Assembly: GCF_000016525.1 (NCBI RefSeq)
Contig: NC_009515.1
Span: forward strand, 1,390,501-1,454,500
Source: Methanobrevibacter smithii ATCC 35061
Lineage (GTDB): Archaea > Methanobacteriota > Methanobacteria > Methanobacteriales > Methanobacteriaceae
Direction of reading: 5' to 3'
Length of the DNA stretch: 64,000 nt
Positions within the stretch are counted from its first letter, which is position 1. Each line of letters begins with the position of its first letter. The position numbers and the translations under genes are program-made. The notes beneath the pieces were generated by a model, which saw only the letters and a list, made by a program, of their open reading frames with translations, was not told the origin of the DNA and did no database searches. Shown piece by piece: positions 1 to 64,000 of the stretch.

Positions 1-897
1 TTAATGCTTGATAGGGATTACTCAGATATTGAAACATTTATTAAAACAGACTTTGTAAGGATTTTCATTCCTTTTTTAATCTGGAATACATTATTGGCTT
101 TACTTATGACAGCATCTGCAGGCAAGCTTAGCTTTAGCTTTAGCTGTGTAGTTTATTTCATGTCTAAATTCATGACTCAGCACTGGTATGCATGGATGCT
201 GCTTGGTCTTTACCTGTCTTTACCTATATTTTCCCCATATGTCAGGTCAACAAAATTAAGAGGTGCAAAATATTTCCTTATCCTTGCAATATCTGCATCA
301 CTTATCTATCAACTAATCGCATATATCGGGTCTCCGACCTATTTTAATCTAACTTTCTTCATAGGTCCAATCCTTTACATGTTTCTGGGATATTATTTGG
401 AAAATCACAGGTTCAATATAAAATCCAAATGGCTGATTTTACTCGGTTTTGCCATATTTCTGATAACAACTGCTTACATGATTAATTTTGACATATTTGT
501 AAATGGAATTCAAAAGACAATATTCCTGCATCATTATAACTTCCTTACAGAAAACTACGTAGATGTAAGTGTAGTGGCTATACTGCAGGCTGCAGGAGTA
601 TTTGTAATGATTAAATATTTGAATGATCCAAAACTTCAAAATAATAAGATTTTAAAAAGAATCCATAACAGCAGAAAGTTCAATTATTCTGTAATGACAA
701 TTAGTAGGGCCTGTTACGGGGTTTATTTACTTAACCAGTCATTATTGCTTATATTGACTACATTTGTGGATATTTCATTTTTGGATAATCCTGTTGGAAT
801 TGTTGTACTGACCTTTGTTTTAGCATTTGTATGCTGTGCAATTATTTTAGGTTTAATTGAAATGGGAGTTCCAGGTAAATATATAGGTTATGATTAA
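1..897 (+). CDS. Acyltransferase-3 family membrane protein, 5' end cut by the window
   Basis: The frame is open from the first base, so the first Met at position 4 is probably internal and the N-terminus lies outside the window. What remains is about 298 residues with roughly eight hydrophobic segments. The opening stretch (LDRDYSDIETFIK, then RIFIPFLIWN) matches the middle of acyltransferase-3 (OafA/WecH-type) proteins, which transfer acyl groups to surface sugars in the membrane. The catalytic His expected near the N-terminus is not in view. A role in modifying surface glycans is inference. The next gene, lysA, has its own leader 88 bases downstream, so it is probably not co-transcribed. 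Confidence 0.7.
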   Translation, partial: LMLDRDYSDIETFIKTDFVRIFIPFLIWNTLLALLMTASAGKLSFSFSCVVYFMSKFMTQHWYAWMLLGLYLSLPIFSPYVRSTKLRGAKYFLILAISASLIYQLIAYIGSPTYFNLTFFIGPILYMFLGYYLENHRFNIKSKWLILLGFAIFLITTAYMINFDIFVNGIQKTIFLHHYNFLTENYVDVSVVAILQAAGVFVMIKYLNDPKLQNNKILKRIHNSRKFNYSVMTISRACYGVYLLNQSLLLILTTFVDISFLDNPVGIVVLTFVLAFVCCAIILGLIEMGVPGKYIGYD

Positions 898-985
898 GCG
901 GAAAATTTTTTTCCTTCCTTAATTTTAAATACAATATCTAATAAAAATTAATATTAATAATTTAAATTACAGGAGTTTTTACAAA

Positions 986-2269
986 ATGGATTTAAATATT
1001 AAAATTAATGATAAAAACCACTTGGATATTGGTGGTGCTGATGCATGTGACATTGCTGAAGAGTTTGGAACTCCTACCTATGTCATAGATGAAAACAGAA
1101 TAAGGGACAATTATAACAGATTCTACAATGCTTTTTCAAAATACTATCCTGATTTTCGAGTATATTATGCATGTAAAGCTAACACTAACTTAGCAGTAAT
1201 GAGGATTCTTGAAAGTGAAGGATGCTGTATTGATGCAGTATCTCCTGGAGAAGTATACACTTCTAAAAAATTAGGATTCCCTGGTGAGAGGATATTATTT
1301 ACAGGTAACAATGTAACTACTGAAGAATTGAAATTTGTAGCTGAACAAGGTGCAGTTCTTAACTTGGATTCAGTTTCAGCATTAAAAAGATTGGCTGAAG
1401 TTGTAGATCCTGAAGGATTTAAAATATCATTCAGAGTAAATCCTATGGTTGGTGCAGGACACCACGATCACTGTATTACCGGAGGGGTAATGAGTAAATT
1501 TGGTATTATGGATAATGAAGCTGTAGAAGTATATCAATTTGCAGAAGACTTAGGTTTCACTCCAGTAGGTATGCACTCCCACATCGGTTCAGGAATCTTG
1601 GATCCGGAACCATTTAAATTAGCTATCGAATCAACAATTGACATTGCAGGAAAAGTTCACACTGAAGCAGGCATTGATTTTGAATTTGTTGATTTTGGAG
1701 GAGGTGTTGGAATTCCATACACTCCTGAAGAAAACATTGTAGACATAGATACATTTGCAAAAGAAAATATTGCATTATTCAAATCTAAATTGGAAGAGCA
1801 TGATTTAGGCAAACCAACAATGTATCTTGAACCTGGAAGATACTTGGTAGGAGATGCAAGTGTGCTTTTAACCCGTGTAAACAGTGTAAAACAAAGTTAC
1901 AGAAAATTCTTAGGTGTAGATTCAGGATTCCATACTTTACTTAGGCCTGCAATGTATGATTCATACCATCATATTGTATTAGCTAATAAAATGGATGCAC
2001 CAAACACTCAGGAAGTAGACATTGCCGGAAATGTATGTGAATCAGGAGATTTATTTGCAAGAGACAGGCCAATGCCCGATGTTGAAGAAGGAGATTTATT
2101 AGCTATTCTTAATGCAGGAGCATATGGATTTACCATGTCTTCAAACTACAACTCAAGACCAAAAGCATCTGAAGTCCTTGTTAAAGACGGAGAATGTTTC
2201 TTAACACGTGAAAGAGAAACTTTTGAAGATTTATTCAACAAACAAATAATTCCTGATTACTTGCAATAG
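986..2269 (+). CDS. lysA: Diaminopimelate decarboxylase
   Basis: Cytoplasmic PLP enzyme that decarboxylates meso-diaminopimelate to L-lysine, the last step of lysine synthesis. The 427-residue length is normal. The PLP-binding Lys64 sits in YACKANTN, the phosphate-binding glycine loop is GGGVGIPY (about residue 237), the arginine motif is [10 protein letters not shown], and the substrate-site CESGD lies near residue 350 from the partner subunit. The start at 986 has AGGAG upstream. dapF follows after 8 bases, so two consecutive lysine-pathway enzymes share a transcript. Confidence 0.96.
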
Positions 2270-2277
2270 GTGAAAAT

Positions 2278-3138
2278 ATGGATTTAAAAGGATTAAAATT
2301 CTCTAAAATGCATGGAATCGGTAATGATTTTCCAATAATTAATGAAAGTGCTGGAGAAGTAATACCTGAAGCAGATAAGGCTGAAGCATGTAGGTTCCTA
2401 TGCCACAGACATTTTGGTGTAGGGGGGGATGGAGTATTGTTTGTAACTCCTTCTGATGTAGCTGATATTGGATACAGAATGTTTAATCCTGATGGAAGCG
2501 AAGCTGAAATGTGCGGTAATGGTATTAGATGTTTCGGTGATTTTGTATACAGGAAAGGTATTTTAAAACAGGAAAAAATGACTGTAGAAACAAAATCAGG
2601 AATTAAAACCATTGAAATTACATTAGAAAATGACGAACCGGTATTGTTTAAAGTTGACATGGGGACATCTACTTTTAAAACTCCTGAAATTCCAATGGCA
2701 TCTGACATGGATGAATTTTTAGACTCTCCGTTAGAAGTATTGGACACAACATTCAATACAACAGCTATTAGTGTAGGCAATCCTCATGCAATCATTTTTG
2801 TCGATAATATTGATGAAATTGACATAGATAAATATGGTCCGGCTATTGAAACACATGAAGTTTTCCCTGAAAAAATCAATGTTCATTTTGTTGAAGTGAT
2901 TTCCAAAAATGAAGGAAAAATGCTCACATGGGAACGTGGAGCTGGAGTTACACTAGCTTGCGGAACTGGAGCTACTTCAACAGCTATTTCAGGATTTAAA
3001 TTAGGTCTTTTTGATAGTGAAGTTTTATTGCATCTTCCTGGTGGAGACTTAAAATTTAATGTATATGAAAAAGAAGAAGAATTAGGGGCTTTTATGGAAG
3101 GTCCTGCCCAATTAGTATTTGATGGAGAAATTCAGTAA
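2278..3138 (+). CDS. dapF: Diaminopimelate epimerase
   Basis: Converts LL-diaminopimelate to the meso form, the substrate of LysA encoded just upstream. The two catalytic cysteines are visible: Cys79 in MCGNGIRCFGD and Cys228 in TLACGTGATS, at the usual spacing for this PLP-independent racemase fold. The 286-residue length is typical. The start is preceded by GGTGAAAAT at ideal spacing, a useful reference for the odd start at 33450. It converges on the methyltransferase gene at 3157, with a T-rich gap of 18 bases between the two stop codons. Confidence 0.96.
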   Translation: MDLKGLKFSKMHGIGNDFPIINESAGEVIPEADKAEACRFLCHRHFGVGGDGVLFVTPSDVADIGYRMFNPDGSEAEMCGNGIRCFGDFVYRKGILKQEKMTVETKSGIKTIEITLENDEPVLFKVDMGTSTFKTPEIPMASDMDEFLDSPLEVLDTTFNTTAISVGNPHAIIFVDNIDEIDIDKYGPAIETHEVFPEKINVHFVEVISKNEGKMLTWERGAGVTLACGTGATSTAISGFKLGLFDSEVLLHLPGGDLKFNVYEKEEELGAFMEGPAQLVFDGEIQ

Positions 3139-3156
3139 TTTCTCTTTTACTTTTTT

Positions 3157-3738
3157 TTATAAATAACCATTAATCAATACAACATCTTCAAAAAAGAAGT
3201 GTTCACTAACAGCTATTTCTGCTACAAACCCCTGTTTGTCCAGAATATCTAATGTTTTGTCATTGTCGCAAAGTGAAGACTGAATCAGCTGGACAATTCC
3301 ACCATCGTTTAAGTAATTTTTCACTTCATTTAAAAAAAGATCAATAACTTTTCTACCGTCTAAGCCACCATCAAATGCATAATTTAAATTATCATCAAGA
3401 ACTTCATCATTTTCAGTAGGCAGATATGGAGTATTAAATAAAATTACATCAAACTTTCTATCTTTTACAGGCTCAAACAGATTGCCGAACAGCAATTCAA
3501 TATTTTCTATGTTATTAAGTTTAAAATTCTTTTTAGCTAATTCTAACGCATCAAAATTTATATCTGTAGCTGTAACTTTTTTGGTTAATTTTGAAGCATA
3601 CATGGCCACTATTCCTGATCCGGTTCCAATTTCCAAAACGCTTTGGTCATTTTCAATTAAAAGATTTTCAGCTAGCATATAGCTGTCTTCAGCGGGTGTG
3701 TAAACAGTTTCGGCAGTATCTATTATAAAATTATCCAT
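3157..3738 (-). CDS. HemK2/Mtq2-type protein methyltransferase
   Basis: SAM-dependent methyltransferase of 193 residues with motif I LEIGTGSG (residues 35-42), a TDIN acidic loop after beta-2, and the amide-nitrogen catalytic motif as NTPYLP (102-107). It lacks the N-terminal domain of bacterial PrmC. It therefore resembles eukaryotic Mtq2/N6AMT1 and the archaeal orthologues thought to methylate the GGQ glutamine of release factor aRF1; that substrate is inference. The usual motif is NPPY, so Thr for the first Pro is unusual. It is the last gene of a DUF655-ksgA-methyltransferase run, 6 bases after ksgA, with GTGATT as ribosome site. Confidence 0.85.
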   Translation of the reverse strand: MDNFIIDTAETVYTPAEDSYMLAENLLIENDQSVLEIGTGSGIVAMYASKLTKKVTATDINFDALELAKKNFKLNNIENIELLFGNLFEPVKDRKFDVILFNTPYLPTENDEVLDDNLNYAFDGGLDGRKVIDLFLNEVKNYLNDGGIVQLIQSSLCDNDKTLDILDKQGFVAEIAVSEHFFFEDVVLINGYL

Positions 3739-3744
3739 TAAAAA

Positions 3745-4665
3745 TCACTTCTCTAAAACAGAATTTAAATGTATTGAAAGATAAAGTATTTCTTCAGGTG
3801 TCAAATTGGTTATTCTTTCAGATAGAAGTTCTTCAATTTTCTTTTGTTTAATTGAATTTAATTTAGCTTTCACTTCTTTTTTATCCAAATCAGTGATAAT
3901 GTGTCGGGAATCAATTAAAGCATTTTTAACTTTTTTATTTCTGTGCTGGAATAGGGCTTTTACAAATTTAGAATAAGTTTTAAAATCTTTTTCATTTATT
4001 TCATTGATATTCAAGTGTTTCAATTGTCCGTTTAATTCAGGAAGCTTGGGAGTTAATCTGACAACAGTAGAATCCACTTTTGGCTTTGGAATAAAACTTT
4101 CAGCACTTACACCGGTTAATAAATCAACATCACATTTAAAATATAGCATAGCTGAGAGTCGGGAATAATCTTTACTTCCAACTTTTCCGTTCATTCTGGA
4201 TGCAAACTCTTTCTGATACATTAAAATAGCTAGTTGGAAGTCATAATTCAGGAATTTAAATGTAATTGGTGATGAAATTTGATAAGGTAGATTTGAGATG
4301 ATTTTGTCGAATTTTGGAAATTCCACATTCAGAGCATCATCATTGATTAATTCTACATTATCTATATTTTCTTTTTTCAATCGATTTTCTAATATCTGGC
4401 AAATATTAGAATCTTGTTCAATAGCTATTACTTTTTTAACTCTTTTAGCAAGTTCAATTGTTAGTGTGCCGATTCCGGGACCTATTTCTAATACAACATC
4501 ATCTTTTGTAAGATTACCGAACTGGATAATCTGATCTCGTTTATTTCTGTCGATTAAATAGTTCTGTCCGAGATTTTTATTTAATTTTATCCCATATTCA
4601 TTAAGGATAGCTTTTGTTGTTTTAGATAATGAAGTGGAAGCAGCATCACTATTCAAGGTTATCAC
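3745..4665 (-). CDS. ksgA: 16S rRNA (adenine-N6,N6)-dimethyltransferase
   Basis: Dimethylates two adjacent adenines in the 3' terminal helix of 16S rRNA during small-subunit maturation (KsgA/Dim1). Visible motifs are NLGQNYL (31-37), the SAM loop GPGIGT (62-67) and the catalytic NLPY (125-128). The start codon is GTG at 4665, directly abutting the TAA of the upstream DUF655 gene, which implies translational coupling. The 306 residues fit archaeal Dim1 proteins. The cluster with L21e, RpoF and DUF655 is a classical archaeal informational neighbourhood. Confidence 0.94.
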   Translation of the reverse strand: MITLNSDAASTSLSKTTKAILNEYGIKLNKNLGQNYLIDRNKRDQIIQFGNLTKDDVVLEIGPGIGTLTIELAKRVKKVIAIEQDSNICQILENRLKKENIDNVELINDDALNVEFPKFDKIISNLPYQISSPITFKFLNYDFQLAILMYQKEFASRMNGKVGSKDYSRLSAMLYFKCDVDLLTGVSAESFIPKPKVDSTVVRLTPKLPELNGQLKHLNINEINEKDFKTYSKFVKALFQHRNKKVKNALIDSRHIITDLDKKEVKAKLNSIKQKKIEELLSERITNLTPEEILYLSIHLNSVLEK

Positions 4666-5322
4666 TTACTTTCTTTGATTCCTACTGTTTCTTGGATTTC
4701 TGTGTTTCTTTTGAGCTTTTGGAATTGGAGTGAAAAGGTAATATTTTTTCTTACCTTTTTTAGCTGTTGTTGTATCTAGTTCTTGTTTCACTCTATTTAC
4801 AATCATTTCAGCAGGATTATTTAATGAAGGTATTCTTTTAGTTATATCTTCGAAGCTTTCAAATGGTTTTTCTTTTCTAGCTTCAACAATTTCCCACATA
4901 TATTTTTTACCAATTCCTGGAATCAATTCTAATTTGTGAAGTCGGGTACTAATTGCACCTGCGGTATTGAAGAATTCGACAAATTTTTCTTCGTTGTTTT
5001 TAACTATTTCGCGTATACTATATTCTAACTCAATTCTGCTGGTTGCAGTTAAGTTTTCATAGTCTAATTTTCCAAGAACTTTATATATTTTGTCTCTTTT
5101 TCCTTTTCCAATATATACAGTGTCCTGAATTTCTAAATCAACTCCTCTTTTAGGAACTAATTCTAGTAAAGTGAAATAGTCAGTACCAATAGCTTGAGCA
5201 ATAGCTTTACCTTTAAATTTAGACATATCAGAGTTTACATAACCTAAACTAAGATAATCTAATATAACAGCATGTTCTTCAGTTGCTGCCGGTATTTTTT
5301 GTTTTTTGTTTTTTGTTTCCAT
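4666..5322 (-). CDS. DUF655 protein, likely nucleic-acid binding
   Basis: Conserved archaeal protein of 218 residues (COG1491-like). An OB-like N-terminal half precedes a helix-hairpin-helix segment, LELIPGIGKKYMWEIV, near residue 140, typical of non-specific DNA or RNA contacts. The C-terminus is very basic (repeated Lys/Arg/Asn). Its position between rpoF and ksgA suggests a ribosome or RNA role, but the function is not known. The ATG at 5322 follows AAGTGATAAA. A strong hairpin lies 25-45 bases upstream (5347-5367), and rpoF upstream ends with its own terminator, so this gene probably starts a separate transcript. Confidence 0.85.
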   Translation of the reverse strand: METKNKKQKIPAATEEHAVILDYLSLGYVNSDMSKFKGKAIAQAIGTDYFTLLELVPKRGVDLEIQDTVYIGKGKRDKIYKVLGKLDYENLTATSRIELEYSIREIVKNNEEKFVEFFNTAGAISTRLHKLELIPGIGKKYMWEIVEARKEKPFESFEDITKRIPSLNNPAEMIVNRVKQELDTTTAKKGKKKYYLFTPIPKAQKKHRNPRNSRNQRK

Positions 5323-5346
5323 TTTATCACTTCACGTTTGAATTAC

Positions 5347-5367
5347 TCCGTCCTCATGGAGGATGGA
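5347..5367. repeat. GC-rich hairpin in the DUF655 leader
   Basis: A 9-bp stem (5347-5355 with 5359-5367) closes a 3-base loop and stands out in very AT-rich DNA. It pairs completely as + strand RNA (one G-U pair); on the - strand that pair becomes an A-C mismatch. It lies upstream of the DUF655 start. It could be a regulatory hairpin or the remnant end of an IS200/IS605-type element, whose ends carry such hairpins; no such gene is nearby. Confidence 0.5.
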
Positions 5368-5540
5368 ATTTTCTTACATTAACTAATTAATTGTCAGTAA
5401 GGAAATATTAGTTGTTTTAATAGTTTACAATTTATTTTTTCTTAAAGTTTTATTGCCACTTTAATAAACTATACTTATATGTTTTAATTGTTAACTTAAA
5501 TAAACATATCTAAAATTAGTAATTTGATTATTTGTTAATT

Positions 5541-5577
5541 AAAAAGTAAAAAAAGAAGAATAGTTTAAAAACTATTC
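5541..5577 (-). terminator. Terminator of the rpl21e-rpoF unit, overlapping the rpoF stop codon
   Basis: A 9-bp perfect stem (5558-5566 with 5569-5577) and a 2-base loop contain the rpoF stop codon (5572-5574). On the - strand it is followed by TTCTTTTTTTAC. The hairpin plus U-tract looks like an intrinsic terminator. Confidence 0.75.
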
Positions 5578-5916
5578 GATGATAGTATACTGATCTAAGA
5601 TTTCAAGAATATCTTCCATTTGCTCTTTTTCAATGTGTGTAGCTTCTTTAGCAAATATTAATCTTAAATCGGATAAATCTTGTGGAATTAAATCAACAAT
5701 ACGAACAGCTACTTTATGCCTTAAACCAATTTTATCTTTAAGTTCAGATATTATTTTTTCGCTGTCTTCAACAGAGTATCTTTTAAATCTTGAAAGATGA
5801 TTTAAAGTGATATTTTGTTCGTAGTTTAATTCATTTTCCTGTGAAAATTCTTCGAGAGCTTCTTTAACTTTTACACTTTGAATTGGTTCGCTCTCAATTA
5901 TTTTTTTCCCAATCAT
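5572..5916 (-). CDS. rpoF: DNA-directed RNA polymerase subunit F (Rpo4)
   Basis: Rpo4, about 114 residues, forms the RNA polymerase stalk with Rpo7 and helps open-complex formation and termination. The protein shows the HRDC-like helical pattern and the family core around SRFKRYSVEDSEKII and LIPQDLSDLRLIFAKE. The ATG at 5916 is preferred over the in-frame TTG at 5925, because 5925 is only 2 bases from the L21e stop and has no ribosome site. It is coupled to rpl21e, an arrangement common in euryarchaea, and ends in a stop-overlapping hairpin terminator. Confidence 0.92.
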   Translation of the reverse strand: MIGKKIIESEPIQSVKVKEALEEFSQENELNYEQNITLNHLSRFKRYSVEDSEKIISELKDKIGLRHKVAVRIVDLIPQDLSDLRLIFAKEATHIEKEQMEDILEILDQYTIIE

Positions 5917-5926
5917 AGTTATCAAT

Positions 5927-6223
5927 TTATTGGCTTGTTTGTAATTTTAAGTGATCAGGTCTGATAATTAATTCTTTTGCTTTGTTTCCATCAGTTAATG
6001 AAACAATGTAAGCTTTTCCTTTTTTATCAGTAATTTTACCAGTTTTTCCATGGAACCTTGGATGTGGTTGACCTTTTTGGATACTTGGGTTAATAGTAAT
6101 GTGGACTAAGTCTCCTTCTTCAAATTTTTGAAGTTTGTTGGTAATTGGGTTGGATCTGCCTTCTCTTACTACTTTAGTCATTTTTCTTCTTGATTTACTT
6201 CTAAATCCTCTTGATCTTTGCAT
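5927..6223 (-). CDS. rpl21e: Large ribosomal subunit protein eL21
   Basis: A 98-residue ribosomal protein of the archaeal/eukaryotic L21e family (SH3-like barrel). The basic N-terminus [15 protein letters not shown] and the core [16 protein letters not shown] are diagnostic. It is first in the transcript with rpoF. The ATG at 6223 follows GAGGTTATTTAA. The upstream region holds a large nested inverted repeat (6267-6316) that may be a leader structure or operator. Confidence 0.96.
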
Positions 6224-6266
6224 TTAAATAACCTCTTTTATATATTAATGCACTGGGTAAATGAAT

Positions 6267-6316
6267 CTATGTTATCAGCTACCTAGTATAAAATGCCCAT
6301 AATACTAGTAACATAG
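6267..6316. promoter_or_regulatory. Nested inverted repeat upstream of rpl21e
   Basis: The outer arms CTATGTTA (6267-6274) and TAACATAG (6309-6316) enclose the inner arms CTAGTAT (6283-6289) and ATACTAG (6302-6308). Together they give a 15-bp stem with an 8-base one-sided bulge and a 12-base loop. It lies 44-93 bases before the start codon. A TATA-like stretch (TTTTTATATTC on the - strand, about 6320-6330) could place the transcription start inside the repeat, so it may be a DNA operator rather than a complete RNA leader. Confidence 0.5.
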
Positions 6317-6417
6317 AATATAAAAATTATAAAAATATTATCATTTATTTGATAATATTAAATTATTTCTATAAAGATATTAATATACTTTTAGTTTTTT
6401 GGATTTGAAGTAACATA

Positions 6418-6714
6418 TTAAAGTTCAACATTTTCTGCTGAAAACACATTAATATCTAAATCTTCTTTTAAAAGACCATCGATATCTGCTCCAAACTGAT
6501 TGAAATGCTCTGTTTGAAGGTGAGCTTTCAATATGTCCAGATTTTCCCATTGTTCTACGAAAAGTAAGGTATCTTCCTGAACATTGGAATATAAGTTGTA
6601 GTTAATGTTTCCATTTTCCAATTTTGATTTTTCAATTAAATTTGCAGCTGCTTTGATAATTTTGTTTTTTGATGTTTCGTCTTTGGGAATTGCCTTTGCT
6701 TGAACTATTATCAT
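6418..6714 (-). CDS. Antibiotic-biosynthesis-monooxygenase (ABM/YgiN-like) family protein
   Basis: Small ferredoxin-like alpha/beta-barrel protein of 98 residues. The start at 6714 is chosen because AAAAGGAGGC sits immediately upstream; an in-frame ATG at 6759 would extend it by 15 residues that include that ribosome site. The pattern MIIVQAKAIPK, ENGNINYNLYSN and FVEQWENLDILKAHLQTEHF is typical of YgiN-type quinone or oxygen-related monooxygenases, which need no cofactor. A role in handling oxidants or quinone-like compounds is inference. It lies just downstream of the broken alcohol dehydrogenase, separated by a hairpin. Confidence 0.8.
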   Translation of the reverse strand: MIIVQAKAIPKDETSKNKIIKAAANLIEKSKLENGNINYNLYSNVQEDTLLFVEQWENLDILKAHLQTEHFNQFGADIDGLLKEDLDINVFSAENVEL

Positions 6715-6729
6715 TTTAAAGCCTCCTTT

Positions 6730-6764
6730 TAAAAAAGAAAAAGTAATGAAATTAATCATTACTT
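6730..6764 (-). terminator. Hairpin at the 3' end of the adh pseudogene
   Basis: A 9-bp stem (6741-6749 with 6756-6764) has a 6-base loop; its last base is the first base of the stop codon. On the - strand CTTTTTCTTTTTT follows, then the GGAGG ribosome site of the monooxygenase gene. It is either a terminator or an intercistronic processing hairpin. Confidence 0.65.
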
Positions 6765-7838
6765 TAATCTATTTTTACGATTGGTTTAATCAGGTCTTTT
6801 GGTTTGTCTTTCATTAGGTATAATGCATCTTCAATTTTTTCAAGACCTTTAAACCTGTGGGTAACCAAGAGTTCCGGGTCTGCACGGTTGGTAAGTGCAA
6901 GGCGGGATAATCTTTCCATTCTCACACGTCCTCCAGGACATAATCCGTTTGTGATATTGATATTTGACATACCACAACCCCATTCTACTCTAGGAATTAA
7001 AACATCATCTGCTCCACTTAAGTAGTTTACATTTGATATTGTTCCTCCGGCTTTTGTACTAGCTACAGCTTCTTTCCAAGTGTTTGTTAAGTTTCCTCCT
7101 ACAATAAAATTACAGAGTCAACACCTGCTCCATTTGTAGCTTCTCTAACTTGTTCATCAATTGGAGCTTCCCTGTAATTGATAATTTCTGTAGCTCCGTA
7201 CTCTTTTGCAACTTTCACTGAAACGGGACGGGTTCCTGCAGCATAAATATCTGCAGCACCTAAAAGGGCAGCACCTGCAATTGCTGAAAGCCCTACAGCA
7301 CCGATTCCAATTACTAATACGCTTCCTCCTAATGGTATATTTGCATTTTCAGATCCCATCATACCGGTAGACCACATATCTACAAGCATTACTGCAGCTT
7401 CATCAGTTAATCCTTCAGGCATTAGGGCTAAGTTAGCATCAGCTAAATTGACATGGAATCTTTCTCCAAAAGCACCGTCTTTGAAATTTGAAAATTTCCA
7501 TCCGCCTAATGGTTCTGTAGTTTGTGAAGGATAACCTCTTTGAGCAGCTTCATCATCCCAGTCCGGAGTAATAGCAGGTACAATTACTTTGTCTCCTACT
7601 TTGATATTTTTCACTAAGCTGCCAACTTCTTCAACAATACCGACTGCTTCATGACCTAAGACCATGTCTTTTCTATCTCCGATAGCTCCTTCCCATACTG
7701 TATGTATATCTGAAGTACAAGGAGAGAGACACATGTTGGTCTTACAATTGCGTCTAATGGTCCACATTCCGGGACTTCTTTTTCAACCCAACCAGTTTCA
7801 TTCAGTTTTTTCATTGCAAATCCTTTAAATGTTGCCAT
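6764..7838 (-). pseudogene. adh: Zinc-dependent (NADP) alcohol dehydrogenase, two frameshifts
   Basis: Three pieces in three frames make one medium-chain alcohol dehydrogenase of about 355 residues, close to the Thermoanaerobacter-type NADP secondary alcohol dehydrogenase. Piece 1 starts at 7838 (ATG after GAGGG) and runs MATFKGFAMKKL to about 7733. Piece 2 carries the zinc-site GHEAVGIVEEVG and the nucleotide loop GIGAVGLSA. Piece 3 holds the GLCPGGRVRMERL region and ends KDLIKPIVKID. Frameshift 1 lies in a (TC)4 run at about 7722-7733, where two extra bases interrupt the expected order CVSPCTSD. Frameshift 2 lies at about 7103-7110 (GVDSVIL, then a stop, where VGGN is expected), again best explained by two extra bases. 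Either a strain-specific loss or sequencing error. Confidence 0.88.
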
Positions 7839-7983
7839 AAAATCCCTCAATAGTCTTTTTTATCAATTGGATTTTGGTTAGGAAATTTAAAAAAATAGTA
7901 GTTAAATATGTCACCAATTGTAATTTTAATAAGACTATGTTTATTAGTATGATTTATGAACTATATATTGTTTACTATTGGTA

Positions 7984-8021
7984 TTAAAAAAAGAGTTAGA
8001 AAGATTTAAAGTAATCTTTCT
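7984..8021 (-). terminator. Terminator of the YhhQ-like transporter gene
   Basis: A 9-bp perfect stem (7998-8006 with 8013-8021) with a 6-base loop lies 3 bases beyond the stop codon. On the - strand it is followed by CTCTTTTTTTAAT. Confidence 0.75.
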
Positions 8022-8024
8022 TAA

Positions 8025-8636
8025 TTAAGCAGTTATTGGTTCACCTTTTTTAGCCCATTGGGTAACTTTAACTGTAATAGGTTGTGCTACAAATGTCCAA
8101 ATGAACATTATGATGAAATGAACAAGAATCATTATTGCAATATTTGCCCAACTTACAGTAAATGCAAATGCTAATGAAATGAATATTGTGTTGTCTAATA
8201 TTTCACCAATGGCAATAGCTCCAATAGATTTGTATCCGACATTTCCGTCTTCGGATCTTTCTTTAATCATACGGGTTAATTTAGCATTTACAAAGTTACC
8301 AACAATATACGAAATAAAAGATGAAATCAACATTCTTGGTGTTTGTGAGAATATGTATACAAAACTATCCTGTCCTTCCCAGAAACCAGCTGCAGGTAGC
8401 ATTAATGCAATTGTTGAAACAACAACGAAAAGCAAGTTACAGACTACTCCAAAAAGAATAGTTTTTTGTGCTGTTGATTCTCCATATGTATCAGCTATCA
8501 CTGATGTGAGAATAAACACTAGCGGATAGATTATTACTCCGCAGGGAACTGTAAGTCCCCAGAAACCTAAGTCTAAAATTTTTACAGTAACAATATTTGT
8601 TGTAACAAAAGCCACGCAGAATATTGCTATTAACAT
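8025..8636 (-). CDS. YhhQ/DUF165 family queuosine-precursor-type transporter
   Basis: Integral membrane protein of at least 203 residues with six or so hydrophobic segments and the family signature VIIYPLVFILTSVIADTYGE. YhhQ proteins import queuosine precursors; in an archaeon the likely cargo is a 7-deazaguanine such as preQ0 for archaeosine, which is inference. Start choice is a problem. The first ATG (8636) has no ribosome site. A strong AGGAGG lies at 8680-8685, and 7 bases after it, in frame, is an ATA codon (8670-8672) that would add 12 residues (INLNINYFEKKI) before the first membrane segment. See findings. Confidence 0.85.
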   Translation of the reverse strand: MLIAIFCVAFVTTNIVTVKILDLGFWGLTVPCGVIIYPLVFILTSVIADTYGESTAQKTILFGVVCNLLFVVVSTIALMLPAAGFWEGQDSFVYIFSQTPRMLISSFISYIVGNFVNAKLTRMIKERSEDGNVGYKSIGAIAIGEILDNTIFISLAFAFTVSWANIAIMILVHFIIMFIWTFVAQPITVKVTQWAKKGEPITA

Positions 8637-8794
8637 TATTTTCTTTTCAAAATAATTTATATTTAAATTTATAGAAATTCCTCCTATTTTTTAAACAATA
8701 TGTATTATTTCTGGAAGATTTCATATAATAATGTTCTGATAAAAATAGGATGGGGGTGATAGTTTTTTTTTAAAGGATGGTGTTTGGAAGAAGA

Positions 8795-11113
8795 TTATTC
8801 ATCTTCAAATCTTCTTCTGTCAATTAACTCTTGACGTTTTCCAGGGTTCCAACCACCTGATGATGATTTTGCACGTCCTACTTGTTGTACGTATCCGGTA
8901 ATTCTGTCATACCATTCAACATCTTCACTTTCTCCACAGGTTGGACATTTGTTGTTTAAACCTTTCATTAAAGTTTTACAATTAAGACAGAAACTTAATG
9001 CAGAACTGTAAGCCCAGAAACCAATATCTGATTTTTTAGCTATTTTGTTAGTTAAACTCATTAATGAATCTGGATCGGAGTAGGATTCTCCCATAAATGC
9101 ATGGAAGATATGTCCACCAGGAGTTAAACTGTGGTATTGTTCTTCGATTTTTATTTTGTCAATAAGGGAGACATCTGTGTTTACTGGAACATGTGATGAG
9201 TTGGTGTAGTAATTAGCACTTCCGTCACCTTGTACGATAGCTTGATCTCCGAATTGCTCTTTATCAAGAGTTGCAAATCTGTATGCGGTGGATTCTGCAG
9301 GAGTTTGGAGAACAGACCATCTAAGACCAGTTTCCTCTTTTAATTTGTCAGCTCTTTCATTTAAGTATTCAATACATTTGACACCAAATTTGTTTGCGTC
9401 TTTATCTTCGATACCTTTTCCAAATAAGGATAATAACATTTCGTTAAGACCAACAAAACCAAAAGATAATGTTGAATTTTGGATTCTGTAATAGCTGTCT
9501 TCTCCAACTTTTTGTTTAAGGAATGGTAATATATGGAAGTCATTTAAACATTTTAATCCTTGTTCTCTTCTAAGCATTAATGTTTCTGCAGCTAAATCCA
9601 TGTATTCATCCAAATACTCGAATACTTGAGATTCGTCTTTAGATTGGTATCCTATCCTTGGAAGGTTTAAAGTTACATATGCAAGGTTACCTGTTCTTAA
9701 ACAGTCTTGTTCCCAGTCACCAGTCCAGTTATCTTGTAAACAGGTTCTACATCCCATATAATTTGCCATTTTGCCCCTGTAATCCGGCAACATATTGATG
9801 AAATATGATGATCCGTATTTTGCAGATAATTCATGGACTAAATGTAAGTCTTCTTCATAATCTCCTTTTAATGTTTCTTCACGGAGTGTGTAAATAGTAT
9901 TTGGGAAAAGATGAGGTTTTCCTTCTTGGTCACCGGCAAGTAATGTTTCAGTAAATGCTTTTTGGATTAATCTGGTTTCTTCTTCAAAATCACCATAGGT
10001 TCCGACGACTTGACCTTTCGGACCGTATGCAGTTACATCCTGTAAGAACTTTGGAACTCCGAATTCTAAAACCATACTTGTAAACGGTACCTGGGAACCT
10101 CTAGCTGCATAAGCCATATTTAAATTATAAATAAGCATTTGGACAGATTGTTTGATTTCTTCATAGGTTCTGCCTCTTGCAAATGGTGCTACAAATACGT
10201 TCCATAAGGACATAGCTTGTCCTCCGGACATGTTTTGTTGTGATGCAAGCATAATTTCTCCAGTATGGTTCATTAAGGTTTCCATGTGGTTTGGAGCACC
10301 TGCAACAGATGTATGATCTCCGGTTCCGTCTACTTTAAGTCCGTATTTGATGAAAGTTCTTATATCGTGCTGCATACAGTTTAGAGGTCTTCCTGCAAAG
10401 AATTCTAAATCGTGAATATGGATATCTCCGGACATATGTGCATCAGCTAAATGTGACGGAAGCATTTGTAAAAGAGCATATTGTTTTAATGCTTCATCAG
10501 CTACATGTTTGTGGATACTTTCAGGGTTGTGAATCATATTTGCATTGTCCCTGTTACCGTTTTCAATTAATGAAGTGATGTTGTATACAGGGATACCTAA
10601 ACGAGTGTAACGGCTTCTTAAGTCTTCTAATCCATATTCTACAAGTTTGGTGTTTACCATTTCCCTAATCATTGGCGCGGTTAAGTATTCCACATTTAAT
10701 TTTTTAAGCTCTTTCCAGACTTCAGTAGCTATTTCAAATGCGGTTTCTTGGGATGCACCTGTTTCTTCAATTAAAGTATTTGCGATTTTGGATAAATCAA
10801 ATGCTTCAATGGTATCTCTGGAAGTACGTACTTTTAATTGGGTACTGGCTAAGTATTTGTTAGCTATTTCACCATCAATATCTTCTAAACATTCATATAC
10901 GATTTTTTTAATTTCTTTGGTTTTAATGCCATCATAAAGTGAAGAAACAACCTGAGCTACAATTTTATCAGATTCAAAGAAAGGAGTTTCAACCATTACT
11001 AAGGATTTTAATAATTTTTCATAGCTAAATCTTTCTTTAATACCGTTGTTTTTTTCAACGTTGATTTTCTTGGAGTTAGCAAGTTCTTTCATTATTTCGG
11101 AAGTCTTTTCCAT
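8795..11113 (-). CDS. nrdD: Anaerobic ribonucleoside-triphosphate reductase
   Basis: Glycyl-radical class III ribonucleotide reductase that makes dNTPs without oxygen, 772 residues. An N-terminal ATP-cone (about residues 15-110) provides allosteric control. The catalytic barrel includes NYMGCRTCLQDN. Near the C-terminus are a zinc site, CLNC then CPTC, and the radical region GYVQQVGRAKSSSGGWNPG. The start at 11113 is preferred because GGTGAC sits 6 bases upstream; the in-frame ATG at 11125 would overlap that site. The activase NrdG is not in this window. The promoter region carries a 6-bp inverted repeat (11194-11213). Confidence 0.96.
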   Translation of the reverse strand: MEKTSEIMKELANSKKINVEKNNGIKERFSYEKLLKSLVMVETPFFESDKIVAQVVSSLYDGIKTKEIKKIVYECLEDIDGEIANKYLASTQLKVRTSRDTIEAFDLSKIANTLIEETGASQETAFEIATEVWKELKKLNVEYLTAPMIREMVNTKLVEYGLEDLRSRYTRLGIPVYNITSLIENGNRDNANMIHNPESIHKHVADEALKQYALLQMLPSHLADAHMSGDIHIHDLEFFAGRPLNCMQHDIRTFIKYGLKVDGTGDHTSVAGAPNHMETLMNHTGEIMLASQQNMSGGQAMSLWNVFVAPFARGRTYEEIKQSVQMLIYNLNMAYAARGSQVPFTSMVLEFGVPKFLQDVTAYGPKGQVVGTYGDFEEETRLIQKAFTETLLAGDQEGKPHLFPNTIYTLREETLKGDYEEDLHLVHELSAKYGSSYFINMLPDYRGKMANYMGCRTCLQDNWTGDWEQDCLRTGNLAYVTLNLPRIGYQSKDESQVFEYLDEYMDLAAETLMLRREQGLKCLNDFHILPFLKQKVGEDSYYRIQNSTLSFGFVGLNEMLLSLFGKGIEDKDANKFGVKCIEYLNERADKLKEETGLRWSVLQTPAESTAYRFATLDKEQFGDQAIVQGDGSANYYTNSSHVPVNTDVSLIDKIKIEEQYHSLTPGGHIFHAFMGESYSDPDSLMSLTNKIAKKSDIGFWAYSSALSFCLNCKTLMKGLNNKCPTCGESEDVEWYDRITGYVQQVGRAKSSSGGWNPGKRQELIDRRRFEDE

Positions 11114-11140
11114 ATATGTCACCATCCTATAAATTTTGAC

Positions 11141-11156
11141 GAGAGAGTTTTCTCTC
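11141..11156. repeat. Small hairpin in the nrdD leader
   Basis: GAGAGA (11141-11146) and TCTCTC (11151-11156) form a 6-bp stem with a 4-base loop, 28-43 bases before the nrdD start. The role is unknown. Confidence 0.4.
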
Positions 11157-11193
11157 AGTTGTATTAATTATATATTCTTACTTGTATATATTA

Positions 11194-11213
11194 TGTTCGC
11201 TTTGATACGAACA
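11194..11213. promoter_or_regulatory. Candidate operator at the nrdD promoter
   Basis: TGTTCG (11194-11199) and CGAACA (11208-11213) form a 6-bp inverted repeat with an 8-base spacer. On the - strand it directly precedes the TATA-like ATAATATATAC (about 11184-11194), so a bound protein could block TFB/TBP. The regulator is unknown. Confidence 0.45.
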
Positions 11214-11269
11214 ATGTATACTTCAGTTAAAATTATTTATCAATTTTTAAATATTATATTGAATTGCAA

Positions 11270-11318
11270 GAGCAATTAAAAAGTATTGATGTTCTTTAGA
11301 AGAAAACATCTAAAGAAC
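11270..11318 (-). terminator. Terminator of polD large-subunit gene, overlapping its stop codon
   Basis: A 10-bp perfect stem (11291-11300 with 11309-11318) and an 8-base loop. The stop codon (11296-11298) and the last codons lie within the stem. CTTTTT follows on the - strand. Confidence 0.7.
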
Positions 11319-14300
11319 TTTGTTTGGATTTGTCACTTTCAAAAAGCGAATGAATTCCAAACTCCTGAATTTCTAAACGCTGTCTTAAATAATGAGACAC
11401 GGGGTATCTATTTACCAAATCCTGTGATATCTCAAGATATTTAGTTACTGAACCTTTAGAAACTGAAAGTATTAAATTTCCACCGCATTTGCATTTTCCG
11501 GTAAGGGGCATTCTTCTATATTTTGATCCGCATTTTGTACATCTTACTTTTTGTTTGGAAAACGCCCTTGAATTTCCCATAATATCCGGTAAAAAGTGGG
11601 AAGATAAAACTTTTTCCACAACTCCCCTTTGATCTACAGCTCTGATATTTTCAGCTAGTGCAATTTGAGCTTCTACTTTTTCCCTCATTGAAGGAAGCCT
11701 TTTATAAAGACATACTGTAGGTCCAGCATGAATACTTGAGGTATGGTGGGAAAACATCAATCCTTCGTATTGCTGTGGGGTTCCCAAATGCATTTCCACA
11801 TTATCAATGTATTCTAAAACTTCAGCAGGTTTTAAAGGTTCATAAGTTTTTTCATAAAACTCAACAGGGAATCTTTCAAATATATCTAAGTTGTGAGATT
11901 CATCATCTATCTCTTCAGGGTCAATTCTTGAAGATAAAACTAAAGGAGCATCCATACTTCCTCCCCTTGTATTTGGCAGGTATGATTTTGAGAAGTTGAT
12001 TAATGCATCTAAAAGCAGCATTACTGCATCTTCATCACTATCACAATTTCTACGTTTTGCAGAGTGGAAATAAGGATGGGCATAACAGCATAATGCCTTT
12101 GTAAATCCAACAATCCTGCCTAATACTCCTGCAGATGTGTGGGGAGCAAGACCGGCTACTAAATGTCCAATTAAATCAGATTTATCTTTGACATTGTAGA
12201 ATCTTTCCATTCCATAATATCTTTCAAGTTCATCATCAATGAAATTGGCGGTGCGGACAAGGTAGTCTGCACAGTTATTGGAAATAACAATGTCCTGTAC
12301 TCTAAGTTCTATGATTTGCTCATCATTTTCAATTGGATTTCCGTAACAGTCTTTAGTATAACCCATTTCAAGAAGTTTTTCAACAGTAACTCCAATTTCT
12401 TTTGGTATGAAATGAGTTAGAGGTAAATCTGTTGAATCGTGACGAATTGTTCCATCTTTAAAAGTAAATACTTCATTTTTGGACCTGAGTATTCCTTTTT
12501 CAAGAGGTTCTGGCAATTTGGATTCGGAAATCATACCTACTACTCCTTTCATTTCATCAACTTTCCTTACTTTTACATTGTCTGATGCTTTTTTAAGCAT
12601 AGCTGAAAGGTTTATGTTTTTTACACTATGTGGGCTGATTTCTGTTGGAGCTCCACAATGCGGACAGATAGATTGGAAGGAACTGATTTTACATTGTGTA
12701 CATTTTCTTCTAGCTAAATCTACTTTAACATTACCTTTTTTAGCAGCAGTAGCTACTAATCTTCTGCTCCCACCATAATTGCCGATTGGGAATAATCCAT
12801 GTGGTGCAGGTCTCATTAATCTTTCTTTAGATTTTTCAGGTCTTCCTACACGAGTACCAATATAAGCTGGTGCCTTATTTTTAATTTCAATTGGTGAAAC
12901 TTCGTTTAAAGCTTCCAGAGTATGTTCTTTAACTGGAATATTGTCTGATAATGTATTTATTAAAGCATAGCTGTGATCTTTATCTATTGTTATTTTCCCA
13001 TCTTTTACGGTATGTGGAACACCTATAATTTCCAATACTCTTTTTCTGTAATCCAGATCAATAGTAAGACCGTTTTCTGGAGAATATTTTGATTTATTTT
13101 CAAGAATTACGTCAATCAATGAGTTTAAATCATTTACTGTTGCATCATTATAGCAGTAAGTGTATTTCGGATGTAGTGGAATATCATATTCTTCAGACAG
13201 TTTGAAAGCTTCAGTAGCAGGAATATAATCATATTCTAAGCGATGCAAATCTAAAGTTTCATCTGTGCTGTCAAATTTGTCGCTTTTTTGAAGTAGGCCA
13301 AGCCACCATTCCTCACACCATCCTGAAGGCATAAGTGGTTGGTTGTTTCTTAAAAATTCTCCAAATGCAACAAGCATGTCTCCTAAAAATAGGATTTCAA
13401 CAACCTGATTTTTAAGTTCTTTTGCCTGTTTGATTTTATCTATCTTTACAACATCTCCATTTTTAAGCTTTACAATAGGTCCTTCTATGGAGTCTACTGG
13501 AACAACACAGTTACCTTTTCCAGGGTATTCGATTTTAAGTTGTGTTCCAACAGCTAAAAAATCAAGCAGTGCCATTGTTGCCGGATGAACTCCCATAGTT
13601 GCAAGTCCGGTGTTTCTGGAACGACCATATCTTAAACGGAATCCTCCTTTTTCGGAAGGATAGCCTAAAACAGGCCTTCCGCCAATAATATCCTGAATAT
13701 ATTTCGGTTCAGTTACTAAATCTGTGCTGTCATCATCAGATTTTTTATCATCACTTTTTGGTTTTGAATATTCGGAAAGCCAGCCCCAGCTATCTAATTT
13801 AAGTTTTTTGGATATTTTTAAAATCTTTTTAGATTTCTGAATAACTCCTTCAACCATAGCCAAAAGAGCTCCTCCTCTGATATTGTTGGTTTCAACACGT
13901 TCCAAATCCCTGTGGGATACTTCAACCTGGTCGGTTTGTTCTCCTGTAACTTCTACTGGAATGTGGTTAGCTGCAAATCTTACTTCTTCCGGTGTTGGGG
14001 AGTATTGCAGGTTGGTAACTTCTGATTCGTAGAGTTCTACCTCTTCCACATAACGTTCAATTTCATCATCAATAGGCTTAAAATCATCAATTCCTATAGC
14101 TTCTTTGATTTTGTCTCCAAGTAAAACAGCCAATGCAGCAGCAGTTCCTCCCGCACTTCTGATAGGTCCTGCAAAATAAACTGCAATATATTTTGTAGAA
14201 TCAAAATTTTCTTTAATCTTTACCTGGGAAATACCTTCCAATGGAGCAGCTACTACTCCTTCTGTAAGAATAGCTAGTGCAGTCCTGAGGCCCTGGTCAC

Positions 14301-14589
14301 ATCTTTGCTCTTCGTTATAGTTTGCCTTTTCTTTGGTAAGTTCAAACTTTCCAGATGCTATTTCAGCAGCTATTTCAAAAGCCACTTCTTCTCTGGTTAT
14401 ATCCTGCTCTAATTCTTTAATACGTTTAGCAACACCTTCAGGACCAACAAGCCCTTCAACTCTTTCAGCTAAATCCTTTGCTAAAGGAACTTCACTTTTT
14501 GTTTCAACATCTAATCCTTTAGACCTTGCTTCATTAGCTATTTCATATAATGCTTTAGTATCTGCTTCCAATCTATCAAAATAGTCCAT
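11296..14589 (-). CDS. polC: DNA polymerase II (PolD) large subunit DP2
   Basis: Catalytic subunit of the euryarchaeal replicative polymerase PolD, 1097 residues, the usual intein-free length. Visible features are the double-psi-barrel acidic motif RNCDSDEDAVMLLLDAL (a DSD variant of the common DGD), and two zinc-binding knots, CTQC..CPHC and CTKC..CKC near the C-terminus. The C-terminal SLDVFF is the expected PCNA-interacting peptide position. The start at 14589 follows TGGAGAT; the in-frame ATG at 14601 has no ribosome site. The small subunit (DP1) is not here. It is divergent from the coiled-coil gene. Confidence 0.96.
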   Translation of the reverse strand: MDYFDRLEADTKALYEIANEARSKGLDVETKSEVPLAKDLAERVEGLVGPEGVAKRIKELEQDITREEVAFEIAAEIASGKFELTKEKANYNEEQRCDQGLRTALAILTEGVVAAPLEGISQVKIKENFDSTKYIAVYFAGPIRSAGGTAAALAVLLGDKIKEAIGIDDFKPIDDEIERYVEEVELYESEVTNLQYSPTPEEVRFAANHIPVEVTGEQTDQVEVSHRDLERVETNNIRGGALLAMVEGVIQKSKKILKISKKLKLDSWGWLSEYSKPKSDDKKSDDDSTDLVTEPKYIQDIIGGRPVLGYPSEKGGFRLRYGRSRNTGLATMGVHPATMALLDFLAVGTQLKIEYPGKGNCVVPVDSIEGPIVKLKNGDVVKIDKIKQAKELKNQVVEILFLGDMLVAFGEFLRNNQPLMPSGWCEEWWLGLLQKSDKFDSTDETLDLHRLEYDYIPATEAFKLSEEYDIPLHPKYTYCYNDATVNDLNSLIDVILENKSKYSPENGLTIDLDYRKRVLEIIGVPHTVKDGKITIDKDHSYALINTLSDNIPVKEHTLEALNEVSPIEIKNKAPAYIGTRVGRPEKSKERLMRPAPHGLFPIGNYGGSRRLVATAAKKGNVKVDLARRKCTQCKISSFQSICPHCGAPTEISPHSVKNINLSAMLKKASDNVKVRKVDEMKGVVGMISESKLPEPLEKGILRSKNEVFTFKDGTIRHDSTDLPLTHFIPKEIGVTVEKLLEMGYTKDCYGNPIENDEQIIELRVQDIVISNNCADYLVRTANFIDDELERYYGMERFYNVKDKSDLIGHLVAGLAPHTSAGVLGRIVGFTKALCCYAHPYFHSAKRRNCDSDEDAVMLLLDALINFSKSYLPNTRGGSMDAPLVLSSRIDPEEIDDESHNLDIFERFPVEFYEKTYEPLKPAEVLEYIDNVEMHLGTPQQYEGLMFSHHTSSIHAGPTVCLYKRLPSMREKVEAQIALAENIRAVDQRGVVEKVLSSHFLPDIMGNSRAFSKQKVRCTKCGSKYRRMPLTGKCKCGGNLILSVSKGSVTKYLEISQDLVNRYPVSHYLRQRLEIQEFGIHSLFESDKSKQSSLDVFF

Positions 14590-14784
14590 GTTTATCTCCA
14601 TGAGTTTTTAAAAATTCGTTATTATAATGTATGTTTCGCTACTTATTTAATCATTGGGGAAGTGCAAAAGTTATCATGTGTAGTTGATAAAGATTTAAAT
14701 AATTTAATAATAATATTATTATTTTGTATACTTGTTGTTGAACGTAAATTTAGAAAAGATTATTATTGCTTATATGGTGATATA

Positions 14785-15543
14785 GTGTCTGAAGAAAACG
14801 TAACTGAATTTGAAAGCCAATTGAAAGAAAAAGATCAAAAATTAGATAACCAGTCTAGTGAACTTAATTATTTAACTAATGAAATTATTCCTAATCTTAA
14901 AAAAGAAAATGCAGAGTTAAAGAAAATTAAAAATGAATTAACTGAAGCATTAGAAAACACTACTAGGAAATATTATGATCAATTAGATATTAATGCAGAT
15001 TTAAGCGAAAAATTAACAAAAATTGGTGCTGAAGATGCAATTAATAAAGTAAGGGCTGAAAAGCTTGAATCTGAAATTGAAGATATTAAAAAAGATGCAG
15101 AAGCTAAAGTAGCTGATTTCAAAGCTAAACTTGATGATGTTGATGCAGATAAAGTTGATAAAATAAAAGCCGAAAATCAAGATTTACATTCAAAATTAAC
15201 TGAAAAAACTTCTGAATTAGATAAACTTAAAGATTTAGTTCCTGATCTTAAATCTGAAATTGACAGTTTAAGAAAACAAGTTATTGAAATGGGAAATTAT
15301 AAAGATGAAGTTGACGCTAAAGTTAAAAGTGAAATGAACAAGCTTAATGAAGAAATTAAATCACTCACTGCAGAACTTAAAGGTAAACAAAGCAGTTACG
15401 ACAAATTACATAATGATTCACAAAAAACTATTGATGATTTAAAAGGACAAGTTTCTAAACTTAAAAAAACTTTAGAAAAACAAGCTAATAGAGGATTTTT
15501 AGACAGACTTTCCAACAAAAAAGTCTCACTTGATGATGATTAA
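14785..15543 (+). CDS. Predicted coiled-coil protein, function unknown
   Basis: Soluble, highly charged protein of 252 residues that is almost one continuous coiled coil (heptad-like Lys/Glu/Leu from about residue 10 to 235). It ends in a short non-coiled tail, RGFLDRLSNKKVSLDDD. The GTG at 14785 is chosen because GGTGAT precedes it. The longer frame from 14662 would add 41 AT-driven hydrophobic residues with no ribosome site. It could be a cytoskeletal, chromosome or scaffold protein; nothing in the sequence decides this. The stop codon is exactly the loop of a terminator hairpin. Confidence 0.75.
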   Translation: MSEENVTEFESQLKEKDQKLDNQSSELNYLTNEIIPNLKKENAELKKIKNELTEALENTTRKYYDQLDINADLSEKLTKIGAEDAINKVRAEKLESEIEDIKKDAEAKVADFKAKLDDVDADKVDKIKAENQDLHSKLTEKTSELDKLKDLVPDLKSEIDSLRKQVIEMGNYKDEVDAKVKSEMNKLNEEIKSLTAELKGKQSSYDKLHNDSQKTIDDLKGQVSKLKKTLEKQANRGFLDRLSNKKVSLDDD

Positions 15544-15565
15544 ATCATCACTTCCATTTTTTTAT
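15534..15565 (+). terminator. Terminator with the stop codon as its loop
   Basis: A 7-bp stem (15534-15540 with 15544-15550) has TAA, the stop codon, as its 3-base loop. It is followed by CTTCCATTTTTTTATT, which runs up to the start of the next gene. Confidence 0.75.
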
Positions 15566-15566
15566 T

Positions 15567-16043
15567 ATGTATGATGACACTTATTTTATAAATGAAGCTT
15601 TAAAGGAAGCTAAAAAATCTTTAGCTGAAGGAGGCATTCCAATTGGTGCAGTTCTGGTTAAAGATGGAAAAATTATTTCTCGTGGCCATAATAGGCTAAT
15701 TCAAAATGATTCTGTAATTTTACATGCAGAAATAGATACTATTGAAAATGCAGGCCGTTTAAATCATGAAGATTATCTTCAGTCTGTATTATACACAACT
15801 CTTTCTCCCTGCCCTATGTGTTCTGGAGCCATATTATTATATAATATTCCAAAGGTTATCATTGGTGAAAATACAACTTTGATGGGTGCAGAATGTTTGC
15901 TTGAAAAAAATGGTGTAGAAGTAGTAGTTTTAAATAATTTGGAATGTAAAAAATTGTTTGAAAAATATGTGGAAGAAAACCCTGAATCTTGGAATAATGA
16001 ATTATCCAAAGTAGGGAATTCTACTGATGTTTGTGATTTTTAA
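15567..16043 (+). CDS. Yeast-type cytosine deaminase (CDA superfamily)
   Basis: Zinc-dependent deaminase of 158 residues. Zinc ligands and the catalytic Glu are in [15 protein letters not shown] and [10 protein letters not shown]. Beyond those motifs it keeps the features of fungal Fcy1: [34 protein letters not shown] and a tail of the form FVEEYPESW (here [13 protein letters not shown]). That makes cytosine to uracil deamination, hence pyrimidine salvage, more likely than tRNA or guanine deamination; this is family-based inference. There is no ribosome site before the ATG, and a terminator stands directly upstream. It converges on lysS with a 4-base overlap. Confidence 0.82.
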
Positions 16044-17623
16044 GCTTCCTGTCTTAATCTTTTAACAACAAAGTCTTTGTCAAGAGATAATAAGAATGAT
16101 GCTGCTCTTGGCCCTTGTTTTTGACCTAAAATCATTTTATAAATAGCTTGGAATCCTTTTTGAGGTTTTAATCCTTGACCTTCAAGAATTTCGTACATTG
16201 CATCGTGTAAATCTTCAGCTTTGTTAAATTCTTTTGATTCCATTAAATCAGCTAATTTGCCTAAGAATTCTGTCTGTTCGTCAGTTAATGGTAATTTTGG
16301 AACACTTTTTTCCTGAACTTGGAATTTTACAAATTTAGGGGCATAAGTATCTAACCAGTTAACAACATTGTCAACACGTTCCTGGAATTGTTTTAATTCT
16401 GTTTCATTCAAATCACAGAATTCTTTGTTTTTAAAGCTTTTAGTTAATTGGGAATTGTTTTTAAGAATTGTAAATATTTTTTCTAAATTGTTTCCAGCTA
16501 TTTGGTAAGCATTAACTAAGAATCTGTAAGGCGGTCTGAATGGTAGAGGACTGCCTTCATTTATTTGAGCTATTTCATAGATTTTTTTGAATTTTTTACC
16601 TTCTTTTTCAGATGGTGCTTCTTCTTCATTGTAGAATACTTTTTCTACTTTGTCAAATTGATCCATGAAGTCTAAAAATGACATTTTAGGTGAGAAATCT
16701 TTAGCTTTCATAGGTTTGCTTCTGAATAAGTAGTAGTTAAGACTTTCAGCAGGACCGATAGCTAACCATTGTTCCGGGCTGAAAAATACTCCATGAGATT
16801 TACTCATAGCTTCTCCGTCTAAAGTAATCCATTCATAAGGAACTGGGTATGGTGCTTCGTAGTCAAATATTTCTTTTGAAATAATGCTACTTACATCATA
16901 TGATCCTCCACTTGCTGCATGGTCTTTTCCGAATGGTTCGCAGGTAACGTTAAATATTTTCCATCTTGCAGCCCATTCCACTCTCCATGTAAGTTTACCA
17001 TTTCCGGATTTAATGTTCATTTCACCTTCATGACCGCAGTCACATCTGTATTTGATGATGTCTCCATCAAAATCATATGCATAAGTGGTATTTACCCTTC
17101 CACATTCTTCACAAATTGGATTGTATGGTAACCAGTCATCTGCTAGAGGTTCTCTTCTGTATTGATTGAATATTTCCTTGATTCTGTCTACATTTTCCAG
17201 AGCTGTTCTTATGTAGTCATTGTAGACTCCGCTTTTATACATTTCAAATCCGGATTTATGTTCTATTTCAATACCGTATGCATCCATAACTCCTAAAAAT
17301 GGTTTTTCAAAGTGTTCTACAAAGTTATCACAACAGCCGTCAGGACATGGAATTGTTGAGTAAGGCATTCCAAGATATTTATCGTAATTTTCAGGTAATG
17401 GGTATGGAACTTTTCTAAGTGGGTCATGGTCATCAGCAATCCAAATAGTTTGAGCTTCTTTTCCCAATTCACGTAATTTTTTTCCGATTGCATTAGCTAT
17501 AAATACATCACAGGAGTTTCCAATATGGATAGAACCTGATATTGAGGTTCCACTTGCAATTACATGTTTATCAGTATCTCTTTTACTTAATTCCTCAGCT
17601 ATATTTTCAATCCAATGTTTCAT
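16040..17623 (-). CDS. lysS: Lysyl-tRNA synthetase, class I
   Basis: Charges tRNA-Lys using the class I fold found in most archaea rather than the class II enzyme of bacteria. The 527-residue protein has the HIGH-type signature SIHIGN (about residue 32), the KMSKS-type loop AMSKSHG (about 276), and a four-cysteine insertion (CEECGRVNT with CDCGHEGE). The C-terminal helical domain is complete. The ATG at 17623 follows GGTGAT. Its 3' end overlaps the convergent deaminase gene by 4 bases and no hairpin terminator is evident. Confidence 0.96.
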
Positions 17624-17926
17624 TACATCACCGATAATTTATAATCATAAAAATAAGTTATACATTTAATATTTCTTGTTATTAATATAAAAAGATTAAG
17701 TAAAAATGTTACATTATTGTGAAGTTTATATTTGTATGGCTAAAATTCTCTATTATCTGAGATTATTTTAAAATTTTTTCATTTTATTTTCCCAGATGTT
17801 TTTTTTTAGTTATAATACTTTAAATTAAATTGAAGTTATTTAAATAAAATTGTAAGAGATATAAAAATTGTTTTGAGGAAATGGCAAATTATAATTTAAA
17901 AAAAGAATAAAATAGATAGAATCTAT
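17624..17926. other. Intergenic region lysS-thiC
   Basis: About 300 bases of very AT-rich DNA. It should hold the lysS promoter and, at its left end on the - strand, the thiC terminator. I see no convincing RNA gene, operator or reading frame. Confidence 0.5.
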
Positions 17927-17932
17927 CTATTT
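17896..17932 (-). terminator. Terminator of thiC, overlapping its stop codon
   Basis: A 10-bp perfect stem (17910-17919 with 17923-17932) and a 3-base loop. The stop codon (17927-17929) is inside the right arm. TTCTTTTTTTAAA follows on the - strand. Confidence 0.8.
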
Positions 17933-19225
17933 AATTAAGTCGGAATCGGACTGGTCCAACCATTCGTTTACGATTTTTACTGCACAATAATTTCCACACA
18001 TGGTACATGTGTCTTCTTCTTCAGGAGGTCTTTGGTCTCTTTTTGCACGTGCAGCTTCAGGGAACATTGCGCATGAGTATTGTGCTTCCCAGTCAAGTTT
18101 TTTACGAGCTTCAGCCATAGCTAAATCCTGTGAACCGTCGACTGCACCAGTTGCCAAGTCACCTGCATAAGCTCCAATTTTTGTTGCAATTACTCCTTCT
18201 TTTACATCATCAGGGTTTGGAAGAGCAAGGTGTTCTGCAGGAGTTACATAACAGATGAAATCTGCTCCTGCTTTTGCAGAAGATGCAGCACCAATTGCAG
18301 ATACGATGTGGTCGTAACCTGGTGCCACATCACATACAATAGGTCCGAGCATATAGAAAGGAGCGTTAGAACACATTTTCTTTTGAATCATAACATTTGT
18401 TGGGATTTCGTTAATTGGAATGTGTCCAGGTCCTTCAATCATACATTGCACTCCAGATTCACGGGATCTGTCGATTAGTTCTCCTAAAATGATCAATTCT
18501 TGGATTTGAGCCCTGTCTGTTGAATCGGCAATTGACCCTGCTCTCATACCGTTTGCAAGTGAAAGAACAACATCATGTTCCTTAGCAATCTCTAAAACAT
18601 AGTCAAAGTTTGAGTATAACGGATTTTCTTTTTCGTTTTCAACAATCCATCCGGACATAAATGATCCTCCACGGGATACAAGTCCGGTTACACGACCCTG
18701 TCTTTTGAGTCTGGTTAAAGTTTCAATGTTGATACTACTGTGAACAGCCATGAAGTCAATACCATCTTTTGCTTGTTTTTCAATGGTTTTGAATAAATCT
18801 TCTTCTTCCATGTAAACTACGGAGCCGTCCTTTCTAATTCTTTCAATAGCTGCCTGATAAACTGGTACTGAACCTACTGGTAATGGAGACATATCAAGAA
18901 CTCTTCTTCTAATTACATCTAAATCTCCACCAATACTTAATTCCATTAAACAGTCTGCACCATTATCAATTGCAATTTGTGCTTTTAGTACTTCTTCATC
19001 AAAGTCAACAATATCTGTTGAGGTTCCAACAGTTGCATTTACTTTTGTTCTAAGTCCTGCACCAATACCTGAAGCTTCAATATCTCTGTTTACATTAGAT
19101 GGAATTACTATTGTTCCGTTAGCTACTGATTTTAAAATGAATTCTTCAGAAACATTTTCCTTTGCAGCTACCTGTTTCATTTCATCAGTTAAAATACCTT
19201 TTTTTGCATCCATTATCTGTGTCAT
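17927..19225 (-). CDS. thiC: Phosphomethylpyrimidine synthase (ThiC)
   Basis: Radical-SAM enzyme that rearranges aminoimidazole ribotide to hydroxymethylpyrimidine phosphate for thiamine. The 432 residues lack the long N-terminal extension of many bacterial ThiC proteins. The C-terminal cluster motif CTMCGNYCA (CX2CX4C) binds the 4Fe-4S cluster, and [14 protein letters not shown] and [11 protein letters not shown] are core family blocks. No TPP riboswitch was recognised upstream. It is transcribed alone between two stop-overlapping terminators. Confidence 0.96.
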
Positions 19226-19384
19226 AGGTCATCACATTAATTTAGTCAAATGATTTTTAAAAATATCAAATAAGTTTTAAAAACTTATCATTTTTGGTTG
19301 ATACTACTCTATTTTTGTGTAATAGTATTTAAATTAATCTGATTGAGTTTAATTCAAAAAAAATTGATATATCTAAAGTTTATT

Positions 19385-19427
19385 TTAAAAAAAATAAGTA
19401 AAAAAGAGTGATTAATAAAATTCACTC
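19385..19427 (-). terminator. Terminator of the PfkB kinase gene, stop codon in the loop
   Basis: A 6-bp stem (19406-19411 with 19422-19427) has a 10-base loop that holds the stop codon (19412-19414). On the - strand CTCTTTTTTACTTATTTTTT follows. Confidence 0.65.
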
Positions 19428-20326
19428 ATTCTATCAAAGGCATCATCGAAAGTAGGCATGTTAGTTTGACATCCTTGTTCTTCTACAATAAAAGAGGATA
19501 CTGATGATGCAAATTTAGCAGATTGTTCAAGTGATTCTCCGTTTAAGAATCTTGATAAAAATCCTGCCCTGTAGGAGTCTCCTGCTCCAGTAGGATCCAC
19601 AGCTTCACGAACAATAGCATCAATTTTGATTTTTTCATTGTTTGAATAGATTTCACTCCCATTAGCTCCGCAGGTTTTTACAATAATTTTAGGACCGATT
19701 TCCCTTAATCCGTCTAAATCCACTTCTAATGATTCCAGTATTCTTCTAATTTCATGATGGTTTCCAAAAAGGATGGTAGTATTTGTAATAACGTCTCTTA
19801 ATTTGTCTGTATCGTACATTCCAAGATCCTGACCAGGGTCAAAAGAAACAAGTAAATCCTGTTTTTTTGCTTCTTCACTACATTTCCAGTTAAAGTGAGG
19901 ATCACCAGTAGCTAAATGAACAGCCTCTGCATTGGATATTGCTTGTGTAGGCACTTTACTTGATGCAAATTCTTTAGCAGCTCCCCAGTAGAAATAGCTA
20001 ATCTGGTCATCATTTTCATCAGTTAAAACAAATGCTGTAGGACTTGTTTCTCCAGGAACTATGATTAATGAATCAGTATTTACATCTAAACTTTCCATTA
20101 TTTCATAATAATTGGATTTTTTAAAGTCCCCACCTACTGCTGAAACTAATGATGTTTTTAAACCTAGTTTTGCTCCAACAAGTGCAACATTAGCTGCAGC
20201 ACCACCATTAAATGTCTTCATATCGTTTATTGGTGCTGAGAAATTAGCTTTAGGAAACTCTGGTACTCTAATGATATAATCAAGTGCAGAATGTCCGATA
20301 GATAGTAAATCTCTGTTTTTTGCCAT
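19412..20326 (-). CDS. PfkB (ribokinase) family sugar/nucleoside kinase
   Basis: Cytoplasmic ATP-dependent kinase of 304 residues. The substrate loop FNGGAAANVALVGAKLG is near residue 40, and the ATP/anion-hole motif DPTGAGDSYRAGF, with the catalytic Asp, is near residue 243. It resembles the archaeal nucleoside-kinase group (Methanocaldococcus MJ0406-like) more than phosphofructokinase, but the substrate cannot be fixed from sequence. The start has AAAAGGAGAAAAG upstream. Confidence 0.85.
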   Translation of the reverse strand: MAKNRDLLSIGHSALDYIIRVPEFPKANFSAPINDMKTFNGGAAANVALVGAKLGLKTSLVSAVGGDFKKSNYYEIMESLDVNTDSLIIVPGETSPTAFVLTDENDDQISYFYWGAAKEFASSKVPTQAISNAEAVHLATGDPHFNWKCSEEAKKQDLLVSFDPGQDLGMYDTDKLRDVITNTTILFGNHHEIRRILESLEVDLDGLREIGPKIIVKTCGANGSEIYSNNEKIKIDAIVREAVDPTGAGDSYRAGFLSRFLNGESLEQSAKFASSVSSFIVEEQGCQTNMPTFDDAFDRMSEFY

Positions 20327-20472
20327 GTTCTTTTCTCCTTTTTTGTTTGTCTATTTATTGTTTATTTTATGATTTTTAAAAAATTTTTGGTTGCTTTGGT
20401 ATAAATTTTTCAACAAAAATAACTTTTATATGTTTAATTAAATTTTTATTTCCTTAGGGCATTTGAAAACTT

Positions 20473-21342
20473 TTAATCAATAGGAATGAAACCCTGGTTT
20501 TTAATGGCTGTTTGTCCATCAGTTAACAGATATTCAATGAATTGGTCCAACTCTTCTTTTTCATCATTTACTTTTATTAAACTGATAACATGCCTTGTAT
20601 CGAACTTTAAAATGTCATTTCCTTTGAAATAACTGGCATTTAAAAAACTATATAAATTTTCAGAATTTCTGACTAATTTGAATGCATCAAATTGTGAATT
20701 TACATTTGATTTAATTTTATAATTGATGTCATAGTGTTCTAGAGTATTCCATGCAAGCCTTTGGGCAGAACCCTGAACATTTACAAAATTCAATCCTTCT
20801 AACTCATGTATACTTTTAATAGGTTTGGAATTGGGGCTGGCTATCAGTACCAGATAATCATAAGCTATTGGAATCATATTCAAATCCCGTTCAAAAGCTA
20901 TTAGTGGATCATCTAATGTTAATAAATCTACAACACCTCTTTTAGCCAGTTTAAAAGCATCTTCATCATTGCTGCTGTAAATGTTTGTATTGAATGTTGT
21001 ATCAATACTTTCTAAAAGCCCTGTACTGATATGGCCTCCGCAGATATTGATTTCAGAGGTTTTATCTATTTGGATTAAATATTTTTTATACTCTTCAAGC
21101 AATGCTTCGCCTTCAGGTGTTAATAAAGTACCATTTCCCTGTTTTTGAGTAATTTTAACTCCCAATTTGTCTTCAGCTTTAAGCAATCTTCTATTAAAAA
21201 CAGTATGTGAAATATTTAACTCTTTAGCTGATTTTCTCTGTGAACCTGTTTTAGCTAATGAATTTAGACTTTGATATAATTTATAGTCATAAATTTCACC
21301 ATTTATATCTAAATTGATGATACCTTTGCTTTTTAGTTTCAT
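20473..21342 (-). CDS. LysR/ModE-like regulator with a periplasmic-binding-protein-like domain
   Basis: Protein of 289 residues with an N-terminal winged helix-turn-helix (about 20-90). Its helix RKSAKELNISHTVFNRRL and LLTPEGEALLEEY resemble ModE and LysR. A substrate-binding-protein-like domain follows (about 95-285), of the type that senses small ligands such as oxyanions. Neighbours include fdhD and a Mo/W gene set, so molybdate or tungstate sensing is plausible but unproven. It is divergent from hxlB, sharing a 70-base promoter region. No ribosome site is visible, so the transcript may be leaderless. Confidence 0.75.
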   Translation of the reverse strand: MKLKSKGIINLDINGEIYDYKLYQSLNSLAKTGSQRKSAKELNISHTVFNRRLLKAEDKLGVKITQKQGNGTLLTPEGEALLEEYKKYLIQIDKTSEINICGGHISTGLLESIDTTFNTNIYSSNDEDAFKLAKRGVVDLLTLDDPLIAFERDLNMIPIAYDYLVLIASPNSKPIKSIHELEGLNFVNVQGSAQRLAWNTLEHYDINYKIKSNVNSQFDAFKLVRNSENLYSFLNASYFKGNDILKFDTRHVISLIKVNDEKEELDQFIEYLLTDGQTAIKNQGFIPID

Positions 21343-21415
21343 AATTAATTATATATAAAGCTGTAATCATAATTAATAATATTGTTTTGATAATATATTT
21401 TGGGAATTGGATAAG

Positions 21416-22006
21416 ATGGAATTGATGAAAACTTCAATTAAAGCTATTTTAGATAATATTGTTTGTGCTGAAGAATTTTTAGATGAAGATGCTATTAATG
21501 AATTTGAAGACATTATAATGAACTCAAAAAATGTTTTTGTAACTGGTGCAGGAAGGTCAGGTCTTGCAGCTAAAGCTTTTGCAATGAGATTAATGCATTT
21601 GGGAATTAGTTCTTATGTTGTTGGTGAAACTATTTCTCCAGCTATTTATGATGATGACTGTATTATAGCTATTTCCGGTTCTGGAGAAACCAACACTATT
21701 GTATCTGCAGCAAGAATCGCAAAAAATAGGGGTTCTAAAGTATTGGCTGTTACTTCATATCCTGAATCAACTCTTGGCCAATTGGCTGACGGTCATTTAC
21801 TTGTTAAAGGAAGGACTAAAAAAGAAGTGGATGATCAAAATTATATGAAACGTCAAATATACGGAAATTATACTTCTTTAACTCCTCTTGGAACTGCTTT
21901 TGAGTTAACTACATTAGTATTTTTAGATGCAATTGTTTCCGAATTAATGGAAAAAATGCATCAAACAGAAAGTGATTTAAAATCAAGACACACTGTTTTA
22001 GAGTAA
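21416..22006 (+). CDS. hxlB: 6-Phospho-3-hexuloisomerase
   Basis: SIS-domain isomerase that interconverts hexulose-6-phosphate and fructose-6-phosphate. In archaea lacking the oxidative pentose phosphate route it is used in reverse to make pentose phosphates. The 196-residue protein has the family blocks FVTGAGRSGLAAKAFAMRL, AISGSGETNT and TPLGTAFELT. The ATG at 21416 is preferred over a TTG at 21407, which has no spaced ribosome site. The partner hexulose-phosphate synthase is not in this window. It converges on fdhD; both stop codons are covered by one hairpin. Confidence 0.92.
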   Translation: MELMKTSIKAILDNIVCAEEFLDEDAINEFEDIIMNSKNVFVTGAGRSGLAAKAFAMRLMHLGISSYVVGETISPAIYDDDCIIAISGSGETNTIVSAARIAKNRGSKVLAVTSYPESTLGQLADGHLLVKGRTKKEVDDQNYMKRQIYGNYTSLTPLGTAFELTTLVFLDAIVSELMEKMHQTESDLKSRHTVLE

Positions 22007-22020
22007 TTTTAACTCTAAAA
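21996..22020. terminator. Bidirectional hairpin covering the hxlB and fdhD stop codons
   Basis: A 9-bp perfect stem (21996-22004 with 22012-22020) and a 7-base loop. The hxlB stop (22004-22006) begins in the left arm, and the fdhD stop (22015-22017, - strand) lies in the right arm. T-rich sequence follows on the + side. Confidence 0.7.
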
Positions 22021-22764
22021 TATTATTCTATTTTTATTATTGTAAACATTAAATCTTTGACCTCTTAAAAATCCAACAAGAGTTACATTTCCTTTTTTAG
22101 CTGTTTCACATCCTGAATATGCCGGAGCAGCATTTGATGCAAGTACCGGTATTCCGGATCTAACTATTTTTATTACCATGTCTGCAGGCATTCTGCCGCT
22201 GTAAATTACATAGCTGTTGCTTAAATCATAATTATGCAATATGCCATAGCCAATAACTTTATCTACTGCTACATGTCGACTTACATCTTCTTTTACAATG
22301 AAATTATTTTTATAAACAATTCCAGCTACATGTGTCCCTCCTGTGGCCTGCCAGATTTGAGCATTATTTTTCAGTTCTTCAATTCTGTTAATCAGTTCAT
22401 CAGCTTCAACCTGAAAATCAGAGCTTATCGGTTCAATTTCTTTTATTTTACTTCTCCAGCCTCCTGAAGAATCGGAACATAAAACTGTTTCTTTTGTTTT
22501 AAGAAGTTTATCATCAATTTCTACATTAATATGATTTTCATTGATTTCAATTTTTTCAATGTCATCTATGGATTTTACCATATTCTCATTAAATAAATAA
22601 CCTACAGCAAATTCTTCAAGTGAATCTTCAATTGCAGATAGGCTGCGGCTGATTTCATTGTTTATTGTTAATGTTATGGTAGAATCTTTAACGACTTTTT
22701 CTGTAACATAATTTATTTTTCCATTTTTATAATTTTGGGCTTTTTCTTCCATTATCTGTTTCAT
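22015..22764 (-). CDS. fdhD: Formate dehydrogenase sulfur-carrier protein FdhD
   Basis: FdhD passes sulfur to the Mo/W-bis-pterin cofactor of formate dehydrogenase before insertion. The 249-residue protein has the hallmark EDVSRHVAVDKVIGYG and the block SGIPVLASNAAPAYSGCE. The loop that in E. coli carries a CxxC pair here has a single cysteine, Cys96, in TVLCSDSSGGWR. The start follows AGGGGAATT. It is divergent from the FecBCD-type importer operon; fdhCAB lies 15 kb downstream. Confidence 0.93.
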   Translation of the reverse strand: MKQIMEEKAQNYKNGKINYVTEKVVKDSTITLTINNEISRSLSAIEDSLEEFAVGYLFNENMVKSIDDIEKIEINENHINVEIDDKLLKTKETVLCSDSSGGWRSKIKEIEPISSDFQVEADELINRIEELKNNAQIWQATGGTHVAGIVYKNNFIVKEDVSRHVAVDKVIGYGILHNYDLSNSYVIYSGRMPADMVIKIVRSGIPVLASNAAPAYSGCETAKKGNVTLVGFLRGQRFNVYNNKNRIIF

Positions 22765-22823
22765 ATAATTCCCCTTTAATTCATTATTTGATTTTTGAAT
22801 ATAAATAACTTAAAAGTTTTAGT

Positions 22824-22853
22824 AAATTATTTATCTCTTTAAGTAAATAATTT
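22824..22853. promoter_or_regulatory. Palindromic candidate operator between fdhD and the importer operon
   Basis: AAATTATTTA (22824-22833) and TAAATAATTT (22844-22853) form a perfect 10-bp inverted repeat with a 10-base spacer. It lies in the 133-base divergent promoter region, 45 bases before the importer start. Its symmetry and spacing suit a dimeric regulator such as the ModE/LysR-like protein at 20473, which is inference. AT-richness makes some palindromes expected by chance. Confidence 0.5.
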
Positions 22854-22897
22854 CATATCAATATATATTTTATTTGACTGAATGTTTAGTGATATTT

Positions 22898-23998
22898 ATG
22901 GAAAAGAAGAGTAAGATTATTATTTTAATTTTGGCTGTTTTAGTTATATGCGGAGTTGCTGCTCACTTATTTTTAACTCCTTCTACTGTAGAAACAGTGG
23001 GATCTAAAAATATAACTGATATGGTTGGAAGGACAGTACAAATACCTGCTTCTGTTGGTAATGTGGTAGCTACTAGTCCTCCAATGACTACTGTAATTTA
23101 TATGATTGCTCCGGAGAAGTTAACTGCAGTTAATTTCCAATGGACTGATGACGAACTTAAATACATCCCATCTCAATATGCCAGCCTTCCTGTTGTTGGA
23201 GGTTGGTATGGAACACAAGATGGTAGCTATGAAGAATTCATAGCATCTGAACCTGATATGGTTATTGAATCTATTGATGAGGGAGGAGATGGAGATTTAG
23301 CTACTGTTCAAGAACGTCAGAATAAATTTGGTGAAATTCCTGTTGTTGCAGTTAATGACACTACAGATGTTGAAAAAGTCGATGGATCAATAACTTTCAT
23401 TGGAGATGTTTTGGGAGCACAGGACAATGCTAAAAAATTAACAGATTTCAATGATAAATATTTGAATATCGTACATCAGAAATCCGGCCAGATTACTGAT
23501 AAGAAAACAGTATATTATGCTCAGGGTAATGACGGACTTCAAACAAATCCATCTAATTCAACTCATGGCCAATTAATTGATCTTGTTGGTGGAGAAAATG
23601 TGGCTAATTCTTTAGCTCAGGGAAATACTACTTCTGGTATTCAGGTATCTATGGAGCAGATTATTAAATGGAATCCTGATGTTATTATTACTACCAATCC
23701 TGATTTCTATGGAAAAGTATATGACAATCCGAACTGGGCAGGGATTACAGCAGTTAAAAATCATGATGTGTATTTATCACCGCAGTCTCCATTTAAATGG
23801 TTTGACAGGCCTGTCGGAGCAAACATGATTATTGGTGTTCCATGGACTGCAAAATGTATTTATCCTGAGGAGTATCAGGATATAGATATGATTTCCACTA
23901 CTCAGGAGTTTTACAGTGAGTTTTATCACTTTGATTTAAGTGATGAGCAAGCTAAACAGTTGTTGCTTGATTCAGGACTTAAGGAGTCAAACTTGTAA
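22898..23998 (+). CDS. ABC transporter substrate-binding protein, FecB/BtuF/MolA type
   Basis: Extracellular solute-binding protein of 366 residues (Peripla_BP_2). An N-terminal membrane anchor or signal (KIIILILAVLVICGVAAHLF) precedes the two-lobe domain beginning ITDMVGRTVQIP. The start at 22898 follows TTAGTGAT; the frame could extend 8 residues to 22874 without a ribosome site. Annotation by homology would say iron(III) or corrinoid. The operon also contains an FmdE-family gene and faces fdhD, so molybdate/tungstate (compare Haemophilus MolA) is a serious alternative. Confidence 0.87.
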   Translation: MEKKSKIIILILAVLVICGVAAHLFLTPSTVETVGSKNITDMVGRTVQIPASVGNVVATSPPMTTVIYMIAPEKLTAVNFQWTDDELKYIPSQYASLPVVGGWYGTQDGSYEEFIASEPDMVIESIDEGGDGDLATVQERQNKFGEIPVVAVNDTTDVEKVDGSITFIGDVLGAQDNAKKLTDFNDKYLNIVHQKSGQITDKKTVYYAQGNDGLQTNPSNSTHGQLIDLVGGENVANSLAQGNTTSGIQVSMEQIIKWNPDVIITTNPDFYGKVYDNPNWAGITAVKNHDVYLSPQSPFKWFDRPVGANMIIGVPWTAKCIYPEEYQDIDMISTTQEFYSEFYHFDLSDEQAKQLLLDSGLKESNL

Positions 23999-24007
23999 GG
24001 GATTTAT

Positions 24008-25021
24008 ATGAATGAGGAAAATAAGGAAATATTAAGTATTGTGCTTTTAGTTTTCCTTCCTATAATTCTTTTTTTTGCATCTTTTTTGATTGGAAGATAT
24101 CCGATTGACCCGGTTGATGTGATTAAAACTATATTGTGCCCTATATTTCCACAATTGGAAGTGTCTCAAACTATTACAACTATTGTATTTGAAATAAGAC
24201 TTCCACGTATTATTGGGGCATTTGTTGTAGGGGCAGCATTGGCTATGGCAGGTTCTGCGTTTCAGGGAATCTTTAAAAACCCGTTAGTATCTTCAGATTT
24301 GCTCGGAGTGTCTAACGGTGCAGGTTTTGGAGCGGCATTGGCTATTTTACTTTCAGGATTAAATGTTGTAACTCAAATATTCGCATTTGTATTTGGACTG
24401 ATTTCAGTATCAATTACATATTTGATTTCAAAATCTTATAAAAACGGTGGAATTTTAGTTTTAGTTTTATCTGGAGTAGCTATTTCAGCATTCTTTGGAG
24501 CATTAGTTTCAGCAGTTAAGTTTATAGCTGATCCTGATGATAAATTACCTGAAATTGTCTACTGGCTGATGGGAAGTCTGGCTTCTATTACTGTTGATAA
24601 ACTGATAATGATTTCAGTTCCGATAATCATTGGCGTTGTTGTTTTAATGTTGCTTAGATGGCGTATTAATCTATTGTCTATGGGTGATGAAGAAGCACAG
24701 GCTTTAGGTTTAAATCCTTCAAGAACCAGACTGGTTGTAATTGCAGCATGTACTTTACTTACTTCCGCGGCAGTTTCCATTAGCGGAATCATCGGATGGT
24801 TAGGTTTGGTTATTCCCCACATGACAAGAATGATTGTAGGTCCGGATAACAAGATTCTGATTCCTGCTTCTTTAAGTTTGGGAGCCAGTTTCTTACTTTT
24901 AATTGACAATATATCCAGAGCAGTAATTTCAATTGAAATACCTATAGGAATTTTAACAGCAGTTATCGGTGTTCCGATATTCTTGTATTTACTTAGAAAG
25001 GGGTATTCAGAATGGTCGTAG
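24008..25021 (+). CDS. ABC transporter permease, FecCD/BtuC/MolB type
   Basis: Membrane subunit of 337 residues with about ten hydrophobic helices and the FecCD signatures GSAFQGIFKNPLVSSDLLGV and ISGIIGWLGLVIPHMTR. It follows the binding protein by 9 bases with AAGGGATTT as ribosome site, and overlaps the ATPase start by 10 bases. Confidence 0.93.
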   Translation: MNEENKEILSIVLLVFLPIILFFASFLIGRYPIDPVDVIKTILCPIFPQLEVSQTITTIVFEIRLPRIIGAFVVGAALAMAGSAFQGIFKNPLVSSDLLGVSNGAGFGAALAILLSGLNVVTQIFAFVFGLISVSITYLISKSYKNGGILVLVLSGVAISAFFGALVSAVKFIADPDDKLPEIVYWLMGSLASITVDKLIMISVPIIIGVVVLMLLRWRINLLSMGDEEAQALGLNPSRTRLVVIAACTLLTSAAVSISGIIGWLGLVIPHMTRMIVGPDNKILIPASLSLGASFLLLIDNISRAVISIEIPIGILTAVIGVPIFLYLLRKGYSEWS

Positions 25022-25815
25022 AAGATAAAATATTGGAAGTTAACAATATATCCTTTTCTTATGAGGATAATTTAATATTTGAAAACATCAGTTTTTCTAT
25101 AAAAAGAGGAGATGTATTATGTATTCTTGGACCAAATGGGACAGGTAAAACAACTTTAATTAAATGTCTAAACGGGTTGCATGATATTGATTCCGGTGAA
25201 ATTTTAATTAATGGTGAAAATATTGAAACATTGTCCTTTTCTCAAATTTCTAAACATATTGGTTATATTCCACAATCACATGTTCCGTCGTTTCCATTTA
25301 CAGTTTTTGATGTTGTGCTGATGGGTAGAGCACCATATCTTAATTTAACTCAGTCTCCAAGAGCTGAAGATGAGAAAATAGCTATAAAATCATTAAAAAC
25401 ATTGGGGATATATGATTTAAAGGATAAAGAATATACTAATCTTAGTGGTGGTGAAAGGCAACTGGTATTTTTAGCCAGAGTACTTACACAGCAACCAGAT
25501 ATTTTAATATTGGATGAACCAACATCTCATTTGGATTTTGGTAATCAGATTAAACTTTTAGAAATTATTGATAGGCTGGCGGAAGCAGGTTTGTCAGTTA
25601 TAATGTCTTCACATTTTCCTGATCATGCATTTTTAAGCTCTACTAAAGTAGCTATTATGAAAAATAAAAAGTTCATTGATTTTGGAGCTCCTGGAGATGT
25701 AGTAACTGAAGACAACTTAAAAGAAGCTTACTCTATCGATGTTAAATTAATTGAATTAGATGAAAATAGAAAAGTTTGTGTACCTATGAAAACAAACTTA
25801 AAATTAGATATATAA
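25012..25815 (+). CDS. ABC transporter ATPase, FecE/BtuD/MolC type
   Basis: Cytoplasmic nucleotide-binding subunit of 267 residues: Walker A GPNGTGKTTL, Q-loop YIPQSH, signature LSGGERQ, Walker B ILILDEPTSHLD and H-loop SSHFPDH. The 10-base overlap with the permease gene and the 9-base gap to the FmdE gene show one operon. Confidence 0.95.
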   Translation: MVVEDKILEVNNISFSYEDNLIFENISFSIKRGDVLCILGPNGTGKTTLIKCLNGLHDIDSGEILINGENIETLSFSQISKHIGYIPQSHVPSFPFTVFDVVLMGRAPYLNLTQSPRAEDEKIAIKSLKTLGIYDLKDKEYTNLSGGERQLVFLARVLTQQPDILILDEPTSHLDFGNQIKLLEIIDRLAEAGLSVIMSSHFPDHAFLSSTKVAIMKNKKFIDFGAPGDVVTEDNLKEAYSIDVKLIELDENRKVCVPMKTNLKLDI

Positions 25816-25824
25816 GGTGATAAA

Positions 25825-26403
25825 ATGATGACTGAAGAAGACTATGATGAACAATTAGCAAAAGCAGGTGATTTCCACGGAGAAATATGTGGTGGAATAG
25901 CTATTGGAACTAAATTAGCCATGTATGGTTTAGATTTAATGGGGATGGAATTAAATCAAAGACACAAAAACTTAATTGTCTTTTTAGAAATCGACAGATG
26001 TATGGCTGATGCAGTTCAGGCTGTTACAAAATGTTCCATGGGTAAACGTTCATTAAAACAAATGTATTATGGTAAATTTGCAGTAACTTTCTATAATATG
26101 GATACTGGTGAAGCTTTAAGAGTATCTGATGCTGATGCAAATAAAAAAGATAAATCTCAGGAAACCAGAGAAGAAATGATTCACCGTTTCAGAGTCACTC
26201 CTCCTGAAGAGTTATTTAATGTAGAAAAAGTTAAAGTAGAATTAACTCCATCTCAAATGCCTGGTAAACCTCATACTTCTGCATGGTGTTCTGTCTGTGG
26301 TGAAAAAGTAACTGATGGACGTCATTTGGTAAGAGGCGGAAAACCTATCTGTATTTCATGTGCAGAAGGTTCTTACTATGAAGTAATTGAAGATGATGAA
26401 TAA
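25825..26403 (+). CDS. fmdE: FmdE family protein with C-terminal zinc finger
   Basis: Protein of 192 residues of the formylmethanofuran dehydrogenase subunit E family. The N-terminal domain has the family signature FHGEICGGIAIGTKLA (His and Cys metal ligands), EIDRCMADAVQ and VTKCSMGK. A treble-clef zinc finger follows, CSVCG with CISC, near residues 152-180. FmdE proteins accompany Mo-type formylmethanofuran dehydrogenase, but the exact role is unclear. Here it is the last gene of an ABC-importer operon, suggesting a link between metal supply and the enzyme. Start follows GGTGATAAA. Confidence 0.88.
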   Translation: MMTEEDYDEQLAKAGDFHGEICGGIAIGTKLAMYGLDLMGMELNQRHKNLIVFLEIDRCMADAVQAVTKCSMGKRSLKQMYYGKFAVTFYNMDTGEALRVSDADANKKDKSQETREEMIHRFRVTPPEELFNVEKVKVELTPSQMPGKPHTSAWCSVCGEKVTDGRHLVRGGKPICISCAEGSYYEVIEDDE

Positions 26404-26407
26404 TTAA

Positions 26408-26440
26408 GCCACATTTTGTGGCATTTTACTATTTTTTTTT
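26408..26440 (+). terminator. Terminator of the importer-fmdE operon
   Basis: A GCCACA/TGTGGC stem (26408-26413 with 26417-26422) closes a TTT loop, followed by ATTTTACTATTTTTTTTT. It lies 4 bases after the fmdE stop codon. Confidence 0.8.
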
Positions 26441-26477
26441 AAAATAAAAAAAGTTAGATAGTAAATAAGTACTATCT
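26440..26477 (-). terminator. Terminator of the first adhesin-like gene, overlapping its stop codon
   Basis: An 8-bp stem (26456-26463 with 26470-26477) and a 6-base loop include the first two bases of the stop codon (26476-26478). AACTTTTTTTATTTT follows on the - strand. Confidence 0.75.
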
Positions 26478-29400
26478 ATTTTGGAATTTCACTTTCGGGA
26501 ACATTATAAGTGTATATTACTGTTTTTGGCCTATTTGGATCAAATACTGAAAATCCTTCTATAATATTGTTTGATGAGTCATAATTTTTAGTTGAAAACT
26601 CAAAGGTAGCTTTTCCTTGGTGTACAACAACTTCCACTACTTCTTCTTTATCAGTATTATAGTTTAATACAAAGTATGTTGTTAAATCGGGAAGTTTGCT
26701 AGCTATGCTGCCATTATTGTAGAAAGTTACTTCGTATTTTCCAGGGGAAATGCAGCTTATGTTGTATGGAATTAGGGTAGTATGAATCCTAGGACAGATT
26801 GTTCCGGGCCCGGTTTGATTTAATCCCCAGGTTGTGTACCTGTTTGTTCCGTACCAGTTAGGTCCTAATTCTAATTTTAAGGTGTCATTCCATTCACCCG
26901 GTCCATAAATTCCATTAGGGTTAGCACTAACTTCTCCCAGAATTATTTGGCTTGGTCCTTTAGCATTATTGTAAATGGCATTATTTTCTACAACAAGAAC
27001 AGCTCCTGGAGCATAGGTGTAGTTTTCATTTACAGTTAAACCTTCAATGGTACTGTTTGAAATTTCATTACCTGTAATTACAATTCCGCTACAGTTTTTA
27101 GCATCAATAAATACTCCCATGTAGTTATTATTAATTCTATTGTTGGTTACAGTTACATTTACTCCGGAATGCCTCATGCTTATTCCGTATCCATAAGGAC
27201 CTTCAATCATTGTCATGGTTTTAAAACCAATATTTTCAATAATGTCATTGTCATTAATTAAGGTGTTTGAAGCACCCTTATCAAATTCAACACCGAAATT
27301 GTTTTTGGTTATGGTGTTCTTTTGAATGGTGGTGTATTTTGCACCATTTAAGTAAATCCCATTGTAATAATATTGGATGTTGTTGTTTTCAATGACTGTG
27401 TTTTTGGAGTTTAACAGTGCAATACCATTTCCAGGAAGTAATGTTTTACCAGAGTTATAGTTGTCCATATTGCTTTTATTTAATAAGTTGTTAATGTTGT
27501 TATTTTCAATGACTGTATTTTTAACATTATTAACTACAATTCCAGACACATTATTTCCATTAATATTTAAGTTTTTAACTAAAACATTGTCTGCTTTAAT
27601 ATTTAAAACACAGGTATTTAATTTTCCGTTTAATGTGGTGTTGACATCACTTGTAAGAATGATGCTTTTTGTAATGTCTAGGGAAATATCATTGTAAAAT
27701 TTACCTAGGAATTTAACAGCACCTTTATTATCGATAGAGTTTATAATATTTTGAATTTCGCTGTTTGTAGCATTTTCTTTAACTACTTGCGGATTTAAAA
27801 CAACGACTTTGGCACTTGCAAAAGTTGATTCATGTGTAATGGTTGCAATATATTCTCCAGGATTTAAGTTAATATTTAATTTAGCTATTCCATTTACATC
27901 AGTAATTTTATTGTAGAATACTCCGTTGATGTTGTAAGTTACAGTTTGATTAGCTAAAGGATTGCCTTGCCCGTCAACTAATTTTGAATTTAATGAAGCA
28001 GGAATTCCAAAGTATTTTGTTAAATCATCAGCAGTCAATACAGGCAATACTGTGATGTTGTTTGAAACAAAGCAGTTGTTGTATATTGCGGTTATTATGT
28101 ATTTTCCTGGGTGTAAATTGATGTTTAGGGTGGCTATTCCTTTGTCGTTTGTGGTTTTGGTGTAGAATACTCCGTTGATGTTGAATGTTATTTCTTGGTT
28201 AGCTAGTGGGTTTCCTTGTCCGTCAAGAGCTCTTACATTGTATTGTGTGCCGTTTTTGTAGTATTTTACTAAATCAGTATTTTGATCCATGTTAGGCAAT
28301 ACTGTGATGTTGTTTGAAACAAAGCAGTTGTTGTATATTGCGGTTATTATGTATTTTCCAGGAAGTAAGTTGATGTTTTGAGTGGCTATTCCTTTGTCGT
28401 TTGTGGTTTTGGTGTAGAATACTCCGTTGATGTTGAATGTTATTTCTTGGTTAGCTAGTGGGTTTCCTTGTCCGTCAAGAGCTCTTACATTGTATTGTGT
28501 GCCGTTTTTGTAGTATTTTACTAAATCAGTATTTTGATCCATATTAGGTTTTACAATAATTGTGTTGGAGATTGACTCGCCAGTTGCTGTGTTTGTACTT
28601 GTTATTATGTATTTTCCGGGAAGTAAGTTGATGTTTTGAGTGGCTATTCCTTTCTCATTTGTAATTTTGGTGTAGAACACTCCATTAATGTTCATAGTTA
28701 CTTTTGTATCTTTTAATGGGTTTCCGTTACTGTCTGTAAGTTTTGGATAGTACTGAGTTTGATTTCTAAAGATTTTTTCAACATCTTCTGCAGTAATTGT
28801 TGGAATTACTGTTATTGTGCTATTTAATGTAGTTCCCTTGTAGTCATCAGTTCCTGCATATGTTGCAGTTACATTGTATTGTTTGCTGGAAACCAACCTG
28901 ATGTTCATATATGCAATTCCATCTTTATCAGTGGTTTTATTGTAGGTTTTACCATTGATTGTAAGGCTAATATTAGCATTTGCAATTGCAGTTCCATCAT
29001 TGTCTTTTAAAATGTAGATTAATTTTCCTCCGTAGTAAATATTTGTATTTTGGATGGTTAAATCACTACTTTTAGTATCATTTGACGGAATGTCGGAATC
29101 AGGTATATTATAGTATGCACATGGTCTTGTTGAAGTATTAGTTTGGCTTATTGTACCGTATCCAGGTCCAAGAGCAATCAATACATTTTGGGTAGGTTTA
29201 AAAGTAGCATTTTTAAAGTTTACAGTAGCAGTTCCATTTATTATTGATACAATTTGATATGTATCTCCCGGTTTTATGCTGCTGTCAGTTCCTTCTTTAT
29301 TTAAGAAGAAAGTTACATTTCCGGCACTTAAACATTTTACTACTTCACCGGTTTTTGCATTAATAAAGGTTATTTTATATATGCCTTTTGATATTTTGGT

Positions 29401-30540
29401 CATTTCTCCAAATATCATATCCTGTGTACCGTCTTTTAATATTCCAGGTTCATAGAATGTACTTGGACAAAGCTGTTCAAAGGAATATGCATTGCTTCCA
29501 ACATAAATGATTCCGGTTTGTCCAGCTTCATTTTGCTGTGCAAAGATTCCTCTAGTGTTATGCCCTACAAAAATGTTGAAGTTAATTTCCTGTGATTTAT
29601 AGTTTTCTTCAAAACTTTCTTTAGTTTTGTAAGTATCAAATATTCCGTAATTTCCATTTTCAAAAATGTAATTGCCGTTTATTTTTAAGCTATCTACTGC
29701 ACAGTCAACATATATTCCTGCTCCGTTTTTTGCTCTTGCTTGAACAGGATTGTCCCTATTTGCCATAATGACATTGCTTATTATGTTCACATTATTTGCA
29801 GAATTAACAACAACACCTTTCCAATTATTTTTCACAATGTTGTTGTTTATTATGTTGATATTTTTATTGCCTTCTCCAATGTAAATTCCGGAATTTTTAT
29901 TATTTTCAATATCATTGTCTTTTATAGTAATTTTATTATTATTTTCTATTAATATTCCATTTTGGGAATATTGGATATTGTTATTGTTAATTGTAATGTT
30001 TGAAGCATCTTTTATATATATTCCAGGACCATTGGTTACCTGGTCTATTATATTGTTAGTTATCTGAATATCTTTTGCACCTTCAATATAAACTGCATAC
30101 GGATCAACTTCTCCGTTTTTAGCAGCATCATTTACAAAAGTAAATCCTGAAAGAACAGATCCTGATGCCTCTGGGCTGAAGTAAAATATCCCAACACCAT
30201 TTGATCCTTTAATATTACTTGGGCATGTAGACATTGTTGTTCCTACATTACTTATGATATTTAATTTTTTATCTACGACAAAATGGCAGTGTTCATAGTT
30301 TTTTCCAGTAATTTCTATGGTGTCTCCAGCTTTTGCATTATTTATTGCAGTCTGTATTGTCGGGTCGTTCATTTGATTTTCTGCAGAACCATCGACAACA
30401 TATGTGGTTCCTAGTACTTCATGTGTTTCTGCCTGGCTTATTGCATTAGTGCTATTGTCCATATCTGCAGCACTAATGCCTTGTGCAAATGCAAATAACA
30501 CGAAAATACTTATTAAAATTAATATTATTTTCTTATTCAT
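26476..30540 (-). CDS. Large adhesin-like surface protein (beta-helix plus Ig-like repeats)
   Basis: Secreted protein of 1354 residues. The start at 30540 follows GAGGTAAAT and gives a clean signal peptide, MNKKIILILISIFVLFAF then GISA; the frame could extend 16 residues to 30588 without reason. After the signal come a right-handed parallel beta-helix (Asn-rich NNxI repeats, about 60-350), a linker domain, about five Ig-like repeats of 80-85 residues (about 510-930) with the motif FNINGVFYTKTTN, a second beta-helix (about 940-1190) and a C-terminal domain. No LPXTG or C-terminal membrane helix is seen. Such proteins in M. smithii are thought to bind host or partner surfaces. Two repeats are almost identical at the DNA level. 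Confidence 0.9.
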   Translation of the reverse strand: MNKKIILILISIFVLFAFAQGISAADMDNSTNAISQAETHEVLGTTYVVDGSAENQMNDPTIQTAINNAKAGDTIEITGKNYEHCHFVVDKKLNIISNVGTTMSTCPSNIKGSNGVGIFYFSPEASGSVLSGFTFVNDAAKNGEVDPYAVYIEGAKDIQITNNIIDQVTNGPGIYIKDASNITINNNNIQYSQNGILIENNNKITIKDNDIENNKNSGIYIGEGNKNINIINNNIVKNNWKGVVVNSANNVNIISNVIMANRDNPVQARAKNGAGIYVDCAVDSLKINGNYIFENGNYGIFDTYKTKESFEENYKSQEINFNIFVGHNTRGIFAQQNEAGQTGIIYVGSNAYSFEQLCPSTFYEPGILKDGTQDMIFGEMTKISKGIYKITFINAKTGEVVKCLSAGNVTFFLNKEGTDSSIKPGDTYQIVSIINGTATVNFKNATFKPTQNVLIALGPGYGTISQTNTSTRPCAYYNIPDSDIPSNDTKSSDLTIQNTNIYYGGKLIYILKDNDGTAIANANISLTINGKTYNKTTDKDGIAYMNIRLVSSKQYNVTATYAGTDDYKGTTLNSTITVIPTITAEDVEKIFRNQTQYYPKLTDSNGNPLKDTKVTMNINGVFYTKITNEKGIATQNINLLPGKYIITSTNTATGESISNTIIVKPNMDQNTDLVKYYKNGTQYNVRALDGQGNPLANQEITFNINGVFYTKTTNDKGIATQNINLLPGKYIITAIYNNCFVSNNITVLPNMDQNTDLVKYYKNGTQYNVRALDGQGNPLANQEITFNINGVFYTKTTNDKGIATLNINLHPGKYIITAIYNNCFVSNNITVLPVLTADDLTKYFGIPASLNSKLVDGQGNPLANQTVTYNINGVFYNKITDVNGIAKLNINLNPGEYIATITHESTFASAKVVVLNPQVVKENATNSEIQNIINSIDNKGAVKFLGKFYNDISLDITKSIILTSDVNTTLNGKLNTCVLNIKADNVLVKNLNINGNNVSGIVVNNVKNTVIENNNINNLLNKSNMDNYNSGKTLLPGNGIALLNSKNTVIENNNIQYYYNGIYLNGAKYTTIQKNTITKNNFGVEFDKGASNTLINDNDIIENIGFKTMTMIEGPYGYGISMRHSGVNVTVTNNRINNNYMGVFIDAKNCSGIVITGNEISNSTIEGLTVNENYTYAPGAVLVVENNAIYNNAKGPSQIILGEVSANPNGIYGPGEWNDTLKLELGPNWYGTNRYTTWGLNQTGPGTICPRIHTTLIPYNISCISPGKYEVTFYNNGSIASKLPDLTTYFVLNYNTDKEEVVEVVVHQGKATFEFSTKNYDSSNNIIEGFSVFDPNRPKTVIYTYNVPESEIPK
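28043..28546 (-). repeat. Two tandem 252-bp repeats encoding 84-residue Ig-like units
   Basis: Unit A (28043-28294) and unit B (28295-28546) are nearly identical. Differences cluster in a short stretch around 28107-28130 versus 28359-28382. In that stretch unit B instead matches the more diverged third unit (28610-28640). Each encodes an 84-residue domain starting NMDQNTDLVKYYKNGTQYNV. Confidence 0.9.
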
Positions 30541-30557
30541 ATTATTTACCTCATATT

Positions 30558-30568
30558 TTATAGCGATA
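30558..30568 (-). promoter_or_regulatory. 11-base motif shared by two adhesin-like gene leaders
   Basis: TATCGCTATAA lies 18-28 bases before the start of the 26476 gene. The same 11 bases occur in gene orientation upstream of the 33423 gene (33376-33386). Both contain a TATA-like core. Its role as promoter element or operator is not known. Confidence 0.35.
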
Positions 30569-30667
30569 TGATTAATAATAAATATCATATCTGTTGTTAT
30601 ATATTTGTTGTCTTTTGATTTGGGAGGTTAAATAAAAAATAAGGGATGGACAGCAAGAGCGTCTAAA

Positions 30668-30709
30668 ATTTTTAAAAAAAAGAAAGAAGTAGAGGTTATA
30701 AAACCTCTA
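30668..30709 (-). terminator. Terminator of the second adhesin-like gene
   Basis: An 8-bp perfect stem (30690-30697 with 30702-30709) and a 4-base loop lie 10 bases beyond the stop codon. On the - strand CTTCTTTCTTTTTTTT follows. Confidence 0.8.
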
Positions 30710-30718
30710 ATTTAATAT

Positions 30719-33022
30719 TTATTGGTTAACAGTTACGTGATTACCAACTTGATAACCGTTATATTCGGAGGTAATGATGTATTGGCCTGGTAATAATCTA
30801 ATATTTAAGCTAGCTTCACCAGCTTCGTTGGTTGTTTTTGTGTATAATACACCGTTAATATTAAATTTCACAGTTTGGTTAGCTAATACTTTACCTTGTC
30901 CGTCTAATGTTTTTGCAACAAAACTTTTATTTTGACCGTAAGTCATTTCTAAGTCGCTGGTTTCTAAAGTTGAGAGTACAGTAACTTTGTTGGATATTTG
31001 AATACCTCCGTAAATGGTAGTAATGATATATTCGTCAGGTAATAATTTAATACCTAATTTTACCATACCATTTTCATCAGTAGTTTTGGTATAGAATACA
31101 CCGTTGATGTTGAAAGTTACACTTTGTCCTTCTCCAACAGGTTTTCCTTCACCATCTAAAATAGTAGCTTCGAAAGAAGTACCGTTTCTGAAGTATAAAG
31201 TAATGTCTTTAGTGATGATGTTGGAAGTTACAGTAATAACATCTTTTGAGGTTATGGTATCATTTCCAACTTTACATGTTGCAGTAATTGCGTAATCGTT
31301 AGGTTGGAGGTTAATGCCCATGAAGATATTACCGTTTTCATCAGTTACTTTTGTGTATTCTCTTCCGTTTATTTTTAATGTAACAGTTACATTTTCAATA
31401 GCTTTGCCGTTTGCATCAGTTAAAGTGTAAATAAGTTTTCCACCTTTAATGATGGTAGTGTCTTTAATGGTTAAAGCGGTTTTACCGGATACGCTTACTT
31501 TTACTTTGGATTCGGATGCACCGTATATGTATCCGTTGGTACTTGTTGTGGTTCCTGCATAAGCAATGTTTAAAGTCCAGTCTCCAACGCCTAATCCTTC
31601 AACAGTGAATAAACCAAATGCATCAGTAGTAGCTTCGATAGTTTTGGTTATGTCTCCGCTGGTAGCGGTAATGGTAACTTTTGCATTAGGGATAGTAATA
31701 CCGTTTGCTGCAAGTAATTGCATAGTGATTGAGTCACCAACAGTTATTGCAGTAGTTGGTGCTTTTACGGTAGTGTCTAAAGTTATAGGGCTAATAATGT
31801 AAGTATTATTGTCACCTTCCCAGTTTTTATCCATGAATGATACAGGAGTGATTCCTTTTTCATAAGTGTTGTCAGCAACAGTTATGGTTCCGAGAGGGAG
31901 TAAAGGACCACCGTTACTTTGAATATGGACAGCATCGATGGTGTAAGGGTTGGTGTTGTTGTAAGCTTTAAATATATTGTTTTGAATGGTAATAGTTTCA
32001 ATGTTACTTGGATAACCGTGTTCGGTGTTACCTTGTTCTATGTAGATAGGAGTACAGGTTCCAGCGATGGTTTTTCCATTTGCTGTTACGGAATAATTTC
32101 CAGTAATGAAAGTGTTGTTTATTATTTTGGTTTCACCAGCAGCTTTAACAAGTCCTAAGTCATAAACTTTGTTGTTTATGAAAGTGTTACCTTGAACAAC
32201 AATTCCTCTTACTCCTCCTCCGTAGAATACACCGTACCAGTTTTCTTCAAAGGTGTTGTTAATAAATTGGAAGTTGTTTTTAGAGTTACTTGCAATGGAT
32301 ACTCCGTCAAGTAAATCTTTTCCAAAGTAATTGTTTAGTATTTTGTGGTTGGATCCACCCATAATAGCTACTGCTTTGGTACCTATTTCTTTTTTACCAA
32401 TGGTTGTTACATCAGTAGTTCCAATAAATGAACATCCGTCAACTGTAATGTCTGAACAGCTGCTGGTTCTTACTCCTGCATTACCGTTTGCGAAAGTACA
32501 GTTAATAACTTTAATATTAGTTACACCGGATAAATCAATTCCACGTCCGTTTATTAAGTTTGCTTGTTTTATATTGAAGTTAATGTTTTGGAAAACAGTT
32601 CCTTCAACACTAGCACTTTTACTGTTAGCTATAAATCCATTGTCACAGTCAATAGTAGCATTGTTTCCTTCAATAATTAAAGTATGTGGAATAGTTATAG
32701 CACTTAATACTTCAGAACTATGCCAGTTGTAAACAGCATCTTTGGTGAAGTTAATGGTATCTCCACTTTGTGAATTGTCAATTATTTTTTGTACATCTTC
32801 GTAAGTTGCACTTGAATTTACATTCCAGGTTTTAGATTCTGTAGCAGGTTCATTTATTACTCCGCCCATATCGATGCTGGAAATTTCTACAGCTTCAACT
32901 TGTTCTGCAGGGGAAGATACTACAGTACTAGCAGCATCATCTGCAGCTGAAACAGCAGAAAGTGAAACAGCAGCAATAAGGACAATCAATAATGATACTA
33001 AAATCTTATTGTTTATTTTCAT
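30719..33022 (-). CDS. Adhesin-like surface protein (beta-helix plus Ig-like repeats)
   Basis: Secreted protein of 767 residues. The signal peptide is MKINNKILVSLLIVLIAAV ending SAVSA. A parallel beta-helix region (about 60-400, motifs such as ITVDGCSF and FINNTFEENW) is followed by an SDR-like Ig domain and about four Ig-like repeats, three of them of the FNINGVFYTKTT type shared with the neighbouring adhesin genes. No membrane anchor is seen at the C-terminus, which ends YQVGNHVTVNQ. The start follows GGAGAG at a slightly long spacing. A surface-binding role is inference from the family. Confidence 0.9.
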   Translation of the reverse strand: MKINNKILVSLLIVLIAAVSLSAVSAADDAASTVVSSPAEQVEAVEISSIDMGGVINEPATESKTWNVNSSATYEDVQKIIDNSQSGDTINFTKDAVYNWHSSEVLSAITIPHTLIIEGNNATIDCDNGFIANSKSASVEGTVFQNINFNIKQANLINGRGIDLSGVTNIKVINCTFANGNAGVRTSSCSDITVDGCSFIGTTDVTTIGKKEIGTKAVAIMGGSNHKILNNYFGKDLLDGVSIASNSKNNFQFINNTFEENWYGVFYGGGVRGIVVQGNTFINNKVYDLGLVKAAGETKIINNTFITGNYSVTANGKTIAGTCTPIYIEQGNTEHGYPSNIETITIQNNIFKAYNNTNPYTIDAVHIQSNGGPLLPLGTITVADNTYEKGITPVSFMDKNWEGDNNTYIISPITLDTTVKAPTTAITVGDSITMQLLAANGITIPNAKVTITATSGDITKTIEATTDAFGLFTVEGLGVGDWTLNIAYAGTTTSTNGYIYGASESKVKVSVSGKTALTIKDTTIIKGGKLIYTLTDANGKAIENVTVTLKINGREYTKVTDENGNIFMGINLQPNDYAITATCKVGNDTITSKDVITVTSNIITKDITLYFRNGTSFEATILDGEGKPVGEGQSVTFNINGVFYTKTTDENGMVKLGIKLLPDEYIITTIYGGIQISNKVTVLSTLETSDLEMTYGQNKSFVAKTLDGQGKVLANQTVKFNINGVLYTKTTNEAGEASLNIRLLPGQYIITSEYNGYQVGNHVTVNQ

Positions 33023-33079
33023 TTTTAATTTCTCTCCATAAAAGTTATAAATTAGCTAATAACATCTAACGACAAAAAA

Positions 33080-33092
33080 GATAGTTACTATC
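33080..33092. promoter_or_regulatory. Palindrome upstream of the second adhesin-like gene
   Basis: GATAGTTACTATC is a perfect 6-bp inverted repeat around a single T, located 58-70 bases upstream of the start at 33022. A candidate operator; regulator unknown. Confidence 0.35.
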
Positions 33093-33375
33093 ATTAAGGT
33101 ATTATTAGTAATTTTTAGTTATGTTTCTATTTAGTATATAATCGTTGTGTTTCTTCTTTCAGTTTGTTTTAATGTAAGCTTTGAAAATTCGATAGCATTG
33201 GTGTAATTGTTTGTTTTTGTTTTTTAATTGGAATTTAATTGAATTGTTTGTGTTATTTCATTTTTTAATGTTTTATAAAAATTTTAAGATTTTTAAATGA
33301 AAAATAACCGAATTACATGATATTTATATTATAAGATTTATGTAATAATTAAATTACATAATTATTTATATTACC

Positions 33376-33386
33376 TATCGCTATAA
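33376..33386 (+). promoter_or_regulatory. Second copy of the adhesin-leader motif TATCGCTATAA
   Basis: Identical to the motif at 30558-30568 when read in gene orientation. A further TATA-like stretch, GTATATAATTA, follows at 33391-33401, about 50 bases before the translation start. Confidence 0.35.
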
Positions 33387-33422
33387 TCATGTATATAATT
33401 ACAATTTTCGTTCTGTAATTAG

Positions 33423-35372
33423 GTGAATAATTTAAAAGGGGGTGAAAATATAGTTAAAAAAGTGTTTTTCATTTCAATTTTAATATTCTTTTTGGCAATA
33501 AACATTGTAGCTGCTGAAGACAGTGATAATGCTACAGCTGATGCATATGATAAGTCTCAAGTAGAAAATGTTGTATTGCAGAATATAGAAATAGATAATG
33601 TTCGATTAAATACATCTGATGTGTCAGTATTTTCTAAAGGTGAATTTTATAATGCTACCCTTACTTATGATGATGGAACTCCAGTTTTTAATAAAACAAT
33701 CACTTTTGATGTTAATGGAGTCAAATACAATAAGGTAACCAACAATCAGGGTATTGCAAGTTTGAGCATACGATTAAATCAGGGAACATATGTTATTTCC
33801 ACTAGTTTTACAGATTCTTATGACAGAATTTTAACTCACTACAATTATGTCTATGTGTCTGATGTTAAAGGAACTGTTATTCCAGAGGGATTGTCCAATA
33901 TTGAAATTCAAAAAATCCTTGATTCTGCAAATGCGGGAGATAATATAATTTTTGCGGGTAAAAACTATGAAAATATATCATTGACAATATCTAAAAACCC
34001 TGTTAATATTTACAGTTCAGTTAAATCTACTTTAAATGGAAATTCCAAAAGCCCAGTTTTTACAATTGAATCATCTAAAGCTGCAGGAACTGTTATTTAT
34101 AACTTAATTATTCAAAACGGTTCTGAAGGAATTTTATTGAAGGGAACTAATAATATTACGGTTCTTAATAATGATATAACTAAAAATAGTCGTGGCATTA
34201 GTGTAATCGGTACAGATAAATCAAATATTATTGGAAATTTAATTTCCAATTCAAAAAGTTTTGGAATTTATCTTAAAGATTCAACTAATACTCTTATCTA
34301 CTCTAATTGTATTACTAAAGGTGGAAATGGTATTTATTTTGACAATGGTGTAAAATATACAACTATTGAACATAATCAAATATCATACAACAAAGGATAT
34401 GGAATAAATCTCCATGGGTCAGGACCTTACACAAACATAACTGACAATAATGTTTCAAATAATGATTATGGAATCAATATTGATTGTAAGGGTGATTCTG
34501 AATTATATATCACTAACAATGCAATTCATAATAATGACGTAGGTCTTAACATCGGTGAAAATTATGTAAGATCCGATGAGGAGGGATTAACTGGTGTCGG
34601 ATACAATTTTATAGGTCTTAATAATGAATTTAATATTGCAGCTAAGGAAAATGATAATTACCCTGCTTTTAAGATGGGTCCGGTACTTACTGATGGGAAT
34701 GATGAACCATTTATTAAGATTTGTAATAAAATAAAAACCGAATTCTTAAGTTTTGATGTTAAGCAAATTGATAAAGGTTCTATACTTGTATCTGTAGACA
34801 GCAAAATCACCACAGCTATTCCATGGAAAGTTTCAGTTAATAATGGCGGTAACTGGGGATATATGGAAATTAATAACGGAAATGGTATTTTGCATGTCAA
34901 TAATGGTGACGGTATTGTAAAGTTCGGTTATTATGGCAGTTCTGGTCAGGAAACTTATAAGTTATCTGATTACGAAGCGTATATTAAACCAAATTATCCT
35001 GTTCCACCTTCTAATCCTACAAACCAAAATACGAATGGAAATGGAACTTCATCTAACACACAGCAAGGTCAAAGTTCTGCAACTACTTCTGGAGGATCAA
35101 ATGACGGTTCTTTAAGTGTGGCTGGGGCTAATTCAGTATCAGCATCATCTGCTCAATGTTCTGCTTCTGCAAGTGACTCTGGTTCTAGTGATGGTGCTTC
35201 TTCTTCTGCATCAGCTAGTTCTTCTCAATCTGTTGCAAAGGTTATAGATATTGATGAAGAAGTTGTAAGAATTGCAGGAATAAGTATTTTAATATTATTA
35301 ATAATAGCTGTCATTGCTTTGTATTATAGGAATGATATAAAATCCATGATTGAAAAGAAAAATGGCAAATAG
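33423..35372 (+). CDS. Membrane-anchored beta-helix adhesin-like protein
   Basis: Protein of about 640 residues: signal peptide (VKKVFFISILIFFLAINIV), one Ig-like domain (TFDVNGVKYNKVTNN), a parallel beta-helix (about 150-440), a Trp/Gly-containing domain, a Ser/Ala-rich low-complexity stalk (about 540-610) and a C-terminal membrane helix with a basic tail (ILILLIIAVIALYYRND). Unlike its two neighbours it is therefore cell-anchored. Start: the frame opens at GTG 33423, which has no ribosome site. A perfect GGGGGTGA lies at 33438-33445, and the codon at the proper spacing is ATA (33450-33452), giving [M]VKKVFFISI. Genes for an ExbB-like channel system follow. Confidence 0.88.
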   Translation: MNNLKGGENIVKKVFFISILIFFLAINIVAAEDSDNATADAYDKSQVENVVLQNIEIDNVRLNTSDVSVFSKGEFYNATLTYDDGTPVFNKTITFDVNGVKYNKVTNNQGIASLSIRLNQGTYVISTSFTDSYDRILTHYNYVYVSDVKGTVIPEGLSNIEIQKILDSANAGDNIIFAGKNYENISLTISKNPVNIYSSVKSTLNGNSKSPVFTIESSKAAGTVIYNLIIQNGSEGILLKGTNNITVLNNDITKNSRGISVIGTDKSNIIGNLISNSKSFGIYLKDSTNTLIYSNCITKGGNGIYFDNGVKYTTIEHNQISYNKGYGINLHGSGPYTNITDNNVSNNDYGINIDCKGDSELYITNNAIHNNDVGLNIGENYVRSDEEGLTGVGYNFIGLNNEFNIAAKENDNYPAFKMGPVLTDGNDEPFIKICNKIKTEFLSFDVKQIDKGSILVSVDSKITTAIPWKVSVNNGGNWGYMEINNGNGILHVNNGDGIVKFGYYGSSGQETYKLSDYEAYIKPNYPVPPSNPTNQNTNGNGTSSNTQQGQSSATTSGGSNDGSLSVAGANSVSASSAQCSASASDSGSSDGASSSASASSSQSVAKVIDIDEEVVRIAGISILILLIIAVIALYYRNDIKSMIEKKNGK

Positions 35373-35395
35373 TCATTTTTCTTCTTTTTACTTTT
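35355..35395 (+). terminator. Terminator of the anchored adhesin-like gene, stop codon in the loop
   Basis: A 10-bp perfect stem (35355-35364 with 35374-35383) has a 9-base loop containing the stop codon (35370-35372). CTTTTTACTTTTTTT follows. Confidence 0.8.
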
Positions 35396-35477
35396 TTTAA
35401 AAAAACTTCAACGATATGTTTATATATTCAGGTAGCAAATATTATTACTCATAATAAAGAGTTAATGAGCTGTTGAA

Positions 35478-36137
35478 ATGTTAAGTTTATTTGAGGGATA
35501 TTTATTAATATTTGTTGCATTATTTGCAGTTAATATTGGTCTTTTTTTAGGAAATTTTAAAACTAATAATTTGAAAGCAATTATTGTTGCAGTTTTATCT
35601 GGAATTTTGCTGATTGGTGTTAACAGTATTTCTGGCTATTTTAAAGATAGTCTGTCATTTTTGGCAGGTAATTTTGGATATCTGTTTATAGTAGCGGCAG
35701 CTGTCTTATTTGTTTTAACATGGATTTTTTTAAAAAAGGAAAATAATTTAAAGGAAGTTACTTTGATAACTGCCGTCTTATTTTATATATCTATATTATG
35801 TATTGATGCACATATTGATGGATTTTCAGTATTTAATAGCTTATTATTAACTTTATTTTTAGTTATAATAATGTTTGTAGTTTATCAGCTTTCTAAATTA
35901 TTATTTTATGCAAAAAGAGAGTATTCCCTTATTGTTGGGGAGTTTATGATTTTAGAATCAATTTTAATTTTTATTTTAGGATTAACTTACTGGTCTGTTA
36001 AAGAATTGGATTATAGTATGTTTAGTGCTTATCTGATTTTGACTCCTACTTATAAGCTGGTGTATGTTATTATTTTAATGATTTTTATTTTGATTGTGGG
36101 ATTATATTATAATGATAAACAGTTGAAAAAAAGATAG
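35478..36137 (+). CDS. DUF2162-like membrane protein
   Basis: Very hydrophobic protein of 219 residues with about seven membrane segments and few charged residues, resembling the methanogen family DUF2162 (putative transporter, function unknown). The ribosome site before the ATG is weak. A TATA-like TTTATATATTC at 35418-35428 suggests its own promoter after the upstream terminator. It is followed after 11 bases by the ExbB-like gene, so it is probably part of the same membrane complex or pathway; that is inference. Confidence 0.7.
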   Translation: MLSLFEGYLLIFVALFAVNIGLFLGNFKTNNLKAIIVAVLSGILLIGVNSISGYFKDSLSFLAGNFGYLFIVAAAVLFVLTWIFLKKENNLKEVTLITAVLFYISILCIDAHIDGFSVFNSLLLTLFLVIIMFVVYQLSKLLFYAKREYSLIVGEFMILESILIFILGLTYWSVKELDYSMFSAYLILTPTYKLVYVIILMIFILIVGLYYNDKQLKKR

Positions 36138-36148
36138 TGAGGTAATTT

Positions 36149-36790
36149 ATGATAATTCAAGGAACTGAAACATTATCTTCATTTATTCATATAGTATCTG
36201 AAAGCTTACTGACTCCGGTAATGATTTTGATTGTGGTTGGTTTGATAGTTGTTATATTATGTATTGGAGGACTTATTAATGAACGCATTTCAAGAAAAAC
36301 AATTAGCTCTGAAGAATTGGAAAGTTTAGTTAGGGATGTTTCATTTTCACAGTCTCACAGTGAAATTGAAAAACTTATAGAAGAAAGCAATTTATTTGAC
36401 TTTCAAAAGAATGTCCTTGTTAAGATAGCTAACAATTATGATATCGGAAGTGAGGCTAGAAAAGCATTAGCCAGTGAATTAATTTCAGCAGAAGAAACTA
36501 AATTAATTAAAAGTACTAATAAAACAGATGTTCTTGTAAGAGTAGGTCCTATTTTAGGTCTTTTAGGTACTTTAATTCCTTTAGGTCCGGGGTTAGCAGC
36601 ATTAGGTTCTGGAGATATTGTTACATTAGCTGAAGCATTAACTGTTGCATTTGATACTACTGTCACTGGTTTGGTTATAGGTGCACTTGCTTATTTGGTA
36701 TCTAAATTTAAAAAACAATGGTATGAATCAGATTTAATAGTTCTTGAAACTATTGCTGAAGCAGAATTAGAGACTTTAAATAGAAAGTGA
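36149..36790 (+). CDS. MotA/TolQ/ExbB-family proton-channel protein
   Basis: Protein of 213 residues with the ExbB/TolQ plan: one N-terminal membrane helix (about 20-42), a cytoplasmic helical region, then two helices (about 130-150 and 165-187). The family core is visible as LVRVGPILGLLGTLIPLGPGL and ALTVAFDTTVTGLVIG, which include the conserved Gly/Pro and Thr residues lining the channel. ExbB/TolQ proteins use ion flow to drive work on envelope proteins. The small DUF2149 protein next to it would be the ExbD/TolR-like partner. Confidence 0.87.
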   Translation: MIIQGTETLSSFIHIVSESLLTPVMILIVVGLIVVILCIGGLINERISRKTISSEELESLVRDVSFSQSHSEIEKLIEESNLFDFQKNVLVKIANNYDIGSEARKALASELISAEETKLIKSTNKTDVLVRVGPILGLLGTLIPLGPGLAALGSGDIVTLAEALTVAFDTTVTGLVIGALAYLVSKFKKQWYESDLIVLETIAEAELETLNRK

Positions 36791-36795
36791 GTATT

Positions 36796-37095
36796 ATGCT
36801 TAGGAAAAAACGTAGAATTAGTGAATCTTTAGATGATGACCCGATGAGTGGTTTATCTAACTTGTCTGATGCAATGCTAGTTCTGGCACTTGGATTTTTA
36901 ATTTTTGCTATTATGGCATTATCTGCAAATCCGGAATTAATCTCTCAAACACCTGATACTCAGGATGTTTCTAGTGCTGATACTTTTGAACAGAATTATA
37001 CTGATGCTGGCGGTATGGAAGATAGCGGATACAGTGAAGTAGGTAAAGTTTATGAAGATCCGACTACTGGTAAGCTAGTGATGGTATCGGGATAA
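36796..37095 (+). CDS. DUF2149 protein, probable ExbD/TolR-like partner
   Basis: Protein of 99 residues: a basic N-terminus, then DDPMSGLSNLSDAMLVLALG leading into a single membrane helix that begins with Asp, and a short polar exterior domain. This matches the ExbD/TolR plan, in which an Asp at the start of the helix carries protons. The ATG at 36796 is chosen because GTGAG precedes it; a GTG at 36787 overlaps the upstream stop. The exterior domain is much shorter than in bacterial ExbD. The partner role is inferred from position and topology. Confidence 0.75.
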   Translation: MLRKKRRISESLDDDPMSGLSNLSDAMLVLALGFLIFAIMALSANPELISQTPDTQDVSSADTFEQNYTDAGGMEDSGYSEVGKVYEDPTTGKLVMVSG

Positions 37096-37664
37096 TATTA
37101 ACTTTTTTTTATTTTTTCTTTTTATATTTGTTTTTTTTTAGTATTACAATTTGATAATTATCTTTTATTTTCTATTTTTTATTTGTTTTGTTCATTATTT
37201 TGCAGTTTTTTTAATTTCTTTTTCCTAAATGTTTATGGAATGTTTTACACATTGTTTTAGGTTTTACAAAAATCATTAGGTATAACGAAGTTTATTATTT
37301 TGGAATATTTTTTGGAATCCTGTGATTTAGTTAGTATAAATGTTAAAAAGGATGTAATTTAAATTATTTTTAATAAATAACTGTTATAAAATCTGTAATA
37401 ATGTTTACAAGTATTTTAAGTAATAATTTTATAAAAAAATAGATTTTTCACGATGTGAAAGTATTTTATCATGATTTATCAATTATATATACATTCTGTT
37501 AGTGGATATATTTAAATATTACTTTTTAAGGCAGATAACAAATCCTTTTTATATTAACTGATATACTTATAGTTATAATACTATGAGTCAAAATTTAAGG
37601 GAGATTTTCATATGTATTATAAGTTTTTTCCCCTGTGGAAAAATTAAAAATGAGGTTGATATTA
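37096..37664. other. Long AT-rich intergenic region upstream of fdhCAB
   Basis: About 570 bases without a credible gene. It contains T-runs after DUF2149 (likely terminator, no hairpin), the palindrome TTTCAC-GAT-GTGAAA (37446-37460) and a TATA-like TTTTTATATTAA (about 37544-37555), which should be the fdh promoter roughly 110 bases before the start. Such length is unusual in this compact window and suggests regulated transcription. Confidence 0.5.
37446..37460. promoter_or_regulatory. Palindrome upstream of fdhCAB
   Basis: TTTCAC and GTGAAA flank a 3-base GAT centre, a perfect 6-bp inverted repeat about 85-100 bases upstream of the likely TATA box. A candidate operator for control by formate, hydrogen or Mo/W; regulator unknown. 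Confidence 0.4.
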
Positions 37665-38453
37665 ATGAGTTCTTTTAAAAGTCCTGTTGATACAGCAAAA
37701 ACTGTGTCTTCAATAGGTGGAACAAAAAGTTCCGCAAATGTTCTTAATGTAATATTGTTATCCTTCTTAGCAGGTGCATATATTGCATTTGGTGGATTGT
37801 TAGCTGAAGTTGCAAATGCAGGAATGCTCGCAGCAGGTTGTCCTCTTGGATTATCTAAATTTGTATTTGGTGCAGTGTTCCCTGTTGGTTTGATGCTTGT
37901 TGTACTTGCAGGATCTGAATTGTTCACAGGAAATGTTATGTACATGGTTATGGGTGTTTTAGATGGTAAAGCATCTGTTGGTGGCCTTTGTAAAAACTGG
38001 GTTCTCAGTTGGGTTTTCAACTTTGTTGGTGCTTTATTTGTTGCTTATGTATTAGCATATATGAGTGGTATTGCTACTGATCCAGTAATTGCTGCAGGAG
38101 CTACTAAAGTTGCTGTTGCAAAAGTTGGATTATCATGGGATGTAGCACTCATTAGGGGTATCGGTTGTAACTGGCTTGTTTGTCTAGCTGTATACTTAGC
38201 ATTAGCATCTGATGATATCATTGGTAAAATTTTTGGTATTTGGTTCCCAATTATGGCGTTCGTAACTATCGGATTTGAGCACAGTGTTGCAAACATGTTC
38301 TTTATTCCATTAGGTATGTTCTTAGGTGCTGACGGTGTAAACTGGGCAACTACTCTTGGAAACATTATTCCAGTAACTATTGGAAACATAATTGGTGCAG
38401 CAATATTTGTAGGTTGTATTTATTATATAACTTACCTTAAAGATGCAAGTTAG
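37665..38453 (+). CDS. fdhC: Formate transporter FdhC (FNT family)
   Basis: Pentameric formate/nitrite-type channel that imports formate for methanogenesis. The 262 residues contain six membrane helices and FNT signatures: [41 protein letters not shown] and [12 protein letters not shown] (with the channel His). The start at 37665 follows GAGGTTGAT; the frame could extend 10 residues to a GTG at 37635. It is first in fdhCAB, separated from fdhA by a strong hairpin. Confidence 0.96.
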
Positions 38454-38474
38454 AGGTAGAACTGAATTAAAATA

Positions 38475-38499
38475 AATAAGAAGCTTTATGCTTCTTATT
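38475..38499 (+). terminator. Intercistronic hairpin between fdhC and fdhA
   Basis: A 10-bp perfect stem (38475-38484 with 38490-38499) and a 5-base loop, the strongest hairpin in this operon. The sequence after it is AT-rich (AATTTATATTATTTAAAT) and could be a weak terminator tail or the TATA box of an internal promoter for fdhAB. Confidence 0.65.
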
Positions 38500-38538
38500 A
38501 ATTTATATTATTTAAATAAATTATTTGGAGATTATAAA

Positions 38539-40596
38539 ATGGTTGAGATAAAATATGTCCCAACAATTTGTCCATACTGTGGTACTGGATGTGGACTTAA
38601 CTTCGTTGTAAAGGATGATAAAATTGTAGGTGTCGAACCATATAAAAGACACCCAGTAAATGAAGGAAAAGTATGTCCAAAAGGTAACTTTGGCTATGAA
38701 TTTATTAATAGGGAAGATAGATTAACAACTCCATTAATCAAAGAAAATGGGGAATTTAGGGAAGCTTCTTGGGATGAAGCTTTAGATTTAGTTGCTAATA
38801 AACTTAAAGAAGTATCTGATGATGATCCAAATAAAGTTGGATTCTATGCATGTGCTCGTTCACCAAACGAAAACATTTACATTACTCAAAAATTAGCTAG
38901 GGTAGCTTGTGGTACTCAAAACGTTGACCACTGTGCACGTATTTGTCACGGACCTACTGTAGCTGGTCTTGCTACCACCTTTGGTTCAGGTGCTATGACC
39001 AACGGATTCGACAGTATTAAAGAAGCAGACTACATATTCTGTATTGGTTCAAACAACATGGAAGCACACCCATTGTTTGGTCGTAAATTAATCCAAGCTC
39101 AAAAAAATGGTGCTAAATTAGTTGTTCTAGATCCAAGATACACTCCAACTGCTAAAATAGCTGATGAATATGTACAATTCAAAACAGGTACTGACGTAGC
39201 ATTAATGAATGGTATGATTAAAGTTATTATTGATAATGACTTACAAGATGACGAATTTATTAAAAACAGAACAAAAGGTTTCGATGAACTTAAAGAAACA
39301 GTACAAAAATACGACCTTGAAACTGTATCTGAAATCACTCACATTGCACCAGAAGTCATTGAAGAATTAGCTATTGAATATGCTAAAGCTGATAAAGCAG
39401 CTATTGTTTACTCATTAGGTATTACTGAACACTCTCACGGTGCAGATAACGTAATGTCTACTGCTAACTTAGCTATGTTAACCGGTAACATCGGAAGAGA
39501 AGGTACTGGTGTAAACCCATTAAGAGGACAAAACAACGTACAAGGTGCTTGTGATATGGGTGCATTACCTTCAGATTATGTAGGTTACAGAAAAGTAGCA
39601 GATCAAGAAACTACTGACTGGTTCAATGAATATTATGGAACAAACCTTCCTGCAAAACCAGGTTTAACCTTAGTAGAAATGATGAATGCAGCTCATGCTG
39701 GTGACTTAAAAGTATTATACATCCATGGAGAAGACCCAGTACTTTCTGATGCAGATATCAAACATACTAAAGAAGCATTAGCTAACTTAGACATGTTAAT
39801 TGTTCAAGAATTATTCATGACTGATACTGCACAATGTGCTGATGTTGTTTTACCTGCAGCAGGTTGGGGTGAACAAGAAGGAACATTCACCAACGGTGAA
39901 AGAAGAGTACAATGTTTACACAAAGCTCAAGAACCACCTGAAGGCGCAATGTTAGATTGGAAAATTATGGAAGAAATCGCAGTTAGAATGGGAGTTCCAA
40001 GAGAAAAATTCCATTACGAATCTGCTGAAGAAATCTTTGAAGAAATCAGAGAATGTGCTCCAATCTTCGCTGGTATGAACCGTGAAAGATTAGACACTCC
40101 TGAAGCTCTCCACTGGCCATGTCCATCTGTTGACGACCCATGTCAACCATTAATGCACAAAGATAAATTTGCACATCCTGATGGATTAGGTATTTTCCAA
40201 GCATTAGAACACAGAGGTCCTGTAGAAGTTCCTGATGAAGAATATCCATTGTTATTAACTACTACTAGGGTTTTATTCCACTATCACGCAGCTATGACTA
40301 GAAGATGTAAAACTTTAGACAACGAAGTTAAAACTGGATTTATAGAAATCAATACAGAAGATGCTAAAGAATTAGGAATTCTCAATAATGAAATAGTTAA
40401 AGCTAGTTCCAGAAGAGGAGAAATTGAAATTCCTGCAAGAGTAACTGATGACATTAAGAAAGGTATTGTAAACATACCTATGCACTTTACTGAATGTGCA
40501 GCTAACATGTTAACTAACTCTGATTCTTTCGATCCAAAATGTAAAATGGTAGAGTTAAAAGCTTGTGCTATTAAAGTAGAAAAAATTGAGGAGTAG
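38539..40596 (+). CDS. fdhA: Formate dehydrogenase alpha subunit (F420-dependent)
   Basis: Catalytic subunit of 685 residues that oxidises formate to CO2 at a Mo or W bis-pterin guanine dinucleotide site. The N-terminal 4Fe-4S ligands are Cys11, Cys14, Cys18 and Cys46 ([14 protein letters not shown]). The metal-binding residue is Cys136 in HCARICHGP, so this is the cysteine form and not a selenoprotein. The adjacent HGPTVAG and the C-terminal pterin-binding domain are intact. The ATG at 38539 follows TTTGGAGATT; the frame could extend 17 residues to 38488. Electrons pass to FdhB. Confidence 0.97.
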
Positions 40597-40602
40597 ATTT
40601 AA

Positions 40603-41808
40603 ATGGCTGTAAAAAATAGCGACATGTATTATGCATACTCTAACAATGAAGGTATTAAAGAAAAAGGTGAATACGGAGGAGTAGTTACAACTATCATGAA
40701 ACATCTTTTAGAAAGCAATGTTGTTGATGGTATTGTAGCTGTAAAAGAAGGATTTGATTTATATGATGCAGTTCCATGTCTTATAACTGATCCTGAAGAA
40801 GTTATTAAAACTGCAGGTTCAATTCACTGTGGTACTGTAAACTTAGCTAGTTTCATATACAAATACTTAGACGGTTGCAGAGATATGAAAATAGCAGTTA
40901 CCTGTAAACCTTGTGACGCAATGTCTATAAGAGAATTAATGAAAAAGGGCAAAATCATCGAAGACAATGTCATAATGATTGGAGTAAACTGTGGTGGAAC
41001 ATTACCTCCTGTACCAACTATGCAAATGATTAGAGATGTTTATGAGTTAGATCCTAGTGACGTAATTAAAGAAGAAATCGCAAAAGGTAAACTCATTATG
41101 GAAACTGCAGAAGGGGAAAAAGGTTTCGGTATTGAAGATTTAGAAGAAGACGGTATGGGTAGAAGAGAAAACTGTCAAAGATGTGATTTAAAAATACCAA
41201 GTAACGCAGATTTAGCATTAGGTAACTGGGGAGTAATCGGTCCTTTAGCAGGAAAAGCTACTTTTGTTGAAGTATTCTCTGATAAAGGTGCAGATATTCT
41301 TAATGATGTGATTGAAGCTGATTTAATCGCTGTTGAAGAACCACTCGAAAAAGGAATTGCAATAAGAGACAAAATTAATAATTTCATGCTCTCTGCATCT
41401 GCAAAGAAAAAAGAAGCAGATTACGCAGGTACTTCCGGAGATATCATCGAAGTATTCAAAGAATATGAAGACGAATTCTCTAAATGTATGAAATGTTACG
41501 GTTGTCGTGAAGCATGCCCATTATGTTTCTGTGATGACTGCTGTCTTGAAGCTGAAGGTCCTGAATGGGTACCTGGTGGATACACTCCTGCAGCACCATT
41601 CTTCCACTTAACTCGTATGGTGCACATGGTAGATTCATGTACTAACTGTGGTCAATGTACTGAAGTTTGTCCTTGTGAAATACCTGTAGCTAAAGTATGG
41701 AGTACAGTAAACAACAAAATCCGTGACGTATATGGATATCTCCCTGGATTTGATAATGGGGAACCAATTCCATTCACTGAACACAAACCAAAAGATAACT
41801 GGAAATAG
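40603..41808 (+). CDS. fdhB: Formate dehydrogenase beta subunit (F420-reducing)
   Basis: FAD/FeS subunit of 401 residues that passes electrons from FdhA to coenzyme F420. The F420-hydrogenase-beta-like region runs through [19 protein letters not shown] and includes extra Cys ligands (CKPCDA, CQRC). Near the C-terminus are ferredoxin-like clusters, [16 protein letters not shown] and [12 protein letters not shown]. It follows fdhA by 6 bases with GAGGAG upstream. The fdhB stop codon lies in the terminator stem. Confidence 0.96.
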
Positions 41809-41840
41809 AGTTTTTACTCTATTTACTTCTTTTTTTTAAA
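41803..41840 (+). terminator. Terminator of fdhCAB, overlapping the fdhB stop codon
   Basis: A 9-bp perfect stem (41803-41811 with 41816-41824) and a 4-base T loop. The stop codon (41806-41808) lies in the left arm. ACTTCTTTTTTTT follows. Confidence 0.85.
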
Positions 41841-41871
41841 AAAAATTAATTTTAGAAGATAAAAATCTTCT
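41832..41871 (-). terminator. Terminator of the mobB-moaA unit
   Basis: A 7-bp stem (41854-41860 with 41865-41871) and a 4-base loop, followed on the - strand by AAAATTAATTTTTTTT. It stands back to back with the fdhB terminator. Confidence 0.7.
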
Positions 41872-41886
41872 GTTTAAAAATAGCTT

Positions 41887-42816
41887 TTAATTGTTATAAG
41901 GCTCTCTTTTGTCAATGCCTTTAATGAAAACTTCTTTTAGTTGAGAATCTGATTCATTATTTCTTATATGTGATATTAATTCTACCAGATTGTCATTTCT
42001 AAGTAAGCATGGCTTTATTTTTCCGTCAGGAGTTATTCTTAATCTAGTACAATTTGCACAAAAGTCGCTGTTTTCAATAGGTTTTACTACTTCAATTTCT
42101 CCTCCGTCTATGAAGTATTTTTTACGGTTTTGCATAAATTCACGTGTTTTGACTTCATCACATATGGAAAGCAACTTTTCATTGATGGGATCTAAATTAT
42201 AATGATAATCTCTGCTGAATTTTTCATCATCACAGTTTTCACTGTCCATTAATTCAATAAGCTGAAGTATGATGCCATGTTCTTTACAAAATTCAAACAT
42301 ATCATCCACTTCGTTTTCATTTATTCCTTTCATTAAAACCATATTGATTTTAACGGGATAAAGGCCAACTTCAACAGCTTTCAGAATTCCGTTTTTTGAT
42401 GATTCAAGCAGATTTTTAGTGGTAACTTTTTTGTAAGTTTCAGGATTTAAAGTATCTAAACTGATATTTACCCTATTTAATCCAGCTTCTTTTAGATCTT
42501 TTGCATATTTTCCAAGTAAGGTTCCATTTGAAGTAATGGATATGTCATCAAAATCAAGGCTGGCTATTTTACTTACAATTTCAACGATGTCTTTTCTTAT
42601 TAAAGGCTCTCCACCAGAAATCCTTATTTTTCTAACACCAATATTTTTGGCTATTTCACAGATTCTGTAAATTTCATCTGCATTCATTTCCTCTTGAGAA
42701 TCATCCATCCCATCATGGTGGCAGTATAAACAATTTTCATTACATTTGTTTGTTATTGTAATTCTTAATGAAAGTATTGGTCGTTCATATTTGTCTTTGA
42801 TAGCTTCTATACTCAT
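41887..42816 (-). CDS. moaA: GTP 3',8-cyclase MoaA
   Basis: Radical-SAM enzyme for the first step of molybdopterin synthesis, 309 residues. The N-terminal SAM cluster motif is CNENCLYC; the C-terminal second cluster uses CANC plus a later Cys (KPCLLR). [12 protein letters not shown] is the core SAM-binding block. The C-terminus reads DKREPYNN and does not end in the Gly-Gly known to matter in bacterial and human MoaA. It is downstream of mobB with a 4-base gap, so two cofactor genes share a transcript between fdhCAB and fwd. Confidence 0.93.
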
Positions 42817-42820
42817 AAAA

Positions 42821-43870
42821 TCATTTTTTAACAGTTATATTAATAGTTTCGATTTCATTGATGTCTAGTTCTCCAAGTTTCAATGATTTAATCATACCGT
42901 AAATTGTTTCCTTTAGGATGCCCTTTACAAATGCATTAATCTCAACATCTTTATTGTTTACTGTGAGTCTGGCTTCACTTTCTTTAAGATGTTCCTGATT
43001 TATTTTAGAAATATCTACCTGTGCAATTCTTGCATCTTCATCAGTGTTTAGGGAATTAATCATTCCAAATACTGAATTTGCAACGAAGTTGTTGGTATGA
43101 TGATTTAAACTAATTTCTTTATTGTTAATTAGAACATTAGCTTCCACTTTTGGGTTTAAATCAATGTTATCTTCATTGTTTATTATTAGTTCAACTTTAT
43201 TAATATCTTTTACTCCATACTCTTCGATATGCAATGTTTTTATTATTCCAAGCACTGTTTTTTTGATAAAATCGCTAACGAATTCATTTAAACCGATAAC
43301 TGTATTATCAATTGACATAAACGTATTAACTTTGTCCAGGTCTTCGGTTTTTACAGTTCCTTTTCTGATTTCTTTAGCTATTGCGTCTCCATCATTAAAT
43401 CCGCATTCATCTAAAAAGAGGGTATCAACAATATCATGGCCTTTTTCTTCAACAGTATCCACTAGATCTGACACACCTTCGGGAGTTATTGAAAAGGAGT
43501 CCACTTCAGCTATTGTGTATTCATCAACTACATCAAGGGATGTTACTATTTTTGGATAGTTGTAGCTTTTAAATCCTTCAATAACTACAAAATCGACATT
43601 GTCCATAAATTTAATTAAAAACAGTAATCTGTTTAGTTCTAAAATATCTCTTACATTAAAAAATGATGTAGACCCGATTCCCACAACAACATTTGATCCT
43701 GCCAGCTTATGTCTCCAGGTATCGGTATGTTCCCTGTCCATTTCCATTTCATGATGGGAATGCTTTATAGATGCCACATTATATCCTCTTCTGGTAAGTT
43801 CTTCAATAATCTTTACAGTTAGGGAAGTTTTTCCAGTATTTTTTCTACCTACTACAGATACGATTTTCAT
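42821..43870 (-). CDS. mobB: MobB-type molybdopterin-guanine-dinucleotide protein with triple-repeat C-terminus
   Basis: The N-terminal ~165 residues are a MobB P-loop GTPase: GRKNTGKTS (8-16), the [20 protein letters not shown] region with conserved His/Asp, and [14 protein letters not shown]. MobB assists nucleotide attachment to the Mo/W pterin. The remaining 180 residues are extra and comprise three copies of a ~50-residue unit at about 181-232, 243-289 and 299-348. They share the pattern N-N-K-x-I-x-[LI]-N-x-F-V then T-[VI]-[FYL]-G-[MI]-I-x-[ST]-L. This repeat domain is not part of ordinary MobB and its function is unknown. First gene of mobB-moaA. Confidence 0.85.
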
Positions 43871-44269
43871 AGTAAAACCTCTACTTATTATTATGTATTA
43901 TCTAGTTATTATAATAGATGTGTAGTTACTCCACATTCTCTTAAATTTTAGTTTTTCCTTAATTTTTTATAGATTTAGTAATACATTTTTTTTATTTTTT
44001 TATTATTTTTCCAATAAAAATATCCGATATTACTTTTTTTCAAATCGTATTTTAACCTTTATATCTTAAATTAAATTATTAGGATAATTTTTGTAGGAAT
44101 ATAACTATTTAAATCACTTATTTTTTAAATTAAATTGTTCTAATCTTTTTAACTAATTTTTTTGTTGTAGTATTAGCACAGTCATATATATTACTTTCGC
44201 CTTGCTTCTAGTAGACAAGTATATATTAATAATAAACAAAAGTTTATATCATTACACATGGTGGTTTAT
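43871..44269. other. Divergent intergenic region mobB / fwd operon
   Basis: About 400 bases of AT-rich DNA holding the divergent promoters. TATA-like stretches lie at 44183-44192 (CATATATATT) and 44220-44228 (TATATATTA), 40-90 bases before fwdH, together with long T-runs. No palindromic operator or RNA gene was recognised. Confidence 0.5.
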
Positions 44270-44719
44270 ATGCCAAAACATATTGCATCTGGTTTGAAAT
44301 ATTTAGCTGCAGTGAAGCTAAAAGAGCAAGGTGAAAGCCAACAAGCAATAGCTAATGAGTTAGGTATTGATAGGTCTACAGTATCCCATTATTTAAATGG
44401 CAGTAATTTATCTTGGAATTCTATAGACGTTGCCAAAACTATCACTGACCTGACTCCTAGAGATTTCTTAAAAATGACCAGTGCAATATTTGATGAACCT
44501 GAACAAAGCCGTAAAATTGTTTCTATTTGTAATGATAGGGAATTTGAGGCAGTTGTTGCAGATTCATGTATCGGTTGTGGCTTATGTGTAAGCATGTGTT
44601 CTATGAAAGCTATTAAATTAGAATCGTTAAAAGCACATGTAGACTCCATACAATGTTGCGGTTGTCAGCTATGTAAAGATGAGTGCCCAACGAATTCTAT
44701 TAAAATTTTGGAGATTTAA
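44270..44719 (+). CDS. fwdH: Helix-turn-helix/ferredoxin fusion protein heading the fwd operon
   Basis: Protein of 149 residues joining two modules. The N-terminus is a Cro/MerR-like helix-turn-helix, AIANELGIDRSTVSHYLNG (about 25-45). The C-terminus is a 2[4Fe-4S] ferredoxin, CIGCGLCVSMC and CCGCQLCKDEC. It takes the position of fwdH, the first gene of the tungsten formylmethanofuran dehydrogenase operon in Methanothermobacter. The combination suggests an FeS-sensing DNA-binding regulator of its own operon rather than a simple electron carrier; that is inference. The start at 44270 follows GGTGG; the gap to fwdF is 2 bases. Confidence 0.85.
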   Translation: MPKHIASGLKYLAAVKLKEQGESQQAIANELGIDRSTVSHYLNGSNLSWNSIDVAKTITDLTPRDFLKMTSAIFDEPEQSRKIVSICNDREFEAVVADSCIGCGLCVSMCSMKAIKLESLKAHVDSIQCCGCQLCKDECPTNSIKILEI

Positions 44720-44721
44720 TA

Positions 44722-45819
44722 ATGATTAAAAATAAAAAAGAAGCTATAGACAATAACTTTGCTATTACAAGGGCAGCTGAAGAAGTAAGAAAGTTGTCTT
44801 TTAATGATCAGATTTGTCTTGGATGTGGAGTTTGTGAATCTACTTGTCCTGTTGAAGCAATTACTTTAAATCCAATTGCTATCGATGCTCGTCACAGACG
44901 TTCCAACGATGTCTATTTCAGTGGTCATAAAAAAATAGCACAAAATTTCCATGCTGAATTTGATGTTCAAAAAATCAGCATTGATGAAAATAAATGTGTT
45001 TTATGTGGTATGTGTAGTGGATTATGTCCAATAGATGCATTAGTTTTAACTATTGATGATGTTCCAATTAGTGAAATTGAAGCATATCCTCATTACAACT
45101 CCTATTCTAAAATCGATGACGACAAATGTATCTACTGTAAAAGATGTGAAACTGCATGTCCTCAAGATGCAATTACTGTCATGAGAAAATTGCCAGAACG
45201 TCAAAACTTAGTATCTGGTGAAATTAGTGTAAGTGATGATGACTGTGTTTACTGTGGAATCTGTCAAGAATTATGTCCTGCAGAAGCAATTGTAGTAGAT
45301 AACACTACAGGTCAAGAATCTATCGTAATTGACAAAGACAAATGTGTATATTGTCTTGTATGTAAAAGGGCTTGTCCAGTTGATGCTATTTCTGCAGTAT
45401 GTAGGGCATGTTCCTATGGTGAATATGATTTCAAAGCTGAAGATGAAGTTACTACTGGTAGTGCAGTTATTGATGATGAACTTTGTGTATACTGTGGATG
45501 GTGTGAAGGAGTATGTCCAACTGATGCTGTTGAAACCAACAAACCATTCAAAGGTACTTTAGAAATTGATCAGGAAGCATGTCAAACCTGTGGAGCTTGT
45601 GTAGATACTTGTCCATGTGATGCTTTAGCATTCCCTGTTTCTACTGCACCAGGTCAAAGATTAGACCGCATTACTAAACATGATCAATATTGTATCCGCT
45701 GTAAAGCTTGTGCTAAAGTATGTCCAAACGGAGCTATAACTGTTACAAGAACTGAAATAGATCACACTCCTATAAAATCTGTAACATGGCTCGATGCATT
45801 CGATGCAATTAAAAATTAG
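44722..45819 (+). CDS. fwdF: Formylmethanofuran dehydrogenase polyferredoxin subunit F
   Basis: Electron-wire protein of 365 residues with eight ferredoxin-type cysteine motifs (CLGCGVCESTC, CVLCGMCSGLC, CIYCKRCETAC, CVYCGICQELC, CVYCLVCKRAC, CVYCGWCEGVC, CQTCGACVDTC, CIRCKACAKVC), hence about eight 4Fe-4S clusters. It carries electrons from heterodisulfide reductase/hydrogenase to the tungsten site during CO2 reduction. It lies 2 bases after fwdH and 8 bases before fwdG. Confidence 0.96.
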   Translation: MIKNKKEAIDNNFAITRAAEEVRKLSFNDQICLGCGVCESTCPVEAITLNPIAIDARHRRSNDVYFSGHKKIAQNFHAEFDVQKISIDENKCVLCGMCSGLCPIDALVLTIDDVPISEIEAYPHYNSYSKIDDDKCIYCKRCETACPQDAITVMRKLPERQNLVSGEISVSDDDCVYCGICQELCPAEAIVVDNTTGQESIVIDKDKCVYCLVCKRACPVDAISAVCRACSYGEYDFKAEDEVTTGSAVIDDELCVYCGWCEGVCPTDAVETNKPFKGTLEIDQEACQTCGACVDTCPCDALAFPVSTAPGQRLDRITKHDQYCIRCKACAKVCPNGAITVTRTEIDHTPIKSVTWLDAFDAIKN

Positions 45820-45827
45820 GTGATTTA

Positions 45828-46058
45828 ATGGAACTTAAAGTTAATCAAGATAATTGTTTAGGATGTGGAATTTGTGTAATTGCATGTCCTGTTAACGCAT
45901 CTATCAGCCCTGAAAATGCAGGTGGTAACGGTGCAAAGACTGATGAAGTAGTTATTATGGTCGAAAATGGATTCATTAAAATTTTCTCACCAGATAAATG
46001 TGAATTATGTGGAACTTGCCAAATGTTCTGCCCTGTAAATGCTATATGGATTGAATAG
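45828..46058 (+). CDS. fwdG: Formylmethanofuran dehydrogenase ferredoxin subunit G
   Basis: A 76-residue 2[4Fe-4S] ferredoxin with [12 protein letters not shown] and [12 protein letters not shown]. It links the polyferredoxin FwdF with the FwdB cluster. Start follows TTAGGTGATTTA. The next gene begins 11 bases on, after GGAGGAAT. Confidence 0.95.
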
Positions 46059-46069
46059 GAGGAATAATT

Positions 46070-46639
46070 ATGCATTATGCTAATACTTATTTATCAAAAC
46101 CTGTTGTTCCTGATGTAGAAATTGTTGGTGATGGAAAGACCAAAGTACTTAAATGTATGTTAAATACAGGTTCTGACATTTATCAAGGAGCTTGTAAAAA
46201 AAGAGGTTCTACATTAAAAGAAGAATATAAAAATGCTTCTGGAACTTGTTATATGGACCCAAGAGACATGGGTAAATTAGGTGTAAAAAATTGGGATACT
46301 GTCCTTGTTAAAACTGAATGGGGAGAAGTTGTAGTAAATGCTGCAGTATCTAGAGATGCACCTCACGAAGGAACTGTTTTCATTTGTAAAGGTCCTTGGG
46401 CAAATACTGTTGTAAGTCCTGATACTTACTGCTGTTCTGACCCAACTTACAAAGGTATTCATTGTACTGTTGAAAAAACAGACAGAGAAGTATTACTCAT
46501 GGCTGATTTAATGAGATGGGTTTACAAAAAATATGTTGATTCCGACGACGATGATGTTGTTGAACATATGGAATCATTAGGAGAAAGACCAGTATATAAA
46601 GGTCGTAAATGGGAGGAGTTGATTGATCATGACATATGA
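46070..46639 (+). CDS. fwdD: Formylmethanofuran dehydrogenase subunit D, extended form
   Basis: Contributes the molybdopterin-dinucleotide-binding beta-barrel (the part that forms the C-terminal domain in FdhA), here 189 residues. The core ends near residue 130 ([52 protein letters not shown]). From memory, FwdD in Methanothermobacter is about 130 residues, so the additional ~55-residue tail ([14 protein letters not shown], acidic run, [17 protein letters not shown]) is an extension. The ribosome site GGAGGAATAATT is strong. Overlaps the start of fwdB. Confidence 0.9.
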
Positions 46640-48005
46640 GCCACCTGTAACCGATTATGATTACATCGTAGAAAATTGTACTTGTGCATTTTGTGGATGT
46701 AACTGTGATGATTTAGATTACTTAGTTAAAGACAACCATGTTGTTGCTGTAAGACATGCTTGCAGATTAGGTGCAAGTAAAGTTATGGAAGATATGGACC
46801 AAAGATTAGTAGTTCCTATGATTAGGGATGAAGACGGAGAACTTATGGAAGTAGATTGGGATACTGCTTTAGATAAAGCTGCAGAATATATTGCTAACTC
46901 TATCAGGCCAGTATTCTACGGTTGGTCTGAAACTTCCACCGAATGTATGAAAGAAGGATTAGAATTAGGTGAATACATAGGAGCAGTTTTAGATAACCAA
47001 GCTACTATCTGTCACGGTCCAAGTTTACAAGCTGTGCAAAATGCAGGTTACCCTATTCAAACTTTAGGGGAAGTTCAAAATAGGGCAGACATGGTTGTTT
47101 ACTCTGGAAGTAACGCAATGAACTCTCACCCAAGACATGCAGCTCGTTATGCTATCTTCTGTAGAGGATACTTCAGACAAAGAGGTAGATTTGACAGAAC
47201 TGTTGTAACTATGGATCCAAAATTCTCCGATACTGCAAAAATTTCTGATAAATGGATAGGATTCGAACAAAATGGAGATTATGGTTTTTACAATGCTATC
47301 AGAGCAGTATTAAGAGGAAAAGAAATATATCAAGATACTATTTCCGGAATTCCTAAAGAAGACATTTACGAATTAGTAGAAGAAATGAAAAACGCTGAAT
47401 TCGGTGTTTTATTCTTCGGTTTAGGATTAACTCACACTTTATCCAAACAAAGAAACATTGATATAGCTATTAAAATGATTCAAGACTTAAACAAATACAG
47501 TAAATGGGGTCTTACTCCAATGAGGGGTCACTTTAACGTAAATGGTTTCAACATTTTCATGGCTTTCGAAACTGGATTTGCATTTGGTGTTGACTTTGCT
47601 AGAGGTTACACTAGATATATGTTAGGAGAAACTAACACCATCGATTTATTAACAAGGAAAGAGCCTGACTGTTTCATGGTTATTGCAGCAGACCCTGGTG
47701 CTCACTTCCCTAATGGTGCTAACCAACATTTAGCTGACATTCCTGTTATTCAAGTGGATATTCACTGGGGACCATCTACTGAACTTGCTGATGTAGTATT
47801 ACCTGGTTCATTCATTGCAGTAGAATGTGCTGGTACCAGTTATCGTATGGACGGAGTTCCTATTTACATGAAAAAAGCAATTGATAAACCTGAAACATGT
47901 CGTGACGACGAATGGATTATCAGAGAACTTAAAGAAAGAGTCATGAAACTCAGAGAGGAGCCAAATGTAGCTCCAAAATATGTGCCTAATCCAAACGCAT
48001 TATAA
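46629..48005 (+). CDS. fwdB: Formylmethanofuran dehydrogenase subunit B (W/Mo catalytic)
   Basis: Reduces CO2 to formate at a tungsten or molybdenum bis-pterin site, 458 residues. The 4Fe-4S ligands sit in [13 protein letters not shown] with a later Cys (RHACRLG), and the metal ligand is the Cys of ATICHGPS, so this is not the selenocysteine form. Starts at the ATG at 46629, 11 bases inside fwdD; the frame also has a TTG at 46623. Formate then passes through an internal channel to FwdA. Confidence 0.95.
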
Positions 48006-48014
48006 GGTGATATG

Positions 48015-49724
48015 ATGGAATTTATACTTAAAAATGGTATTGTTTATGACCCAGCTAACGGAATAAATGGTGAGAAAAAAGATATCATGGTTAAAGATGA
48101 TATCATTGTTGAAGAAGTCTCAGCTAATGCAAAAGTCATAGATGTTACTAATAAAATCGTTATGCCTGCTGGGGTAGATCCTCACGCTCACGTTGCAGGT
48201 CCAAAATTAGTTGTAGGTAGATTATACAGACCTGAAGATTCAAGAAGAGGAGTTACTCAAAAAACAAAAGTTACAAGGGCAGAATCTGGTTTTTCCATTC
48301 CAAGTTGTCCATCAACTGGTTACAGATACTCCAGATTAGGTTATGGTACTGTTGTAGAAGCAGCTATGCCTCCTCTTGAAGCAAAACACACTCACGAAGA
48401 AATTGCAACTATTCCAAACATAGACATTCCAGCTTTAGCATTATTTGGTAACAACTGGTTTGTAATGGAATACGCAAGAGAAAACAATATTGAAGACTTA
48501 TCCGCATTTGTATCTGCATGGTTAAAAGTCTCCAAAGGTTACGGAATTAAAATCGTAAACCCATGTGGTAGTGAAGCATGGGGTTGGGGTATGAACGTAC
48601 ATGGATACAATGACAAAGCACCTTACTTTGATGTAACTTCTAGAGAAGTTGTAACTTCTTTAGCAAAAGCTAACGAAAAATTAGGTCTTCCTCACTCTAT
48701 TCACATTCACCCAAATGATTTAGGACACCCTGGTAACGTACCAACTACTCTTGAAACATTAGATTCTCTTAAAAATATTAAGAAAAGTCCTAAAGCAGAT
48801 ATTAGGGATCAAGTTGTACATATCTGTCACCTTCAATTCCATTCATATGATGGAACCAACTGGAGAGATGCAAGTTCCGGTGCAGAAGAAGTTGCTAAAT
48901 ACATAAACGGTCACGACCACGTAACTTGTGATATTGGACAAGTAACTTTAGATGAAACAACCACCATGACAGCAGATGCACCAATGGAATACGACTTGTT
49001 CAAATTATCTGGATTAAAATGGGCTAACAAAGACATTGAATGTGAAACCGCAGCTGGTATTATTCCATGTATCTACTCAGGTAGAAGTCCGGTTGGAGCA
49101 CTTCAATGGGCTATTGGTTTAGAATTGTTCTTACATCTTAAAAACCCATGGCAAGTATGTTTAACTACTGACCACCCTAACGCAGGTCCATTCATAAGAT
49201 ACCCAAGAATTATCTCCTGGTTAATGAGTAACCAAAGAAGAATGGAAATGATTGAAAACGGTGAAGTTCACAAATGGGTACAAAAAAGAACTACTCTCCC
49301 AACTCTTGAAAGGGAATACGACTTCAACGACATTGCAATTATTACAAGAGCAGCACCTGCTAAAATCTACGGTTTCAGAGACAGAGGAGCTCTTACTCCT
49401 GGATACAAAGCAGATATTGCTGTATATGACATAAATCCTAATGAAATTGACCCATCCAGACAATATGCAGAAATCGAAAAAGGTTTCTCTCTTGCTGATT
49501 ACACAATTAAAGATGGTCAAATCTTAGTAAAAGATAAAGAAATTGTAAAAGTTAAAGAAAGTCAAAACATGTGGGTTAATGTACAAGGATACGAACATGA
49601 AGAACAAAATGTTATTAATAAAATCATGCCGTTCTTTACTCAATATTACTCCGTAAAATGGGAAAACTATCCAGTACATGATCATTATGTGTCCAATCCT
49701 ATAAGGATAGATGTTAAAAGATAA
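48015..49724 (+). CDS. fwdA: Formylmethanofuran dehydrogenase subunit A (metallohydrolase)
   Basis: Amidohydrolase-fold subunit of 569 residues that condenses formate with methanofuran at a dinuclear zinc site. Visible metal motifs are [11 protein letters not shown], the probable carboxylated-lysine region [37 protein letters not shown] and [11 protein letters not shown]. The ATG at 48015 is preferred over the adjacent ATG at 48012, because GGTGAT then has normal spacing. It lies 9 bases after fwdB. Confidence 0.95.
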
Positions 49725-49738
49725 AAAGGGTGTTTAAT

Positions 49739-50605
49739 TTGAAAACAATAACATTTGATCAATTAAAAACTTCTTCAATCGCTTTAGAATTTGATGAATT
49801 AATTCCTGATGAAATTTATGCATGGAGCGAAGAAGATTTTGCAAAATATGAAGTACCTATTGGAAACTCAAGATTCCCAATTACTGATTTCTTCGATATT
49901 ACTGTAGAAGGTGATGCAGAAGGACCTAATGATGTTAAAATGATTCTTAACGGTGACTTAAACAGGGTTAAATACATCGGTTGTAAAATGAGTGGAGGAG
50001 AAATTGTCTGTAATGGTAATGTTGACCTTCACGTAGGTGCAGAAATGAGTGGCGGATCCATCTATGTTCACGGTAATGCAGCTGCTCATGCAGGAAGGGA
50101 AATGTCTGGCGGATACCTTGAAATCGACGGTGACACCAAAGAATTCACTGGAGCTTCTTACATTGGTGAATGGAGAGGTATGACTGGTGGTAAAATCGTT
50201 GTTAAAGGTAATGCTGGTAAACAATGTGGTGAATGTTTAACCGGTGGAAGAATTCACGTTTTAGGTAACTGTGATATTTTAGCTGGTATTCACATGACCA
50301 AAGGTATCATTGAAATTGACGGTGATGTAAACCGTTGGCCTGGAGGTCAAATGAAAAACGGTAACATTGTCATTCACGGATTCCTTGGAAGATTACTCGA
50401 AGGTTTCGTTCTTGAAGGCGTTGTCGACGACCCTGAAATTGACGGCGAAGTATTCAAAGGAAAATATATCCAATACAAAGGGGACATTGGTCTCAATGGT
50501 AAAGGTGCTTTATACTTAGATGCTGAAGCTAACAGGGAAAAATTAGCTCATTATAATGAGATTGACGACGAATATACTTCAATTAGGGAATACAGGAATT
50601 TATAA
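49739..50605 (+). CDS. fwdC: Formylmethanofuran dehydrogenase subunit C
   Basis: Scaffold subunit of 288 residues with a right-handed beta-helix like the C-terminal domain of glutamate synthase. The repeat is seen as M-S-G-G-x-I/L and G-x-x-G blocks ([60 protein letters not shown]). The TTG at 49739 is chosen since GGGTG lies 6 bases upstream; a GTG at 49730 overlaps that site. Last gene of the operon; the stop codon lies in a terminator hairpin. Confidence 0.92.
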
Positions 50606-50628
50606 TTCCTTTTCCTTTATTTTTTTTT
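50594..50628 (+). terminator. Terminator of the fwd operon, overlapping the fwdC stop codon
   Basis: A 7-bp perfect stem (50594-50600 with 50604-50610) and a 3-base loop contain the stop codon (50603-50605). TTTCCTTTATTTTTTTTT follows. Confidence 0.85.
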
Positions 50629-50796
50629 GAAAAAAGTTTAAATAATAATCCTTTTCTGATTTTGATGGATTTTAATACATACTTCAAATGTATGCATAAC
50701 GTTTAAATATTCTTTTATTAATAAATTATTATATATTGATTTGACAAATTTTGTAAACTGATTATTAATTTATTGTATGGTTTTATGTGTGATAAT

Positions 50797-51090
50797 ATGG
50801 TTAAGGAAATTAAAATGTCTGCTGAGGAAGCTATTGAATATGTGAGAGAAAACGTCCAAATAAGAGATATTTTAGAAATATCATACAATCGTATTTTTGC
50901 TCCCGGTGAAGTATTAAATATAATTTCAGAAGACGAAGAAACTGGTGAGGGACTCAGGGTTAGTTTACAATTAAATGGTGAAATTTTAAATCAGGTTGTT
51001 GATGTAGATTTTAAGGAAATTAAAGATGATCTTTTAGAATTGCGCCATATTAAGGATGGTAAAATAACAATCGTGGAAGTTTATGATTAA
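50797..51090 (+). CDS. Small conserved methanogen protein, paralogue of the next gene
   Basis: Protein of 97 residues without signal peptide or membrane segments. It aligns along its length with the neighbour at 51199: MSAEEAIEYVRENVQIRD and LEISYNRIFAPGEVLNI against TPDKAVEYLKDNVKIHD and LEISYNRIFGSGEVLNM, then an acidic beta-rich half. It looks like a methanogen-specific family of unknown function (possibly DUF2097; not verified). The ATG at 50797 follows GTGAT; the frame could extend 8 residues to 50773. Unlike many neighbours it has no clear hairpin terminator. Confidence 0.78.
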   Translation: MVKEIKMSAEEAIEYVRENVQIRDILEISYNRIFAPGEVLNIISEDEETGEGLRVSLQLNGEILNQVVDVDFKEIKDDLLELRHIKDGKITIVEVYD

Positions 51091-51198
51091 ATTTCCCATA
51101 TATTTTTTTAAAAAATTATTTTGTTTTATACATTACAAACAAATTTTTATATTATGAAAAATATACTTATTATTTAACAATATAATGAGGTGTTTTCC

Positions 51199-51489
51199 AT
51201 GAAAAAATTAAGTTTAACTCCAGATAAAGCTGTAGAATATTTAAAAGATAATGTGAAAATCCATGATAATTTAGAAATTTCTTATAATAGAATTTTTGGA
51301 AGCGGTGAGGTTTTAAACATGGACTTTTCTGAATATTTTGGAAAACCAGGGTTTAAAATGTTGCTTTCATTAGATGGTGATTCAATTAATCCGACTATTG
51401 AAATTGATGTTTATGAGATTGAAGACGATTTGATTGAATTTATTCACCATCCTGTTGAAGGAGATGATGTGGAAGTTACTGTAGTTTAA
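51199..51489 (+). CDS. Small conserved methanogen protein, paralogue of the previous gene
   Basis: Protein of 96 residues, clearly a tandem duplicate of the gene at 50797: the N-terminal half is nearly superimposable while the C-terminal halves have drifted (IEIDVYEIEDDLIEFIHH against VDVDFKEIKDDLLELRHI). Its own TATA-like ATATTATGAAAAATATAC region and GAGGTG ribosome site suggest separate expression. No functional motif is recognisable. It converges on nrpR with 5 bases between the stop codons. Confidence 0.78.
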   Translation: MKKLSLTPDKAVEYLKDNVKIHDNLEISYNRIFGSGEVLNMDFSEYFGKPGFKMLLSLDGDSINPTIEIDVYEIEDDLIEFIHHPVEGDDVEVTVV

Positions 51490-51501
51490 AATAGCTACAG
51501 T
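51478..51501. terminator. Bidirectional hairpin covering two convergent stop codons
   Basis: ACTGTAG (51478-51484) pairs with CTACAGT (51495-51501) around a 10-base loop. The + strand stop (51487-51489) lies in the loop and the nrpR stop (51495-51497) in the right arm. Confidence 0.6.
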
Positions 51502-53174
51502 CTTTCCATTTTTTCAAATTTCATTAATTTTGCAATAGCTTTAACTTCAACATCTATTCCTTTTTCTTTAAGTGCAGCAATTAGGTTGAGACCACTGCCT
51601 GCAACAACACCAAAATTGTAGTTATCTACTTTAGCATTATATGTTAGTTCTCTTGGTTTGCCTATTTTATAAATTGAAAATCCAATATTCTTTAAGATGT
51701 TTAATAAATGTACTGCATAGTCTCTTGAAATATAGGGGATTTCTTTTAAACTGGCCAGTATTTTATTGGATCCGATATTTCTTGTTATTGAAGTCATGTT
51801 TTTAGCTATGAATATTTTATGGGGATCAACAGAAGAGCCATTATAAGAAATTAAGTCAATAAATAAGGGAGATTCGTTTAATTCCAATAATCCGCCATAT
51901 TTCGGGTTGCTCATTATTCCATTGTTTATTAAAAGTCCGTCAATACTTAAACTGCATATTGTAGCTATTCCTATTTTGGTATAATCGGTCGGATGTTCTA
52001 CAAGCTGATAGTAAGGGTTGATGTATTTCGGATTTGATTCATAGGTTTCTTTCATAATATATATTGCTTTATCTAAGCTGTCTTTGTTAATGTATGAAAC
52101 ATTTACTATAATGTCTCCTTTTCTAGTTTCCACATCGAAATTAACTTTTTGAATTAAATTCCATGATTTTGAAAGTAAAAATGGAGTTTTTGCATGAATT
52201 TTATCATCAGCAGGTTTAAGTATTTTTTTAACATCAGCTATTGGGGATAATGTTTCAAAGCCTTCAATTTCTTCAGCTATTTTTATGTCAATGTCATATC
52301 CGAGTTCTTGAGCTGCACAAAATGGGGTCACTCCTCCGCTGACGGCTATTCCAACCATTCCTTCAGGTACGGGAACTCCCAACATATTTTTGCCTTCTTC
52401 AGAAACTGCCATTACTCCCCCAATTCCAATTTTTTCCAATTTGTTTATGATGTTTAGGGCACGTTCCCGCCCTACACTTGGAATGAGGCGTAAATTAGCA
52501 GGTATTGTTCCGGTCCCGGTATTTATCACATCTAATACAGAAGTCATTCCCGGAGCTACAAATGCATCAAGAGGTGTTACAGATGTTTTTTTGTAGGAAA
52601 TCAGTTCTGTAAATTTTGTCGGAACATAATCTCTGATTTTAACTAATCCTCCGTATAGTGGGATTGTAGGTATTCCTTCGTTTAACAGAATTCCGTCAAT
52701 TGTGGTTCCGCATATTGTTTTTATCTGTATTTCTTCTTTGCTGTTACCTTCTTTTAAATTGATGTAAGGACTAACACAAAGACCACTTTTGAAAACATCT
52801 TTGATTATATTAAATGCTTCTTCATCGTAAATAGTTGAAGTATTTACTACAACATTTCCCGCCCGGTTCATGTAGTTGAAACTAGTCAAATAAATCATTT
52901 CTTCAAATTTTGAATAAATGAAATCAACCTGATCATAGATTATACCTTTATCAAGCTTTTTCCTGCCCAGTTCTGTAATTTGTCTGCCGGAATATCCCAT
53001 TCTTTCAGTATATCCTTTTTCATCAAGAATTTGCATATGATATCTAACAGCACGTTCTCCTAAGTTAAATCCTTTGTTTTTCAACTCTTCTGCTATTAAT
53101 TTAGAACCAGTAGGTTTATTTTGCTCATTTAATATTCTTAAAATTTCAATTATTTTGTGTTCTGATTCAGTCAT
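51495..53174 (-). CDS. nrpR: Global nitrogen regulator NrpR
   Basis: Archaeal transcriptional repressor of nitrogen assimilation, released by 2-oxoglutarate. The 559 residues hold an N-terminal winged helix (about 1-75, NLGERAVRYHMQILDEKGY) and two homologous NrpR effector domains (about 80-320 and 330-555), each with the TICGTTIDGILLN / TICSLSIDGLLIN and YGGL patterns. This is the single-chain NrpR form. It lies directly downstream of glnA, whose promoter carries two NrpR-type operators. Confidence 0.94.
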   Translation of the reverse strand: MTESEHKIIEILRILNEQNKPTGSKLIAEELKNKGFNLGERAVRYHMQILDEKGYTERMGYSGRQITELGRKKLDKGIIYDQVDFIYSKFEEMIYLTSFNYMNRAGNVVVNTSTIYDEEAFNIIKDVFKSGLCVSPYINLKEGNSKEEIQIKTICGTTIDGILLNEGIPTIPLYGGLVKIRDYVPTKFTELISYKKTSVTPLDAFVAPGMTSVLDVINTGTGTIPANLRLIPSVGRERALNIINKLEKIGIGGVMAVSEEGKNMLGVPVPEGMVGIAVSGGVTPFCAAQELGYDIDIKIAEEIEGFETLSPIADVKKILKPADDKIHAKTPFLLSKSWNLIQKVNFDVETRKGDIIVNVSYINKDSLDKAIYIMKETYESNPKYINPYYQLVEHPTDYTKIGIATICSLSIDGLLINNGIMSNPKYGGLLELNESPLFIDLISYNGSSVDPHKIFIAKNMTSITRNIGSNKILASLKEIPYISRDYAVHLLNILKNIGFSIYKIGKPRELTYNAKVDNYNFGVVAGSGLNLIAALKEKGIDVEVKAIAKLMKFEKMERL

Positions 53175-53231
53175 ATGATGCTCCCTTTTTTCTTAAATAT
53201 AATCATGCCTAATTTTACTTAAGAATCATTA

Positions 53232-53278
53232 TATTTAAAAAATAAAAAAAGTATATTTAGATTTAAATATCTAAATAT
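53232..53278 (-). terminator. Terminator of glnA, stop codon in the loop
   Basis: A 10-bp perfect stem (53253-53262 with 53269-53278) has a 6-base loop that starts with the stop codon (53263-53265). CTTTTTTTATTTTTT follows on the - strand, so nrpR is probably transcribed separately from glnA. Confidence 0.8.
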
Positions 53279-54621
53279 TTGTTTTGTTCGTATCCGAATA
53301 CTTGTACACGGTATTCGTCCCATTCTTTGTATTTGAGCTCTAGGAATTTTTCACTGGTGTGGTCTCCTAAAGTGGATAATATCAATGGGTCTTCTTCAAG
53401 TGCATGGTAAGCTTCCCATAAACTGGATGGTAAAACTTGAATTCCCATAGCTTCTCTTTCTTCTTCGGTTAATGAGTAGATGTTAATTTCGGTAGGTTCT
53501 CCAGGATCAATTTTATTTTGAATACCGTCAATACCTGCTTCTAACATTACTGCAAATGCTAAGTATGGGTTACATGCTGGGTCTGGTGCTCTGTATTCAA
53601 TACGGGTTGCTTTACCACGAGCTGCAGGTACCCTGATTAATGCAGATCTGTTTTTAAGACCGTATGCTCTGTATACTGGAGCTTCATAACCTGGCACTAA
53701 ACGTTTGTATGAGTTTACAATAGGGTTGGTAATTGCGGTTAATGCTGGAGCGTGAGCAAGCAATCCTCCCATGAAGTGAAGTGCGTCTTTAGATAATCCG
53801 GTTTCGCTGTTTGGGTCAGAGAACAGGTTTCTGTCTCCTTTGAATACTGACTGGTGACAGTGCATACCACTACCGTTTACACCAAAGAACGGTTTTGGCA
53901 TAAAGGTTACTCTGTAATCCATTTGGTCAAAAGTAGCCATGTTGTCTACAATAGCTTTAATAGCTTGTTTAAAGGTAATTACAGCATCTGCAGTTTTTAA
54001 TGCATCTTTAAATTTAAATGCAATTTCGTTTTGACCAGGTCCTACTTCGTGGTGAGAAGCTTCTACTTCGAAATCTAATTCTTCTAAGTTTAAGGTTAGT
54101 TCTCTTCTGAAATCAGGTCCTTTATCTAAAGGTTCAACATCAAAGTATCCTGCTTCATCGTAAGGCATTGGGTATCCTTCATCGTCAATATCTACAATAA
54201 AGAATTCTGGTTCAGGACCTATGTTATATTGTAATCCCATTTTTCCAATTTTAGCTAAAGATTTTTTCAGGATACCTCTTGGGTCTCCAACAAATGGTTT
54301 TCCGTCAGGAGTCCAGACATCACAAATAAATCTACATACTGCAGATTCTTCAGGCCTCCAGGATACTCTTGAGTAAGTGTGGATATCAGGTTTGAGAACA
54401 AGGTCACTTTCATTGATTCCTACGAATCCTGCAATTGAAGATCCGTCAAATAACATACCTTCAACAAATAAGTCTGCCATGTCATCTTCTTTAAATGGAA
54501 TTACAATGTTTTTAGCAGTTCCATTTATATCAACAAATTGTAAACGGATAAATTTAATATTATCCTCTTTCATTTGTTTAATTACGCTTTCCATTAATTC
54601 TTCGTTAACTTTTTCAGTCAT
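53263..54621 (-). CDS. glnA: Glutamine synthetase type I
   Basis: Makes glutamine from glutamate, ammonia and ATP as a dodecamer; 452 residues. Family blocks include the active-site FDGSSIAGF, the Glu/His-rich metal site [11 protein letters not shown], the ATP-site [10 protein letters not shown] and the glutamate-binding [12 protein letters not shown]. The adenylylation-site region reads NIYSLTEEE, unlike the NLYDLPPEE form of adenylylated enzymes, so it is probably a GSI-alpha type. The start at 54621 is used; the in-frame ATG at 54636 overlaps the GGAG ribosome site. Confidence 0.96.
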
Positions 54622-54672
54622 TAAATCATACTCCATATAAATCTTATGGATATTAGTTTCAAAAGGTTAGTC

Positions 54673-54686
54673 GGAAAATACCTTCC
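54673..54686. promoter_or_regulatory. NrpR operator (perfect consensus) at glnA
   Basis: GGAA-AATACC-TTCC matches the published NrpR consensus GGAA-N6-TTCC exactly. It lies about 52-65 bases before the glnA start and, judging from the TATA position, just downstream of the transcription start. Confidence 0.88.
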
Positions 54687-54692
54687 TCCCTT

Positions 54693-54706
54693 GGCAATAC
54701 ATTTCC
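54693..54706. promoter_or_regulatory. Second, degenerate NrpR operator at glnA
   Basis: GGCA-ATACAT-TTCC differs from the consensus at one half-site base. It starts 20 bases from the first operator (about two helical turns), placing both on one DNA face, between the TATA box and the probable transcription start. Confidence 0.72.
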
Positions 54707-54714
54707 TTCTCATA

Positions 54715-54723
54715 TTATATAAA
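54715..54723 (-). promoter_or_regulatory. TATA box of glnA
   Basis: TTTATATAA on the - strand. A start about 25 bases downstream would fall near 54694, within the operator pair. Confidence 0.65.
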
Positions 54724-54855
54724 TGTTTTGAATAAATGTACTTATAAGGATTATTTATATTTTTTAATATATAATCACAATGATTTTTATTTTTCAATGG
54801 TTAATTCAATAGCTTTTTTAAAAATTAATGGGAATATGTTCAAGTTTAAATAAAT

Positions 54856-54884
54856 GAGTCTGTAAAATTTTATAGGCTTATTTG
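54856..54884 (+). repeat. Left terminal inverted repeat
   Basis: 29 bp, identical in inverted orientation to 56208-56236; preceded by the direct repeat ATAAAT. Confidence 0.93.
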
Positions 54885-55008
54885 TTTTTTAATTTTTTAC
54901 AGTTGAACTTTCATTTTGATGAAATTTCATTCTAATTTTTCTTTAATTTTAATATAAATGATTTAAAAATAGTAAAATACTTTAATAAGTGAGGACAAAT
55001 AATATTTT

Positions 55009-56214
55009 ATGACCAAACAAAACAAATCTGCCCTCAATAGTAATATAGACTTCATACAACTTAAACTTTATGATTTTTTTGATGAAAAAATTGATCAAGA
55101 AAAAATTATTTCAAAAAGATTGAATAAAACACCTAATTTTGAAAATACTAATCATAAACTATTTTTAGATGAAAATAATACTTTTAAATATGATAATCCC
55201 ATTTGTCCAGTTTGTGGAAGCCACAAAATAATCAAAAAAGGCACAATAAAGAAAAACAAACAAAATACTAATGGAAAAACAACAGAATTCAAAGAACAGC
55301 AATATCAATGCAAAAAATGTGGAAAAAAATTCGGAATATACAATAATCCATTAATTGGTGAAAATAAACAATTTTTACAAGAAATAATGGATAAAATTCC
55401 AGGAATAATGAAAATAGGGTACCAATCACTTCGTAAAATAAGTAAATACTTTGAAATATTCCTTGGAATCAGAATATCTCATCAAACAATCAAGAACTGG
55501 TCTGACAAAAATCACGAAGAAAGCATCAGCAATGAAAAATTTGAATATTCTGGCTATTATTTATATGATGAGCAATTTTTAAGACTTAATGGAACTAGAC
55601 ACTACAGATTAACTTTATTTGATGCAATACTCAATATTCCAGTCACAGAACGAATAGTACGTCGCAGAATACCAAAAAACACGAAAAAATTTATCTTAGA
55701 ATCAACAGAAAATAAACCATTCATTTGCCTAACAACCGATTTATTCCCAATGTATCGTAATGTAGCAGATGAAATAGAAGTAAAACATCAATTGTGCATA
55801 TTTCATCTGTTTCAAACAATAAACCATAAATTAAAAGTATATTGTAGAAGAAACAAGATTAATGGAAAACAAAGAGACCATATTTACGAAAATGCACAAG
55901 AATTAAAAAACTGTTTCAGACAAAACTCAAAAAAAGAAGCAATAGAACAATTTAAACAATATTTACAAAAATATACGGCCATACCAGTTGTTTTAAAAGA
56001 TTTCATAAGAAAACATATCATAAATCACTTCCACAGATACGTAGAATATCTTGATGATGAAAATATAGAAAAAACATCAAATAAAGTCGAAAATTACTAC
56101 AGACAAACCAATCCTGAAAAAATAAAGAAAATATACAAAACCAAAAATGGAATCCTGACATTTTTAGACTATCAAATGCAAAATTGGACTGAAAAACACA
56201 TTAAAATCAAATAA
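55009..56214 (+). CDS. DDE-type transposase
   Basis: Protein of 401 residues encoded by the insertion sequence. The N-terminal zinc ribbon (CPVCGSH with CKKCGKKFG, about 66-108) is followed by a helix-turn-helix-like segment (LRKISKYFEIFLGIRISHQT) and the catalytic domain. Candidate catalytic acids are the Asp of YLYDEQFLRLNG, the Asp of TTDLFPMYR and the Glu of NKVENYYRQTNP. The codon bias is Lys/Asn/Ile-rich as elsewhere. The reading frame is full and uninterrupted; the stop codon lies just inside the right repeat. Confidence 0.9.
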   Translation: MTKQNKSALNSNIDFIQLKLYDFFDEKIDQEKIISKRLNKTPNFENTNHKLFLDENNTFKYDNPICPVCGSHKIIKKGTIKKNKQNTNGKTTEFKEQQYQCKKCGKKFGIYNNPLIGENKQFLQEIMDKIPGIMKIGYQSLRKISKYFEIFLGIRISHQTIKNWSDKNHEESISNEKFEYSGYYLYDEQFLRLNGTRHYRLTLFDAILNIPVTERIVRRRIPKNTKKFILESTENKPFICLTTDLFPMYRNVADEIEVKHQLCIFHLFQTINHKLKVYCRRNKINGKQRDHIYENAQELKNCFRQNSKKEAIEQFKQYLQKYTAIPVVLKDFIRKHIINHFHRYVEYLDDENIEKTSNKVENYYRQTNPEKIKKIYKTKNGILTFLDYQMQNWTEKHIKIK

Positions 56215-56236
56215 GCCTATAAAATTTTACAGACTC
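56208..56236 (-). repeat. Right terminal inverted repeat
   Basis: 29 bp, inverted copy of 54856-54884; followed by the direct repeat ATAAAT (56237-56242). Confidence 0.93.
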
Positions 56237-56242
56237 ATAAAT

Positions 56243-58296
56243 TTAAAGAATTTTTATTTTCTTTTAATGAAGAGATTCCTGATGAATTAAAAAATGACAT
56301 TACTAAGGACTTGCTTAATTTAACAGATATCTTTGAAGAATATGAAATTAAAGATTATCTTCCTGATTTTTACTTAGATGATTATAATATCTATATAGAA
56401 CATTTTGGATTAAACCGTAACTGTGAAAATCATTTAATTGGTGGAAAATCATCTGAGGAATATGTTAAAGAAATGGAATGGAAAAGGAAAGTACATAAAA
56501 AATATGGAACTACTTTAATTGAAACTTTTTCATATTATCAATCAGAAAACAGATTATTAACACGTTTGGCAGAAAAATTACAAGCTCAGGGTGTTGAATT
56601 TAATGAAATTGAATATAGGGAAGTTTATAGAATATTGTTGGAAAATAAAACTATAAAAGAATGGGAAGATTTCATTGTATTGTTAAAAACATTTATTGAG
56701 TTATTTAAAGGAAATAATTATGATGAAACTAAATTTAAAGAATTTTATGATTATGTTGGTGGATTAAAAGATAGTTTTTCAAAAGATAGGACAATAGCAT
56801 TTTTAAAAATTGTTGAAGAGATTTACAATGACTATGAAGCATATTTATTAAAAATTAAAAAAATTGATTTTAATGATATGATTAATAAAGCCAGTGATTG
56901 TATTGTGAAAAATGGATTAGATTTGCCTTACAAATATATAATTGTTGATGAATATCAGGACACTTCATTTACCAGATATAACTTGTTAAGAAATATCTGT
57001 GATAGTATTGGTGCCAAGATAATGGTTGTAGGTGATGACTGGCAGTCTATTTACAGTTTCAGTGGATGTGATGTAAATATTTTTACCAAATTTGATAATT
57101 TCTTTGATGTTTGTGAAACCAGATATATTGAAAAAACATACAGGAATTCTCAACAGTTAATTGATGCTTCAAGTAATTTTGTAATGAAAAATCCCGATCA
57201 AACCAGAAAGGAATTAAAATCTTCTAAATCATTGAAATATCCAATTAAACTGGTTAATTTTGATAATGATTTTGATGAAATATTAAAATTTGAATTAATA
57301 ATAAAAAATATCATAAACCAATCAACATTTAAAAACAAAAAGATTCTGATTTTAGGTAGAAATAATAAGGACATATTTAATTTACTAAAGAATTTCAATG
57401 TAGAAAATGAATATGGAAAAAGAAAATTTGAGATTTTAGGAGATGAAGATAAATTAAGAAGAAATAAATTTGTAAAAATTGTTTATAGGGAGAGTCCGGA
57501 TGTTAACATTGAATATCGTACTGTTCATCAGTCTAAAGGTTTAGAATGTGATAATGTAATTTTAATAAATTTGAAAAATTGGAAGGCGGGTTTTCCAAAT
57601 AAAATGGTTGATGATCCTGTTTTAAATTTTGTTAAAAGGAATGGAGATTCTTTTAGTTATGCTGAGGAAAGAAGATTGTTTTATGTTGCTTTAACTAGAA
57701 CAAAAAATAATGTTTATTTATTAGCACCTTATTTTAAAAGTTCGGTGTTCGTTCAGGAGCTGAAAACTGATGCAAATGTTGAATTGCTTAACCTGGAACA
57801 TAATAGGCTGGAAACTCTTAAAAATATTGAAAAAAATGGAGAACGTTATGTAATTCCAACTAAATTAAAATGTCCTGTTTGTAAAACAGGTGTGGTTTTG
57901 CTGGAATCTTTTTGGAATAAGGGTAAACTTAATAGGGTTCTTAAATGTTCTCATAATATGGCGCCTCCATTTAATCGCTGTAATTGGGAAGGAGGTTATT
58001 ATGGAAGTGAACTTGAGGATTTGGATGATATAGAATATTGTCCAAGCTGCGATGGGATACTTATAAAACGTTACCGACATAGTGACGGGCATCCATTTTT
58101 AGGTTGTACGAATTTTAGAAAAACAGGATGTAGGGGAAAAGGTAAAAAATTGGAGTATATTGGTAAAACCTGTCCGAAGTGTGGTAAACCTCTTGTAAAA
58201 AGGGTTAATGGTGAGGATAATAGTTTATTTGTAGGATGCAGTGGTTTTCCTAAATGTAGACACACTGAACCATTTAAAAAAGAGATGGGAATCTAG
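56243..58296 (+). pseudogene. UvrD/helicase IV-type DNA helicase, 5' part missing and interrupted by the insertion sequence
   Basis: The open frame runs from the insertion end through KEFLFSFNEEIPDEL to the stop at 58296 (about 680 residues). It contains the helicase IV-type insert (PDFYLDDYNIYIEHFG), motif II IIVDEYQDTS, motif III VVGDDWQSIYSFSG, motif IV-like EKTYRNSQQL, motif V TVHQSKGLECDNVILI and motif VI EERRLFYVALTRT. Three topoisomerase-type zinc ribbons follow at the C-terminus (about the last 135 residues). The Q-motif, Walker A (GxGKT) and motif Ia that should precede the insert are absent. Without the insertion, the frame continues in phase back to ATG 54828 only (MGICSSLNK). It is probably dead for ATPase activity. 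Confidence 0.85.
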
Positions 58297-60077
58297 AATG
58301 CTCCTCCACCTCCTCCGCCGGAACCTCCACCAACGCCACCAAAGCCGGAGCTGTCTGAATTTGCATTTGCTGTTTGTATTCCGGTATCTATTGCATTATG
58401 CATCATGTAATATCCTGTTCCATAATAGTAGTATGAATCAAGATAATCGTCATCAATGTTTCCTTCACCAACATGCAGTTTCATGGATTCGTAAACCTTA
58501 TCAGCTACTCCAAGAGCTGTTGCATATACGAGATATTGATTCCATATAACTATTGATTCAGGAGGGTGTTCTTTCATTAAACTGTTGTCACTTAAAAACT
58601 TCTTAAAGTTTTTCCACTTTAGCATATATAGTCTGCCTTCTTTTGTCCATTGTCCGAAGATATCTTCGGGCAACATGTAAATCACAAATCCTGAAATAAA
58701 TAAAAATACTGATCCTATAAGTCCAATTGTTCCTCCAGTTGTATTTAAACCATTTTCCAGATAGAATAATGAACCAAACAGAACTCCAATAATTATACAA
58801 GCTATTGAATAGTAAGTAGCTATTTTATTTCCTTCGTTATTAAAGAATTGTTTCAATCTGGATTTTGATAAATGTTCGTAGGCAACATCATTTTTCCATG
58901 ATTTGATTCTGTTGTTGAACCATTCCGCATTATGTTCATCGGATAAATAATCTTTAACATTACTTAAATCCAAGAGATTGTCTTTAGCTATTGTTTTGAA
59001 GATATCGAAAACATCTTTTTCATCTAATGTTAAACTGTCGTAGTTTGTTTCATCTAATTCTATAATTAAATGTTTTTCTTCATTTGATTTAATTTTAAAT
59101 ATTTTACGATTAATCAAATCCATTATTGTAGCTTCAAATCCTTTTAAATCAGGAGTTCCAATATTGTATCTTTTTTGGATTAATGCATTAACTACAGCTG
59201 GGGGGTCGTTACTTGGAAGATCCCTTTCATAAATTCCTTCATAATTAACTTTAGGTTCTACACCATATTTGCGGTAAATAAAAAATGGAATTACTGGACT
59301 TATAATAAACAGTATTCCTATAAGTGATCCGATATTGTCCCACATTTTTTCATTTGCCTGATAATCATTGTAACGTTGTTCTATTTCTTTTTTAGCTGCT
59401 TTATCAATATGGATTGCATTTGGTGAGTTTGCAAAGTCACTTTCAGGCATTAAAACTTCAATCTCGTAAAAGTTTCCAGAATCTATGTAATTGCTGGTTG
59501 AAGTTATTGTATTTCCGTCTAATGAGCTGGTTTTGGTATATTTTGTAGGATTTAACCAGTATTCATTACCATTATCATTAGGTAAATGTATTGTTGTTAT
59601 TAATTCATCAACTCCTACTGCCCACTGGTCTCCCCAAAGCTGATACTGTAGAGATGCAGTGTCCTGATAAACAGTCACTACATTTTTCATATCGTAGCTG
59701 ATATGGACTTTAACATTTGTATCACTTATTGGTTGGGTTTTGGCAGCATCTGAATATAAATAAATTTTTATATGCTGAGTTCCATCTTCCTGATGTTGCT
59801 CTACTTTTGTATATGCACCTTCTGCTGATACATGAATATTTGAAATACTTTCTCCCTCTTTCAGGGGTATGTCTCTGTAAACTCCATTAAATGTTCCGTC
59901 AAATGAATAGTCAAAGGTTTCATTTATATGGAGCATTCCGTTTGTATCAACTATGATGTCTACAAGTGCCTGTGTAATGGAATAGCTTCTGTCATCGTCA
60001 TCTGCATAAACACAAGAGATTGTTGATGTTATTAAAAAAAGTAGAAGGAAGATGGTTACTATCTTTTTATTAACCAT
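58293..60077 (-). CDS. DUF2207 membrane protein
   Basis: Protein of 594 residues: signal peptide (KKIVTIFLLLFLITSTIS), a DUF2207 extracellular beta-rich domain (HINETFDYSFDGTFNGVYRDIP), a membrane helix (about 253-275), a cytoplasmic region, two more helices (about 425-470) and a C-terminal tail ending in a glycine run (GGVGGGSGGGGGGAF). The glycine-rich tail is typical of DUF2207 proteins, which are often coupled to LemA; function unknown. Start follows GGGAGATT. It is 14 bases after lemA and overlaps the convergent helicase remnant by 4 bases. Confidence 0.88.
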   Translation of the reverse strand: MVNKKIVTIFLLLFLITSTISCVYADDDDRSYSITQALVDIIVDTNGMLHINETFDYSFDGTFNGVYRDIPLKEGESISNIHVSAEGAYTKVEQHQEDGTQHIKIYLYSDAAKTQPISDTNVKVHISYDMKNVVTVYQDTASLQYQLWGDQWAVGVDELITTIHLPNDNGNEYWLNPTKYTKTSSLDGNTITSTSNYIDSGNFYEIEVLMPESDFANSPNAIHIDKAAKKEIEQRYNDYQANEKMWDNIGSLIGILFIISPVIPFFIYRKYGVEPKVNYEGIYERDLPSNDPPAVVNALIQKRYNIGTPDLKGFEATIMDLINRKIFKIKSNEEKHLIIELDETNYDSLTLDEKDVFDIFKTIAKDNLLDLSNVKDYLSDEHNAEWFNNRIKSWKNDVAYEHLSKSRLKQFFNNEGNKIATYYSIACIIIGVLFGSLFYLENGLNTTGGTIGLIGSVFLFISGFVIYMLPEDIFGQWTKEGRLYMLKWKNFKKFLSDNSLMKEHPPESIVIWNQYLVYATALGVADKVYESMKLHVGEGNIDDDYLDSYYYYGTGYYMMHNAIDTGIQTANANSDSSGFGGVGGGSGGGGGGAF

Positions 60078-60091
60078 ATATTTAATCTCCC

Positions 60092-60655
60092 TTAAAATTG
60101 CACTTTAGGTGCTTCCCTTTCACCACTGGCTATTTCAAAAAAGTCAGCTTCTTTAAAATTAAACATTCCTGCAATAATATTGCTTGGGAATTGTTCGCAT
60201 TTATTATTGTACATTAAAACAGCATCATTATAGAATTGTCTTGAGTAAGAAATTTTATCTTCGGTTTCTGTTAATTCGGATTGTAATTCTTTGAAATTTT
60301 GGTCTGCTTTCAGTTCAGGGTAATTTTCAGCAATAGCAAACAGTGATGTTAATGCACCAGTTAAAGCATTGTTGGCTTCACTAACTTCTTTAACGCTGCC
60401 TGCATTCATCAAACCGCTTCTTGCTTTGGTTACATTTTCAAATACATCTTTTTCATGACCTGCATAACCTTTAACAGTTTCAACAAGATTTGGTATTAAG
60501 TCATTTCTCCTTTTGAGCTGAACATCAATTTGAGAATAACTGTTTTTAACTCTGTTTCTTGCATTAACAAGGCCATTATATCCGCTAATGAGATATAATA
60601 CAATAGCAAGTATGATTATTATAATTACTGCTAAAATAATCATGGTTGTATCCAT
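60092..60655 (-). CDS. lemA: LemA family protein
   Basis: Protein of 187 residues with one N-terminal membrane helix (about 5-25) and a long alpha-helical bundle. The LemA signatures are [40 protein letters not shown] and [20 protein letters not shown]. LemA has no settled function. The pair with DUF2207 is widespread in bacteria and archaea and probably forms a membrane complex. Start follows GGAGTAAAAAAT; promoter lies in the 220-base gap to ppx. Confidence 0.93.
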
Positions 60656-60884
60656 ATTTTTTACTCCTTTTTATTATTAATTTATATATTGATTGAAGTT
60701 TTATTAATATGTTGTTAATGGATTGTATTATTTTTTAAAAAATATTTGGAGTGGTTGGGAGATATTTAAAAATTGATAATTTTGAGTATTTATAGTAGTT
60801 TTTATATAAATATTAAGTAATAGATAGTGAAACTAAAATTGTGAGAAGGTATTAGTTTCAAATAAATAAATTAGAATGATAAAA

Positions 60885-61790
60885 ATGTTATATGGAATTG
60901 TAGATATTGGTTCAAATACCATCAGATTAAAAATATATGAATATAAAAATAATAAAATCAAATCTGTTTTTTCTAAAAAGAAAACAGCAGGGCTTATTGC
61001 TTATCGTGATGACGGTAAATTAAACGATGAAGGAATAAATATTTTATCATCAATATTAAATAAATTTAATAAAATTATGAATTTATTGAATGTTGCCAGA
61101 AGATATTTCTTTGCAACAGCCAGTTTGAGAAATATTTCAAATACTTATGAGATAATTGCTTTTATAAAAGAAAAGATTGGTGTGGATATTCATATTCTTG
61201 ATGATGAAACCGAAGCACAGCTAAGTTTCAATTCAGTTAAAAGCACAGGACTGAGCAGTGACGAGGGGATTCTTATTGATGTTGGTGGAGGCAGCTCTGA
61301 AATAATTGTTTTTGAAAATAAAACTCCTGTTGATAAAGGAAGTTTGCCTGTGGGATCTCTATCATGCTATGAAGATTATGTTGGAATCATGTTTCCAAAT
61401 AAAAAGGAATCCGAAAATATTGAAAAAAGAGTAATTAAAGAAATTGAAGATTTGGGTTTGGTTAAAACTCATAAAAAATATTTGTTTGGTGTAGGTGGAA
61501 CTGTAAGAAATCTTAAAAAATTATTGGTTCATCTCAATTTCATTAATGAAAAAAAAGATGCATTTCCAGTTTATTTGTTGGATGAAGTGTTGGATGAACT
61601 CAAATATAACAATAAAGAAGACTTTAATAAAATATTGAAAGTTAAGGCTGAAAGAATTCATACACTTGTGCCAGGAATTATAATTATTAAAACAATTGCA
61701 AAGTATTTTCATGTGGAGAAAATATGTGTTTGTAAAAATTCCATAAGGGAAGGAGTTTTATATTCACTTTTGGATGCTGAGGGATTATAA
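60885..61790 (+). CDS. ppx: Exopolyphosphatase / Ppx-GppA family phosphatase
   Basis: Sugar-kinase/Hsp70-fold phosphatase of about 301 residues that hydrolyses polyphosphate (or pppGpp in relatives). Motifs: phosphate loop IVDIGSNTIRLKIY, FATASLRN, DDETEAQLSF, and GILIDVGGGSSEIIVF. Two in-frame starts are possible (60876 and 60885); 60885 is preferred because it gives the usual short family N-terminus. Only the single Ppx domain is present, without the C-terminal HD extension of longer homologues. It overlaps ppk by one base. Confidence 0.9.
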   Translation: MLYGIVDIGSNTIRLKIYEYKNNKIKSVFSKKKTAGLIAYRDDGKLNDEGINILSSILNKFNKIMNLLNVARRYFFATASLRNISNTYEIIAFIKEKIGVDIHILDDETEAQLSFNSVKSTGLSSDEGILIDVGGGSSEIIVFENKTPVDKGSLPVGSLSCYEDYVGIMFPNKKESENIEKRVIKEIEDLGLVKTHKKYLFGVGGTVRNLKKLLVHLNFINEKKDAFPVYLLDEVLDELKYNNKEDFNKILKVKAERIHTLVPGIIIIKTIAKYFHVEKICVCKNSIREGVLYSLLDAEGL

Positions 61791-63931
61791 TGAAAAAAAG
61801 GGATTATTCATACACTCAAAACAGGGAGCTGTCCTGGCTTAAATTTGATGACAGGGTTTTAAAAGAGGCAAAAGACAATACTGTTCCGCTGCTGGAAAGA
61901 CTAAATTTCATATCTATTTTCACAAGCAATTTAGATGAGTTTTATATGGTCAGATGTGGAAGTCTTTTTGATTTAACTCTTATTGATGAAGATGACTGGG
62001 ATAATAAGACTGGCTGGAGCCCTCAGGAGCAATTAGATGCCATATTTAAAGCTACTAAACCGTTATATGAAGAAAGAGATTTGATTTTTGATGAAATAGC
62101 TAAAGATTTAAGAAAATATGGTATTGTTAAACATAATTTCAATGAGTTAAATAGTAAGTTCAGACAGTATGCAACCCAGTATTTCTATGAAAATGTAGCT
62201 CCATTATTATCTCCTCAAATAATTGATTCTTATCATCCTTTCCCTCATATGGCAAATAAAAAGTTATATATTTATTGCATTTTGGAAAGGGGGGCCAGCA
62301 AGAAAAAAAATTCAAAAGAATACATTGGATTAATTCCAATTCCATATTCTCTGCCTGATTATGTTAAATTTCCGGATACAAATGAATTTATTTTAATGGA
62401 AGATTTGATTTATGCATTTGCTGAAGGTATTTTTACAAATTATAGGGTTAAATACCGGACTGTAGCTGCAGTAACAAGAAATGCAGATATAAACCTTCAA
62501 GATACTCCTATTGATGAGGATGAGGATTACAGACATTTCATGAAAAACATTCTTAAAAAAAGAAAAAGGTTGTCACCGATAAGATTGGAGTTTTACAAAA
62601 GCAATGATTCCACATACACCAAATATCTTAGAAAAGAATTGGGATTACATAAAAACCAGGTTTTCCTTACACAATCTCCAATAAATCTTGATTTTATTCA
62701 TGATTTTATAAAAGAACTTCCTGGTGATGTAACTGATGATTTAACTTTTTTAGAGTTTACTCCTCAAAGGACAAGTCAAATTGACCCAAACAAATCATTG
62801 TTTAAGCAATTGGACAAGAAAGATATTTTGTTATTTTATCCATATCAAACAATGGACCATTTCCTTGATTTTTTAAAGGAGGCAGCGAATGATCCTGAAG
62901 TTTTATCAATTAAAATAACTTTATATCGTGTTGCAAGAACATCACGAGTTATTAAATATTTGATTGAAGCTTTAGATAATGATAAAGAAGTAACAGTTTT
63001 AATTGAGCTTCGTGCAAGATTTGATGAGAAAAACAATATTCATTATGCAGAATTGCTTGAAGAGGCAGGATGTCAAATATTGTATGGTTTTGTAGATTAT
63101 AAAGTGCACTCTAAAATATGTACTGTAACTAAAAAACATAATGGAACTATAAAGCAGTACACACAAATTGGTACTGGTAATTATAATGAAAAAACAGCAA
63201 GGTTATATGTTGATTATTGTTATTTAACATCCAATCAGGAAATTGGAGATGATGCTACTGAATTCTTTAAAAATTTAGCATTGGCTAATTTACAGGGTCA
63301 TTATAATAAGTTTCTTGTAGCTCCTACTTCTTTAAGGTCAGGAATCATGAATTTGATTGATAAGGAAATAGCTAAAGCTAAAAATAATCAGCCTGCTGAA
63401 ATTTTGATGAAAATGAATTCATTTACAGACAGGAGAATCATTGATAAAATAGCTAAAGCTTCAAAAGCAGGTGTTACAGTAAAAATGATTATTCGTGGAA
63501 TTTGCTGTATTATTCCGGGGCTTAAAGATAAAACAGACAATATTGAAATTCGTGGAATCGTTGGCAGGTATTTGGAACACTCCAGAGTCTATGCTTTTGG
63601 TGTTGGTGAAGACAGGATTTTATATATTTCAAGTGCAGATATGATGACAAGAAACACTGCAAAAAGAGTTGAAATTGCATGTCCTATTGAAGACAAAGCT
63701 ATAAAAGCAAGAATTCTTGAAGATTTGGATATTATGTTAAAAGATGACATCAAAGGCCGTAGAATAAATTCCGACGGGGATTATGAATGCATACAGCAGG
63801 CACGTCATATCAATTCACAGGAATTTTTCCAGCAAAGAGCTATTGATGAAATGAAGGATGTTAAAGTTAAAAAAGATAATCCTAATTTTTTAAATTCTAT
63901 TGTTGATAAAATTAAAAGTATTTTTAATTAA
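61790..63931 (+). CDS. ppk: Polyphosphate kinase (PPK1)
   Basis: Reversibly polymerises ATP gamma-phosphate into polyphosphate, 713 residues. The N-terminal domain opens RELSWLKFDDRVLKEA and NLDEFYMVR. The catalytic core has the autophosphorylated histidine in YKVHSKICTV, plus QIGTGNYNEKTARLY and the arginine block VKMIIRGICC. The start ATG shares a base with the stop of ppx (TAATG), so the two are translationally coupled: synthesis and degradation of polyphosphate in one transcript. Confidence 0.96.
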   Translation: MKKRDYSYTQNRELSWLKFDDRVLKEAKDNTVPLLERLNFISIFTSNLDEFYMVRCGSLFDLTLIDEDDWDNKTGWSPQEQLDAIFKATKPLYEERDLIFDEIAKDLRKYGIVKHNFNELNSKFRQYATQYFYENVAPLLSPQIIDSYHPFPHMANKKLYIYCILERGASKKKNSKEYIGLIPIPYSLPDYVKFPDTNEFILMEDLIYAFAEGIFTNYRVKYRTVAAVTRNADINLQDTPIDEDEDYRHFMKNILKKRKRLSPIRLEFYKSNDSTYTKYLRKELGLHKNQVFLTQSPINLDFIHDFIKELPGDVTDDLTFLEFTPQRTSQIDPNKSLFKQLDKKDILLFYPYQTMDHFLDFLKEAANDPEVLSIKITLYRVARTSRVIKYLIEALDNDKEVTVLIELRARFDEKNNIHYAELLEEAGCQILYGFVDYKVHSKICTVTKKHNGTIKQYTQIGTGNYNEKTARLYVDYCYLTSNQEIGDDATEFFKNLALANLQGHYNKFLVAPTSLRSGIMNLIDKEIAKAKNNQPAEILMKMNSFTDRRIIDKIAKASKAGVTVKMIIRGICCIIPGLKDKTDNIEIRGIVGRYLEHSRVYAFGVGEDRILYISSADMMTRNTAKRVEIACPIEDKAIKARILEDLDIMLKDDIKGRRINSDGDYECIQQARHINSQEFFQQRAIDEMKDVKVKKDNPNFLNSIVDKIKSIFN

Positions 63932-63940
63932 ATAGTTTAT

Positions 63941-63972
63941 AATGAAATTTTTATAAAAATTTCATTTTGATT
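63941..63972 (+). terminator. Hairpin after ppk
   Basis: A 12-bp perfect inverted repeat (63941-63952 with 63955-63966) lies 10 bases after the ppk stop codon, followed by a short T-run. AT-only in its inner part, so stability is modest. Confidence 0.6.
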
Positions 63973-64000
63973 CCATTTTCTAACAACTTTTAAATTTTAG

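Follow-up and report, generated by a model that had tools for sequence, protein, structure and literature searches.

A putative AUA start codon, probably long kept as a near-cognate, in the adhesin-like first gene of an ExbB operon of Methanobrevibacter smithii

The window analysed here is a 64,000-base stretch of the Methanobrevibacter smithii ATCC 35061 genome (bases 1,390,501-1,454,500 of a single contig of 1,853,160 bases). It contains a gene of 640 codons for an anchored beta-helix (NosD/adhesin-like) protein, which is the first gene of an operon continuing with DUF2162, ExbB and DUF2149 (Table 1). The protein matches the Pfam families NosD (4e-25) and Beta_helix (1e-19), and in the alignment both termini are hydrophobic, with the C-terminal hydrophobic anchor conserved. 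Like other Methanobrevibacter adhesin-like proteins (ALPs), it has a signal or anchor sequence, a right-handed beta-helix and a membrane anchor.

Table 1. Positions of the features of the ExbB operon region and of the second gene with a putative AUA start, numbered within the window.
Feature	Position	Strand	Basis
Vut_1/YhhQ-like transporter	8025-8672	-	SD GGAGGA (8684-8679), ATA 8672-8670; Pfam Vut_1 1.6e-33
TATA-box-like element TATATAAT	33392-33399	+	Sequence; TATA-rich elements upstream in relatives too
Extended Shine-Dalgarno (SD) GGGGGTGA	33438-33445	+	GGRGGTGA in 9/9 clade members
Predicted hairpin, SD paired with early coding region	33439-33475	+	Window genome and sister G011
Putative AUA start codon, 4 nt after GGTGA	33450-33452	+	ATA 3, CTG 6 at homologous site
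Adhesin-like beta-helix protein (NosD): signal peptide [M]VKKVFFISILIFFLAINIVAA, beta-helix, Ser/Asn-rich stalk, C-terminal membrane anchor	33450-35372	+	Pfam, alignment, dN/dS
DUF2162 membrane protein, same operon	35478-36137	+	ATG start in 8/8 read (control)
MotA/TolQ/ExbB proton channel protein, same operon	36149-36790	+	ATG start in 8/8 read (control)
DUF2149, ExbD/TolR position, same operon	36787-37095	+	

At the 5' end of the adhesin-like gene, the bases read directly give the SD GGGGGTGA, the spacer AAAT (33446-33449), ATA and then GTT; the sequence downstream of the ATA is VKKVFFISILIFFLAINIVAAED. An earlier note had taken this ATA as the start codon, pointing out that the layout equals that of the dapF start, GGTGAAAAT-ATG, except for the last base of the codon, and a direct reading of both sites (33438-33452 and 2269-2280) bears out the match. 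From the usual archaeal distance between TATA box and transcription start, transcription is expected to begin near 33420, so that the leader would be short and a GTG at 33423 would lie at or beside the 5' end of the mRNA. The layout is not unusual in this DNA: GGTGANNNNATA was found four times in the window, while 2.1 occurrences are expected by chance, i.e., it is not rarer than that. The window alone therefore proves little, and relatives of the gene were needed.

Relatives were gathered from 67 Methanobrevibacter genomes, mostly draft assemblies or MAGs, together with contigs of named genomes. The start could be read in 46 proteins; one further sequence (L079, from G019) was omitted because neither its SD nor its start could be anchored. 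Nine species, with 36-82% identity to the window protein, form a clade with 100/100 support, and wherever enough flanking sequence was read their ALP-DUF2162-ExbB operon is syntenic, mostly including DUF2149. All nine carry a near-cognate where the window gene has its ATA: three have ATA (the window genome, G033 and the sister G011, which is 81% identical), and six, nested as a clade of their own, have CTG (G009, G034, G020, G046, G037 and G022). None of the nine has ATG, GTG or TTG at this codon, and all nine carry GGRGGTGA followed by exactly 4 nt before it. The comparison with the same gene in relatives, which the earlier note had proposed as a check, thus favours the ATA as start codon. 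The ATA common to the window genome and G011 is a single event, the two genomes being close. It is the evolutionary comparison, not the count in the window, that carries the observation beyond chance.

Purifying selection on the coding sequences is evident from dN/dS values of 0.28 for the window gene against G011, 0.12-0.20 for CTG pairs and 0.10 for a pair of ACG-started genes of the sister subfamily described below. CTG is uncommon among the leucine codons of the CTG-start genes. Among 18 alignment columns with leucine throughout in four full-length CTG genes, not one is uniformly CTG, as the start codon is.

A sister subfamily, about 30% identical, comprises 33 members with ATG, three with ACG (G015, G003 and G045) and one paralogue with ATA (G038). 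The start follows GGTGA after 3 nt in all ATG members but one, and after 4 nt in the ACG members and the ATA paralogue. The ACG starts are less certain than the ATA and CTG starts because indels accompany two of the three. We considered the ATG subfamily as possible orthologues of the window gene and rejected this, since the genomic context differs where it could be seen. The ATA paralogue, in M. thaueri SIG17 (L052, G038:C22:200484-202736), has its own GGAGGTGAAAAT-ATA start and shares its genome with an ATG-started copy. Two other members of the subfamily (L095 in G004 and L100 in G061) lie directly downstream of ExbB-DUF2149, not upstream.

Reading of the frame confirms the claim of the earlier note that the conventional in-frame starts nearby are GTG 33423, the first codon after a TAG, and GTG 33462, and its view that neither is suitable holds as well. 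A start at GTG 33423, leaderless or nearly so, would read through the SD and give MNNLKGGENIVKK. The frame is open from this codon and the TATA-like box lies about 25-30 nt upstream, which makes a leaderless start conceivable, but the relatives render it very improbable. The frame upstream of the ATA in G011 is AGG TGA GTA GTT TAA AAA GGG GGT GAA AAT ATA, with GTA in place of GTG 33423 and two stops (TGA, TAA) before the ATA; an A-run that is one base shorter in the window genome than in G011 is what puts GTG 33423 in frame. Seven of the eight other clade members have no upstream in-frame canonical codon, and in most CTG members a TAA is found four to six codons upstream with no canonical codon in between. 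A leaderless start codon should stand at the 5' end and be conserved in relatives, whereas GTG 33423 is unconserved, and reading through the SD is disfavoured, the SD being conserved. Initiation at GTG 33462 (codon 5), leaving the AUA untranslated, has in its favour that codon 5 is GTG, TTG or ATG in six of the nine clade members. Three members, however, have CTA or ATA there, and the spacing from GGTGA would be 16 nt, too far from the SD. A start there would also remove the Lys-Lys n-region, which is conserved from codon 3 on, and we regard it as no more probable than GTG 33423. Another adhesin-like copy with an ATA start is indeed broken in this genome (G000:319047), which would fit gene decay or an error in sequencing. 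Against this, the same codon is present in an independent complete genome, relatives have intact ORFs and dN/dS is 0.10-0.28, leaving this explanation a negligible probability.

The earlier note counted two genes with AUA starts in the window. The second is most likely the Vut_1/YhhQ-like ORF on the minus strand, which begins GGAGGAATTTCT-ATA. Its ATA is found in five species (the window genome, G011, G021, G065 and G033; 74-98% identity) with a varying spacer; in about 20 relatives at a greater distance (44-48%) this codon is ATG and the GGAGGA SD is absent. A 464-kb sample of the genome (372 ORFs of at least 120 codons, filtered for a simple SD) gave two credible AUA starts, this gene and one for a 159-aa protein, so such starts are rare; the filter misses the adhesin-like gene of the window because its frame opens with GTG. 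The 159-aa gene (G000:C1:1495036(-), L130:15036-) starts GGAGGTTATACT-ATA with the SD GGAGGT, which is stronger than the SD of most ATG-started relatives; ATA recurs in G011, and ATG is found elsewhere. Three other candidates with an SD followed by ATA or AGG were discarded on account of proper ATG starts or an internal-looking position (L124:17721, apparently an RNA polymerase subunit gene, L133:15254 and 7117-).

A genome-wide search for ideally spaced SD-ATA starts, also proposed in the earlier note, led to further near-cognate genes. In the whole 1.85 Mb genome, just four sites have GGRGGTGA followed after 1-5 nt by ATA. One is the window gene, and a second, similarly arranged around its ATA, belongs to a broken adhesin-like gene (G000:C1:319047, L111:1501; interrupted by frameshifts and by a stop directly behind the signal peptide). 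At the third the true start is an ATT, that of a different adhesin-like gene, and the fourth apparently lies within a coding frame. GGRGGTGA sites also precede an adhesin-like frame at least 1421 codons long with an ATT start, the same in G011, and another adhesin-like gene with a TTG start. GGGGGATTTATT-ATT opens a further adhesin-like gene, again with ATT in a G011 relative. The two large adhesin-like genes with ATT behind strong SDs are at G000:C1:1087764(-) (L170:4265-) and G000:C1:1319292(+) (L129:9292). A secreted CobN-domain (CobN/Mg-chelatase) protein in the region of G000:C1:1098808(-) (L166:2326-) has ATT behind GGGGGTGA. This surface gene has GGRGGTGA in all four species in which it was compared, with ATT in the window genome, G011 and G062 and ATA in G065. 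A functional link of the CobN-domain protein with the ExbB operon protein is possible; no CobN gene was found near the ALP operon of relatives within the 8-20 kb pieces examined. The genome-wide tally is a lower bound, drawn from 400 kb of sampled stretches and from pattern searches that covered GGRGGTGA sites with a base other than G at the last pattern position.

Tolerance of AUA initiation in this genome, as the earlier note suggested, is backed by the independent relatives and by the Vut, 159-aa and CobN genes. The note understated the finding, since the near-cognates include CUG, ACG and AUU and occur in further genes too. Judged by these sequence comparisons, near-cognate initiation is a minor feature of the genome that evolution has maintained, tied to strong SDs.

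Taken together, AUA 33450 is very probably the start codon, a near-cognate long kept at the head of the ExbB operon and most likely setting a low or fidelity-dependent yield. The extended SD would hold the 30S subunit at a fixed spacing, and initiator Met-tRNA would be accepted on the mismatched codon, giving a signal peptide that begins with Met. Compared with the AUG-started DUF2162 and ExbB on the same mRNA, the AUA or CUG would most likely keep the yield of the surface protein low, or dependent on initiation fidelity. In the window genome and G011, a predicted hairpin covers the SD and would lower the yield further. The z-scores of the hairpin are -2.6 and -3.1, respectively, and -0.9 in one CTG relative, where significance was not found, so that conservation ends at the closest pair. 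To our knowledge, archaea have no IF3. We propose that the archaeal fidelity factors aIF1/aIF1A may regulate the near-cognate start. A rare tRNA or special anticodon is an improbable explanation, judged from the codons: the mismatches fall at position 1 (CUG), 2 (ACG) or 3 (AUA, AUU), and no single variant anticodon fits all.

One rival concerns the purpose of the weak start and not the AUA start itself. With a strong SD making AUG dispensable, the start codon could simply drift, and the near-cognates would be neutral leftovers. This agrees with the extended SDs that always accompany near-cognates in the adhesin-like family and with the known link between start-codon switches and SD changes (PMC5622118). 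Under drift, however, some of the nine lineages should have regained ATG, GTG or TTG, the CTG pairs being separated by a dS of about 0.8-1.5, and none has; DUF2162 and ExbB of the same operon keep ATG. We therefore hold neutral drift to be possible but rather unlikely. The lack of any return to AUG across the nine, next to genes of the same operon that do start with AUG, points to selection for a weak start with a low yield per mRNA. The weak codon thus seems to have been retained for a function and not to be an error. Low or adjustable expression, of which the earlier note had offered the former as a possible reason, is plausible and, as a hypothesis, the best explanation.

The closest parallels are bacterial, namely infC (AUU) and Streptomyces sigR (GUC). 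Like these, the gene studied here combines a putative start other than AUG, GUG or UUG with retention across species and an extended SD. In Streptomyces, sigR has the extended SD AGGAGGTG and starts with GTC in 32 of 34 species and GTT in two; its start was misannotated upstream, and it is repressed by IF3 (PMC5472188). The order of an extended SD and a non-canonical start kept across species is the same here. The difference is that sigR is bacterial and GUC-started, with IF3 as the sensor, whereas the present cases are archaeal surface genes with putative AUA, CUG, ACG or AUU starts. The infC gene starts with AUU in E. coli and AUC in Streptomyces and is autoregulated by IF3 (PMC5472188). The likeness lies in the non-canonical start, which has a regulatory role in infC and may have one here; infC, however, encodes the fidelity factor itself, and the genes here encode surface or transport proteins. 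Among 61,358 ancestral AUG starts, two switched to CUG and one to AUU (Belinky et al., 2017, PMC5622118). In that study, weaker starts go with an SD change or stronger SD conservation, similar to our observations, but its scope is AUG, GUG and UUG, and AUA is unmentioned in the main text. Non-AUG starts in chloroplasts are likewise conserved across species and form a layer of expression control, but they concern an organelle, have GUG as the main example, and the authors favour high rather than low expression (PMC9845219). A search by title and abstract, in a literature set with few subscription journals, gave no comparable report of an AUA, CUG or AUU start maintained through archaeal evolution.

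More speculatively, an extended SD with a near-cognate start could mark several Methanobrevibacter surface proteins, among them the anchored NosD-like ExbB-operon protein and the secreted CobN-domain protein, for common control of translation, an arrangement that co-tunes surface or metal/corrinoid-uptake proteins via the levels or activity of aIF1/aIF1A; we regard this as doubtful. Gene callers restricted to AUG, GUG and UUG will misplace such starts and may lose the signal peptides of surface proteins of gut methanogens. The near-cognate gene set is a ready test of whether archaea, without IF3, regulate genes via start-codon fidelity.
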